Source: Pontederia crassipes (lineage: Eukaryota > Streptophyta > Magnoliopsida > Commelinales > Pontederiaceae). From it: DNA of 64,000 nt. Each line of letters starts with the position of its first letter. Position 1 is the first letter of the stretch. The notes beneath the pieces are model-generated. The model saw only the letters and a program-made list of their open reading frames with translations, had not been told where the DNA came from and did not search any database. Below, in pieces: positions 1-64,000 of this stretch. The stretch lies in the NCBI GenBank assembly GCA_030549335.1, contig CM060189.1, forward strand, positions 26,807,001-26,871,000, given 5' to 3'. The translations under genes and the position numbers were made by a program.

Positions 1-2600
1 TGATCTTATTGTTTGTAGACTACACGAACGTCGCAACTTAGGCTGGAGATTTCTCCTTTTGGACGTTTAGAAACCCGCGACCAACACTTGGATATCGATA
101 TCTTATGTGAGGGATTCGAAATGCCTCACTGGTTGTTCTTTGAAGCACCTCGGTTCAAATGTAAATGAGGAGAGAAATATGTTCGTGGTGTAGAAATTCA
201 ACTTAGTTATTAAAAGTTTTTAACCACTCTTTAGATCATATTTATAATTTTAACTAGAGTTTTTAACTCTCAATGGTCCTTGAGTTAATTCTCAATTAAT
301 CATGACAATCCATCATTAATCACATACTCTTAAATATTCAGATTTAATTAATTACTTTCTACACGTACTTATCTCTAATCTAATTTTATTCAAACTCCTT
401 TTTACTTCTTCCATAACTCCTCCCAATCAAACTCTATCTCTATATCTTATCAATATCAATCTCACTCAAACTATATTTTTCTTTTATCCTCTTATTTCTT
501 CAATTTTCGAAATTATTTAATATAATAATATTCTATCATCTAATTCTTAGATCAAAATAATAATTAATATTATTTAATGACTAAAATATTTTTGAATAAT
601 AGAATTCTCAATTCTATCTTATTTAGAAGTCTTATGCCCATTAAACATTCATTTGGATTTCAAATCAAATTGAAATTCCTATCAATCTTGTTACAATTCT
701 TACCCCAATATAATTTAATCTTTCTTTCCTTTCCTTTTCTAATTATATTTCTATTCTATTTCAACCCATCAAAAACTCTAATGAAAATATAAAATTTTTA
801 TATTGCCCTTCATAAAATTGTGGGGTGCTATAGTTATAACTTAAATTAAGCTTATTATTCAGATTAATAGCTCTAATCATATTCATGATCATTGTTTCAT
901 CTCCATGCCACATCCAGATATTCTATAAAGTATTTGATTTCAGTATGTAGAAGCAAAATACAGATGTGAAAAAAACTAATAAGACAAGTAAACATAAAAG
1001 ACAAATTAAGAAATGATATATCATTTAACTAAGTTGGGATTAAATATAAATTCACATACATTGATAATAAGATCTTAAAATTATAATATGAAATGTATAC
1101 CTAAATATAGGCATGAGATAAAATATAAATATCATATACAAGACTTAATGACTAATTAAAGTGTTAATTTTTTTCTTAATAGCTTAGTAATTTGAGCCTT
1201 TAAATGAGAATGTAGTTAAAAAAGATAATTAAATGTCGGATTAACTAGTTTCTCTTTTATCTCCACGCCAAATGAATTTAGAAGAGATGAGTTTTTTAAA
1301 AAATGAGATCGGTATGAGTAAAAAATCTCATGCCTCCTCTCACCATTTTCAATTTTTTTAGCTCTGCTTATGCATCCAACCAGTTGCAACCAATGATTTT
1401 TTTTATGCAATCAACCGTTTTGATAGTTCAGTCCATATTTTAATCAGATTATTGGTCCAAATTAGTCTAATAGTTGATTTGACATAAAAATGAACTCTTC
1501 CAATAAATTTTAGTAAATGCCCTCCAACTTTATTATTTTTTTAATTTATTCCTCTAACTTTATTTTGTAACTAAATTATCCTTTCGATCTGATATATTTT
1601 GTAATTGAGATATCCTTTATTTTTTCCATATTTTTCACTGGCTTGGAGGTCAGACCCCTAGAATCTCTTTCATTCTTGCAGCATCCAGGGTATTCAATAT
1701 TCATGAGCCTTGCAAGCAGGGGAGAAGAATTAGGGTGGCAAAGAGATTACTAATTAGAAAACAAAGAAAAGAGAAATGGATGGAAGTGAGATTTGCATAA
1801 TTCAATACTATGCAATCCTTGCAATCAGTTTAGTTGGGCGATAAGGGATGTCATTCCTTCAACTCTTAGCCGGTACGTCCATAAGTACATTTTCCGGGGT
1901 TGCAAGAATGATGTCACTACACGGGAATGGCAATCGAAAAAAAAACAAAAAGGGATAGGAGAAGGGGATGAGACAGAGAGAGGTCGGGAAGAGAGAAAAC
2001 ATGGAAAATAAGTGAAGTATTTGGATTGAGAGTTTTGGAGGAGTGAAGTGAAACATGGAGGAATGAGATTAGATACAACTCGTTGGGTTATATTTTTAAT
2101 TTAAGTTAAGAGATGTGAAGTAGAATAGTTAAGTCTTTAGACATCACATTTTTTATTCTACCAACTTGTGGAACGGGAATGATTAAATAATTTTAGACCA
2201 AAATAAACTATTTTTTTATTACAAATAATTTCTCTTATTATTAAATTAAACCATCTCTCTCACACACTCATTGGTTTATTATCTTTTTTCTCATGTGAAT
2301 ATATATTTATCTATCATTTTTTACTTTTAAACATAGATGAATAAATTAGTTCAAAAAAATAAAGAATATAATAAAAATAGAAAAAACAGGTAAAACACAA
2401 AATAAAAGATAAAAATAAATTAAGCGATAAAGTAATAAATATTTATTACTCATTAGATATTATAAATAGTTTATATATAATAAAGGATAAAAATGACTTT
2501 TTAATAAATAAAATTTTATTTTTCATACAATCATTTTTTACAACTTACTATTCAAACATGAAATTTCTAATAACACATCGCACTCCACCATTTTCATCTT
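1..2600. other. AT-rich intergenic spacer, no gene seen
   Basis: Strongly AT-rich sequence with stop codons in every frame. The only open frames are short and low-complexity (for example at 577-792). I see no family motif, tRNA or clear terminal repeats. Pieces at about 360-800 resemble MITE-type low-complexity DNA but have no recognisable ends. Confidence 0.6.
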
Positions 2601-2629
2601 TTCAAGGAAAAACAAAGAGCCCTAAAATG

Positions 2630-3350
2630 TATCCTCAAGCCTATAGGCTCAACTAATTCAATCGTGAATCGACCATTGATCAAGTTTGGTGTGGCATTTT
2701 AAATTATTTTTGAAAAAATTCAGATGAACCGAGTAAAATCATATTGAATTTAAAAACTAATTCAAACCAATTTTTCCCAAAATAATAAAAAAGTAAATTT
2801 TAATATGGCAAGGAATATAAAATAAGAAAAGTATAATAATAAAATAAATTTAGAAGGATAGAAAGTATAAGGTATTAGGAAATAGAGTAAATTATGGAGT
2901 GTGAATTAGAAAAGGAAATTAAGAACTAGGAAATTATATTTGAAATTTGTGAGAAAAAAATGGAAAATAAGTTTTGAAATTTCTGAGGTAAAATATAAAG
3001 TATAAAAAAATAGGAAACTGAAAATAAGAAAGTTATATTTTAAATTTGTGAAGAAAAATGTAAGAAAATAAATACATAAGGAAAAGATATAAAAAAATGT
3101 AAATATAATATTTTAAAATAAGAAAAATATTTTAGTAAAAGTTTTGTTACAAATATATGTTTAAGTTTTATTAATGTTTAATTATTTTAAAATAATAATT
3201 AATATATAATTGTTAATTATTTTATATTTTAAAAAGAAATCCAAATATTATTATTTTAATAATAATCGATTCAATCCGATCAAATCAGATTAAACTAGTT
3301 GAACTATGACCTTCTATCGGTTTGATATTCAATTCAATTCTAAAACATCG
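2630..3350. mobile_element. degenerate element with CGGTT-like ends (copy 1 of 3)
   Basis: The left end (about 2,640-2,740) and right end (about 3,250-3,350) carry degenerate, oppositely oriented versions of a phrase built from 'gaaccg', 'cggttt' and 'caatccgat'. They enclose about 500 bp of almost pure A/T. The same vocabulary occurs at 14,719-14,900 and 52,980-53,935, which suggests a repeated non-coding element family. The exact ends and any target duplication could not be fixed. Confidence 0.35.
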
Positions 3351-4040
3351 ATATGTGTGAGTTTAACTAATATGCAACCAAAAGTTGTACAATCAATATA
3401 CATCAAATGAAATTGAATCATTGAACAATTGTGATATGATTATGATTAAATTTAACAAATTAAGATTAATTAATAATTATTAAAACCATATGGCTTGCTG
3501 CAAAGGTGAAGTGGACTCCGCCACACTAGGACTCATGATAATTAATTCTATAGTAATATTTTCTTTGTTTTATTGATAGAATTATAGAAATAAAATACAA
3601 TCTGAATACAAAATTTTGCTTTCACTCAAAGAATTAAAAGGAAGACAACTAAAGTGGAAGGTTATAGGAAGATAAACTCATGCGACCTTACGAGGGACAC
3701 ACTCACTGGACCGTTAGAGCAATGACAATCCCTATTCTCAGCTAATTTAGTGTCATCTTAGGCAATACGTCTCACTATGATAGATGAAACTCTTAGTGAT
3801 TTTTTTTTTACATTCATAAAGATTTAAACTTGAGACCTTTACTTAAATAGTGAAAAGATACTATCCACCCTCTCCAAGTTCTTTGGTATCTTTTTGGCTA
3901 TGTTTGGATGATGGAACCAAAGTTCCAATTAGTTTAAGGAGCTTTGATTTGACTTATATGTTATCCATTTGTGTTTTGACGACAGTTCTGATGAAGGAGA
4001 ACTTCGGCCTTGGGCTGCTTGAAGTGGGCGTGGGATTCAA
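3351..4040. other. intergenic spacer with a MITE-like fragment
   Basis: No gene is recognised. The phrase 'ggctatgtttgga' near 3,896 resembles the terminal repeat of the Tourist-type element at 5,853-6,550, so a fragment of a related MITE may be present. No matching opposite end was found. Confidence 0.35.
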
Positions 4041-4882
4041 TGTAACACCCGAGATTTTAAAAAAAGAAAAGATAAAACCAAATCAAAGAAGATAAGTTGG
4101 AAACAATTCAGAGAGAGATTTAATTCCAACAACAACCCTGATTCTTTCCCTATATATGTGGGATCAAAACGAACAAATCGACCCTTTTGTTTCCCATGAG
4201 TTGGCCCTAATTTCCCTCTTTGTTTCGGGTGTCTCTCTCCCTCTCTCACGTTGAGTCTATGCCGAAAGATAGGAGAGGAAGTAGAGGGCGTGGATGACAC
4301 GCCTGGACAGAGGGGAACAACCAAGAGAAGAGGAAGAGGAAGAAGAGGATATGCGACTTAGTTTTGGACAGAAACTTCGAGGTATGTGAATAAAGTGGAT
4401 TCATCGTAGACTCATGATTCTAGGACTTAAAGCATGATGTTAATGTTTCTGGGTCTACCCTTAACTTTATGACATCGATTACAATGTTGCTCATGATCAG
4501 CACTCATCGAAGAATTGATTGGAAATCGTACTACGCGACGTAGTCTTTTTTCGCAAGACGAACCTGACCTTGGTTCCTCATTACAAGGTCTAGATTATGA
4601 TGTGCCCAAATCGAGTTCCATGAACTTGGCCCGGATCCGACATTATCAACGTTCTCGGATCTCTGCAACTGAACGAACCTGGCCCGAGTTGAAGATGACC
4701 CGGCCAGAGTTCCACCCATGACGAAGCGGTCGGGCGCGACGGCTGCCCTGACTCGACGATGACCTGACCCGGCCCGGGTATGACCTGAACATGGCCCGAG
4801 TTTACCCCAAATCTTTCGTGAACAATGTCCGATGAACTCAGCTCGGGTTCCACCCTTACTCAGCTTATGTTTCGATGCTACT
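4041..4882 (+). mobile_element. solo-LTR-like relic (TGTAACACCCGAGATT start)
   Basis: It starts with TGTAACACCCGAGATT, a start typical of plant Ty3/gypsy LTRs. A TATA-like 'cctatatatgtgggatc' lies near 4,150, followed by a GC-richer part with many 'cccgag/cccgg' words. The end is placed at 'cccttactcag...gatgcta' because the candidate LTR at 62,568-63,610 ends with the same 'cccttactcag' word shortly before TGTTACA. No target duplication, primer-binding site or internal domain is visible, so this is a relic or a mis-bounded fragment. Confidence 0.4.
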
Positions 4883-5852
4883 AAGTTGATTTTTATGATC
4901 CTTTGTTCCTTGATTCACGCACTTACTCTATATCTTGTTTATGATGATAATTATTTCGTTAATGCTTCTAATTTACTCTCCACGATACTATCTTGTAATC
5001 TCGATTTAAGTCATAATAAAGATTAATTAAAATCTACAAGATAAAAGATTAAAAACATTAAATGGAGAGCTCTTTTTATGATGGACTGATGACGACAGTT
5101 ATGATCTTATTACGGTCAATTATGGACTGACCCTGACAGTTATGATAGTAATGGACGGGTTGAGACAGGCCTCCTATGGGTTGAAATATATTTCATGATA
5201 AGTCTAAGATGAAGAAAGAAGAAGAAGAATAAAACATACTCATATGATGAACTCTTATTATGATCTCTTGATTTTTATGCCATGATTATGCTTATTCATT
5301 TTATGATCATGATTCTGATTACACTTCTTATATGATCTTTATGATGACGTTCCATGAGTTATTATTCAGACTATTATCATGATCTCTATGTCGTTTCTAT
5401 TTTATTTGCATACTGGATTGCAAAACTCACAGGGAGGTTTTATCTTCCCTATGTTTTATCCAAAGCCTCCTTCCTTTCTCCCTATCTCATTCTTCCACCA
5501 CCATCCATTTGTGTGATAACTAGTCGATATTTGTTTGAAATTTTCTCTTTTTCCACTTTGAACCCAGTTTTCAAGAAATTGATCGGGCCACCCTGTTTTC
5601 ACCATTGTTTGCAATTCAATAGCATACCCATTTCTTGTGTTTGACTATTAAATCGGTTGGTCCAATTTTAATAACATTGTTCACAATAAATTCAAAAGGT
5701 AAAAATACTCCATTCTTCACTTCCTCCACTATACTTTTGTATGTCAAAACTGAACTGTGCACTAATCAAGAGAGGTCTTGAGTAAATTTTGGTCCAAAGA
5801 AACTTGGAACCAAACTTAGCCTCGACCTTTCTTGATAGCTCGGTTACTTTTA
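4883..5852. other. intergenic spacer, no gene seen
   Basis: AT-rich DNA with repeated 'tatgat' words at 5,090-5,350. The open frame at 5,354-5,644 has no family motif and no gene-like context. Nothing supportable was found. Confidence 0.5.
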
Positions 5853-6550
5853 GGCTGTGTTTGGCATGGGAATTTCAAGTTCTCGTAAGTTCTCGAGAAC
5901 TAATTGATTTGATAGATAAGTTTATTATTTTATGAAGTATAAAATTATTATTTATAAGAACTAATTGATTTGGCTATGTTTGGATAAAAAGTAAGAACTA
6001 ATTATATAATTTATTATTTTATGAAGTATAAAATTATAGTAAATTAAAATATTATTTGTTTAGTTAAAATAATTATTTATGATATTTTAATATTATATTT
6101 TATAATATGAAAAATATTTATATTAATATTTATAATTTATGAAAAATAATAATATTATAATTTATTATTTTATATGTTATTAATATTATAATTTATGAAA
6201 AATATTTATATTAAATTTAAAAATTATTTTATATGATGAATGATAATATTTTAATAAATAAAATATTAAAATTGATTATTATTTAAGATAATATAAAAAT
6301 AATTTAATAAATAATATTAATATTAAATAGTAATTAATAATATTTTACTAGTTAGAATATAATATAGAATTGAGAAAAAAGCAAAACAAGAAACAAAAAA
6401 AAAACAAAAACAAAAAATGCCACGTTTTCGTTGGAAGCAAGATCTTGACAAAGTTCTCGCTTCTCGCGAGAACATAGCAGCACGTGACCAAAACTTCACA
6501 CATGCTATGTTTGATAGAACTTGGCCAAGTTCTGCACGTCAAACATAGCC
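5853..6550. mobile_element. Tourist-like (PIF/Harbinger) MITE with TTA duplication
   Basis: The left end reads GGCTGTGTTTGGCATG. The right end read on the other strand is GGCTATGTTTGACGTG, an imperfect terminal inverted repeat that continues with 'aagttct' words. The element is flanked on both sides by TTA (5,850-5,852 and 6,551-6,553), the 3-bp duplication typical of PIF/Harbinger elements. The interior is AT-rich and non-coding. A second 'ggctatgtttgga' at about 5,971 hints at a nested or internally duplicated end. Confidence 0.72.
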
Positions 6551-6848
6551 TTAGGGAAGCTTGAATCTTCAGCTCTCATGAAAAGGCCAATGTCGTTTCA
6601 TCACATTCAGAGGAGCATAAATTTCTGAACATTATGATGAAGAGGCCAGCAGTGATTCATCATCTTGGTTTCATTGGGAGAAGCTTGGATGTTGCAACGT
6701 TATGAAGAGCATGTGCCGCTTGCGATAGAAAAATTAGTTGTTCTTTATGGTCCATTCCTATAATTGTCGTGTAAGTTGCTGCACTGCTAACTTCTCAATC
6801 ATATTGTTTCATTGACATATTTATTATATCTTATTCCATTGCTAAGAG

Positions 6849-7022
6849 AACTCCGCCTATGTTTTATAGTCAGTCCCAAGCCCGGATAAAGGAGGAGGGT
6901 TGTGTTAGGTCCCGACAGCCAACGTAAAACCATGTCGAATCGCATGAACATGGATCAACGAATGACGTCGTATGATCCATGTAGTCGACCCTATCTAGTG
7001 GGATAAGGCTTTATTGTTGTTG
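6849..7022 (+). mobile_element. 5'-truncated RTE-type LINE 3' end, 17-bp target duplication
   Basis: The 174-bp insert begins near 'agtcccaagcccggataaagg' and ends with 'gtgggataaggctttattgttgttg'. This is the 3' tail with TTG repeats that I know from plant RTE LINEs. It is flanked by a perfect 17-bp direct repeat starting TATTCCATTGC (6,832-6,848 and 7,023-7,039), which is the target-site duplication. The 5' end is truncated, so no protein is encoded. The perfect duplication points to a fairly recent insertion. Confidence 0.78.
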
Positions 7023-7214
7023 TATTCCATTGCTAAGAGCTAGAATGAATTAAAGTATGAACTCGAAACTAAGAGATTGCTAGCTAACTCTGTTTAATGT
7101 GTTGTATGCTTATCATTCTAACACTTTCTTCACTTCAGAATTGTCTCTAACTTGCTTGATTTTGTGTTTTCTAACATGACCTCTTTTTTTTCCCATCAGA
7201 AGTAGTGAAGCCCT

Positions 7215-7218
<4 letters not shown>

Positions 7219-7276
<58 letters not shown>
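7219..7276. repeat. (AT)n microsatellite
   Basis: About 29 uninterrupted AT units lie downstream of the 3' end of the HESO1-like gene. Confidence 0.95.
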
Positions 7277-7278
<2 letters not shown>

Positions 7279-7628
7279 CAACAACATAAAGAGAAAAAAG
7301 ATAGAACATTATGGTTTCAACTATATTGGCCCAATTGGAGTTTTTACTATAGCTTCAATCTATCTCATATTGGGGAATGTGTACCGACTCTATCACACTT
7401 GACATTTCAGCCATTTCATGATCAATCACAAGAACTCGACTAAAGCCACAATATATAAAAATTTGCCAAAGGCAAATGTCACAACACAGGCATACATCTG
7501 AATTTGCCAAAAGCTTCCTTCCGAGAAAAGATTGCAGAAATTAAGATAGAACTGAGGAGAAACTTCTGGCTAGTACAATTTGTCATGCAAACAAGTTAAG
7601 TTTCCTAATTTAAACACACGCACACACA

Positions 7629-10600
7629 CTATGGCAACCTTGGCCTCCATTTTTGTTGAGTGTCAGAAATTCTGTTGAAGCTACCAGTTGAGGAAGTTGG
7701 ATGGTGTCCATCAGACCTCGGTAAATGCTGAAGATCATTCCGAGCTGTTCCATGGCCAGCAAATTGCCTACTGTTATCTCCATATGCATCAAAATGGAGT
7801 TGAGATCTTGATTCTAGCAGTTTCCATGTGCCTGCAATCCTGTGGGAGCTGCCAGTGGAGGAAGTTGGATGATGTTCATCTAGCCTCAGGGTTTCTTGAA
7901 ATCGGTGAACATTCTGTGCCGTTCCATGTCTGGCAAATTGATTAGTGTTGTTAGCTCCATAAGCATCAAACTGGAGATGAGATCTTAAGTCTCGCTGTAA
8001 ACTGGTACTTGGTCTGGTTAAAAATGCGAGCAAGGATTTCGGATCACTGCACATGTGGATCGAAGAAAGTCTTCTGAATGCTTCTTGGAATTCGTTGGAT
8101 ATTTTGATGAGCTGATTTGCACCAACAGATCTGGCAGCATTTTCTGCCTGTTCAAAAGGATCTTCAACCTAACACAAACCAAATATTGCTAACTGTAGAT
8201 ACACATGAGAGCGTTGACAAAGATCTGTATCAAGAACCTAAACATGTAATACTTCAAGATTCACAAAGACTGTTCCGAGTGGAAACGATGGCTAGAAAAC
8301 CAATAGTCATCCCAATTTACCCGTTATTTCAAGGATAGACTTACGAGAATGTGGTATGATTGTTTCAGTTGCCATCTTGGACTGCTGTTGAGCCTTTCCC
8401 ATCGGCCTGTGTGTGTACAGATGGCGTATTCGGAAGATACATTTCTAATATTAGAGAACTGCAAAAGTCAAAGAAACCCTAAGTTTCGATCTTCATTTAG
8501 ATAAGTGCAACCATAGATTTGCCAGTGAACAACTAGGAAAATATAAGGTTTCAACAGTGTAATAGCATTCCTAGACATTGACAATAATTTTCTTTTTTTC
8601 TTTTTTGAGAATGCAGCATTCAAGGACAATCAAAGAAGTGACAGATAGTCAGCCCAAGATCATGTTACGAAGTAAGATAATTGTTGCCCATAACGAATAT
8701 TAAAGTTCAATGATACATCCTTCATGGACAGAATCAAACTGACTCCATGAAAAGATTTCACATGTAAATAAATACTAAAATATTTAGTTTGAACCTCTAG
8801 GCATTCATGAATTGTCCTAATAGGTTTTTACTGGTAGCAGACAACCACTGGCGAGGTTAACAAAAATGCAAAAGATTTTTTTTTTACTAAACTCTGAATT
8901 GGCACTGCTTAAGTTCTCCAATCTATGATGTACCTTAGTGGTTAGGTTAACAATCCTACACTCCCCATTAAAATATTAATTTCGCAAATCTATACATAGT
9001 AGACATACCTTTATTTGCTTTCCAATTAATCAAAATGGTCTATGGCTGACAAATGGTACATCAGTTACAAGAAAAAAAGGTGAACTCAACCAAAACAAAC
9101 TTAACAAATTGTTGAACGAAGTACCTTCTGAAAGAAGGATATCAGAAGCTGAGAAAGCGAGCTGTCGTTCTTCTTCCCATAATTTTGTGATTTAAACCTT
9201 CGTATGTTTGTAGCACAATAATCTTCAAGGTTTCTCTCAGAGATAGAACTCGTATCTACACAAAACCACACATTGAGGAACATAAAAGGAAGATGGTGAA
9301 TCAAATATCTATTTCCTAGTTGTAATGAGACATATAAAATCATAAGAAATAAATTCAGAGAAGTTCAATGGTCATTTGGATATACTTGATATTGTGAAGC
9401 AAACAAAGTAGTAGAAATATTTCAAACAGTTCAGTTATGCTCTATGCTAATAGATGTTGATGGGACTATCACCATCTTGCTGCAGAGAAAAAAGAATTTA
9501 TAGAGTAGACTGAAGTGAAATAATGGAGAATACAAGCAGATGATAGTAATGCACTACGCACCTGTAATATCAATAGAAAGATTTCCCTCATATATTTCCT
9601 TCAGAGGTGGTAAAATTGCAGGTTTACATGTCTAACGGAAAAATAGAGGCAAAACAATATTATTAATTGTCTGAGACTGCAAGGAATCAAGTGAACAGTT
9701 AAAAAAATTACTCAGATGGTGAAAATGCACAATACAGTTGTATACAAGGTAGTACCTGAAAGTGGAAGATAACCAACAGGCAAAGTGAAAATGAATTTAA
9801 AGTCCCAAATTTTGGGTCATTGATATTTCTAGCTTTTGCCCATTCTTTTGTCTGCAACCAAAAGGAGATAATACTCAAACAAGGTAAAAAAGCTAATGGG
9901 CAAATTGTTGAATGATTTTTTAAAAAAATATTGAATGAATAAATAGAATCAGACCAAGAAAACCATGTCACGAAACCGACTATCAATTTTGCTGATCCAG
10001 AGGAGCATTTTGGACTTAATTAGGCCACCATTGTTGTTAATAGATACATCACAAGAAATGTCCTTGTATGTGCTTTTAAATTTAAGCAGGGGAACTCTTG
10101 CATATGGTATGAACTCGATCTGATAAGCAACACCTGAAAAAAAATTGAGGATAAAGCGTCATCTCAAAGAACAACATTGCTGCACAACAGAGTATCATGA
10201 ACGAACAAACTAAAACAGATGATTGAACTGATTGATGAGAACTCATAATGTCCTATTTCCTAATACTGTTAAGTAGAAAAATATTGTATAATAGTATTAG
10301 TAGGAATACCTTCCTTCTTTAAGGCTCTCATTATGTCTCTAAGCAAAATTTTCTTCCATTTTTTGCTGGAAGAATCCTTTGAACTACTATCAAATTGCAC
10401 AGAAATATCCAAATCCCCCTCTTTAGAATAAAGGTTCGAGACAAAAGATCCGAAAGGTTTCACCGTAATACCTGTTATAGCAATCAGAAGTAGAATTAGA
10501 GGATTCAAAAATAAGAAGCAAGATCAAGATGTACTGTAGCACCAATTATGCTGGATGCACTCAGCACATATAAGCAAACAAATAAATAAAAGTTAAAAAT

Positions 10601-11238
10601 ATAGCCATTGAAATAAAAGGTCAATGTTTCAACTGTACGGCAAACTAGATGCATGTGAATGAGAGTGCAACAATTTACTGTCGCACCAATTATTTGGAAG
10701 TACTAGAAGATGTACTCAACACAAAATAAGATTTAAGGAAATACATAAACATATGAAGAAAAATTAAAAGATAATGTCATAACTCATAACCATTGAAATC
10801 AGAAGGTAAATTGTTAAGCTCTATGACGAACTACAACACTGCGAATGAAAAAAATAATGCAACAATTTTCATCTGCAAGCATCATTAATTTCATCATTTA
10901 AAGATATGAAAAAGCAGGGATCATGATGTTCATCACCCCGTAAACAACGAGGATATAACATAGTAGCTGAATTTCCCTTTAAAGAGATTAGGTAGTAGCC
11001 AAATTACAAGTGAGTAATGCAGGAACAAATCACCTTTCAAGGCATTCACTGATCTGAGACAAGTTGCAATCCTCTCAATTATATTCACGCGAATTTCCTG
11101 GTCCCTTGCTGAGGGTTCAAGCAGAGAAAGGATGTCTCTGAGACTTTCTTCCAGAACACCATAAGAATCACCAGGGTGACAAGAGACATCCATAAAGCCT
11201 AAAATCTGTTTCTCAAAAGGTAAACTGTTATTTGTCAT
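7629..11238 (-). CDS. HESO1-like terminal nucleotidyltransferase (8 exons)
   Basis: Predicted 498-residue non-canonical poly(A)/poly(U) polymerase of the HESO1/At3g45750 type. The family adds non-templated nucleotides to RNA 3' ends; HESO1 uridylates unmethylated small RNAs. Exons on the minus strand: 11238-11034, 10471-10310, 10133-9955, 9851-9756, 9631-9562, 9255-9125, 8458-8345, 8168-7629. All junctions are GT-AG and in frame. The catalytic centre is visible: GSFVSNLYSKEGDLDISV (residues 76-93) gives Asp88 and Asp90, and ISCDVSI gives a third Asp at 151. The nucleotide-recognition part follows (DPKFGTLNSFSL, then ILPPLKEIY), and VEDPFEQAENAARSV (320-334) is a family hallmark. The C-terminal tail holds two related blocks (about 384-438 and 442-495), a tandem duplication. 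The ATG at 11238 has a weak context and the frame stays open about 25 codons upstream of it, so an extra 5' exon is possible. Substrate and base preference cannot be read from sequence. Confidence 0.88.
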
Positions 11239-12145
11239 ACGAGCTAATAAGAAATCATACGGATCAGCACTGCTAGATTTCTCAGTTTTATTATGAGAAA
11301 AAGCTCCTTCTCAACTACGAGATGCACAAGATAATAGAATTATAGATGGATTCAGATACGCACAAGGTTCTTGGAATTTCTGTGCAATGCTAAATGTTGA
11401 CAGGCGTCAAAAGCACGAACCAACACTGTTAAATGGATTCAAGCACTTTCCCAACACAAGATAGACGTTATTGCAGCAAAGTTTGTCAAGGCATTAACTA
11501 AAGAATCAATAAGTTTCATCATTTGCAGATAATCAATTACACCTCTGATGGAACAAGCTCACATGCGATAGCAGCTAGACCTTTCCTACTGTTTGATTCA
11601 TACGACAAAGATTTTTAAGGATACCAAATTAATCCGTCTTTTACAGATCGTCCGTAATTGTTCACGGAATGTCACGCATGATTGAAAAGAAATACATATC
11701 CAGATCCAAAGAATAATAAGAAATACTCAATTTTCCTCAACCAGGAGCAGAGAATCAATGCTCGACGGCACAAGGAACTGAACTATTTCGAGGCTACTCA
11801 CCGGAGATACCAGAGCCTGTCGACGAAACCTTTTCCCCCTCCTTTCTCCTCCGCCCGCCTTATAACTATCAGAAAAAGGGAAAAGGAAGCATTTTTGTTG
11901 TTGTCGTCGTCTAAAGTAAGCGATGGACAGTCGACAGTTTCACTCTTCGCGGAGATTTCACTTCGGTGGGGGTTGAATTGACGAATCTGAGGAGGTTGCT
12001 TCGCTGCTGCGGCATCTTCCCTGCTCCCCCTTTTTCGCTTTTACAAAAAGGCGAGTACTGAGTGGGATTGGATGTTGATATTACACTGTACGGGTCTACG
12101 GAGATGACGAGGAGGAGGAGCAGAGAAGCGAAGAGTCGCCATGGA
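11239..12145 (-). other. probable 5' leader/promoter of the HESO1-like gene
   Basis: Base composition changes sharply at about 11,800-12,140. This part is GC-richer and carries purine- or pyrimidine-rich runs typical of a transcription start and 5' leader read on the minus strand. Several possible splice acceptors lie just upstream of the ATG (for example around 11,300), so a leader intron is likely. The plus-strand open frame at 11,682-11,981 looks accidental. Confidence 0.4.
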
Positions 12146-12564
12146 ATGTAATGTTAATGACGAGGCAGGAAGAAAATTTTAGATTCCTCTTGGATACGAT
12201 TTTAAGGCTTAAAACATATTTGGAAAGGATGCCCAGCTTTTGTACGTTCTTTTCTAAGGATGACATGTTAAATGTCAATGTTTTATATTGTTGGAATATA
12301 TTTGATAATATTACTCATCAGATAATCAAATTTCTGTCAAATGAGTCAATGTCATTTCTTTGAAATTGAAAGTAATCTCGCATTTCAAATTTTTATCTTA
12401 CATTTTAAATTTCTATCTCACATTCCAATATTTTTTTCCCTACTATAAATTTCGAACTCAAATCAAAATCAAACATAATTATGTTTTATGTAATTTCAAA
12501 TTATCATATTAAGTGAAATGCTTGAATTTCAAGAAAAAAATTAATCAGCCAACCAAACACACCA

Positions 12565-13411
12565 TAATGTCAATGCTCCAATTCTTATTGTCACTTCAAA
12601 CTCATCATTCTACTATTCATTTTATTTTACTTTATTTGCTATTCTCTCTAGTAGTCCCCTCAACTTCCATCCAACTTTTCTTCTTTAATCATCACACACA
12701 CTTTATCTATTCTCTCTCCTCATGCTATTAGTTATTTAATTAATTATATAAATTAAACTATTAGGAAAATATATTAATTTTATTAATATGAAAAACACAA
12801 TAAGATTAGACAAAAAGTAGAAATATATTTATTTCTTAAGATTATTAAGTTTATAAAGAGTGTCCGTTGCTTTTTGTTTTGTATTAATAAACTAATAATA
12901 TATTTTTTAAAGTAATTTGTTCCATCAATTATTTGTAGTTAAATAAATATTTTTAAGACATGACGACAAATTAGATTGGATCTAACACGCTAATTAAAGA
13001 TGTTTGAATCAACTTGATAATTAATATTTTCTTAACAAAAAATAAAAAAACAATGGACTAATTATTTTGAGAAACGATTACACTAAAAATGATTTTTCTC
13101 TTCCTATTTCCACTTTATTTTATATATTCATAAAATAATATTATATGTTTAATCTTTTTGTAATTTATATATTAATTAAATTAATATGTTTGTTCAATAA
13201 TCTAAATTATACTATTAATAAAAAATTAATTGCATGAACCAATAGCACGAAGAAAGAGATGATAGATAGTTAATGAGTATGGAATTATTTAATAAGCATG
13301 ATTAAGTGAAAATCGAGGAGATCCAAAGAGAGAATAATAAATAAAGTAAAATAAAACGAAGAGTAAAATAGTAAGTTTGGAGTGACATTAAGAATTTAAG
13401 GAGTGACATTA
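12565..13411. mobile_element. non-coding DNA element with about 85-bp terminal inverted repeats
   Basis: The left end (12,565-12,650; 'taatgtcaatgctccaattc', then 'ttattttactttattt') is matched in inverted orientation by the right end (13,325-13,411; 'aaataaagtaaaataaaa', then 'ggagtgacatta'). Long inverted ends around an AT-rich, stop-filled centre suit a Mutator-type MITE. The 9-bp flanks (aacacacca / aaaacacgc) are similar but not identical, so the duplication is unproven. Confidence 0.5.
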
Positions 13412-14718
13412 AAAACACGCATTTAAAAGTGACGGAATCTTTTTTTAATCAGTGCCGGTATTGGAGACGGAGAACCCAACGAGTAATTAAACCGACATTA
13501 CATCGGGTCACTGCATCCTAGACTGCTTTGATCAATCTACCGTCCAAACTGATCACACGACTCAGGGAATAGACACTAGCTTGCTCTCTAATTGACTAGG
13601 GGATACCCTTTGTTATTATCGAATTCAATTAATTTGATTAGGTCACTTCTAATCATGTATATATCACTAAAATTTTACAAAAAATATATAAGTGAGAAAG
13701 AATGCTTACCATGATAAAATTTAATGACAGCATTTTGAAAAATTTATGTAGCGAAATTAAGTAAGAATCACAAAATTAAAAAATGGTTTTTTTTATAAAT
13801 ACTGTTTTTGCCTTCAGAAGTTGTTTTTAAAAAAGTTGTCCTTCTCTCGCATTTTCCATTTTCATCTTAGTCCATCATTGTCCACTTTTGCTTAAGACGA
13901 GGTAAATTCGTATTTATTTGAATTTGTGTGTCCCGTAGTTCCCACAAGATCTAACATTTATGACATTTCGTTAATAGGATTGATCCAATTTGATCAGCTT
14001 CAATAGAAATTTCTTTAAATAACACTATTTTTAATAATTTTAAAAATGTAATAAACCTAATATCATAAATGCATAAAAGAAAGTAATAGTAACTTACTAA
14101 TGAAGAAATATTAATATAAATTGATATTATTCTACTGTAAAATATTAAATTAATACGAAAATGAATCTCAACTTGTTAGTGTTGATTATTACGATTTAAT
14201 AGTTATTTACCATTTAATACTAGTGATAATATATTAATTTATTTTATCATAAATCGCTTCCCTTTTTATTTTATTTTCCTTTTAAAACACTTTTCTTTTT
14301 TATTTTCAGCTCTCTCTCTCCTCGTTGTTAATTGATTCTATATGTTAATTTCCTTTCTATTATTGTTACTTTCTGTTTTTCGATGTTTGATGCTAATTCA
14401 ATTATTTTTTTAATCTTTATTAGTTATTTTAAATTTATTCCATAAAAGATAAATTTAAAGAAATGTGTTAACTAAATATTGTAAATCCCAAAAAATTAGC
14501 TAAAGAGGCATTAGATAAGTGATTTCTTTCACAGTGTTGTGCGTTTGATTGAAGATATATGATATTATTTGGAATGTAAAAACATCAAAGAATGTAATTT
14601 AAGGAATCACATTTCAAGCAAAGTTGAATTTTCATGTTTGTTTTAATTTAATAAAGGAATCACATTTCCCTTCCCTCTCTCTCTCCCATAGTGTGGTCAT
14701 TGGAATGTGAGAAAGACC
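13412..14718. other. AT-rich spacer, no gene seen
   Basis: No open frame of note. At about 14,510-14,700, 'ggaatcacattt' words recur and a CT-rich tract is present, which is MITE-like, but the ends cannot be defined. Confidence 0.5.
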
Positions 14719-15190
14719 AGTGTTTTTAAAATCAGACCGGATCGGCCGGACCGATTGGTTCAACCGTGAACCGGCCATTGGTCTGATCCGGTTTAGTAGT
14801 AAAAAAATGTTTTATTAAAAAACTCGATTGAACCGGGTCAACTCGGTCAAAACTGGGTTGAACCGAAAAACCCGTTAAATCCGATTTTTTTCAAAAAGAG
14901 TAAAATAGATTAAAATACAAAAAGACAAATAGAAAAAAGAAAAGTCATATTATAGTATTAATGGTGGAAGAATATGAAGAGGAGAAAAATAAGCGATTAG
15001 ATTTGATAGGAGGAGAAAAAAAAAATAAGGGATTAGATTTTATAGAATGAATGTAAAAAATGATATTAGTAATACATTTGAATTTGAAAATAAAAAATAA
15101 GAAGGTAATAATAAAGTCAAATTTAAATAAAAGAGAAAATTGCCATAAGATGATAAAATTTAATTCATTATAAATAATTTATATTAAAAA
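14719..15190. mobile_element. CCGGTT-rich element end (copy 2 of 3)
   Basis: It begins 'ccagtgtttttaaaatcagacc' and continues through a run of 'gaccgg', 'gaaccgg' and 'ccggttt' words, followed by A-rich DNA. This phrase is a common plant repeat, and I read it as the terminus of a non-autonomous DNA element, possibly hAT-like given the CAGTGTT start. The right end was not located. Confidence 0.4.
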
Positions 15191-15960
15191 TTGAAACATG
15201 AATAACCCTCGCTCGTGCGTGCCGACGAGATCACGGGTGACACCCCCGCCCCCCGCGGACCGTCGGCAGTAATCGGGTGGGGGGTCCGGCCCCCTGCTCT
15301 GCGTTGAAAGTTAGAAGTCGAGAGGGAGAAGAGGTGGGAAGAGTTGATGGAGAGGCGGTCGGTGGAGGAGGGGGTAAAGAAGGAACCTCATCGTTGTCAT
15401 CGTGGGGAGTGAGTCAGAGGAACAATGACTGGGGACGGGAGGCACGATGGAGAGGAGTGCGGCGGAGGAGGAAGCGCCGGAGGGAGGGGGATCGAAAGGG
15501 GAGTGACGGAGAAGGAGGTGGCGGTCAGGGAGCAAGGAGAGGCTAACAGGGGGAAGGGCAACTCCCACTCCCCCTTGTGATCGGCGACCAACGAGCAGGG
15601 GAAAACACGAGGAGGAGGGAGGGGGGTGGGGGGTGGTTCGCCCGTTGCTACGACCGACGTCGGTCGTGTCGCAGTAGGGGGTGACCCTCCCCCCACTCTT
15701 TGCCCTTGCTGGCCACTGTTCCGACTATCAACGCTGTTGGTGCGCGCAGGGAAGGGGGGGGGGGGGGTCACCTCCTACTGCGCCCGGTGACGATCGTAGC
15801 ACCGGGGTTGATCCCACCACACCCCCCTTCTTCCCCTGCGTGCATCGGCGCCCAATGATCGTCAACGCGCGTAGGGGAAAAGGGTCGCCCCCTTGCTGTG
15901 ATGTGATCATCGTCGTGCATGGGGAAAGAGTAGGGGGCGGGCGACCTATATTTTATTTTC
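15190..15960. other. GC-rich island without a recognisable gene
   Basis: About 770 bp of very GC-rich DNA lies inside strongly AT-rich flanks. Open frames overlap on both strands (for example 15,277-15,546 plus and 15,397-15,771 minus). They encode only Gly/Arg- or Pro/Ser-rich low-complexity peptides and share no family motif. Poly-G runs (15,755-15,767) and 'cgtcggtcg' words are present. It could be captured gene-leader or TE-internal sequence, and no function is assigned. Confidence 0.45.
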
Positions 15961-17183
15961 TATATTTTTTATGATATGAGGGGTAATTTTGATTTTTCAT
16001 AACAAAGTTAACGAAAAATTTGATGGAAGACGACGGAAGGATTAAATTAAAAAAATCGTAATAGTTTAAGAATTAAAAAATAAATTTATAGTTTAAAATT
16101 AGATGTGAAAATTATGACATTTTAGAAATAATTTATGAAAATAACTCTTAGTAATATTATAATGATAATTTTATTCTTTTATTAATTTATATTATTCGAT
16201 TTGACCGACGATTCATCCGAAAAGTTACTATGGAATCTTCTTTTACTTGAGGACGACGCAAAGGGTGACGTTTACAAATTTGTAAGGACTTTTAAAATCA
16301 TTTCATCAATCAATGCATTGCACTGATTTCCATATGTGGGTCCTACTCAAAGAACACCCGCAAAGACAAGACTCCTCTTACTTGGCAATGATTGTACTTC
16401 TATTAATTTTCACCGAGTTCAATTATCTCTCAGCTTTCCAGGATACCAAAAAAAAAAAAAATTACCTCACAAACTATTAACCACCCAGAAAAATGGAATT
16501 TGTTGATGATTATGATGATATCTATAAACACTAGTACTGCATATTCAATCAAAATAAACAAAAATTAAATCAGAAAAATAAAAGGTATGAGAAAAAAGAA
16601 TCTGAAATTTTTAAAAAGTAGTCTAGCCATTTCTTTTAGTTCTAAGCTTAGATCTCTGATAAGCTGATTCCTTACCCTTATAGTGACAGGTACTATTTTT
16701 CAGTGTGTGTGCATGATTCATTACCCTTTTAGCAGGAGGTTCTACTTGCTTTAAAAAATGTTCTAAAAAAAAAAGTCATCAAATTTATAGTCTTCAACAA
16801 GCACTGAAAGCCACTGAAACACAACCTTCCTCAACATTTTTGACTGACTTGTGTTTTATTGTCCACTGCTAACCTTTTAAATTTTGATCATAAGGGGGTC
16901 TTTTATGGTATAAATGGTCATTGAGCACAAGTGAACCAATTTAAACGAAATAAGACTGAACTCTGATAGATAATAAAAATATCCAACAAACTGGAAGAGA
17001 TAAACTTTCGCACGAAGTGAACAAATTTGGAACATTTTTTCTGACTAATTATATATGATGCATAAACTTATTTGCTTTGCACTTTATTCATAAATGAATT
17101 CTATCCATCCATTGCCTAATTTGCTCCAAGGATTGGATGCACACATATATATGATTAGGCGTCGGCTTGGCTTCTGATCTTAA
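15961..17183. other. spacer and 3' flank of the SDR gene
   Basis: AT-rich intergenic DNA with no supportable open frame. The last 100-200 bp should contain the 3' UTR of the SDR gene read on the minus strand. Confidence 0.5.
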
Positions 17184-18410
<1,227 letters not shown>

Positions 18411-18452
18411 TGAATAATCTATTGGTGAGGAGCATGGGAGGAACGGCCCCCT

Positions 18453-18459
18453 TCTTATA
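18453..18459 (-). promoter_or_regulatory. TATA-like box for the SDR gene
   Basis: TATAAGA on the minus strand, about 45 bp upstream of the GA tract. A start of transcription about 30 bp downstream would give a leader of about 140 nt that includes the whole GA tract. Confidence 0.45.
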
Positions 18460-18499
18460 CGGACCAAAAGGCCATTTTGATTCACCAACCAGGGAATAG

Positions 18500-20050
18500 T
18501 ATATGTATTGACTACAAGTCAACGAGATGTGCATGCGGTCTTAGTATAATATTATTTGGTTGTTGTGTCTCTCAAACTGTTCATATGTGTACCAATGTTA
18601 ATTATGCACACATTTAGATATTCTTTTCTTCTTTTTCAATGGGCTATTTTGAAAAGAATTTGTGAGTTCGTCCACAAAAGTTTATATATATTTTTTTTTA
18701 TGAATAGACAATATCTCAGGTTGATCACATAAAAACTTAACATGGTACTCAATCATTTTGATTGGTCATGAATTTAGACACAAACGAATTTATAAAATTA
18801 AATTTAACGTCCTTCATTATCAAAGTTAGATCATGCTTCCTGTGTTGGAAAATTATGAACTCGCAGTGTGTGTACAAAATATGAAAATTCAAATTTAATG
18901 AACATATTTTTAAATTGTCTGTTTCTTGGGCAGGGTGCATGCAGTAATAAGCAATAGATGGAATACTGCAGACGATGGCAACATTCGACATTGACCAAAT
19001 TTCACCAACCATTGGTCCTTCACTAGTCCTCCTCTTCAAAGAAATCTTATTTCTCTTATACTAAAAAAAATAGATTGGTAAAAATTTGGACGGCTTATTA
19101 GATTAACACGTCACGATTTTATTTATTTTTCTTAGTACTCCCAAAGCGATCTTTATGTTTATAATATTTGAAAATTCAACACGTTAGTCAATCGAATTAA
19201 TAAATTTTAAATATCCTTATGGTGACTTTATATCATAGATAAAACTCATGAACGGTTTGGGATGATTAAGAATGAAGAATAAGGCTGAGAGGTCATCAGG
19301 AAAGTTTGTTTTCAATAAACGAAGAGACACATAAATTGGTTTGCACCCAGAGAGAGAGAGAGCTCCTTCACCTCCTTGCCGGCGACAACAGTGGCGGCAT
19401 TCGAAAGATCGGGGGGACCTCTGATTCGCCCTTCACCTCCTCTTCGACGGCACTAGCACCCTCGCTAACGAGATGCACTCCCTTTCTTTCTCTCTCACTC
19501 TCACTCTCGATCCAGACATTATAAGAAAAATGATCGACCATAATTAACGAAGAGATTCAAATATGATTGTTAAACATCGTTATTAATGCCTAGAATCGTC
19601 AACAATAAGGATAAAAAAAATCAGGTACTTAAGATTTTTATTTTTATGACTAAATGTCAAAAGTTAATTATAATAACAAGGTTAACCTTGACGTTAAAAT
19701 ATTCAAATTAATGACAATAATCTTGTTGTTAAAAATATTGACGATTCCAATAAAAAAATATCTCTCAAAATGCTATTAGTGATATTTATAAGATATACTT
19801 TTTTATTTTATTTTCATATTTTAAAATAAAAATTTAAATTATACTTTCTATTTTAATATTATTTTCAAGGTTTAATATCATTAATAAAAGATAAACAAAT
19901 ATCTTCTATCTTATTTTTTAATATTTATTTTTATTAATGTAATTAAGAATATCAACTGCTCTTTACTTATAATAATTAATACACATAATTAATAATATTT
20001 AATACACATACAAAGAGACACATAAATACATGAAAATAGAAGACAACGAG

Positions 20051-20106
<56 letters not shown>

Positions 20107-20380
20107 CGAGGTTACTGAATAGGTAGAGCATCTTTTCATTATATATAATTTTCATTTATGTTCACCATGCATTTATCTCGTGTTTTGATATGTTTTCATG
20201 CTCAAACATATGTTTTATTATTAAAATAATTTTTTTATGATTTTTCCACACCTATCTTATGATTTTTGGATATTATTACTTATTTTGATTATTTTCTATG
20301 TAGAAATATCAATCGACAAAATATGGACGAACATGGGCGAATACTCCCAACCTAAACACTTAGACAAATTTGAAGGCAAA
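18500..20380. other. AT-rich spacer with an (AT)n tract
   Basis: No gene is recognised. A GA-rich then GC-rich patch at 19,340-19,510 ends in 'cattataagaaaaatgatcg', loosely like a CACTA-type end. A long (AT)n run occupies 20,053-20,105. Confidence 0.5.
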
Positions 20381-20389
20381 TGACACAAT

Positions 20390-22450
20390 TCACTAGGCTA
20401 GCTGTCCAAAGCAACAAACAATAAGGAAAAAGTGATTTTTCACATCAGCTTGGTAGATTCCATTGTACAAGAGTAAGGAAGCTTCCTCTATACTTTTATG
20501 GACATGTGTGGACAATAAAAGGGCTACTGGGATAGTGGATAGGTGGCAAACCGAAAGGGAGAGAGAAGATTCCTTTTTCCTTGAAAGTTGGACAAGTGAC
20601 AAACCAAGAGACAGTCAAAGAGGGACCACAACAGATTCTTTTGACTGGAAATGTTGAAAATTGATTGAGGTGGTCCAAATAGCAGACACAAGGAGCTTCA
20701 GTCCCACTGAGTGTATTGGCTCAAACTAGCAAACAACATAAGTTAGGAAAGGACCAATTGACAACTATTTCTCCAGAGTAGGAAGAAAGCTTCCTCTGAA
20801 GTATTTGGAGTCACTAGAGGATGAAAATGCAACTGGAAATTGGCAATAGAGTGAGACTATAAAAAGAGTCTGAAGGAAACAAAGAAGGGGTTCATAGTCC
20901 TCTATCGATTCAACATTGTGTTGAAGAGGGATAGACAGGAGGCTGTGGTCAGCGGTCTCCCTTTTTCTTTTCTTTCTTTTTCTCTTTTTTATTTTTTCTG
21001 TTCTAAGTTTTTGTTATGTGTAACTCACCAGCCAACTAGTGGCTGGGGGATGTTGATTTTGAGATGTCTATGTTTTCTGCTCTTATATCTTTTGATATCA
21101 TCCTGTTTAAACGATTGTTGAACTCTTCTACTGTTCTATTGAAATCACCTTATGTTTTTTCTATGCTGAAGTGTTGTGATGGTTTCTTATTTTAATTGGG
21201 CTTTTGGGCTATGTCTACAACCCCCGAGAGAGTTATCTTCATCCTCTATCTAGCAGAACATCAAGAGGGATCGAAACTGGACAGTCATCCTATTTGTAGT
21301 GCAAGCTATTCTAGTTGTATGTTGCTTTGTATGAGTAATGGTGTTCGTTGAATCTGAGTTCAGGCATCGTATGTCCACTGAATCCCAGCCCGAGAGGGAT
21401 GTCTTCACATTGATTCCCTATATACGCACCAAGAGGTGGGACAAAGGTTCATTCATCAAAGATGGATTCATGGATTGCGTATTTTGAAGTTGGGTTTTTC
21501 TCTTCTCCTAACCTTGCATCTCATTGTCTTTTCGTTTTGATCCTGCTTTTATTGATTCCATGACCTCCTACTCTAGAGGAAACTTCCATTCTTTGCGACT
21601 GTGAAGAATCCGAGAGGGCACACATTCGCAAAGTCATCTTTAGAGAGGTCATTGCAGTCACCTTCATTTCTAAATTGGATCTTAATTGCTTGAACTTATT
21701 CGTTTCGTAAGGTGCTCAATCTCGGAGGTCCTCACCCGAGAGAGTTAATTTTACAAGCTGGAGCTCAGTTCAAGTCGAAAGGTCGTCTTGAAATTTTAAT
21801 TATCTCTTAGAGGATCCGGCAAGTCGAGATAATGCAGAACCAAGCTCAATCATTGTAAAGGAGATTCGATTTATCTATTCGTTTAATGCACACGAGAGTG
21901 CTACTCGGATTGAATATACGAACCCATCAACATGTGCAAACTAAGATGTTCGTGAGCACGAGAGTGTCACAAACGAGTTAAGTGATCTTTATCATGATGT
22001 GACCCTAATGTGCACGTTGAAGGGCAGTATACCATTTTTACTCTAAATTAAAGTTTAGAGAATGTAAATTCCAAGTGAAAACATTCCCCCATTCTTAGTG
22101 TTTATCTACACTGACCTCTGTCTACTTTTGCATTAAAAACCTATAAAAATTATTGTAACTTCATTTGCTGCATTTTTTAGTTTAGTATTATTTTATTTTA
22201 TCACTTTGGACAATACTTAGAGGCTTAAGCTTTTCCTTCGAAACAATTTTCATCAAGTGTGAACATTCAACTTTTTTTTGTGGATCGACCCTCAAGTACT
22301 ACACTGACAATATCGTATACTTGTGGTTCTCGTAGTGATAGTGTAGAGGATTTATAAATTTTAAAGCTTAATTCGACATTTTTCCTATGTAGTAGGGGCA
22401 TTCGCTTGTGTAGGGAATAAGCGAACATCTTTTACGTATTCCTCTACACA
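20390..22450 (+). mobile_element. retroelement LTR/leader-like non-coding tract
   Basis: There is a TATA-like 'actataaaaagag' near 20,865, then about 1.5 kb without open frames. 'CGAGAG' words recur every 70-200 bp (near 21,224, 21,391, 21,611, 21,741, 21,891 and 21,958). It ends with 'gtggatcgaccctcaagtac' (about 22,281). Such spaced CGAGAG words and a terminal 'cgaccc' phrase recall the untranslated leaders of large plant Ty3/gypsy (Athila/Tat-type) elements. No LTR pair or protein domain was found, so this is a fragment or a misreading. Confidence 0.35.
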
Positions 22451-23479
22451 GAACACATCAATTTTTTTGACCTTTTCTGCTCCTCATACTATACACACTT
22501 TATGTGCTCTATATTTTCGTGTAAAATGCTTATCTTTTATCATTTAATTAATTTAATAATTATAATTTATAATTAAATCGATTATATATTTTTAGATGAA
22601 ATAATATGTATTAATTGAGATAATTTGATAATAGAAAAGTATCATCTAAGGTTTAAAAGATTATAACTGTTGAATTAGTCATGTTTATTAGCATGGTTTG
22701 ATCACGATCAGCGACTAATTCGACAATCTCAATTTTGATCACATTTACTATTTAACACATACTTTAAATTAATATACAATTGTTCTATTAATCTAATAAG
22801 TAAAAGTAGTATTCTACATCCATTTTACGTAAAATTCTTCTTTCTCTTATATATATATATGAATTAATAGGAGTGTAACACACCCCTTAGGTGAAAAATG
22901 TAGAGCGCCTCAATCTGGGCCATCCATTTTGCATCTATGGTAAAAAAATTATCATTTTTCTCTCGCACGCATTGCTCCATGTGTGCCTTTCCTCCGCCAC
23001 CGTTGCCTTCCTCCTCCCCTCCTCCCTCCGAGCGTCGTTGTCCCCGTCGGGAACTTTGCAACCCCCTCCCCTCCGAGTGCCAGCGTCGTCGTCGGGGACC
23101 TCTGTTCAACTCCTCCCCTCCCCTTCGTCGTCGGCACCTGGAATGAGAAGTTCATCTTCTCTGACTGTCGCTGGCACCTAGAAGTTCATCTTCCTCCTCC
23201 CCTCTCTCACTCCCTTCCTTTGATTGCCGCCCCCATCCTCCCCTCTCTCGTCCCCATCCTCCGATCGCCTCGACCTCGATGGCTACAAGCCCCCGACACC
23301 CGGCTATCCTCTACGAGGGTTGGCAGCTCCCGACCATCCTATGTAAGCGCCAACATCGAAGGAGGAATATGCCTTTTGACCAGGACGTGGAAGATGCTCA
23401 AGTCGCGCATCGTGCTCGTTGTGATCTCCAGAGCTACCATCATGCTGCTACTGGGGCTGAAAGGGATGGTCCTCGCGCC
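22451..23479. other. spacer with GC-rich island (22,970-23,340)
   Basis: AT-rich DNA gives way at about 22,970 to a pyrimidine-rich, GC-rich patch ('cctccgccacc', 'ccccatcctcc') without a recognisable protein. The long frame at 22,983-23,576 starts at GTG, is low-complexity and runs into the LTR at 23,480, so it is not taken as a gene. Confidence 0.45.
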
Positions 23480-24064
23480 TGTCACAGGGTATTTTTTCGT
23501 GACACGATGTGCAAAGTCTCGTGGCGCCAACGCCGCTCAACTTAAGCTTGCGGCTCAAGCGTCCCACATTGCGTAATCTTGGGGAGTACCAAGTTTTCTG
23601 CCCTTGTGGTATAATCTTGTAAGGTCATCTTTATGAACATTTTTTCTTATGTATTGAGACCTCTTTACCTATTTCTTTACCTATGGTACATTAGGGAGGA
23701 GTTCACTAATGCCTTCCTAGGCCCATATGTATTCTATGTTTCTATATAACATAAGCAAGCTTTTCTAATTCTAGTGTTTGGCCTTGAGCGTGGGGGTGTC
23801 AACCCACATCGTTAATCCTTCTTAGATGCCATTTTGAATGTTAAGCGCTCAAGCGCATGCATTAATGCCTCAATGTGCTAATGTCATGGTTCCATAATGA
23901 CTCGTTGTACACTCTTGTTATGTCCGTGATTGAAAGCCTATAAAAGTGACTCTTGGCATAGTCATCTCAAACATACTTTTATTGAATACTCAAAATAGGC
24001 ATAGCTAGGTGCTCTTCGCCTAGTCGTCGCACATGGTCTTGTGTCTGAGAATGACCCTATGACA
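23480..24064 (+). repeat. 5' LTR of the gypsy-type relic
   Basis: 585 bp, starting TGTCAC and ending TGACA immediately before the primer-binding site. A TATA-like 'cctataaaagtgac' near 23,938 fits an LTR promoter. Confidence 0.65.
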
Positions 24065-24066
24065 AG

Positions 24067-24074
24067 TGGTATCA
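24067..24074 (+). promoter_or_regulatory. decayed primer-binding site (initiator Met tRNA type)
   Basis: TGGTATCA sits two bases after the LTR end. The following bases depart from the usual GAGC, so the site is degenerate. Confidence 0.55.
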
Positions 24075-24879
24075 AAATAGTTCATTCTGCTCGGATCCAT
24101 GTGACGATGACTCGTCCGTGTTGTTGCAATGTGTCCTGGTGTGAAAAAGTGCTTCTGCTCTCAAACCCCACTACGTCTAGGTGTACTAGTGCCATGGTCC
24201 TTGATCATGGACACCAACGACGAATGCTTGACAAGCTTCATCGCCACACGTATAATCATGCCTACAACAAGTTCCTCATGCACTTGTGTCGTGCCAAGGA
24301 ATGCTTGTCATGCATTATGATGATGGATCCATCGCCCCACAAAATCAGGATGGTCATGAGTCGTTCACTTGAGTGAATCACCACTCACATGTATAATTAG
24401 AAACCTTGAAGTGCTGCACTATGTCAAGAAGAGTGTCCTTATGCCCAGCTATGATGGTCTTGCATCACTCATTCTACGAGTTCACATGACATGCCCAACC
24501 ATGTAACTCAAGTACTCGCATCACATTTAGGGACTACCGTCATGCCTAGCCATGACAATCTAGCGCTGCTCAACGTTTTGTGACGTCGCATTGCATGCCC
24601 AGTCATGCAACTTGAGCACCCAATTGCTCCATGACAAAAAGTTGACTCAATGTTAAGCATCAAGGTCAACATCCTTTTATGACTAAGAAACATCATTCAC
24701 AAGTATCTTGTTGTGCCGCCAACCCAGCCTGCCGTGCATCAAGATGACTTCCGCTAATGGGACAAAGCGTCGATCTCTTGCAAATACTTTGGGACGAGCT
24801 GTCAACATGCCTCATCAAGTGTCCTCTTGCAAGCGGTATAATATCATCCATCAAGAGTTGAGATGAGCATACTACATGT

Positions 24880-26150
24880 CGACACGAACTGATGCTTCAA
24901 CTCCAATGTCTAATTTAGCAAATGGTCTGAGTGTCGGGCATTTGACAAATATTGGGATGCTGCTGCCAAGTGTTCCGTCGCCAACCGAAGGAAGACCCGC
25001 CCTTCCTTTCGGCCAATGTCTCGAGTAATCGAAGTGGCCTCCAAGATCGGAGTCCAAGGCTCAAAATACACATTGTTGATGTTGTCCTTTTTAACGAAAA
25101 TAGAGGTGAAGTTGGAAACTCTTATAATGAGTTCTCTAACATTAATCTGCTCGCCCTCAAGCGAAGCATCCCATAGATCGGTGAAGACCCAGAGCATCTG
25201 CTCTTTTGCGAGAGTTGACCACCCGGTGGACAAGTATGTCAAAGATACATGATCTTTGTCGACAAGCACAACGACATCACTTCGTCCGAACTATGATTGA
25301 ACGAGTATCGAATGTGCATCATCTTTGCTGACGAGCACAATGATATTATACCGTCTATACACAAAGATGTTACTGAAACTTTAAGGAGAGGTCCCATGAT
25401 CGAAAGAAGGCACGTCTCAAGAAATCCTATAAGATGCCGAGCTTATGGTGGTGTTGCCATTACGACGATGTGGATCGTGGTAATGTCGATCTCATTGAGA
25501 CAAGGGATGTGTTTAGACAGAAACTCATCAATTATTTTTTGCCCTGCCAAATCGATATTGGAGGTCAAGATTACATTGTTCAACATTAACTAGAAGGTAT
25601 GTTGAAGGAATATGTGAAAGAATTCATTGAGCGCCGCTTGTAGAACTCTCAAGTGGACGAAGGAACATTGTTGGCAATCTTCGTCAAGGGTTTGAAGTCT
25701 TAAGTTAGGACGGAGTTGGAATGAAGAGATTACCCCATCCTTCGCTCGATAGTCGCTACTGTTGAATCACTCTTGGAGTATTCCATGACGAACGTCACAC
25801 CACCAAAGCCCTCAAGCAAGGGCAATGGTGGGGGAGAGAAATCCAAGTCGCAAGGAGGCAAGATAAATTATTAGGACAAAGGGCAATGGCCATCAAGACA
25901 AGAGGATGAATTGTTTCTTGATAAAGTCAGACTGATCACATTGCAGCTTTTGTTATCATTGCATAAATAAGGACCCCGAATTGAACGAATGATCAGTAAG
26001 CGAAGCAGTCGAAGGAGTCCTCAATGAGTCTCGAAATGAAGTGGACATTCTTGGCATTGCATGACACTGATGAAGTAGAAGTCAAGGTAAAGAAGACGGA
26101 CACCAACTAGACAAGAGAAGTTAAGATTGAAGACGAGGACCTGAAGAAGT
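24880..26150 (+). pseudogene. retrotransposon gag pseudogene
   Basis: Reading the plus strand across several frames gives pieces that align in order with plant Ty3/gypsy capsid. These are 'YDDVDRGNVDLI' at about 25,460, 'FRQKLINYFLP' at about 25,518, 'LKEYVKEFIERRL' at about 25,600, 'LLAIFVKGLKS' at about 25,670 and 'ATVESLLEYS' at about 25,755. A decayed basic/cysteine part lies near 25,900. Stop codons and frameshifts interrupt it throughout, so it cannot make a capsid protein. It supports the class assigned to the surrounding element. Confidence 0.65.
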
Positions 26151-26195
26151 CTAGGCAACTGTGTTGAGGGAGTCACCGACTTTGGTAGAGAGGAA

Positions 26196-26562
26196 TCTCA
26201 CGGGCATTTCCTCGTGAGACGACACGCAAAACCTCGTGGGCCTAACGCCGCTCAACTTAAGCTTGTGATGGCTCAGTGCCATCATAAAGAACACATACAA
26301 TCGTTCTGCATTGTGTAATCTTGCGAAGTACTAAGTTATTCGCTTTTGTGGTATAATATTGTAAAGTCATCCTTATGAATGGTCAAATTACTCGTAGAGT
26401 ATTGGCCTTTTGCATTTTTTATTTTGTATTGAAACTTTTTTACTTATGATACATTAGAGAGGAGTTCATTAGTGTCTTTCTATACCCATATGTATTCTAT
26501 GTTTTTATATAATAGAAGTGAGATTTTCTAATTCTTGATCTGACAATGACCTTATGAAGCAC
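26196..26562 (+). repeat. 3' LTR of the gypsy-type relic (internally deleted)
   Basis: It matches the first about 300 bp and the last about 20 bp of the 5' LTR, with the middle missing. It is preceded by a purine-rich tract at 26,187-26,195. The right edge is approximate. Confidence 0.6.
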
Positions 26563-29500
26563 ATTTAAACGTCGTATGAATCGATCGTGAGAAAAATGGT
26601 CTCTGACATGTTTGCCAAGAGCGCCAAGAATGTGTGCCGCCAATGGTCAGAGGGGAGGAAAGGAGGAGGACGTTGCTGATGGAAGATGAAGTTGCTGACA
26701 GCGATAGTGCCCGAAGGGGGAGGATGGCAACTCTCGATCTGATTTGAGCTGTCCGTTGGATCTGTTGCACCAAATTTCAAAACTTGGATTGGAGAAAGAA
26801 AAAATTATCCGTTGGATCCGTTGGATTGTCGCATTTCAGAACGAGAAGCGGAACACCTTGATCAGGTCAAACTATTACAAACCTTTCCACCGTGAAACAA
26901 ATAAAAAAGCAATAACGAAATGAATGATCCTTTCACTTATTAATATTTTATTCATTTCGGAGGATTATTAATATTTTATTCATTTCAGAGGATTTTAACA
27001 TAAAAAATAATGATATTTTGTTCTTCTTTCTTTTGGAGCCTTTTGAATTATAAGAGTTTTTTAAAATACATATTATATTATAAGGTTAAAATGTCTGCGT
27101 TTTCTTTTACTTGCTTAAGAATGTAGGGCTCGGCCGAATTCCCATGTTTTGTAAGACTGAGGACAGCCCATTATATATTCCGGCAGTTCTTTTTTTCTCC
27201 CTTTTTTCAGAAGTATTATTTCATTTCTTAATCTCTGATCTAATCTGAAGCGGGACTCAAACCACTTTTGACTTGTTGATAAAGTTTGTTCATTTTACAT
27301 TTGATATTGTTAAATGTGTTATGGGAAAATTCAGATAAAGATGCTAATTAGGACTCATGAAAAGAGAAGATAATCTCTTCACATCCTTTTTGCACAAAGG
27401 TTCACCTTAAAATTTACCTAGATTTTTTTATTAAAACAAGATAGTGATTTCTATTAAAGGATTGAGTAACAAATTCTACAAATAGAATGCCTACATAAGA
27501 TAGTAATTTCATTTATTAAATTTATTTTATTATTTAACATTATTCTACCAAATCGAGTTTTGCTAACTACTACGTTCCATTTCTAACACTACGAAAAGAA
27601 CACACTACACAACTGATCACACCACCAGTACTAAGAACAACAATGAGAATATCTACTTAACTAAGCGTTGAGTATGCAACTATTTACAGCATGGCAGCAC
27701 TTCCCACATCATGAAGGCAGTGGCATAAGTTGCACTACATTTTCTTAAACTCTTACTGTAAGCTTATATATGATCAACAACTCCAAAAAGATCTTTAGCT
27801 CGCTTTCATGTTTCAAAATCTTCTCACTGTCGTCCATGAAAAGTAGGAATTGATAAAGGTTTCATGGCAGTCTCTAATTAGTCTCTTTAACCACAAAACA
27901 TTAAGGCATTGGACAATACAACATTAGTGCCATGTTTTTTGCTGCACCTAGAAAGTATAGTGTTACAACTTACAACAATATTCAAAGTTCATTGTGATGG
28001 TGAGGATCACGCTCTACACCCGGGTGTGGTGCATATATTCAGCATACCCATTTTGAAGCTTAATCAACCACCTTGTTTTCTCTAGACCTGCAGGCTTAAT
28101 TTGGTGCCAGCACTGAGCATTAATGGCTTAAGAGCCGAATCTTTAAATAGAGACTAATTAACCTGTCAATAATTTCATAAGATGATAAGTCATAATCTTG
28201 GCATTAAATGATCTACTCATGTCAAGAAGTTGACCTAGTCCACATATAATGCATTTTTTTTTTTGTTGCTGATATTCTTGACAAAGTGGGGCAACTCTTG
28301 CGCTGATTTATTGGAACATTTCTTGAAAGAGTCCTCAGAAACAACCATTTAAATGGTCAAAGAAGAATGATTCTCTCTTTGAGCAGAAGGTGGTCACAAC
28401 TGTGGTGTCTCACTGAGATTCTTCTTCACCTGTCAGTACGTAGCTGCCATTGTCAAAGTCTAGGCACAGTGAAGGTAAGAGTGGCAGTAGGTCATTGTTG
28501 AAGGATTTAATAGTTTTCATTTTTATTAACTTCTTTTTACCCTAATATATATAGCTGCTGCACGGAAGTAACAAACTTATTACTCTAATACATAGGTGAC
28601 AAACATCAGGATCATATATGATTACTTATAGGCCTAGCTAGGTTTTTGAATTATATCACAGCTTACATTGGGACACCATTAAATGCTCCTAGAAAAGGAT
28701 ATTGGAGCAACATATATTTTAATGTACATTTGTCGGCTCTTGATGGAGTGCATAATACCTTCATATTCTTGATTAATTTGCCAATGGTCCTCTGTAATTC
28801 TTAGATTTTAATTCTTAGGGCTGCAACGTACATTTATGATCAAGCTGCAAGTCTGGAAGTTGCAGTTGAAACTAATATGAACAATCCGCATCGGCGGATT
28901 TGTATACCAACATCCAAGTGTTTGGATTGTCCAAAAACGATGGCGAAAAGAATGATATGCATATCACTGGTGATTGGGGAGTTTGAGGCAGATTGCACAT
29001 AGTCTGAAGCTGTACACGGGGAAAAGGAAACACAAAAACGAAAATTGGACATGCATTGTATAATCCACCTGACCGGAATGTATGGTAACATAGTTGGGAA
29101 GCCTCTTGTAGGATTGTTGCCAATTATTCGATATTATGATAGAAATCATGATGAAACTTGCCTGCAGAAAGCGACTAATCCAAATACGTGTTACATGTCT
29201 CAAACAATTTTCTGGGGCCTCTTGATCTCTATCACAAGAATTCACCTTCACGTAAGAACATATTTCAGAACAGTCAATTTGCTTTTCTGTCGTGTGATAA
29301 TAAAGATATCTCATAAAAGATTCGTTAGTTGGACTCATTTCAAAAAGAGAGGAAGAATTCAAGGAAAGCATGCATGACAGAATGTGTGTGCGTGTGTATG
29401 TGTGTGAGAGAGAGAGAGAGAGCTAAGGCATGCATGACAGTGGGACCGTCCAGCCATGCAGTGGATGGACTAAGGCAGATGTCGAATCATAACTAATTAT

Positions 29501-31810
29501 CCTGTGATTGAGCAGAAATGATTTTTCTGTAATGAACATGACAAACTGGAAAAGGAAAAGGTAAAGATGCCAAAAACACAGGAAAGCATTTCAAGCAATG
29601 TCCACAGTCTTGGCAACAACTCTTTCTTGCACCCACGCTAAGATTGGCTTCTCATGCGAGGCCGGAGGATACCCTGTCACACTCTTCCTCCTAGACAGAA
29701 GAAAAAAAAGGCCTACTGCAACACGTCTCTTAGCTGAAGTCATAATATTCCATGAATTCTCACTCAACTAAAAAGGCCTCCATACATGACATAAGAACAA
29801 CAAAAGTAGAAACACGTACTTGTTATTATATCAGAAGAAAATGTTTGCATGCATTATGATTATGTAAGTTTAGTCTTGAACATGATTCAGGACATATATG
29901 TTACGAAAAGAGGGAGAGAAAAATCGCACGAAATATAAAAAAACGCGAAGAAAAAAAATGACGGCGACTCTTTGTTATGAAAAAACGGCGGCGGCTCTTT
30001 ATTATGGAATAACGGCGAGACCCCCGTAGGGGAATTCTGCTGAAGCGTCTGACTATGTAAGGAGACCAACTAGGTTCAGGTTCAAGGCATTATTAATAAT
30101 ATATTATTCTTTCAGTATGGGGAATACAGGAATTCTGAACAGTATCTGACTTCAATCCATGCTGGTTCGCAGGATAAGGACTGAATGAGTGGCTAGAACA
30201 TGAAAACCTTATCTTTCAACTAGTAGTTTTGAAGATTAAGATAGATGGTGCCATCGTGAGAAATTATGCCTAATTTGGGTTCTATTCTTGTTTAAAATTA
30301 GGCCTTGATGTTAAAATCCAAGGAATTTTTATCGAAAAGGACATGCCGACGGGCGCCATATATATATGTATATATATATGTTCATGACTAGTGATCAGAA
30401 ACAAAAGAAAAAAAGGTTTACTGAAGTGAGATTACTCGGCTGATTTGTAAACGTTTAGGTACAAGTTGGAAGGTGTAGGTTTTGGCTCTTGTGTTAACTT
30501 GAGCACTTTTGAATGGTCCAGTGATAAGTGTCATATCTCCAACCATAGTTCACGGTGCCTCCCAGATCAGCGTTCTGTACTATATATTGTTTATAAAAGG
30601 TCTTCTTGTTAACTTTTTGCTCAATCAAAAAATATGCATATAGGAAAGAGTCTTCTCTGTATATACACGTATGAATTGGACTTGTCCTAAATTTCCAGTG
30701 AACAAGTGGAGGATGAAGACATCTCCCTGAGGAATCAATGACAAATGACTGCTTAACTATGGATTAATTAATTTATAACTTGCAGGGGGAAAACTAGTTA
30801 AATATTCCTTTGCCAAAATTATTAAGAAATGTTGTGGATCTTGGAAAGGCATCAAATCTCATTAATTAGTCATGTAAATGTGAGACTTTGATGGGACAGT
30901 CTTGATAAGTACATTGTTTGTTGTATGAAGGACAATATTAACTATTGCCTCAGTAATATTTTCTGCTTTTGATTACCACAACAAAAAAGAAAAAAACTTC
31001 AATTTCATTGACATTCCATTATTAACACCTTGTCTACAATATAGACATAAAATTATCCTTTCAAAGAAAATCTGATACCATATGCTCTTATTGCAGAAAT
31101 TAATATTTGTTGCATTGATTAGTATGCATATGGGTAGTTAATTATCAAGAGGATGAAAGCATAATATTTGATGCCTGCAAGTGCAAGCCACATACACTCC
31201 AAGTACCTAGAAGATATAGAATGATGTGCCTTGGTCCACAACAATGACTCAAATCTTGTACACTTTGACTAATCACATTCTTGCATGCATTGTCGAGTCC
31301 CACAAGTTACCTGCTTCCGTATTCTGATTGATTTTTAAAAGCAATCGATGAATTATTAGCTCCCACATAGACATTTTGGTCAGTAAATTAACAAATCAAA
31401 GAATAGTGAACACTGGAACACTGCCAGTTATCCTGTGATTGCTTTGAAATATAATTCTCTAATGACCAATAAGTACTCATTCTCATAACCTCTACTAAAA
31501 TGGACTTCTAATCATACTCCAGTCTTCAAATAAAGCCCTTAGCTATATGCACTCTAGTTATATTTCCTGTAAATAAGAGAAGAAAGTAGATTATCAGAAA
31601 TCGTGATAAGATAAACATGATGAAAAAAAATCATCGAAACGGTTCGTTGAAATTTTCGAAGGGTCTTTTCTCGACCGTCGATATCTCATCTCAAAACGGC
31701 TAAATTCCTATTTCCCATCAGAAAATTTGTCAAAAAGACATATTTCTGATGAATTTTTTAAGGATAAATTCATCGAAAAATCACAAATTCATGGACTAAC
31801 CCCGCGTCCA
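26563..31810. other. long intergenic spacer, no gene seen
   Basis: About 5 kb without a supportable gene. A 31-bp direct duplication ('ttattaatattttattcatt'...) lies at 26,937-26,996, and a (GT)n/(GA)n tract at about 29,384-29,421. Overlapping open frames at 28,840-29,377 on both strands show no family features. Part of the right side should hold upstream regulatory DNA of the zinc-finger gene. Confidence 0.5.
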
Positions 31811-31817
31811 TGAGTTG

Positions 31818-31925
31818 TTTCCACACACCAAAACTAGGTTTCATCTTTTTTCTACCGTAGTTCTTATTGAATTCAATAAGAACTGCAGTAGAAGAAAAGA
31901 TAAAACCTCATTTTGGTGCGTGGAA
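31818..31925. repeat. 108-bp near-perfect palindrome (hairpin)
   Basis: Two arms of about 54 bp pair across an axis at 31,871/31,872 (centre ATTGAATTCAAT). Left arm words 'ccacacaccaaaact', 'tttcatctttttt' and 'gttcttattgaa' are answered on the right by 'ttcaataagaac', 'aaaagataaaa' and 'ttttggtgcgtgg', with only a few mismatches. There is essentially no loop. It could be a foldback MITE relic or a small-RNA-producing hairpin. The sequence just upstream (31,630-31,800) has further short inverted repeats such as catcagaaa/tttctgatg. Confidence 0.7.
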
Positions 31926-32527
31926 AGAGGCTGGTCCAAATGTTAGTTAGAATTCAGATTCACTCTGAAAATTAGTTACTATATATACTTATACAATTAT
32001 ATAAACGATGACTACAAGAAGTATAATACATACATATATATATTATATATATATGTATGTATATATATGTATATATACATATATACATATATGTGTGTGT
32101 GTTCTAGATCAAAATTTCCTCTTGAATTATGATCAAACTTTAAAGTTAATTTGAATTAGTCTACCTATACCTTGAATTACGACTCGGTAAGTTTACTTTG
32201 ACACAAGGTATGTATTTATGTGGATATATATAGGTATATGTAGTTGTCACTTGAGAATTCAACTGGAGTTTTCCTAGGTTAAGACCACCGAAGAGAGCTG
32301 AATAAAATAAATATAATTACACAAACTGCATGCATGCCTAGACTAAATTCTGCCAGAAAAGCCAGAAGTCACCACCCTCGGGGCTACCTCAATTTTGATT
32401 ATAGAATTAAGGAGACTTTTTGGACCAAGCTCATATTCTAGAATCACAAATCCATCTCTAGCTAATAGCTAAGGTGGAGATAATAGATACATAGACACCC
32501 CTCCTCCATCCAATCCAACTTTCTAAC
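31926..32527. other. upstream region of the SUPERMAN-like gene
   Basis: Contains an interrupted (TA)n/(TATG)n tract at 32,030-32,100 and otherwise AT-rich promoter-like DNA. No gene seen. Confidence 0.5.
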
Positions 32528-32535
32528 TTTATACA
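32528..32535 (+). promoter_or_regulatory. TATA-like box of the SUPERMAN-like gene
   Basis: TTTATACA lies about 65 bp upstream of the ATG at 32,597, giving a predicted leader of about 40 nt. The match to TATAAA is imperfect. Confidence 0.35.
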
Positions 32536-32596
32536 TCTGCCTGCAAGCATAAAAGCAGTTCCCTCCAGCAATTTGATCCTTAATTTCCTCTCTGGC

Positions 32597-33430
32597 ATGG
32601 ACCAGTCCAAATATTGTTTGCAGCCAAGAAGTAGGTTGCCGGAGAGAACTGGACTTGGCCTCCGAATGCTCCATGCGAGCCCTGCAGCTGGTTCTTTCTA
32701 CTACGTCGAGTCCTGGGAAGAACGAGCCTTCGCAGAGGACTCCGCAGGCCTCTTAGGTGGCTGCACATGGCCTCCGAGGTCTTATACGTGCAGCTTCTGC
32801 CACCGAGAGTTCCGGTCGGCGCAGGCGCTGGGTGGCCACATGAACGTGCACCGGAGGGACCGAGCCAGGCTCAAGCAGTCCACCAGCTCGGAGAGTGATG
32901 GTACTGCTACTACTACTACTGCTACTACCGATCACGACCACCACCGGAGTTCCTGCAAAGACATGAGCCCAAGCGATCCCCGCCGGATCTCTTTGGCGTA
33001 TGATGCTGAACCCACGTCGTACCCTAACTATTACACCACTCTTGTGGCGTCCTCTCTCTCATCAAACACCTTGCTTTCCCCCTCCTTCTCATCATCCGAA
33101 ACCCAAGAGAAACATGAGGTACCAAAGAATATTAATAATAAACCACGGCACGAGCTGAAGCGTGAAGGGAACCACACCTTGAGGGAAGCGGATTACCGCA
33201 TGCCAAGATATCCATGTCGAGATGACCAGGAGTTCGTCAGCATCAAGAGGCAGCGGATTGGCGAGTTGTTTCCTCTCTTAGCTGACACCGGTGCCGCGTC
33301 CCCGTCCAGTTCAAGCATCAAGCCAGAGAGGCGAACTGAGGTACTCAAACTTAGCACCACTGCTGTGGAAGAATTAGATCTTGAGCTTAGGCTTGGATGC
33401 TCTTCCAACTGCAAAGTTGTTCTTTGTTGA
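32597..33430 (+). CDS. SUPERMAN-like C2H2 zinc-finger repressor
   Basis: Single-exon gene for a 277-residue nuclear transcription factor of the SUPERMAN/RABBIT EARS/ZFP10-11 group. These proteins repress target genes in flower and lateral-organ development. One C2H2 finger lies at residues 63-85 (CSFC...[10 protein letters not shown]), preceded by the family's WPPRSYTC and followed by the basic HRRDRARL stretch. The middle is Ser/Thr-rich, with a run of Thr/Ala at about 108-120. The C-terminus carries an EAR-type repression motif, LDLELRLG (260-267). Start choice: the frame is open to 32,573, but that codon is TTG. The ATG at 32,597 has G at -3 and +4 and begins MDQSKY, like family starts. 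Domain order, finger spacing and the EAR position are all intact. The exact orthologue (SUP, RBE or ZFP10/11 type) is not decided. Confidence 0.93.
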
Positions 33431-35851
33431 ATTGATCATCATTCTACATGCTGTACTGTTTGTACCCTGTACGTATCTCTTCCTGTTACAGTTTTCCGCG
33501 CTTTGCTTTGCTCATTTGCTTTCCGCCAGATCATCTGTGTCATCTCTTATAGCCGATCGAAAAACTGTTATAAATAACACAGAATGTGCCCGATGTCATG
33601 TGAACTTTATGCCATGGAATGAATTGAAAAGATGTTTTCCTTTGGGTTACAAGCTGTTATAACCTCGGTTCTTGAAAGCCATCGACTAACAATTAATGGA
33701 CAGACCTCTAATTTATGCTTATGGTTAAACCACACATGCAAACATTGAAATATAACGATACGATGTCTTGCAAATATATATGACATTGATATCATTGTAG
33801 CAGATGAAATAACGAAAGGCTACTTGAAATTTCTCTCATTTGTCAACTGAAAGACTCAAACATTTGCTCAGCTTATAGGGACAAATTCTAGTAGATTAAT
33901 ACTCTTAAGTCATACAATATCAGTGCTATCTCGTCCTTCAGTCTTAATTTGTCATCGGAATCAATGCTTTTTATTAGGTATACATCTGATCATCAAAAGG
34001 ATTCATCTTCTATGCCTCATAGTTGCATGTTCTTTCGATTCGAGATCTTAGCTAGTGAGCAGAAACTATCTACTTCTTGTATATGTATGTATGTATTTAC
34101 AAGAAAATTCAATGATTAAGTGATTTAGGTTATACATATAATGAACAACTCGTTTTTGCGACTAAGATTTGCCCAACTCCATATATGTGATACAGAGTTG
34201 AAAGTGCTTGAGAGTATCTGTTGCATGCCCTAGACATGAACGGATCATATGCACTTAACTAGCATATGCATGTCGACATGCTTTCTGGCAGTAATACCTG
34301 ACTGTTTATACCTGCATGCACGTTCAATTTGTTCACTTCCTCAGACCCATCAACATGAAATAATTTAACTTTGAGAAGCATAAATTTGAATATATTTAGT
34401 ACTACTTATAGCATCTTATGTTAATTATATTACTGATAGGAATGAAACAACCGCTTTCTACGCTCATTTTGTTTCTTATGTTGCAAGTATTGGATCCGGA
34501 CATGATCTGACAGGAAAATAACTTGGCACTAGCCAAAAGAAACACACAGAATCTAGCTATCTAAAAACTATATATATATATATATATTATATAGATATAT
34601 ATATATATATACATATATAATAGCCCTAGCTAGCTCTAATTTATTGTTAGAGGAATTGCAGCTCTTGGAGTTTAATGATCCATTCGTGAAGATCAACAGC
34701 CGGTGGCGGCTCTTGAGACCTCACCCTATATAAGGTGTCTTGATTATAGATTAATTAATATTAATAATATTAAATAATTATTAAGCCTCAACATTTTAAG
34801 ATATTTATTAGTTTAAAATTGCGGATGTATATGTATATATGTTATCCTCATTTTTAATATAATTAATCTAAATCATAATTATCATTTTAATTCAATATTC
34901 TTTTCATATTTAATTTAATCTCAACAATCAATAATAGTTCAAATATTTTTTCTCATAATTAATCAAATGATAGTTTCATTAATTTGCTTCAGCATCAATA
35001 TTTCTCTAACTACAGTTTAAAATTTATTTCTTATTTACTATCTTCATAAATTAATTATTTTTAGAGATATAATCATAATGTTCATGTAAAAAAATATAAT
35101 CATGTAAAACAATTATAATTTCGTCAAAAGGCTTTCGGATCCCTGAGACAACCTTGAGAACAGCAACAAAAACTCAGCAATTTGTTTGATATTGCTTAGA
35201 CTAACTATACTTATATAATTAGTTAAACCTCCTAAGCTTCAATGCACTGCCTAGTTAATAAGTTGGAGCTTATAGAAATGGCATTTTGGATGAGCACCAC
35301 ATTGAGCAACTATGGAGTTAATTTATATACATGCACTAACAATTGAGAAATGACATCCTACACATTATCTTAATTATGATTCTTCTCAGTGTTTGGAGAG
35401 GAATAACTGCACATGGTGTGTGACTTGTGAGCAGAATTCAGCAGAGAATGTGGAACAGTGCCTGCCCTGGTGTATTTATGTGGTTAACAAATTAAAGGAT
35501 AAATCATGGATTACTTGTTCAATTAATTAAATGTTATGGGTCTCACTCTCCACTGTTCAGCTCGTGACAATACGCACTACCCACACAAAATGCCTTCTTG
35601 ATGAAAAAAAGAAAAAAAAAAGAATTTACTGATCATGCTTGAAAACGACAAAATTATTCTTCCACGTTGAAACAAGTATATATTTTTTATATATATCTTG
35701 AATGATTAAAGTTAAACAATAGATCTAAATTCCAATGGACCGGAGTATTAATTCAAATATCTATATAATGATGTTTCGAGTGACGTATATATACGTATAA
35801 TATATATATATATATCGAACTATTAAAAATGTATTAAACCGGAGTACATAT
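33431..35851. other. intergenic spacer between convergent genes
   Basis: AT-rich, with (TA)n stretches at 34,570-34,617 and 35,792-35,815. It holds the 3' flanks of the zinc-finger gene (plus) and the glycosyltransferase (minus). No further gene seen. Confidence 0.5.
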
Positions 35852-37774
35852 CTATCTAATTTGATTAAGGTGGCGTTCGAGAGTTGCTTCGTTCAATGCT
35901 TCGCCCTGCATGCAACTCCTCAACCTGATTTGTATGAAATTTCTCCCCTTCTCATGCACCACATTACAGCATTCCCTTCTCCTTCCATTCTGTCGCCAGA
36001 AAATTAAAATATTCCACTTAGTACCCATTAAATTATATTACAAGTACAGGACTCGTAAAAAAACGTAGCATTTAAAATCTTTCAGATATTGCTATTAAAT
36101 CAAACTTAATTCCCCACTTTAACTTTGGTTTCCAAATTTATAAACTTGGAAAGTAGTTTGGAAAGAGGGAGTGGGGAAGGCCCATTTTATGATTGGACCT
36201 AAGGTAATGGAGGCCCATTAAGTCACGTAAATATATAAACTGTACTTACCCACTGGAGCTTGGTCACCGGCGAGACCACCTCAACCCGAGACACGGAGTT
36301 GGCAGAGCGATTCCTGCAGGCCGCCGGCGTCGGCAAGCTCCTCGCATATTCGGTGACGAAGACGCGCCTGGAACCGTCGACACGTTTGGCTCCCGAGAAG
36401 AAGAAGAAGTGCGGAACCTCGCATGGTTCCTTGGGCGGCGGCCGCACGTTAAACATGAACGGAGGGTTCGCCTTGCCGTAGAGCCACGGCTGGAACGTCT
36501 GCAGTGGAATCTGCAGGAAGCTGGGCGGATGTATCTCCTCATAGATCTGGACAGAGTAGCCCCAGGACACGGACAGGGACCAGTTGCGCCGGGTCTCGTA
36601 GCACACGGTCTGCTGCAGCAGCCGGGACGAGTCGAGGCGCGCGGCGTCCGTGAGGCGCCGGAGAGCGTCGTAGCGGGTCATGGACGGGAAGATGGGGTTG
36701 AAGTCGTCGAGGTGGTGGAAGGAGAGGACGGGAGCTTGAGGATGAGCCGACAGGAGGCCGGATATGTCGCCACGGAGATCTAACTGCATGCAAACACAAC
36801 GTATCATATGAGAGGGAACTCTAAGTGAAAAATAATGACAAATACATCTATTATTATTTTTATTGTTAGATTCTATAAATATTCACCTGATGGAATCCGG
36901 GCAATCTTGTAAGGGAAACTCCAAGATCCGCCATGCAAGATTGTATGACGTGATCGCTGCCGTAGAGGTCGGGGTACCTCTTGATGCAGCCGTCGAGTAT
37001 CCTTGAGAGCTCCCGCGCCAGCGGGTAGCTGATGGCCATCCCGGCGCCGCCGAACGCCATCGCGAACGAGTGCTCGTAGTTCTGCCCCACGGACTCGGAC
37101 ACGCCCCCGATGTAGTGGTAGCCATGGTGGTCGTAGCCCGCAAGCACGTCCACCAGGTTGTCGACGAAGAGGAGCGTGTCATCGTCGGCCGTCACGAACC
37201 ACCGCGCGTGCGGCAGCCGCAGCTTGAAGGCCTGGAGGACCACCCTCGTCATCCGGATGGCAAACGGCATCTCGTGCCTGTCGTAGGCTGCGAAGCGGGA
37301 GACGTTCTCGTCGACCCTGTAAGGAGGGGATGTGGACGGCCACTGGCGGCTGAGGCGCCCGGTCGGCGGGCGGTCGAGCCACACGAAGCCGCGGGTCACG
37401 TTGGGGCGCCACCACAGCTCGACGTAGCGGCCTCGCTGCTGCCATGAGCTCGCGGAGCCGGAGACGCCGAATACTATGTGGCTGATGTTGGTTCTGGTCA
37501 TGGCCACGTCCGAGCTGCTGCCTTGTGCTGACACATTGTTGCGACGTCCAAAATGGTACATGAGTGTTTTGTACGGATCAAAAGGATTGAGGTTGCCGTA
37601 AAAGGAGTCGAGGGCGTAGAAGGAGAAGAACAAGATTGAAGTGCACAGGATCAAGTGCGCTTTGCATGAGCTCGCTACGTGTTTGTATTCGGCCGACTCT
37701 GTGGAGCGCCTGCTCCGAACTGCGGACGGGACGGCCATGGCGGCAGATCGCGTTGCAGAAAGTTCGCTGGCCAT
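35852..37774 (-). CDS. DUF604/GT31-like Golgi glycosyltransferase (3 exons)
   Basis: Predicted 519-residue type II membrane protein of the plant DUF604 (Fringe-related, beta-1,3-glycosyltransferase-like) family. Exons on the minus strand: 37774-36887, 36783-36250, 35989-35852; all are GT-AG with phase 0. A membrane anchor lies at residues about 39-58, then a lumenal domain with the metal-binding DDD (197-199, in WFVTADDDT). Family blocks such as SFAMAFGGAGMAIS, YGSDHVIQSC and LPGFHQ follow. Exon 2 gives QQTVCYETRRNWSLSVSWGY. Exon 3 is only 45 residues and includes RRRECCNVV and IQIRLRSC, the family's usual Cys-rich tail. Start choice: an in-frame ATG at 37,972 would add 66 residues, but its context is poor (C at -3 and +4). 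The ATG at 37,774 has G at both and gives the usual short cytoplasmic tail. Donor and acceptor sugars are unknown. Confidence 0.9.
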
Positions 37775-39409
37775 GCCGCGAGAACTTTCTGCATGCAGCG
37801 AGCTCGTTATCAACGGAAGTTTAATATAGAAGAGATATCTTAATGCGAGCGGGAGAGTGAGAAATGTGTGCAGTGCGGCCGGAGCTGATCGATCATGTGA
37901 ACGCTGGGACTGGCGTTTAAGTCGCAGTATAAATTCGGAATATTTGGCAATGGACGTTATCAGACTTCGCATGAGGAAAGAAAAAACTAATAAATTAGAG
38001 GATTTTGTTACAGTTTAATTTAAATAGGTAAATTAATTATTTTTAATTTCCTGATGTCTTGAGTTGATTGATAAAAACAAGTGAACTAATTTTGTGAGGA
38101 TGCGAATTGAACAACGAGAGCCCTTCACACCTTCTAACTGAACATAATTTGAATATAGTTTTCAATGTTCTTGATGGCTCATCTAATTTTTCAACATAAT
38201 ATTAGAGCACAATCATGAGATCGTCTCAGAATGAAGAGTTAAATCACTACAATATTCTTTGCAAGAGTTAGAATTTTAAAATTATTGATAATTCCTAAGG
38301 TTAATTCCTTAAACATAGCGATGTTCTGCGTTTAATTCCCTATCTTCATTTTAATTCATCCGTCTACTTTTATTAAATTTTTTATTTTTTATTTATTAAA
38401 AAATAAACTATCCTTCTTTCATATCTTCTAATAATTAAAAGTTTAAAATAATATATATATATAATAATAATAAAAAAATGTGTGCTGGCACGCTTGCATG
38501 TGGTCACCTCCTTTGAGAGAAGATATGAGAGAAGGATAATTTGGTCTTTTAATAAATAGAAAAATAGAAAAAAAATAATAGTAGGTGGATGGACAAAAGT
38601 GAAGATTGTGTTATAGTTTAGAGGAGCATAAGTACATATATTAGAGCTAGACACAAAAAAAAATCGCTATAGTTCAAAAAATATTTAAGAAATTAATATA
38701 GAAGTGAAAGTAGAATCAGTGAATTTTTTTTGGTTGGCTAACACTGGAAGTAGATGCTAAAGACTGTACTATCTAACCTCGGGGCGCATGTCTAACGGTG
38801 ATAGGTGCAGGAAGATGAAAAATTGAATTTAAAACCTGATTTAAAAGCGGATTCACTCCAACTCCTATTTGTGATAACTCTGTCTCGAAATCAATAGGTT
38901 ACACATGGGATTAGGGTTGAAAATAATATGGATATATCAATGGCTATTTTTTAAGTCATTTTTAAATTAAAAAATTATTCTAAAAGCATTTAACAAAATA
39001 AAAGTCACCCTCTAACTAATCAATTTTTTCGATGGTTTTTTTGGATCATACTTTTGTATAATTATATTTTAAGAAATATATGTATACACTAAAATTAATA
39101 TAAAAATATTTTATTTTATAACCAAATATAAAATATACTACTAGAATTTTGAAGTTACCAAATTAGAGCACCCTAATACTACTAGAATAAATTCTTATTA
39201 CACAATATTCGTCAATCAACCTACTTTAACTACCTTAAATTTCATGTGTTGCACATTCCTTATATCATAATATATATACAAAAAAGAGAAATTAAAAAAT
39301 GGAAAAGCCTAGAGAGTTGAAGAATGACAATAACCAATTTGGTCCCGAGGTAAGGAATAACCTGTTACACCACCCGCCTTCAGCTATTCCCCTCCTTGCA
39401 GTTAAGTTA

Positions 39410-39468
<59 letters not shown>

Positions 39469-42400
39469 AAATATTTGGAGAAAATATAACACCTAAATAT
39501 AATTATTATACGTAGATTCTCTCGCCGCCCATTGGAGTACTCTCACACAACCTTCGTAAACTTGCTACATCACACCAACAATTCGGAACACACCCACTCG
39601 CTACACTTCAAAGATCTTTATTTTAGTCATGTTTGGCGTGAAACTATTGATCGGAACTAGATGAAGTTCACCCAAACAGCAATAAAAGTTTTCGTGAGAC
39701 CAAACGTGAACTTTTGTTCTGGTCAAGCAAATATTTCGAGAAAAGAGTTCTACATCTAATTCGAACTTTTTTCGTAGCCAAACTTGTGTCTCGCATTCAT
39801 CCAACTCCCCCTTCTCTCTTCAAGAATTTAAACGTCGAATAAACAAAAAAGTTCCTATCAACTTCCGAACATGGCCAAACACTCGATTGATTGAGATTTT
39901 TGCATTAACTCATTCAAGTTCCGGAATTTTGAATTCCCAAGTTCTCCTATCTCCAAACAAATAAATTTAAGGAAGCTTAATGTTTTTTTTATTTGACTGA
40001 AGCTTCCTTGCAATATCAAGAAAGTATTTTCTAGAGAAATTCCACAAGGCGAGATTAAAAAATTTCTAGAGAATTTATCATGTGAGAGTTGAAAACTTTC
40101 TGAATATAATATTCTAGAAAATAGTGGAGTTAGTATTCATCTTTTAACATGTTACTTTGAATTAGTCATTTTGTTATAATCTCATGTTTTCTATCTTTCC
40201 AAACTGGTAAATTGAAATATGGGGGAAACAACAGAGTAATATTATAAAGTGCACACTAATACAAATATTTCATTTTGCATATTATTTATTTTCTAATAGG
40301 GTTGTTAGAGAAATATTTATTGCCATCCAATATATTGTTAACCGTGCTCAGTTTGAAAGAAAAGGATAATATTACTAATGTCATGAAGATGATCATATAA
40401 AGTATACAACTTGAAAACTATTAGCATAGTTTCTTTTTTAAAAAATGGATTTTACAATTCATTACATATAGATTGGAAATAAGTCAAGTAAGCCACCCAT
40501 GACTCAGACTTATTTTTACCTATCTCGACTTGATCTATTAGTACAATAGGCCAGGTTGAAAAATAAAAAAAAATACATGTTCTTAAAGAGACTTAACTTA
40601 TTAATAATTGATCTAACCTTATAGCTTATCATGTCAAGATTTATTAATATTATATATATACATCAAGATTCATGATAAAGAAAAAATGAATTTAGACTAG
40701 TCTATGGTAGGGGAATTTTGAATAAAATATTTTCTTATTTTTTAAATCTTTAATTTTGATTTCTATACTACTATGTTTATTATATGTTAAAAAAAGTAAA
40801 TTAATCATGCCTTTTTTATTTAGTTCATATTTATTATTTTTTAATAAAAAATTTTATTATATTTAATTTAGTATATCATAAAAAATATATTTGACTTGAA
40901 ATAAATTAGGTCATGCTTCTTAGCTTGTTACAGGATTAAATATTTTTATTTTGTAATAGGCTTGACCTATTTAAATGTAAACATAGCTGTGTATCATTAT
41001 TATTTTTTTGCATCAATATCATTATTTGTTTATATTTTACTCAAGGTTCCATATTTTCTTATATATATATATATATATTTATTTACGGCAAACATGTCAA
41101 ATTAAGGTCCTTGCGAGCACTTGATTCATCTCAAATGTGTTTATTTTATTTTATCATGGCATATCTTGATTGCAAAGTTTACGTTGACACAGGGAGGCCA
41201 ACTCGCTCTCCGAGATCCAAATATACATGTGCATAAGCAAGTGGCTGCGACAAATATGAAATATCACATGCATGCTCATGAAGCATTCGCCAAAGCTCGA
41301 TGTTTTTGTATAGGCATGAATTAAATAGATCGATGCTAATGAAAAATCTTCGCTTCATGAGTTGCGAACGCCCTGCGGATGTTATCACGCGCCGTCTCAA
41401 TCTCTATTACATCAGTTATTCATTCCTGGAGTTCCTCATCTCTCTCCCCTCTTCCTCCCTCTCTCTCTCCCTCCCTCTCCAAAAGTGCAGGTCCAAGAAC
41501 TGTTGTTCAAGCCGCAAGAGGAAGAGCTGTAAACGGCACGAGAAACACAACAAGAGACAGGGAGGATCGAGGAGCCGACGATGGCTTCCTGTACACTCTG
41601 CCCCACCAGCCACGCCCGCATTGGGCTTAAGAAACGGTGATTGAGGTTTTTGTCCCGGAGCTCATAAAGATGCGGCTACAGTTGCAGGGGGGAAAGAGAG
41701 AAAATAAAGGGAGGACTCGCAATTCTCTCTCCTCTCCGTGGCCACGGCCTTCAATATACTTTGTCGGGACTGGCGACAGTATGGACGCGTTCTCAGTCCA
41801 CCATCTCTCTCTTCACTCCCTAGTTCCTTCCCCAGTGCCCACGTTACCTCATAGGTACCCAGCCAGGCGCACCCAACAAAAGTATAGAGCATATAACAGG
41901 TGCGAGAAAAATCGATCATCTACACGATGTGGGGGGTGACTGCTATGCAAGTAGCCAGGAAGAGGGAGATGGACCTGGGTCGGGCTGGCTGTTCTTGTTG
42001 GTGTAATGATGACAGATGGATCTGTGTTCTGCACTGATGACGACAGCAGCAGCTGCAGCAGCAGAAGGAGCGCACTAAAGGAGGGCGAGGAGGAGAGAGA
42101 AAGTCCTTGCAACTGGTATTGGCAGAGCAGCAACACCGCTTTTGGGTAGGATTTGTAACGAAGGGCCTCTCTGGCTCTCTCCATTTCAGGTACTCCTAGG
42201 TGTCTATAATGCGAGTGGTACTTCATGTTTGCACCATCATCATCACCAATCATCAGATCTCGTTGCCGTGTGCTTGAAGCCCCCGCTTGCAGCTACCTTC
42301 TGAGAAGTCCGAGGTAAATGCTGCTATGTCAATTTAAACTTCATATTTGCATTGTTGCTGCTGCATGAGACTGATCACGAAGTTGTTGTGGTGTTCAGTG

Positions 42401-42750
42401 AGTAGAGGGTTTTTATATATATGCTCTCATACGACGGTAAAATACACTCTTTGTGAACGCAACTGTGGAGATTGCTGGAGAGATAGTGATAGATAGCATG
42501 TAATGGTAGCAGGGCTTTTCATCATTAGATCTGGCTGGCTATCTAAAATAGATCTCAGTCGGACGCACTGTTTCTGGATCTTGGAAGGAAAATTAGAGCA
42601 TATAAAAGAATACACAGCGTCAAGAAGAATATGCAATGGATTCAAAGGCTGAATGAGGAGAGAGGAAGAAAGGCGGAGTCTGGAGATCAAATGATTCTTT
42701 CTTAGATATAAGAAGCGCACAAAACAGGCTGAATAATCTTTGTCTACAGA
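37775..42750. other. long intergenic spacer with repeats
   Basis: No supportable gene. There is a (TA)n tract at 39,412-39,463. A possible small MITE at 39,628-39,890 has loosely inverted ends ('catgtttggcgtg' against 'acatggccaaac'). A (TA)n patch lies at 41,060-41,080. From about 41,400 to 42,750 the composition becomes less AT-rich and contains a CT-rich run (41,437-41,481) and a possible donor 'gaggtaaatg' at about 42,311. This part may be promoter or leader DNA of the AT-hook gene. Confidence 0.45.
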
Positions 42751-42763
42751 TCACTGTTACACT

Positions 42764-42771
42764 TATAAATA
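42764..42771 (+). promoter_or_regulatory. TATA box upstream of the AT-hook gene
   Basis: TATAAATA, a near-consensus TATA box, lies 65 bp before the ATG at 42,829. If used, transcription would begin near 42,795. That would exclude the CTG at 42,790 and favour the downstream ATG. Confidence 0.5.
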
Positions 42772-42828
42772 GTGCAGTTCCCCGAAGAGCTGGCGAACCT
42801 GTGGTGGACTGGGAGCAGCGTGGCGGCC

Positions 42829-43761
42829 ATGGGCAGGGCTGACCGTGTCCCCGGCGCCGCCACCGCAGACCATCTCCGCAACCCCAACGTCCGGGCCGAC
42901 GAACACGGCAACCACTTCCATCCCAACCAAAGGCGAGACCCGGACCCAAACCCCACCTCTACCAACAGCAGCGGTAGCAACATTAACGATGAAGGTAATG
43001 GCAACGAGGACCAGTCTGCCGCCGGCCTCGAAATGGCCGAGCCCGGCTACGGTATTGCAGGTGGCTTTGGAAGCCGCAGCGCTGGAGGCCGACGCCCCCG
43101 CGGCCGGCCGGCTGGGTCCAAGAACAAGCCGAAGCCGCCCGTTATCATCACCAAGGAAAGCCCCAACGCGCTCCGGTCGCACGTCCTAGAGATCGCCGGC
43201 GGTGCCGACGTCATGGAAGCCATAGGAGCCTTCGCCCGCCGGAGCCAGCGCGGCGTGTCCGTACTCAGCGGCAGCGGCGTTGTCACCAACGTGACGCTAC
43301 GCCAGCCCGCGGCGCCGGCGGGAACCGTCATAACTCTCCAAGGCCGCTTCGAGATCCTATCCCTGTCCGGCGCGTTCCTACCTACTGCGTCGCTGCCGGG
43401 GGCTACAGGGCTGACGGTGTACCTCGCCGGCGGCCAGGGTCAGGTAGTGGGCGGCGCCGTCGTCGGGGAGCTGGTAGCCTCAGGGCCCGTGATGGTGGTC
43501 GCTGCAACGTTCACGAATGCAACGTACGAGCGGCTTCCAGTCGAGGACGATGAGCCGGCAGGGAAGCCGCCGGGCTCCGAGGGAATGCAGTTGCAGCAGA
43601 GCCCTGGCAGAGGCAATGGAGGGTCCACGGCGCAGCAGTCGCACGGAGGGCTAGATCCGGCATCTATGCCGTTGTACAACCTTCCTCCGAACCTTCTGTC
43701 CAATGGCCAAATGCCGCATGAAGTGTTTGACGCTTGGGGAGCTCCTCGGCCTTCATATTAA
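42829..43761 (+). CDS. AT-hook motif nuclear-localised protein (AHL19/20-like)
   Basis: Single-exon gene for a nuclear matrix-type DNA-binding protein. AHL proteins bind AT-rich DNA, form trimers through the PPC domain and modulate growth, flowering and immune genes. From the ATG at 42,829 the product has 310 residues. The type-I AT hook [15 protein letters not shown] is at 88-102 with core RGRP. The PPC/DUF296 domain (about 112-237) contains [12 protein letters not shown] and the conserved GRFEIL (172-177), and ends [11 protein letters not shown]. The tail [12 protein letters not shown] resembles the AHL19/20 C-terminus. In Arabidopsis AHL19/20 the protein begins MAN-P-WWT. Here the same phrase, ANLWWTG, lies in frame upstream but its first codon is CTG (42,790). 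An in-frame stop at 42,766-42,768 excludes a nearby upstream ATG. The true start is therefore either non-AUG at 42,790 (323 residues), the ATG at 42,829, or a spliced upstream exon. Confidence 0.92.
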
Positions 43762-46700
43762 CTAGAATCTATCACCTTCTTCCCTATGCATCCTATCTAT
43801 TCCATATTAGCCAAGGAGATCGAAAAAGAAAACAAATGAAATTTGTGCTTTTTGTTTACTATTTATATGTTGATGAGATCTTTGCATGTGTAGTTTGTTT
43901 CTGTAAGACTAGATATTGGAATCAGTTTATTGTATGAGTAATCTTGTTATATTGACATGAACTGGGCATTGGATTTCCTTCATTGAAATGTGGATTCTTT
44001 TTTTAGTATAATGTTTGCGACCTTCATTGTTTGTTTGCATTTTGATCATATAATATAAGCAGCTAGTCATTGCATGCATTTGTTGCGTTTCTCATCGACT
44101 GTGAGGCTGAGTAGTTTTAGAAAGGACAATTACTTCCTGAAAGATTATTGGCTTTGGTAGATGTTCCCAAAAGGGGGAAAAAGAACAAGCGATTCCATAC
44201 GGTTGAGGTTTGGCCACTGGAATGGACTTCAGCTTTCTTACATGCCAAATGCTAAGGTCCAATTGGTTGATAGGAAAAGAGTTAATTTGGAGATAGTAAT
44301 ATGACAAGGCCTTAGCTTTCAATCATAGGGCTGTGGACTAATATGTGGTCAGGAAAGGGTTGAGCGTTTCATGACATTTATACATAAACTTATCTGCAAA
44401 GTTTCGTCATGTACATGGTCATTTTGACTATCGAAGTATGGATGACTTTCTCCTTCTGCAAGTTCAGTCGTATATAACTCATGATTCATGAATATGGATG
44501 ACTTTCTCCTTCTGCAAGTTCATATTGAATCATTTGCAAATCCATGACCAAGAACAAACATGCATATGAACACATGTTTCTTTCTTTAAAATGAGCCTCA
44601 ATTTTGGACCTTTTTTTTCCTTGTTGTGCAAAGAGATTATGCAGTTTGCTAATAGAAAAAGGGTCTGTGCTGCGACTGCTGGATATGGAGTTAATATTCT
44701 TAGCGAGAAAATTTTACAAGTCAATCCTATCTTGGTTGCTTTGTTTTCTTGTTCCAGAAAACAAAAATTATGATTACCTTGTTGTACAATGTTCATACAT
44801 TTCCTAGTAACTATTTGCTTATTCGTATTCGTGGTGTTGCATCCTGGTGCAATAACACATTCTAGTTTTGAGTAGTAATTTTGATCGTGTGTAAGAACTT
44901 GAGGGGCGTGGAGTTGTTTGTGCAATGGAGAACTTGCAAGCTCCGCTTGTGCTGTTTGATTATTTCTCAACTAACTATATTTAGGGGTTTATTGTTGCCT
45001 TTTATTGGGTTGTGATCTTATCAAGTTATTATCTCTTTTGTTATTTTTAACTTTTAAAGCACTTCTACATCAATCTGTTCTTCTAAGAACTTGGTCACCT
45101 CAATTAATTATGAAACTGATATTTCTCATTTGTTCCATCTCCATCCAATGGTAACTTATGATTACAATATCTTGTCATGAAACAGAATGCAGGCCATGTA
45201 GAGCTAGGATTCATGTGAGAATATAAATAAAATTGGCCGGAATCATCTGCAACCTCAGTGATTACAAAATTGATCAGAGTTGTTAACTATACAGATATGG
45301 CAAGAATGTGCACAAACATGATGTAAGATGGATATATAATTCGAGGTCTTGCAACATAAATAAACTTATTCGAAACGATCAAACATAATCAATGAGAGAA
45401 GACAGGACTTTTAGCTCGCCGTTGTTTCCGATCGATGAATATTGATTTCTTCTTTGTTTCGATCCCTCTGCATGAATCTTAGACTAGAACCTAACAGTGT
45501 GAAATTTCTTCTTCTTCTTTCGCGACGTCCCTTTTGGTAGGTTATGTGAGGAGGGTCCTACATGGATGGTGACTGCCCATTTGTACGTGTTTAACTTTGG
45601 ATTTTGTTTCAAAAGATTGGATGCAACTGGGCAAGTTGCCATGATAGAAGGGGCTACATATAATGGGCTCTCTTTGTAATTCTTTCTTTCTGTTTCCGAC
45701 TTTGACTTTGACTGAGAGAGAGAGAGATTAGAAGCATTTCTGATCACTGAAAACTGTACAAATGACCACTCATTTGTAGTTTGTGGAGAAAAAAAAGAAA
45801 GAAAGAGAGGCTGGTTAGTTCTAGTAAAGCATTTGCTAGTTTTATATATGACAAGGTGCTCGTCGGGTTCATTTGATCCAAGGTAACTTATTTGGGTGGG
45901 AACAAATTTGGATTTTTATTCTGCCCAACATTTATAAGAACTTAACTTTTCACTTTTACAAATCCCAATCATATTTATCACTCAAACTTTCTTGCATGTA
46001 TTGAGAAGTTGTAAGCATCCCGGAAAAAGGATGTATCCTTACTTTTTATCATTTTAATTCCTTACCTCATCCCTGTCGGCCGGAAGGGTGATCTCCTTAA
46101 TCTTACAACAGACACAATCATTCATGGTTCTTCATATATGGCCTTGACTATATGTTTGGAAGCGTTACCCTCCCTCCTTCGGAGGTCCTCCAACTGCTGT
46201 ATTTGACTCCTCGCGTCGCTATATTAATACCTAATTCTCTTTCCTTAAAAAAGAAGAATCAATATTTATCGGCAGGTCAAGACCAAAAATGCATATCTAC
46301 ATCGTATCCAAATTCTCATGTGCAGTCTCTTTCTACTCTCGACGGCCTTAATTAGCTTAGTTTCTCACGGAAATACAAGTCCCACAAGGGGAGTAGGGAT
46401 CTATATATCTCATTGCTCCTTAAAAAGATGTATCTCGACCGGAATAAGGTGCAGTGCAGTGGCACACATCATCATTCGAAAATTAAAAAAAAATCAATCT
46501 CACCGCGTAAGTGTCTCTTTATTTTCAATTTTAATTTTTGTTGCATCATATTCAAGGACCTCCCTTTCTCCCTTTGTAATCGAACACTTGATCCATTATC
46601 TCTTGGTTTGATAAAAATGAGTTGGAGAAGATTAAAAAAACCTTTGATGAGATTACAAGTATTTTTATATACTAAACCAACAATCTTAACACTCATCTAG

Positions 46701-49700
46701 AATTCAAATATAGTCCCAAACGTTTATTAATTGTCCAAGAATTAACCTTATGAAAATAACGAATCTATCATTTTTTTTCACGTACACATGGCATCGTTAA
46801 TTTTGATATCAATGTTCAAAATAGTAAAATACGACATAAAAATATCAGATCATATATAATTTGTGGGAAAAAAATGGACAGGCATCACTTGTTAATAGTA
46901 GAATATATGAAAACCTCTAGTGACGCTCTTCTTACTTCTATTACTACATTCTTACTTTTAAGTAAACTTTCGAAGATTGTTTTATTCTTTGCCCAACCAA
47001 TAAAACGGATGGACACCGGTCAACTTCGACACCTTCTCGTGTGGATCAAGAAAATGCGAGTTTCTATCCATTAACCCTCTCACTTAGGGTAATAAGTAAC
47101 TAATAAGCATAGTATTCATAAATTTGGTGAGGCTTCACCTACTTTAGCTTAACTTATTTTGGTAAACAACTGATGCCACATTTTAAGATTACTGAAATAA
47201 ACTTCATCGATTTATAAATGTTGGCCTATTAGCTTACAAGTTACAAGGACAACCTAATAACTAATATATTTATTAACACCTCAATTTCAAATCATAATAT
47301 TAGTTGTATTTTTGTTATTTAGTAACTAATAATTTAAAATAAAATGATTTAGCATAATAGGCTAACAATGTATTTAGTCAGACCTTGTAAATTTAGTAAA
47401 TAACGTAGGCCTAAACCTTTTTTTTTTTTGTCTTTATGACCATTTCATTTTTTTATTTAAGTTTTACCTGTTCATGTGTAAGCCCAGTCTGACGGTCATC
47501 CATACCAATATATACTTATTTCTATGGAAGACAAAGCTATAAAACTATATTGACATATATTTTCCCATGACTACTGTAATTCCATTCATAAAAGTTGAAG
47601 GTTCATTTATTTTCTGATTCAAGAAAAGAAAAATCAACTTTCTCTCTAATATTCTTTTAATACATTCCATGCATCAGAAAAGCGCCTTTGTTTGGAGAAT
47701 AGATCCATGAATCTACCTAGTTCTTAATGAATAGTTGAATTGACAACTTAATTTGAAATGTGTTTGAATGAAATTAATTAAATGTAATGGTGATATTTAA
47801 AAACATGTGATGAATTAATTTTAATGAATGTTTGAATAAGATATAAGAATTATAGATATAAATATGATTTTACCAATTAATAAATATTGAGGATGAATTA
47901 AATATTAGATTGAATAAAATTTTAAAGAAATATGTTAAAATGTAATAAATATAATTATATTTTAAAAAATGAAAAATATTATGGAATGATAGATAAATAT
48001 AATATTGTGTGAGGAAAGTAAAAGATAGAAAATAAGAGAAAAAAAATGGATTTTGAAAAAATCGTTGTCGCGTAAAAAAAAGTAATGGACTATTACTGCC
48101 TTGGTTGCACCAAAACGTCATGATGGAATCAGAATCAAACCCTGATTTCAGTCAGTCTAATTCAATTGCCAAACATGTTTGATTTGCCAAATTTGGGTTG
48201 TTGGAATCGAATATAAAATCTTTTGAAAATGAGAAAAAAATTCAAGAAGTATTAACATTTTTAATGATCTTTATAACTAAAAACTATTTAATTATTTGAG
48301 TGAAAGTTTTTCTGATTAATTTTACCATCATGCTGTCTCCAGACAAAAAAAGAGTATCACAGATTTTTTTTATATATCCTCAATATAGAAATTATAAATA
48401 AACATTTTATAAATCTATGTTCCATAAGCACTCAACATAAAATGCAAAAAAAATACTTATAATAAATTATTTTCATTTTCATTAATAGAATTGATAACAT
48501 TGATCGCTTTCTCAAACAAATATTAATAATTCAAATATATATAGGTAAAAACACTAAGTGAGCACATTCAAAATAATTTCTTTCACTCCGTTAATAATTG
48601 AAACGTTTACGCAATGCTGCTTATTATAATAAAAAATTGACTTTTTTCCTCTTGAACTAATGAGGCTTCAAATTTCTAAAAAAATACGTATTTATTGCTT
48701 TGTAATAATGAGTTTGAAAATTGATTTTTTCCGGAATTTATCTTTGATATAATTTTTGTATGGATGAGAAATTGTGCACGGCTTTTTTTTATACGTATTG
48801 AATCTATTGATGAAACAAAAGGATAAAACAGTGCTGAGATTTCATGCTATTTGTTTTCGAAATTATGACTTCTGATCTTTAAATCTTTAGGAAAAAATAT
48901 ATGAGTGATGTCATTATCTAGCTTGAGTTACCATTTCTATTGCACAGACATTCATGCAAATATGTGCATTGGCACTCTTTAAATTATACTATTTCTCACA
49001 TACAAATTCTAATCAAGAATTACTATTAATGTGTTACTAAAGAAATTCAAATCAAGGGACCTATGCTAATTTATCATTCAAAACCCTTTACAAATTATTT
49101 TTAAAACTATAAATGTTACTTTTACTCTTCTTTATATTAAAAATGAAAAAATCAATAATACAAGCACAAAAAATAATAATAATTCAATTTATTTTTATCC
49201 TTCATTATTTTGTTATAATGATGAAACAAGAAACAAGGGTAAAATTAATATTTAATTATTATTAAATATTAAATTTTTGGATGAAGTCTAATAGAAGAAT
49301 CAGAATAACAAACCCAGATAAGTTCGTAAACTCCAATTATATTTCTAAGTTTAATAATTTATGATTTGATGAAAAAAAAACAATAGGGACGGGTTGTTGA
49401 GGAAATAAACAGACCAAATTTCAAGACTAAACAGACCATTTCCATGACTAAGGTTCATGCATCTATTTTGTAAACAAGTAATCGAAAAAAAATTGGCAAG
49501 AATTTTTTTTTTTTACATCACTTGTTCCTTCCACTACGAATAGAGAACCCAGAGCCAATACACTGATACCATGCTTTGAAATTTAGGTTGCTGAATTGGA
49601 ATAATGTTTAAAGAACCCAGCAAGCTTTAATGGATACCACTTTTCTTTTTTTTTCGATAAAGATACCACTTTTCATGCTCTGTGCAACATATTGTTTCAA

Positions 49701-49730
49701 CATCCGAATTAAAAAGCTTCGACATTGCTG
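43762..49730. other. long intergenic spacer, no gene seen
   Basis: About 6 kb of AT-rich DNA. Visible items are a partial direct repeat of 'gactttctccttctgcaagt' at 44,440-44,521 and assorted A- or T-runs. The open frames in it are short and low-complexity and show no family motif (for example 44,530-44,970 minus, and 45,484-45,747 minus, which starts at GTG). Confidence 0.5.
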
Positions 49731-49901
49731 GATGGAATTAGGCAAGTCACAGAAGAAGTTGACATTTTCAACTATTTACTGGTGACTGATGGAATTAGGC
49801 AAGTCACAGAGGAAGCTGACATTTTCAACTACTTACTGATGACTGATGGAATTAGGCAAGTCATAGAAGAAGTTGACGTTTTCAACTATTTACTAGTGGC
49901 A
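49731..49901. repeat. 57-bp minisatellite, three copies
   Basis: Three head-to-tail 57-bp units start at 49,731, 49,788 and 49,845, each beginning GATGGAATTAGGCAAGTCA. They differ at only a few positions, and the unit length is a multiple of three, so one plus-strand frame stays open through all copies. The open frame starts at TTG, not ATG, before the repeats. It lies about 270 bp beyond the 3' end of the hAT-derived gene. Confidence 0.85.
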
Positions 49902-50172
49902 AGAGCAGCAATTGCTGGTGAAGTTGAAGCTCCTATTTGGACTCAAGTTCACAAGAGTAATTAGCATCTGAAGCATACTAAATGAGTAATGAAACATTGA
50001 GGCATCTATGCATCTAAAGCAATCTTCTATTTTTTTTTTTAGTATCACGTCAAACTACCAATTCAGAATTCACAAACTCTACAGATAAAAACTAAGTTTT
50101 ATTGCTCCCATTGCATTAGATTATTACCCTACACATGCTAGACGCTGCTTACCTTTTACTCACACTTCAACC

Positions 50173-52802
50173 TCAAAATAAGGAAGCAAAATCATGACCC
50201 TCATCTACTTCCTCCATGCTTTGACCAGCACTTTGGATCACCTCATTCCCGAGTCCTACGAAAAGGGAGGATTTCACATTTATAAACAAAGGAGAGTGAT
50301 TATGTTGTTAACAGTTTATGCACAGTAAATAAGGCACACCTGCAATGAATATTTCCTCTTCCTCATCATTGGCGTACCCTGATGGTGCCATATCCGAAAC
50401 TGGTTGGTTTAGTATCATCCAGTGGTCATCTTCTGGAAGTCCATACAGTATATTACTTTCCTCCGCAACCCAGTCAGAAAGTGAATCGATGTTGTCAACA
50501 GATATTGGATCAAAAGGCTTGCAATTCAATGTTTGCCTGGACATATTCATCATTTAAACACCAATTAGTAATACTGAGAATAATTATAATACACAGGTAC
50601 AGAAATGTATGCATCAGATATTGGCACAGCCAAAAGTAAAGTTCTACCTTTGTTGTAGACGTAAGTTATAGCGGACAAAAGTGATGTCACAGAGCCTCTG
50701 CTGTTCTAGAATGCTGATCTTTTTGTTATGGATTTGTTCAGAGGGAATGCGTACTCGCTCACATCCTCTGGAACTACAAGTTTGGCTGAGAATGCGTATG
50801 GCTAGGCGTGTCAGGTTTGGGCAAGCTCCTCCATATGTTGACCACCATTCAACTGTCAAAAAAAGGACATCAACTTTCTGGAAAAAAACTGTCAAATGGC
50901 AAATAAGGGATTGGTGAAAGAGCATTCTACAGAGTTAATTGCATTTCCCGTTGATTTATCCTTACCAGGAAGTAGAGTATCCCTTGCTCTAGCAGCCATC
51001 TTTCTCCCGAAGTCCCCAGCAGCAGTTTTGTACAAAGGCAGCTCCTTCTGGATCTTATCTTGGATTTTAACATCAGGCACTAATCTTTCAATGCAATCCA
51101 GCATCCCTGAAAATATCTCATTGGATATCTCCCCTTGGATGCTATAGAAGAACCTGGGGTTAAGGAAGAAACCAGCTGCATATAGAGGGTGAGCCAACGG
51201 CTGTTTGAATTTATAATCAATAATCTCCAATAAAGGCGAGTAAACATTCTTCCCCAATTCCTTTTTTATTTCTTGTTGCATGTGATACATAGAAACATAA
51301 ATATAACCAATTGACAGTCTCTTATTACTTTCAACTAATTTCAGAACCCTTAAAGGCACCTCTGTTATTCGGGTAATGTCATCACAACAGGACCAGTAGT
51401 CCAAATCACAAACAAGAGATTTCAGCAGAATGCCTCCGGGCTTCAGCGAATAAGGGCAAGCCATCCATTCCATCGAAGTCACCATGGCTCTCAGTTCTTC
51501 TTTCATGCTAATTATGTTCTTCAGTATGATAAAATTCATTGCAGTCTGGTTCCCTCCAGCGAGCAACAAATCTCTACCATTAGTATACTTCTTGATCATA
51601 TTCAAAACAGTCGCATGATTGTAAATAAACCTTGTGACTGATTTTGTGTTCTCGAGTATCTCCATTACAATTGGAAGCTTCCCAACTTCCTCTAGAATCT
51701 CCTCTATAAAGTTTGAAGCACACCTTGTCCAGAACAAGGTAGGATAGACCGCTGTCAACTTTTTTGCAGCACCAATATGCCACTCGTTGTTATTTGTGAT
51801 CACTTGAACCACATTCCTCTCACCAACCTGTTCCATAACCTGCCGTAGAATATGATACAAGGTATCTTCAGAGTCATCCATATTGGATGCATCAAACGAC
51901 CTCAGGAACATGGTTCCTGCTGGACAGTGCACAAAAATGTTAATCACTTTACCAGCATCAGTGGCCCATTCGTCGGCGAGGATCGAGCAGCCCGTCCGGT
52001 TCCATGCCACCTTGTAGTTCTCCAATGTGTTGGTCATTTCCTCTATCGATCTCTTCAAAATACAGCCACGGAAATCGTGATATGAAAAGGCCCCAAGCCC
52101 CGGCCCCGCGGCCGCAATCGCATCTATCATCGGCTGGAAATATGCCGAATTCACAGCATCTAAAGGCACCCCGGCCTCGTAGAGGAATCGGCCAATGGCC
52201 ATACAAACCTGATCTCTGTCCACCGCGGCTGGCTTCCTACGTTTTCCATCAGCGGCGGGGACTGCCGCAAGAGGCTGAGGATAAGAGAGAAGGACCTCGG
52301 ACGGTGGCGACGAAGAAAATTCCGCGTTCTTGCCCCGTCCAGACTCAGGGGTCTTGAAGATCTGGGCCTCCTCTCTGACCTCCACCTGCACGGTGCCGAG
52401 ATCAGGCATTCCGCCGGACGAAAGCTGAATCATCGGGATCCCGGCGACCGTATTCTCGCCCCCTTCCGGTCGGTTCAGGTTGAGCCTCTTGGCCGCCTCC
52501 GAGAGCTTACTCTTCTTGAACTTCCTGCTGACCGAGCCCTCGAGGTTCTGATGCATGGCGATCTGGACCTCGGGGGGCACCTTGGGGCAGCAGGAGCCAT
52601 TGCCCTTGCGCTTGGCGAGGTGTTCCTTGAACCGGTGGATGCCCCCGCCCTGGAAGAGCTTCATGCAGTACACGCACTTGATCTTCGTCCGCCCCGCCGA
52701 GCGGACCATCAGGCAGTGCTTCCAGGCGGGGTCATGCTTCTGCGTGCCGATCGGCAGTATGATCTCCGCCGCTGCCGATGCCGCTGCCGTTGCGGAAGCC
52801 AT
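50173..52802 (-). CDS. BED-finger/DUF659/hAT-dimerisation protein, probably domesticated transposase (4 exons)
   Basis: Predicted 773-residue nuclear protein of the plant 'hAT transposon superfamily' host-gene type. Exons on the minus strand: 52802-50966, 50852-50648, 50536-50340, 50255-50173, all GT-AG and in frame. The BED zinc finger is Cys43, Cys46, His56, His61. A DUF659 (RNase H-like) core spans about 205-370, and the C-terminal hAT dimerisation block begins at about 613 (EWWSTYGGACPNLTRLAIRI). The acidic tail includes NDEEEEIF. In active hAT enzymes the second catalytic Asp lies in a 'TDN' motif, and a Cys-x-x-His follows. Here those sites read TNNN (336-339) and CASN (361-364), so catalysis looks lost although the frame is intact over 773 codons. 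No terminal inverted repeats are seen beside it. All of this fits a DNA-binding host gene, not a mobile element. Confidence 0.9.
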
Positions 52803-52980
52803 TCCCCCTCTCAGACCGCCCCCGGAGGAGGAAGAAGGGTTATGGCCGGTTCAATCGTTTAATTTGCGAACCAGACATGATATCTACTCCGGTTCAGTTT
52901 AATCTTAAAAAAAATAGAAATTCAGCTACGAGCTGAAGAGTTATTATTATTAATGTTTTTTCAGAGGTATTATTATTAAT
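52803..52980 (-). other. 5' leader/promoter of the hAT-derived gene
   Basis: A short GC-rich stretch next to the ATG passes quickly into AT-rich DNA. No convincing TATA box was found. Confidence 0.35.
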
Positions 52981-53940
52981 GTTTTAAAAATCGGACAAGA
53001 TGTTGAGCCGTTCAATCAATTTATCGGGTTTAACTAAAGTAAACCGGGTTTTATTAAAATAGAATTTTTTTATATAATTTCAGAAATATATGACGAATAA
53101 TACTCAAAAAATAATATAAAATTAATTACAATTTCTTTTAATATTTATATTTAATTAATAAATTCATCCGAAATATATATATATTAATGCATTTGAACGC
53201 AGATAGAAAAAGAAAATTTGGGCTAATAATATTAAAATAATATAATAATATTTTATTAATAAAAATATGCCAATTTTTAGTTCCATATCCATTATATTTA
53301 AAAGGACACAAAGTTTAATGATTTAGTTTATTTAAATTTATTATTATAACGCACATATTAAGAAAACGATGAATAAATTATTTACCAAAATATGTATCAA
53401 GAATTTATCTCTATTCTTTTAATTTAAAAATACTGTTATTCTTTTATTTTTCTGTTAATATCTTTTATTTTTTCTTTTTAATTTAGTTATTCCTTATGCC
53501 TTTTACATATCTTTTTATTAAATTATTTCTCCTTCCTTCTTTCATTCAATTATTTCCATTTTTATTTTTTCTCTCACCTTCACTTTTCCTCCTTAAATTT
53601 CTCATTTCATTTATACACCATCACCTTCTTCTTTCCTTTCTATACTTTCTATTCTCTTTCTTCTTTATTTGACTCTGGCATTCAAATTTCTAATTTTATA
53701 TTTTTTTAATACAAAAATAAAACAATAGGATGAAATCAGTTTTTCCTGTCATAATTATTTATTTTCTTTTTTTATTTGATTCTCTCATTTAAATTTCTAG
53801 TTTTGCATTTATTTATACAAAAAACTGAGTTGAACCGAGTTTTTCTAGTTCAACTCAATTAAGTTCCGTTTTAGTTATTTCCGACTTTACTGGAAAATCA
53901 AACTATGGATTCAATTCGATTTTGATATTATTACTTGATA
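52981..53940. mobile_element. AT-rich element with CGGTT-like ends (copy 3 of 3)
   Basis: The left end has 'ttttaaaaatcggac', 'gggttta' and 'aaaccgggtttta'. The right end has 'gttgaaccgagttt', 'agttcaactca' and 'ccgttttag' in opposing orientation. The centre is AT- and CT-rich and non-coding. The ends resemble those at 2,630-3,350 and 14,719 onward. Confidence 0.35.
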
Positions 53941-56665
53941 GAACATTAACATTGTAAAATATGATAAATAATATATTTAATCAATATTATTTTTATACAT
54001 ATATTATATAATGTTAATTGTGCTATTTGTTTAAAATTATTATAAATAATATTATTTGAATAAATTTCTCGCTTATTTTTTAATCCAACCTCCAATATCA
54101 TTATAAAAATTATTAGCAGTAATATAACTAAAATAACTACTCCACGTTAGAATAAAATTCAAACAAGATCCACAAAAGTTTAAGGTGAATTTAGTAATTT
54201 GAACCAAATAAAAAAAAGTAAATTTAATTCTTATTATTTTAGTCAAATCGTAAAATTTGGACAAAGTTTAAAACATCAAGTAGCCGCTTAACGAGGGGTG
54301 ATATACCCCATATGCACTAACGCCCTGTTTAGATTAGGAGGAAATAAAGGTAAAGAGATGGCAGAAAGGAAATATTTTGTTTCATTTTAGTTTGGATGAG
54401 AGGAGATATAAGAAATCTCTTCATTTCTTTTTTGAACCCCAATTTGAAAGTAGAGGAGGGGAAAACTTATTACATTAAATGAAATGACTTGATTATTCCG
54501 AAGTAAATACTATTTTATTTTATTTAAAATGACATAATTGTTCTAAAAATTTACTACTTAATCCCCCCATTTACCTCTATCCAAACCTTTGTATTCCAAC
54601 TACAAGTTAGCATATGCAAGTTGACTGACTAACAAGTCATAATAATTAGTATATTTCGATATCATCCTACCCAATATTGATCCATATGTTCTCTTGTTCG
54701 TGGTGGAAAAAAAGATGTAATTTTATGGAAAATTCACATGATGAGAATTTGAGGTCAAGCGTTCATGGTCTATGACTTGAGTTCATTTTGAAATCCATCT
54801 TATGCTTGTTGTTACTATTGTCATTAGGGGGTGGCTTCATGGATAAAGTTTGTCTTCTCTCTTAGTACATCATGAAAGTATGGAGTAGGCTTAAGAATTA
54901 TTGAGATTTGGAAAATTTTCATTAGACTATAGAGCCTAGTGATTGTATGGTCAAAGAAGAGATTGCAAACGAGCCCAATTTAAGATTCTAATGTGATGGT
55001 TTTTATATATTACATGCATTGGTGTTTTAGGATTGTGATGCTAGTAAGCATTGATTGGATTGAAGAATTATGTTGCACGTATATATTTCATTTTGGGTTT
55101 AAAAGAATAAGAACATGACAATATAATTCAAATTAGGATTTCAAAGTGTAACTTTTTATGTATCACACTACTTCTTTTTAGGTTTTATGATCTTAGATAG
55201 CTTGAAAGTGTTGGTATTCTTCATTTGCCTTTCATATTGTGATATGTGATGGCTTGTATTATTATACCTATTTTGACATGGAAAAATGCACCTTATTTTC
55301 TCTAATAGTAAATGAAAATAATTCAAACTACATGTATTTATTCCTTTTTCCAACAGTCCAAGTCGTCTAATCATTTTTTTTGCTCATGATTACATATTTT
55401 TAATATATTGGCCCATCCTTACCTGTCACACAGGCGCAGGCGGCTCCTTATTAGACGTTGGTTGTAATGAAGAAACAAAGTGGACGCGGCGAAAAGAGGG
55501 AGAGCACAGCTTAATCAGACAAATTTGGACCACAGGACAGCTGTCACCTCCCACATATACCATCTAACAAGTCGGTAGGGAATCAAGAGGACAAGGCACC
55601 AGTTGGACACCTATCGGATATTGAACGACTGAAGGTATTGATGAAGACATGTGGCACAAATTGAAAAGGGGAGGATAAGAGAGAAGAAAGTATAAAAGAG
55701 AAAAAGTGACAACTAGTGAAGGGGACAAAAATAGAGGATACTGAATAGAGGGTGAAGGGAGGAAGAAGAAGGAAGACCGGAATCAATGACGAGAACCAAA
55801 TCATCTTCGGTCACTCCAATAAGCATGATGAACATTCGTTTTAATTTGCGTCTTCATTTCCCCACATTATCTTACTGCACTAAGTTTTTTATTAGCTTAA
55901 AGTTTAAGCTTAGTATGTATAACTAATTAGCTCTTGAGGTTGAGGGATTATTTGATGGGTTTGGTTTCGGTTTGATGTTCTTATTCGATTTCGGATGTTT
56001 TGCTTTCATGGCATTTGATCTTATCGTTTATCTTATGAATGCATGTTTGCAAGTTCTTCCTCTTCATGCGATGGCTCCCCTGAGAAGAGGACATATGTCG
56101 TTAACAACATGCTATGAGCCGGAAGGTTAGCAGGTTGCAAGAAGAAGAACTCTAGTATTGATTCTTATTTTCCTAAGTAGAATGAATCGAGAGAGGATTT
56201 CTATAGATTTCTAATCTAATATCACCTATTGGTGAATTGACTTGGTTCGAATACGAGAGTAGGAGAATCAAAGGGTACTTTTCATGAGAATGAGAAGCAC
56301 CCGCCATTAGTATTATCACATGAATGCAAATTAAAAAAAATAATATTTGTTTACCAAGTCCTCCATAAGAATGATCCCTCATGCATATATTTTACATACT
56401 GTTGAGCAATGAGACTTTACTCTAGATTATGATTTCTTTAGGTTTTATAGATGAATGTAAAAACAACAAACAATTTGCAAAATTTAAAACATTAAAAATA
56501 CATCCATACTTACACAGATTTCTACATAAGATCTCCATGTACCAACACCTATCGTGCGAAACTATTTCACATACTTACACAGATTTCTCACAACAATATG
56601 TAAATGAAATCTCAAGAATCAATAGATGCAAAACATACTTTGTTAGGATTTTAATATGGTGATTT
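53941..56665. other. AT-rich spacer, possible small MITE
   Basis: No supportable gene. At 54,321-54,588 the ends 'ctgtttagat' and 'atccaaac' are loosely inverted, as in Tourist-like MITEs. The less AT-rich patch at 55,440-55,810 contains no recognisable protein. Confidence 0.45.
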
Positions 56666-57385
56666 TGTAACATTCCCCACTAGCGTGTGATATTGTCCGC
56701 TCTGAGCCTAAGCCCGCACGATTTTCTCAAAACGCGTCACACCTAGTCATGGCCATGCTCTCATATATACCCAGCATCTTTCCCGTGACTTATGCATATG
56801 TGACTAATCCAAGGCATATCTCATGCATCCTTCCCCCCTTAGGGGACTCAACGCCCTCGTTGATCGCACCCCACCATGCACAGAGGTCCACGCGGAGTGG
56901 CTCTGATACCATATGTAACATTCCCCACTAGTGTGTGATATTGTCCGCTTTGGGCCTAAGCCCGCACGGTTTTCTCAAAACGCGTCACACCTAGCCATGG
57001 CCATGCTCTCATATATACCCAGTATCTCTCTCGTGACTTATGCATATAGGACTAATCCAAGGCATGCCTCATGCATCCTTCCCCCCTTAGGGGACTCAAC
57101 GCCCTCGTTGAGTGATCGCACCCACCATGCACAGAGGTCCACGCGAAGTGGCTCTGATACCATATGTAACATTCCACACTAGCGTGTGATATTGTCCGCT
57201 CTGAGCCTAAGCCCGCACGGTTTTCTTAAAACGCGTCACACCTAGCCATGGTCATGCTCTCATGTATACTCAGCATCTCTCCCGTAAATTATGCATGTGG
57301 GACTAATCCAAGGCATGCATCATGCATCCTTCCCCCTTAGGGGACTCAACGTCCTCATTGAGTGATCGCACCCCATCATGCACAG
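56666..57385 (-). repeat. left block of the TRIM-like array (3 units)
   Basis: Minus-orientation units at 56,666-56,913, 56,914-57,164 and 57,165-57,385. The last lacks the primer-binding-site end. Units 1 and 2 show the inverse primer-binding site GGCTCTGATACCA near 56,900 and 57,150. Confidence 0.8.
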
Positions 57386-58277
57386 CGTTTTGAGAAAATC
57401 GTGCGGGCTTAGGCTCAAAGCGGATAATATCATACGCTAGTAGGGAATGTTACATATGGTATCAGAGCCACTTCGCGTGGATTTCTGTGCATGGTGGGAT
57501 GCGATCACTCAACGAGGGCGTTGAGTCCCCTAAGGGGGGAAGGATGTATAAGGCATGCCTTGGATTAGTCCCACATGCATAAGTCACGTGAGAGATGCTG
57601 AGTATATATGAGAGCATGGTCATGGCTAGGTGTGACACATTTTGAGAAAACCGTGCGGGCTTAGGCTCAGAGCGGACAATATCACACGCTAGTGGGGAAT
57701 GTTACATATGGTATCAGAGCCACTCCGCGTGGACCTCTGTGCATGGTGGGGTGCAATCACTCAACGAGGGCGTTGAGACCCCTAAGGGGGAAAGGATGCA
57801 TGAGGCATGCCTTGGATTAATCACACATGTATAAGTCACGAGAGAGATGCTGGGTATATATGATGCATGAGGCATGCCTTGGATTAGTCTCACATGTATA
57901 AGTCACGGGAGAAATGCTGGGTATATGTGAGAGCATGACCCTGGCTAGGTGTGACGCGTTTTGAGAAAACCGTGCGGGCTTAGGCCCAAAGCGGACAATA
58001 TCACACGCTAGTGGGGAATGTTACATATGGTATCAGAGCCACTCCGCGTGGACCTCTGTGCATGGTGGGGTGCGATCACTCAACGAGGACGTTGAGTCCC
58101 CTAAGGGGGAAAGGATGCATGAGGCATACCTTAGATTAGTCCTACATGCATAAGTCACGGGAGAGATGCTGGGTATATATGGTGATATGTCATTCATTTG
58201 GTGTGACGCGTTTTGAGAAAATCGTGCGGGCTTAGGCTCAGAGCGGACAATATCACACGCTAGTGGGGAATGCTACA
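57386..58277 (+). repeat. right block of the TRIM-like array (partial LTR plus 3 units)
   Basis: Plus-orientation: a truncated LTR (57,386-57,454), then units 57,455-57,706, 57,707-58,025 and 58,026-58,277. Primer-binding sites start at 57,457, 57,709 and 58,028. The second unit is about 67 bp longer because of an internal repeat of its 'gatgcatgaggcatgccttg' segment. Confidence 0.8.
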
Positions 58278-58413
58278 GATTTAATATTTAATAATCTTTC
58301 TATTATATGGTTTCTCATATGCTTGATTGTGTGGAAATTATTTCATTTTGAAATTTATGGTGCTTTCATATTTGATTATCTTTCTGCTATATGGTTCCTC
58401 ATTTTTCCTAATA

Positions 58414-59880
58414 GTGTGGAAATTATTTTGATTTGGAATTATCATGTGATGTTTCCATGTTGTTGATAGAAACTGAAACGACAACTTATTGCTTGTATTG
58501 AAATGCAAATTGTTAAGATCAAATAATTCAACCATCGACTAATCACCTAGAAAATTCTAGATTGATCCAAGTTTAGATTAGCACTTGGATATATAAGAGT
58601 GACAATTAAACTAATTTGATCCCAATATCCAAATGATATTTCCGAGTTAAAAATGGTAAAAATGAAGTTTGTTATTGAATGTGCCATCTTAAAATCGTAT
58701 GATTCATTAACAATTATTGAGCTTTGATATTTTGGCCATCTTTAAATTGATTGGCTCAATTAGGAAAAAATGTTATCATTCATATTTGTAAGATATGAAC
58801 ATATAAGTAAATAATATTTATTGGAAACTTTGATAAAAAAATTTGTATAACAAAAAGTTACTGTAAATAATAGAAAATAAATAAACAAGTAGATAGTTTA
58901 ATGGGAAACAACATATAGAAGAGATGTGGCCTCTTTCTCTTCTCTTTGAGTCGCTTTGTCCAACTTTCATAACATTTTTTACATCTTTAATTTTCAATCG
59001 ATTATGTGTTGCATTCCTATTAAGTAATTGTTCAAATCAAACTTAGTTTTTTCATCATACTTTCATCTATTTAAACTTGATCCCTTCTTGTTTCTTTATC
59101 TTCACCTTCATTTTTTTTTCCTGACATCTATTTAACTCCCTCACCTATTGTGACTTTCTATCTTCCTTTTTAATCATCTTTATTTAGCTGAAATTTGAAT
59201 CTTGGAATATTAATAATAGCACCTTGACCTTCATTTTACACATAAACACGAAAAATGGGATGTTGAAACATGATGAATTAATATATATGTGTGTGTGTGT
59301 GCGCGCGCGCGCGTGGTGTGTTTATTTGATTTTTACATCTATCGACCATTTTATATTAGTGTAATAATTATTGATAATATCTTGAATCTTAACTCGATGT
59401 TAGCTTTTTAACGTTTATATCATCAGACGTCCAATTCGTTGTCCATCCCATATGAGGGTTTCACTCTTTTTTATAGCAATAACATTTAATTATGTTTTTT
59501 TGTACGTGCAATAATTGTCTCTCTTTTTTCATAACAATACTACTGAGTTTAAATTGTGAAATCTTTTTATTCACTCTCATATTTAATTTTAACAACTTTG
59601 ATTGAAATATAAAGTTTAGAGAAAGTGCAAACTTAGCACTTCGCTTTGGATGAATGAACTTGAACTGTGTAGTAATGTTTTCTTTGTAGAATTTTGTTGT
59701 TATAAAATGCACACTTGTAGCTTTTTTCCTGCACGTGCGTGCACACACACACTTGGATGACTAATGCAATAACATATTGAGGCTTTGACACAATTTTTTA
59801 TGCATGGCGTACGAATCAAATTCAAGATCTATTAAATGATAAGTGATCACGTCATCCAACCATCATTGGTTTCACTAATT
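58414..59880. repeat. 1.47-kb tandem duplication, copy 1
   Basis: Starts 'gtgtggaaattattttgatt' and continues almost base for base like copy 2, offset by 1,467 bp. It contains an alternating (GT)n(GC)n tract at about 59,288-59,314. No gene recognised. Confidence 0.9.
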
Positions 59881-60750
59881 GTGTGGAAATTATTTTGATT
59901 TGGAATTATCATGTGATGTTTCCATGTTGTTGATAGAAACTGAAACAACAACTTATTGCTTGTATTGAAATGCAAATTGTTAAGATCAAATAATTCAACC
60001 ATCGACTAATCACCTAGAAAATTCTAGATTGATCCAAGTTTAGATTAGCACTTGGATATATAAGAGTGACAATTCAACTAATTTGATCCCAATATCCAAA
60101 TGATATTTTCGAGTTAAAAATGGTAAAAATGAAGTTTGCTATTGAACGTGCCATCTTAAAATCGTATGATTCATTAACAATTATTGAGCTTTGATATTTT
60201 GGCCATCTTTAAATTGATTGGCTCAATTAGGAAAAAATGTTATCATTCATATTTGTAAGATATGAACATATAAGTAAATAATATTTATTGGAAACTTTGA
60301 TTAAAAAAATTGTATAACAAAAAGTTACTGTAAATAATAGAAAATAAATAAACAAGTAGATAGTTCAATGGGAAACAACATATAGAAGAGATGTGGCCTC
60401 TTTCTCTTCTCTTTGAGTCGCTTTGTCCAACTTTCATAACATTTTTTACATCTTTAATTTTCAGTCGATTATGTGTTGCATTCCTATTAAGTAATTGTTC
60501 AAATCAAACTTAGTTTTTTCATCATACTTTCATCTATTTAAACTCGATCCCTTCTTGTTTCTTTATCTTCCTCTTATTTTTTTTATTTTCCTGACATCTA
60601 TTTAACTCCCTCACCTATTGTGACTTTCTATCTTCCTTTTTAATCATCTTTATTTAGCTGAAATTTGAATCTTGGAATATTAATAATAACACCTTGACCT
60701 TCATTTTACACATAAACACGAAAAATGAGATGTTGAAACATGATGAATTA

Positions 60751-60788
<38 letters not shown>

Positions 60789-61362
60789 ATTTGTGTGTGT
60801 GGTGTGTTTATTTGATTTTTACATCTATCGACCATTTTATATTAGTATAATAATTATTGATAATATCTTGAATCTTAACTCAATGTTAATTTTTTAACGT
60901 TTGTATCATTAGGCGTCCAATTCGTTGTCCATCCCATATGAGGTTTCACTCTTTTTTATAACAATAACATTTAATTATGTTTTTTTGTACTTGCAATAAT
61001 TGTCTCTCTTTTTTCATAACAATACTATTGAGTTTAAATTGTGAAATCTTTTTATTCACTCTCATATTTAATTTTAACAACTTTGATTGAAATATAAAGT
61101 TTAGAGAAAGTGCAAACTTAGCACTTCGCTTTGGATGAATGAACTTGACACTGTGTACTAATGTTTTCTTTGTAGAATTTTGTTGTTATAAAATGCACAC
61201 TTGTAGCCTTTTTCCTGCACGTGCGCGCACACACACACTTGGATGACTAAAGCAATAACATATTGAGGCTTTGACACAATTTTTTATGCATGTACAAATC
61301 AAATTCAAGATCTATTAAATGATAAGTGATCACGTCATCCAACCATCATTGGTTTCACTAAT
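59881..61362. repeat. 1.47-kb tandem duplication, copy 2
   Basis: Near-identical second copy, ending '...ggtttcactaat', the same words that end copy 1. It differs mainly in the dinucleotide tract ((AT)n(GT)n at about 60,753-60,801) and scattered substitutions. Short 'ctaat' words occur at the start, junction and end. Confidence 0.9.
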
Positions 61363-62567
61363 GTGATTTTGGGCGCCTTTTGGAGAAGAACACTTCAACC
61401 ATAAAAGCCATTTCTTGTTGGTGCTTTAGTAATAAGTTATGATAAGATTCTAAATTTCATTTTTCTGAAGATGACATTGTAAACCGCATGCTTACAATTG
61501 TTAGAAGCTCTTATTGTTCTTTTGAATTTGTTGTGACTCCTTAAAGTTGAAGCCATTAGACAAATTATTGATGTGCCTTGAATTATCTATCTTATACCTA
61601 AAAATGTAGAAAAAAATAAGAAAAATGAAAACTGAGAATATGTAGCGGAAGCAAAAAGCTTGGTCTATTATGCCTAAACCCGTGGCCCGCACTGATTCTA
61701 GTGGGGTGCGAAAGGGCAATGCCCTCTTTATAGTGAAATTTTTTATGGTGGTTGTCTCCTTTTTGGTGGATGTTTCCCTCTTATTCATACTAATCAAGGG
61801 ATATTTACCATATTAAATTTCTGTATTCATTTTCTCTATTTCATTATCTTGATTACTCGTCGATCCTTGGCTCTATTCTCAACCCAAATCATGAAAAAAG
61901 AATCATGCACAACATCCAGAGTAAAAGAAAAATTGTTTAAAAAACTTGAAATGATCAAAAGAGTGAAGTAATAATTCAAGGTGCCATACAAGATGAAGAC
62001 TCTTTTGGCTTTCACTTTGAGGGTTTTATGGTCATTAATTTTCATAAGATTATCTTCAGGTGGTTAAATTCTATTTGTTTTTCTCACAGTTGATCTATAT
62101 GTTATTAAATAAGTGTCTCATGTTGTTGATATATGAGACCAAATAAGCCTAATACTGAAGGAGACAATTATCATGACCAATATTGAAGACATGTTAGATA
62201 GAGCAACTCCAAATCTCTCAAATTACAAAGAATATATAATCCTTCGTTAACAATATCAATTGCAAATTGTTGCTAAGAGTTAAATTATTGCTAGGTTATG
62301 TGTAATGCTTATTTTTTTATGTTTTTCTTTGTATTAATTTTGCATGATATATGTCTTGGAGTTCATAAACATTTATTATATTATCCGAAAAACATTTATT
62401 CTATTATCCATCATTTCAATGTCTAATATCTAATGTTAACAAAGTTATTCTCTAAAATTACTTTGAACATCTTCGTGTGGACAAGAACCTTATTGAAGCA
62501 CAAAATGTAAAAGTTTCTTGATTTATGTGAAATCTTATCATTGATATGCAAAGTAATATAGTTACAT
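61363..62567. other. AT-rich spacer, no gene seen
   Basis: No supportable open frame or repeat boundary. The minus frames at 61,501-61,797 and 61,836-62,045 lack family features. Confidence 0.5.
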
Positions 62568-63610
62568 TGTAACAACCGACAATTCAGGCATGGAAACAAC
62601 AAAGGAAAACAAGGAATTAAAACATGGAAAGATCAAAGAAAGGAAATGATATGAATTCAAAAAAAAGGAAACGAAGAACTCGAAATCGGGGGAGAAATCT
62701 CCTCTCCCGATTTCCTTCTCCGATTTGGATTCCCCAATCCCCTCCTTGATTTCAACCGACCTGAAGCTATAAGAGGGCACGAGGAGGAACCCTCGCACCC
62801 CCTGAACCCTCCTACGAACGATCGTCGCTACCACCTCCTCTGTTCTTCTTCCCCTGCTTCGATGAACGGCTCTCGCACAAGCACGATTGGATGACCGGCG
62901 GACGGACGGTACACGTAGGCCTTCCCTCAATGCACTCGTGAAGGCCAATGCACCTTCTCACCGGCCAGGAATGATCAGGACATAAGAAGGCGACGCGGGA
63001 ATCGCCGGCGAATGGAAAGCGATCGGAAAGGTACCTTAGACATTTAATTCCCTTATGCTATAAATCGTTAATCATAGAATGCATTTGATGATTCCATATC
63101 AATTTAGAGGTCATAAGCTTCATTTTTCGTATTGTGATCGTCGCGATCCGACGGCCGAAGGATCGAAAAGAAGGAAGAATACGGGTGCAGTTGTCGCGCC
63201 CTGTTCTGGCCGCGACGGCACGACCGTGCCATGTGAGTGGCATGGGCGTGCTTGGTTATGAATGGTGACGACCACCTCGGAACGGGCGTATCATGAGGGT
63301 GGCACGGGCATGCCTCAACATGGGGGCGGTCGACCGACATCAATGGAGCGATCGATTGATTTGACGACCGCTAGTTGACAGGACACAAACGTGCCAGATG
63401 TAGGCACGACCATGACGATGGCACGAGCACGCCAGAGAGTGGCACGGTCGTGACAACGGCACGACCATGACAGAGGGGTTTCGGACCGACTTCGGTGCGT
63501 AAGCGCTGATCCGGCTCGAGTCGAATCCCGACTCGGCCCAGGTGATGTGCACGGACCCTCGACAAAAGACCCGACCTTGATTTCCCTTACTCAGTCTGGG
63601 TTCTGTTACA
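62568..63610 (+). mobile_element. solo-LTR candidate (TGTAACA...TGTTACA)
   Basis: 1,043 bp bounded by perfect 7-bp inverted ends TGTAACA/TGTTACA, of the TG...CA type. A TATA-like 'gctataagaggg' lies at about 62,767, followed by a GC-rich part with repeated 'ggcacg' and 'cgtgcc' words (63,220-63,470). The start, TGTAACAACCGACAATT, resembles that at 4,041 (TGTAACACCCGAGATT), and both share 'cccttactcag' near the end. No primer-binding site follows it and no 5-bp duplication was found, so the boundaries are tentative. Confidence 0.45.
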
Positions 63611-64000
63611 AAAGACGTAATTACCCTTTTTGTTTAGGCCCGATCTTATATAATTGGGCCCCACTTTCGACAGGCCCACTTGAGGCTATGTCCAATATCG
63701 TAAGGACTCTAATAGGCATTCCCACCCTATAGGACGAGTCAAGACTTGGCATAAAGAACAAAGAAATATGGCATATTGCCTTAAAAAAGGGATCTGACTC
63801 TAACATTTTTCTAATATATGATTCTAAACTCCACACATGATAAGATAAATAAAGAAAAGATGAAACTACGGGATTGCTATGTCCCGCCTAAAGTACAAAA
63901 TAAAGATCATGATGTAGTACAGAGGAGGGGCAGGTAGTTGAGCTGAAGAGACAGTGAATATGTAGGTTCTTAATGACCACCGCTCTTGGGGTACAGGTCC
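63611..64000. other. right-edge spacer
   Basis: No gene recognised. The region continues beyond the window. Confidence 0.5.

Follow-up and report, generated by a model that had tools for sequence, protein, structure and literature searches.

Described arrays close to the one reported here include those of Cassandra, Wukong and SMART, which likewise consist of repeated LTR-internal units with a short LTR, a PBS and a PPT but no genes; 5-bp target duplications (TSDs), as found here, have been reported for Wukong and SMART. The LTRs of Wukong are 'usually' in the same orientation, in the wording of the relevant passage of PMC4528315, so that some may differ. In maize, Gao et al. 2016 (PMC4717578, Fig. 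2C) depict one inverted, tandemly arrayed TRIM with a TSD, Zma-SMART, in which, as here, two inverted TRIMs lie within one 5-bp TSD (CTTCA); this is a single example in a figure legend, and the passages that treat it state neither the outward LTR ends nor the origin. Multimers within one TSD, similar to those analyzed here, are also described for tandem insertions of plant LTR retrotransposons (PMC11899658), but those arrays are formed by larger LTR elements, inverted dimers are not mentioned in the part of that report that covers them, and that report leaves open whether multi-LTR arrays originate through insertion or through subsequent recombination.

We analyzed a 64,000-nucleotide stretch of the Pontederia crassipes genome (contig CM060189.1, positions 26,807,001 to 26,871,000), hereinafter the window. 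The original prediction, made from the sequence of the window, described two blocks of ~250-bp units in opposite orientation, with the outer termini TGTAACA (left) and TGCTACA (right) and GATTT adjoining each, and all these features were confirmed (Table 1). The array (56666-58277) comprises three minus-strand TRIM-like units of ~250 bp, a partial LTR and three plus-strand units, which form a left (56666-57385, minus) and a right (57386-58277, plus) block, with inverted arms of up to 263 bp and 94% complementarity. The U5 end, that is, the LTR end adjoining the PBS, faces outward at both the left and the right edge of the array, a feature that, like the structure of the central joint, does not figure in the original prediction. 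In the usual insertion, one outer end is U3.

Table 1. Features of the inverted TRIM-like array in the window
Feature	Position	Strand	Remark
Left TSD copy GATTT	56661-56665	.	sequence
Unit L1 (internal segment + LTR)	56666-56913	minus	U5 end TGTTACA = left outer terminus
PBS word TGGTATCAGAGC of L1	56900-56911	minus	exact match
Unit L2 (internal segment + LTR)	56914-57164	minus	
PBS word TGGTATCAGAGC of L2	57151-57162	minus	exact match
Unit L3, truncated; its central end lies in the internal segment (unit position 31)	57165-57385	minus	
Centre, where the two blocks meet head to head (unit position 31 / LTR ~184)	57385-57386	.	
R0, 69 bp, 3' part of LTR (~position 184 to U5 end)	57386-57454	plus	
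Unit R1 = reference unit	57455-57706	plus	internal segment 57455-57544 (PBS, PPT), LTR 57545-57706
PBS word TGGTATCAGAGC of R1	57457-57468	plus	exact match
Unit R2, carrying 67-bp internal duplication	57707-58025	plus	
PBS word TGGTATCAGAGC of R2	57709-57720	plus	exact match
Unit R3	58026-58277	plus	U5 end TGCTACA = right outer terminus; divergent patch near 58180-58200
PBS word TGGTATCAGAGC of R3	58028-58039	plus	exact match
Right TSD copy GATTT	58278-58282	.	sequence

The repeated unit, as exemplified by R1, consists of a 162-bp LTR and a 90-bp internal segment, and both TGTTACA-TA-TGGTATCAGAGCC and CTAAGGGGGGAAGGA directly followed by TG are present within the units of the window. The partial LTR R0 starts ~35 bp past TATATA (unit position 149), presumably near the expected RNA start. 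The second copy of the duplication in R2 starts at about GATGCATG (near 57861), as though a broken LTR had been joined to a U3 end that kept its two extra bases. No ORF of at least 140 aa overlaps 56666-58277. An Rfam search of 56400-58600, with matches up to E 5, gave zero matches; accordingly, a Retrozyme identity (hammerhead ribozyme in the LTR) and a Cassandra identity (5S rRNA-like sequence in the LTR) were both set aside, the 5S rRNA family being included in Rfam.

Recurrence of the inverted form elsewhere in the genome, raised along with the original prediction, was borne out. In a sample biased toward copies resembling the window array, 25 of the 44 distinct loci read have opposed arms with U5 outward, so that, in contrast to Wukong and to the single example of Zma-SMART, the inverted form is the commonest arrangement. 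These counts, like those of the TSDs, leave out L016 (the same site as L013); L001-L008, shorter copies of places retrieved again, are left out as well. One-orientation loci make up 18 of the 44, some of them ending at the limit of the retrieved stretch (the cut loci include L042, L043 and L035, with the full arrangement outside view), and two turned out to be gypsy chimeras. At L014, L030 and L032, the U3 end is joined to DNA of no recognised kind; searches for a TSD at L014 and L030 found none. A scan of IMG/VR with one exact 26-base pattern matched no relatives. The three full units of L009, located in both arms, are identical, and for 10 of 12 loci the arms were, on average, less diverged from each other than from other loci. 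When units were compared between arms, in-register mirror units were not consistently the most alike, and mirror pairing as proof of one template was set aside as inconsistent, being suggestive at L013 only.

Inverted TRIMs inside one TSD occur both in the window (GATTT/GATTT) and at other loci. Taken singly, the window pair is weak evidence (~1 in 240), GATTT beginning 11 times within the 2.63 kb scanned around the array; the TSD evidence is strong because the same rule holds at other loci. Among the 21 inverted loci with U5 at both edges, the TSD matches at 5/5 positions in 15, at 4/5 in four and at 3/5 in two (L017 and L046 are without a TSD), whereas the control pairing of different loci (n = 420) gave 5/5 in none and 4/5 in four. 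This test excludes the inverted loci L021, L029, L039 and L052, where two U5 ends were not found; the left end of L018 was accepted by eye despite two mismatches to TGTAACA, and for L010, L022 and L046, with two candidate ends on one side, the better match was used. In 19 of these 21 loci, the ends and a TSD of at least 4/5 argue that the copies had been put together before they were inserted. Of the two origins offered by the original prediction, integration of an inverted concatemer as one DNA is supported by the TSDs at the window and at the other loci with two U5 ends, whereas self-insertion into an earlier copy is a poor fit and was set aside, because a host copy predicts U3 and U5 at the outside and the observed outer ends are both U5.

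The array probably results from one integration event, in which TRIM-like cDNAs were inserted as a head-to-head dimer or as a higher multimer. Under this scenario, linear cDNAs, often already tandem (LTR-internal-LTR-internal-LTR), would be joined end to end before integration, perhaps by ligation, with U3 ends or broken inner ends turned inward and U5 left at each outer edge; at some joints, microhomology, a small number of additional bases or part of a gypsy-type retrotransposon would be present. A retroviral-type integrase would then trim the two U5 ends to ...CA and insert the DNA with a 5-bp duplication. New RNA could start within an arm, because most arms still hold LTR-internal-LTR.

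Four copies join the TRIM to a gypsy-type LTR, with an outer TSD that is perfect in two, 4/5 in one and four bases only in one, the gypsy end used in L060 and L061, which offered more than one candidate, being the one at the actual or extrapolated limit of gypsy similarity. One chimera has the structure GTAGC, gypsy U5...gypsy U3-T-TRIM U3...TRIM U5, GTAGC; the flanks of the others are GGTCC/GGTCC, ACCTT/ACATT and a pair sharing ATAA only. The gypsy pieces could instead be later gypsy insertions into palindrome centres rather than co-ligated cDNA, given that members of this gypsy LTR family turn up close to several of the loci read and that nesting exists, a TRIM fragment sitting within a gypsy-type LTR at L038. 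This is unlikely, however, because at L041/L060 and L058/L062 gypsy U5 forms one edge and TRIM U5 the opposite edge with the same 5-bp TSD, and because in L022 the TTTT kept beside the gypsy LTR start matches the bases preceding the LTR in L011. A coding relative was not found for 278 of the 289 TRIM subfamilies in the portion of PMC4717578 that treats them; TRIM-gypsy chimeras offer a way to look for a TRIM helper using genome sequence alone; here the candidate is the gypsy family, which may supply enzymes to the TRIM. Separately, a shared interior considered as the mark of a foldback element was rejected, this 'interior' being pieces of the gypsy-type LTR.

In retroviruses, the host joins the ends of unprocessed linear cDNA into 2-LTR circles, leaving extra bases, much as in the joints described here; the circles hold U5-U3 joints formed within one molecule and are dead ends, whereas here the joints are U3-U3 and the product is integrated. 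Among the 44 inner ends of 22 simple centres, a count excluding the complex centres of L018, L033 and L040 as well as L065-L067, which were picked for U3 ends, 12 fall at positions 86-91, where the LTR has its U3 end, against an expected 1.05 (p 3e-10), and nine at 171-188, an interval picked after inspection (3.1 expected, p 0.0035) that lies 22-39 bp past TATATA at position 149. The window's own centre, which does not unite two LTR termini, is not a clean U3-U3 joint, a counterpoint to the dimer model. U3-U3 joints of at most 20 bp were found at seven genome places with seven different sequences, for example, CATGCATC-T-GATGCATG and a joint with AAAA between the ends. No U5-U5 joint was detected with a strict pattern; the single one obtained with a looser pattern resembles a nested insertion. 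Among the 90 matches to U3 ends with GA and no G before, some A-preceded ones of which may be PPT variants ending AAAGA, neighbours within 2.5 kb are arranged minus-then-plus in seven cases and plus-then-minus in one. Head-to-tail U5-U3 joints without the full internal segment occur at 19 places, some continuing into more internal segment, and TA is kept after TGTTACA in 16. The processed-U3-end pattern yielded 277 matches, a count confounded by a subfamily in which GG precedes TG; among the 100 matches listed, 96 have G before TG and four have T or C. The 215 local U3 starts, split by loose rules and including loci picked for U3 ends, comprise 164 with a PPT, 26 with GA without a PPT and 25 others.

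A palindrome could also form without ligation, by self-primed synthesis in which the minus-strand 3' end folds at the self-complementary U3 end (GATGCATG..GGCATGCC) and extends. Short palindromes are indeed abundant in the U3 end, and one centre is CATGCATGATGCATG. Nevertheless, we regard this route as distinctly unlikely, because foreign sequences of up to 165 bp at centres, gypsy pieces and unlike arm units, as in L010, where the outermost right unit differs at 12 of 250 positions, require joining of separate molecules.

Foldback transposons are DNA transposons with long inverted arms of tandem repeats, and the arms of the TRIM arrays are alike in this respect. A foldback-type palindrome with U5 as its terminal inverted repeat, moved or copied by an integrase-like transposase, would be compatible with inverted ends and 5-bp TSDs at many loci, and the centres of the window, L029 and L039 are nearly the same, which could mean that the palindrome was copied as such. 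Still, such an origin is very unlikely: the centres mostly differ between loci, the PBS and PPT are retained, many joints show additional bases, as unprocessed cDNA would, and chimeras in which a U3 end adjoins a retrotransposon LTR have TSDs of their own.

Rearrangement after insertion, whereby separate ordinary TRIM insertions would be turned into an array by inversion or deletion between neighbours, is highly improbable. Centres without LTR termini do resemble deletion joints, TRIM tandems are attributed to recombination between elements in a passage of PMC4528315, and recombination is among the origins left open in PMC11899658, but independent insertions would not share TSDs at the frequency seen here relative to the control, and both edges are U5 in all 21 TSD-tested loci. 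An assembly artefact is scarcely credible: inverted repeats are prone to assembly error, but TSD-flanked inverted copies are seen at many loci, and two contigs, which share ~99.5% identity over 6.7 kb, both contain the L013/L016 locus with the same palindrome.

Returning to integration of a preassembled dimer, the U3 end (TGCATGAGG) has little in common with the inward-read U5 end (TGTAACATT) and may be a poor integrase site, a claim weakly tested by the few single-orientation copies that keep a clean U3 edge; poor use of U3 would favour DNAs with two U5 ends. Among the 10 one-orientation copies tested, none has a TSD at the other edge and L034 is without a U5 end. The stronger version, in which the family would integrate essentially only as a dimer, with U3 unusable, U3-to-U3 joining with itself or with cDNA of the gypsy helper, and two-U5 insertion, is tentative and falls somewhat short of probable, because a U3 edge survives in just four of these copies (L014, L030, L041 and L051) and, in the last two, is joined to gypsy sequence. 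If it is correct, shared-TSD chimeras would reveal which element helps a TRIM, with no need for the two to be similar in sequence, and, if the U3 end is truly unusable, the family would be a natural test of whether integrase requires two unlike ends.

Each inverted insertion is also a ready-made hairpin that could feed silencing. Folding of the array RNA into a hairpin, as originally proposed, is possible: the predicted folding energy of 56861-57759 is -773 kcal/mol, compared with a mean of -293 for 20 shuffles.

The array of opposite blocks with GATTT flanks that formed the basis of the original prediction is real: units lie on both strands, and GATTT is present on each side (see table). Each unit consists of TA, a PBS (TGGTATCAGAGCC), a leader, a PPT (CTAAGGGGGGAAGGA) and an LTR (TG...TGTTACA), with an internal segment of 90 bp and an LTR of 162 bp in unit R1 of the right block, on which positions q1-q252 were numbered. 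The units diverge from one another by about 5-12%. The array ends on both sides in U5, that is, the LTR end adjoining the PBS, and at the central joint q31 meets about q184, where the right arm starts. In unit R2, also in the right block, a U3-like end (GATGCATG, near 57861), the opposite LTR end, is fused to a broken LTR, a miniature of the joints found at other loci; such joints and the pattern of U5 outer edges with a target-site duplication (TSD) are beyond what the first reading could show.

Features of the window
Feature	Position	Strand	Description
Whole array	56666-58277		minus block then plus block; units of ~250 bp
Left block		-	three units, innermost truncated
Right block		+	69-bp partial LTR, then three units
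Unit R1	57455-57706	+	unit of right block
Unit R2	57707-58025	+	unit of right block
Direct tandem duplication	58399-59879 and 59863-61362		~1.48 kb, 95.7% identical; adjoins array
636-aa ORF	50892-52802	-	zf-BED + DUF659 domains; presumably hAT-transposase-like, from the domain association
Gene-like ORF	36223-37972	-	DUF604/Fringe
Gene-like ORF	42772-43761	+	PCC domain; taken to be AHL-type
Gene-like ORF	32573-33430	+	C2H2 zinc finger

The 1.13-Gb assembly (43 contigs), whose genes point to a plant, was searched for further copies, and the inverted form was found to recur, with a minus block followed by a plus block in 25 of 44 distinct loci. The set comprises the window array plus L009-L052; L016 was left out, being the L013 site as found on a second contig (99.5% identity across 6.7 kb). 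Because L009-L028 were picked by similarity to two tandem units and L029-L052 by similarity to the central 181 bp of the window array, the sample is biased to copies resembling that array. Eighteen loci show one orientation, and in a single locus, L035, a plus block precedes a minus block, with gypsy sequence in between; the arrangement in L035, L042 and L043 lies partly outside the retrieved stretch.

A U5 end was detected at both edges of 21 of the 25 inverted loci. The outer 5-mers are identical in 15 of these 21, agree at four of five bases in 4 and at three of five in the other 2 (L017 and L046), vs 0/420 perfect matches and 4/420 at four of five when the left 5-mer was compared with the right 5-mer of another locus. 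Ten single-orientation copies were tested, and in none was the 5-mer of one edge repeated at the other. Of these ten, L034 is without a U5 end, only L014, L030, L041 and L051 retain a U3 edge, and L020 and L041 are gypsy chimeras; L020 has a matching 5-mer 30 bp off the other edge. In the single-orientation loci L014, L030 and L032, U3 is fused to unrecognised DNA.

The inner ends of the arms are non-randomly placed. The 22 simple centers supply 44 ends. Twelve of these fall on the U3 end, q86-91 (p 3e-10), and nine others in the interval q171-188, 22-39 bp beyond the TATATA at q149 (p 0.0035, the interval having been picked after data inspection). The former position is the stop of PPT-primed cDNA, and the latter would be the stop of cDNA reaching the RNA 5' end, provided transcription begins there. 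The bases just before TG are often retained at U3 ends in joints. The pattern of a base other than G followed by GATGCATG.. has 90 matches genome-wide, some of which, with a preceding A, may be PPT variants; neighbors at most 2.5 kb apart among them are minus-then-plus seven times and plus-then-minus once. Of the joints within 20 bp, U3-U3 ones are found at 7 places, each with its own sequence, U5-U3 ones lacking a complete internal segment at 19, and U5-U5 ones, by the strict pattern, at none; these counts are not strictly comparable because the patterns vary in length and need exact letters. A looser pattern yields one U5-U5 place (C16:6156940), with part of a PBS in between, as in a nested insertion. 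TA after TGTTACA is retained in 16 of the 19 U5-U3 joints; for several of these, internal deletion is possible, because further internal-segment bases come after TA. Retroviral cDNA is described, in a passage of PMC8742673, as blunt, with two bases per end removed prior to integration; the joints therefore resemble unprocessed ends that were joined, and the outer edges resemble processed ones.

Three loci, the window array (57385/57386), L029 (1627) and L039 (1674), have a nearly common center, q30-31 to q180-184, which may be a hot spot or a copied palindrome; two of them resemble another subfamily. A longer LTR variant, judged by eye, is present in L017, L018, L033, L040, L046, L049 and L052. 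Part of the internal segment seems to lie inverted within it, together with a PBS-like word in reverse (TCTGATACCAG and variants), as though an old head-to-head joint had been absorbed into an LTR.

The TRIM is also joined to a larger LTR retrotransposon. The 3.3-kb center of L011 is a piece of such an element, in the order internal-region end, PPT, LTR (TGTAATAACCC to GGTCGTGACA) and partial PBS, which we take to be Ty3/gypsy, partly from known motifs and partly from an RT_RNaseH fragment adjoining one copy of that LTR end in L028. The 165-bp filler of L022 resembles the same LTR family (97% to L020 over 144 bp), and the 48-bp filler of L012 does so weakly (79% over 58 bp). At 7 places genome-wide, L022 and L053-L058, ATTACA and a TRIM U3 end are no more than 12 bp apart; the ATTACA side is a gypsy LTR in L053, L054, L055 and L058, and the joint is TRIM U5 with TRIM U3 in L056 and L057. 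The opposite sides of L020, L041, L051, L053, L054 and L058 were retrieved (as L059-L064). In L041/L060, GTAGC stands ahead of the gypsy U5 end and behind the TRIM U5 end, and in L058/L062 GGTCC is found on both sides; these duplications would be hard to explain other than by one integration of a TRIM-gypsy chimera via two U5 ends, on which account the gypsy family is named a candidate helper. L020/L059 has ACCTT and ACATT, and L053/L061 has only the four bases ATAA in common, with zero match in the five-base register. In L051/L063/L068 and L054/L064, gypsy sequence is flanked by two TRIM arms, and a second TSD was not found in the retrieved flanks. The former (C6:76804900-76813200) contains two gypsy LTR pieces in inverted order amid the TRIM arms; the gypsy family may also form inverted dimers.

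Two U5 edges with a TSD, mostly differing centers, extra cDNA-end bases at the joints and gypsy-LTR chimeras were all observed. In the explanation that we consider quite probable, cDNAs are joined with U3 or broken ends inward before integration, and the product is inserted through two U5 ends. Linear cDNAs would be ligated through end joining, and the U3 end would serve integrase poorly, leaving molecules that bear two U5 ends to be inserted. The tips of TGCATGAGG (U3) and TGTAACATT (U5 read inward) have TG and a fourth base A in common. That the family integrates essentially only as a dimer, with U3 unusable for integrase, is a bolder suggestion that we make tentatively. Less secure is the part of the mechanism that concerns U3, because few copies have a clean U3 edge, though no ordinary U3/U5 copy with a TSD is present among the 44 loci.

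TRIMs arranged in tandem are reported for 35 of 43 genomes by Gao et al. 2016 (PMC4717578), where a figure legend also names one array from maize that consists of two inverted TRIMs with the TSD CTTCA. Parts of other reports describe Wukong tandems, whose LTRs "usually" share an orientation and which are attributed to recombination (PMC4528315), long tandems of Cassandra (PMC7215508), and tandem LTR elements for which insertion vs recombination is left open (PMC11899658). An inverted TRIM array is already known; a family that exists mainly as U5-ended inverted dimers would be new, no description of one having been found in searches of open-licence PubMed Central papers.

Arrays differ in uniformity. 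L009 contains three full units, split two to one between the arms, that show zero differences in 252 bp; the closest unit elsewhere in the compared set is 3.2% different, and the partial inner LTR of the right arm of L009 has 2/136 differences. L010 is nearly uniform except for the outermost right unit (12/250 vs the outermost left unit); a young array can therefore be uniform across both arms. Mean divergence of the full window units (L1, L2, R1 and R3) is 8.0% across arms, 7.5% within an arm and 10.6% to other loci, a pattern as for an old insertion, judging from sequence. Strict mirror pairing of units between arms was not general across the loci compared. The left arm of L010 contains eight full-length, nearly identical units, a strong local multiplication via tandem RNA or unequal exchange.
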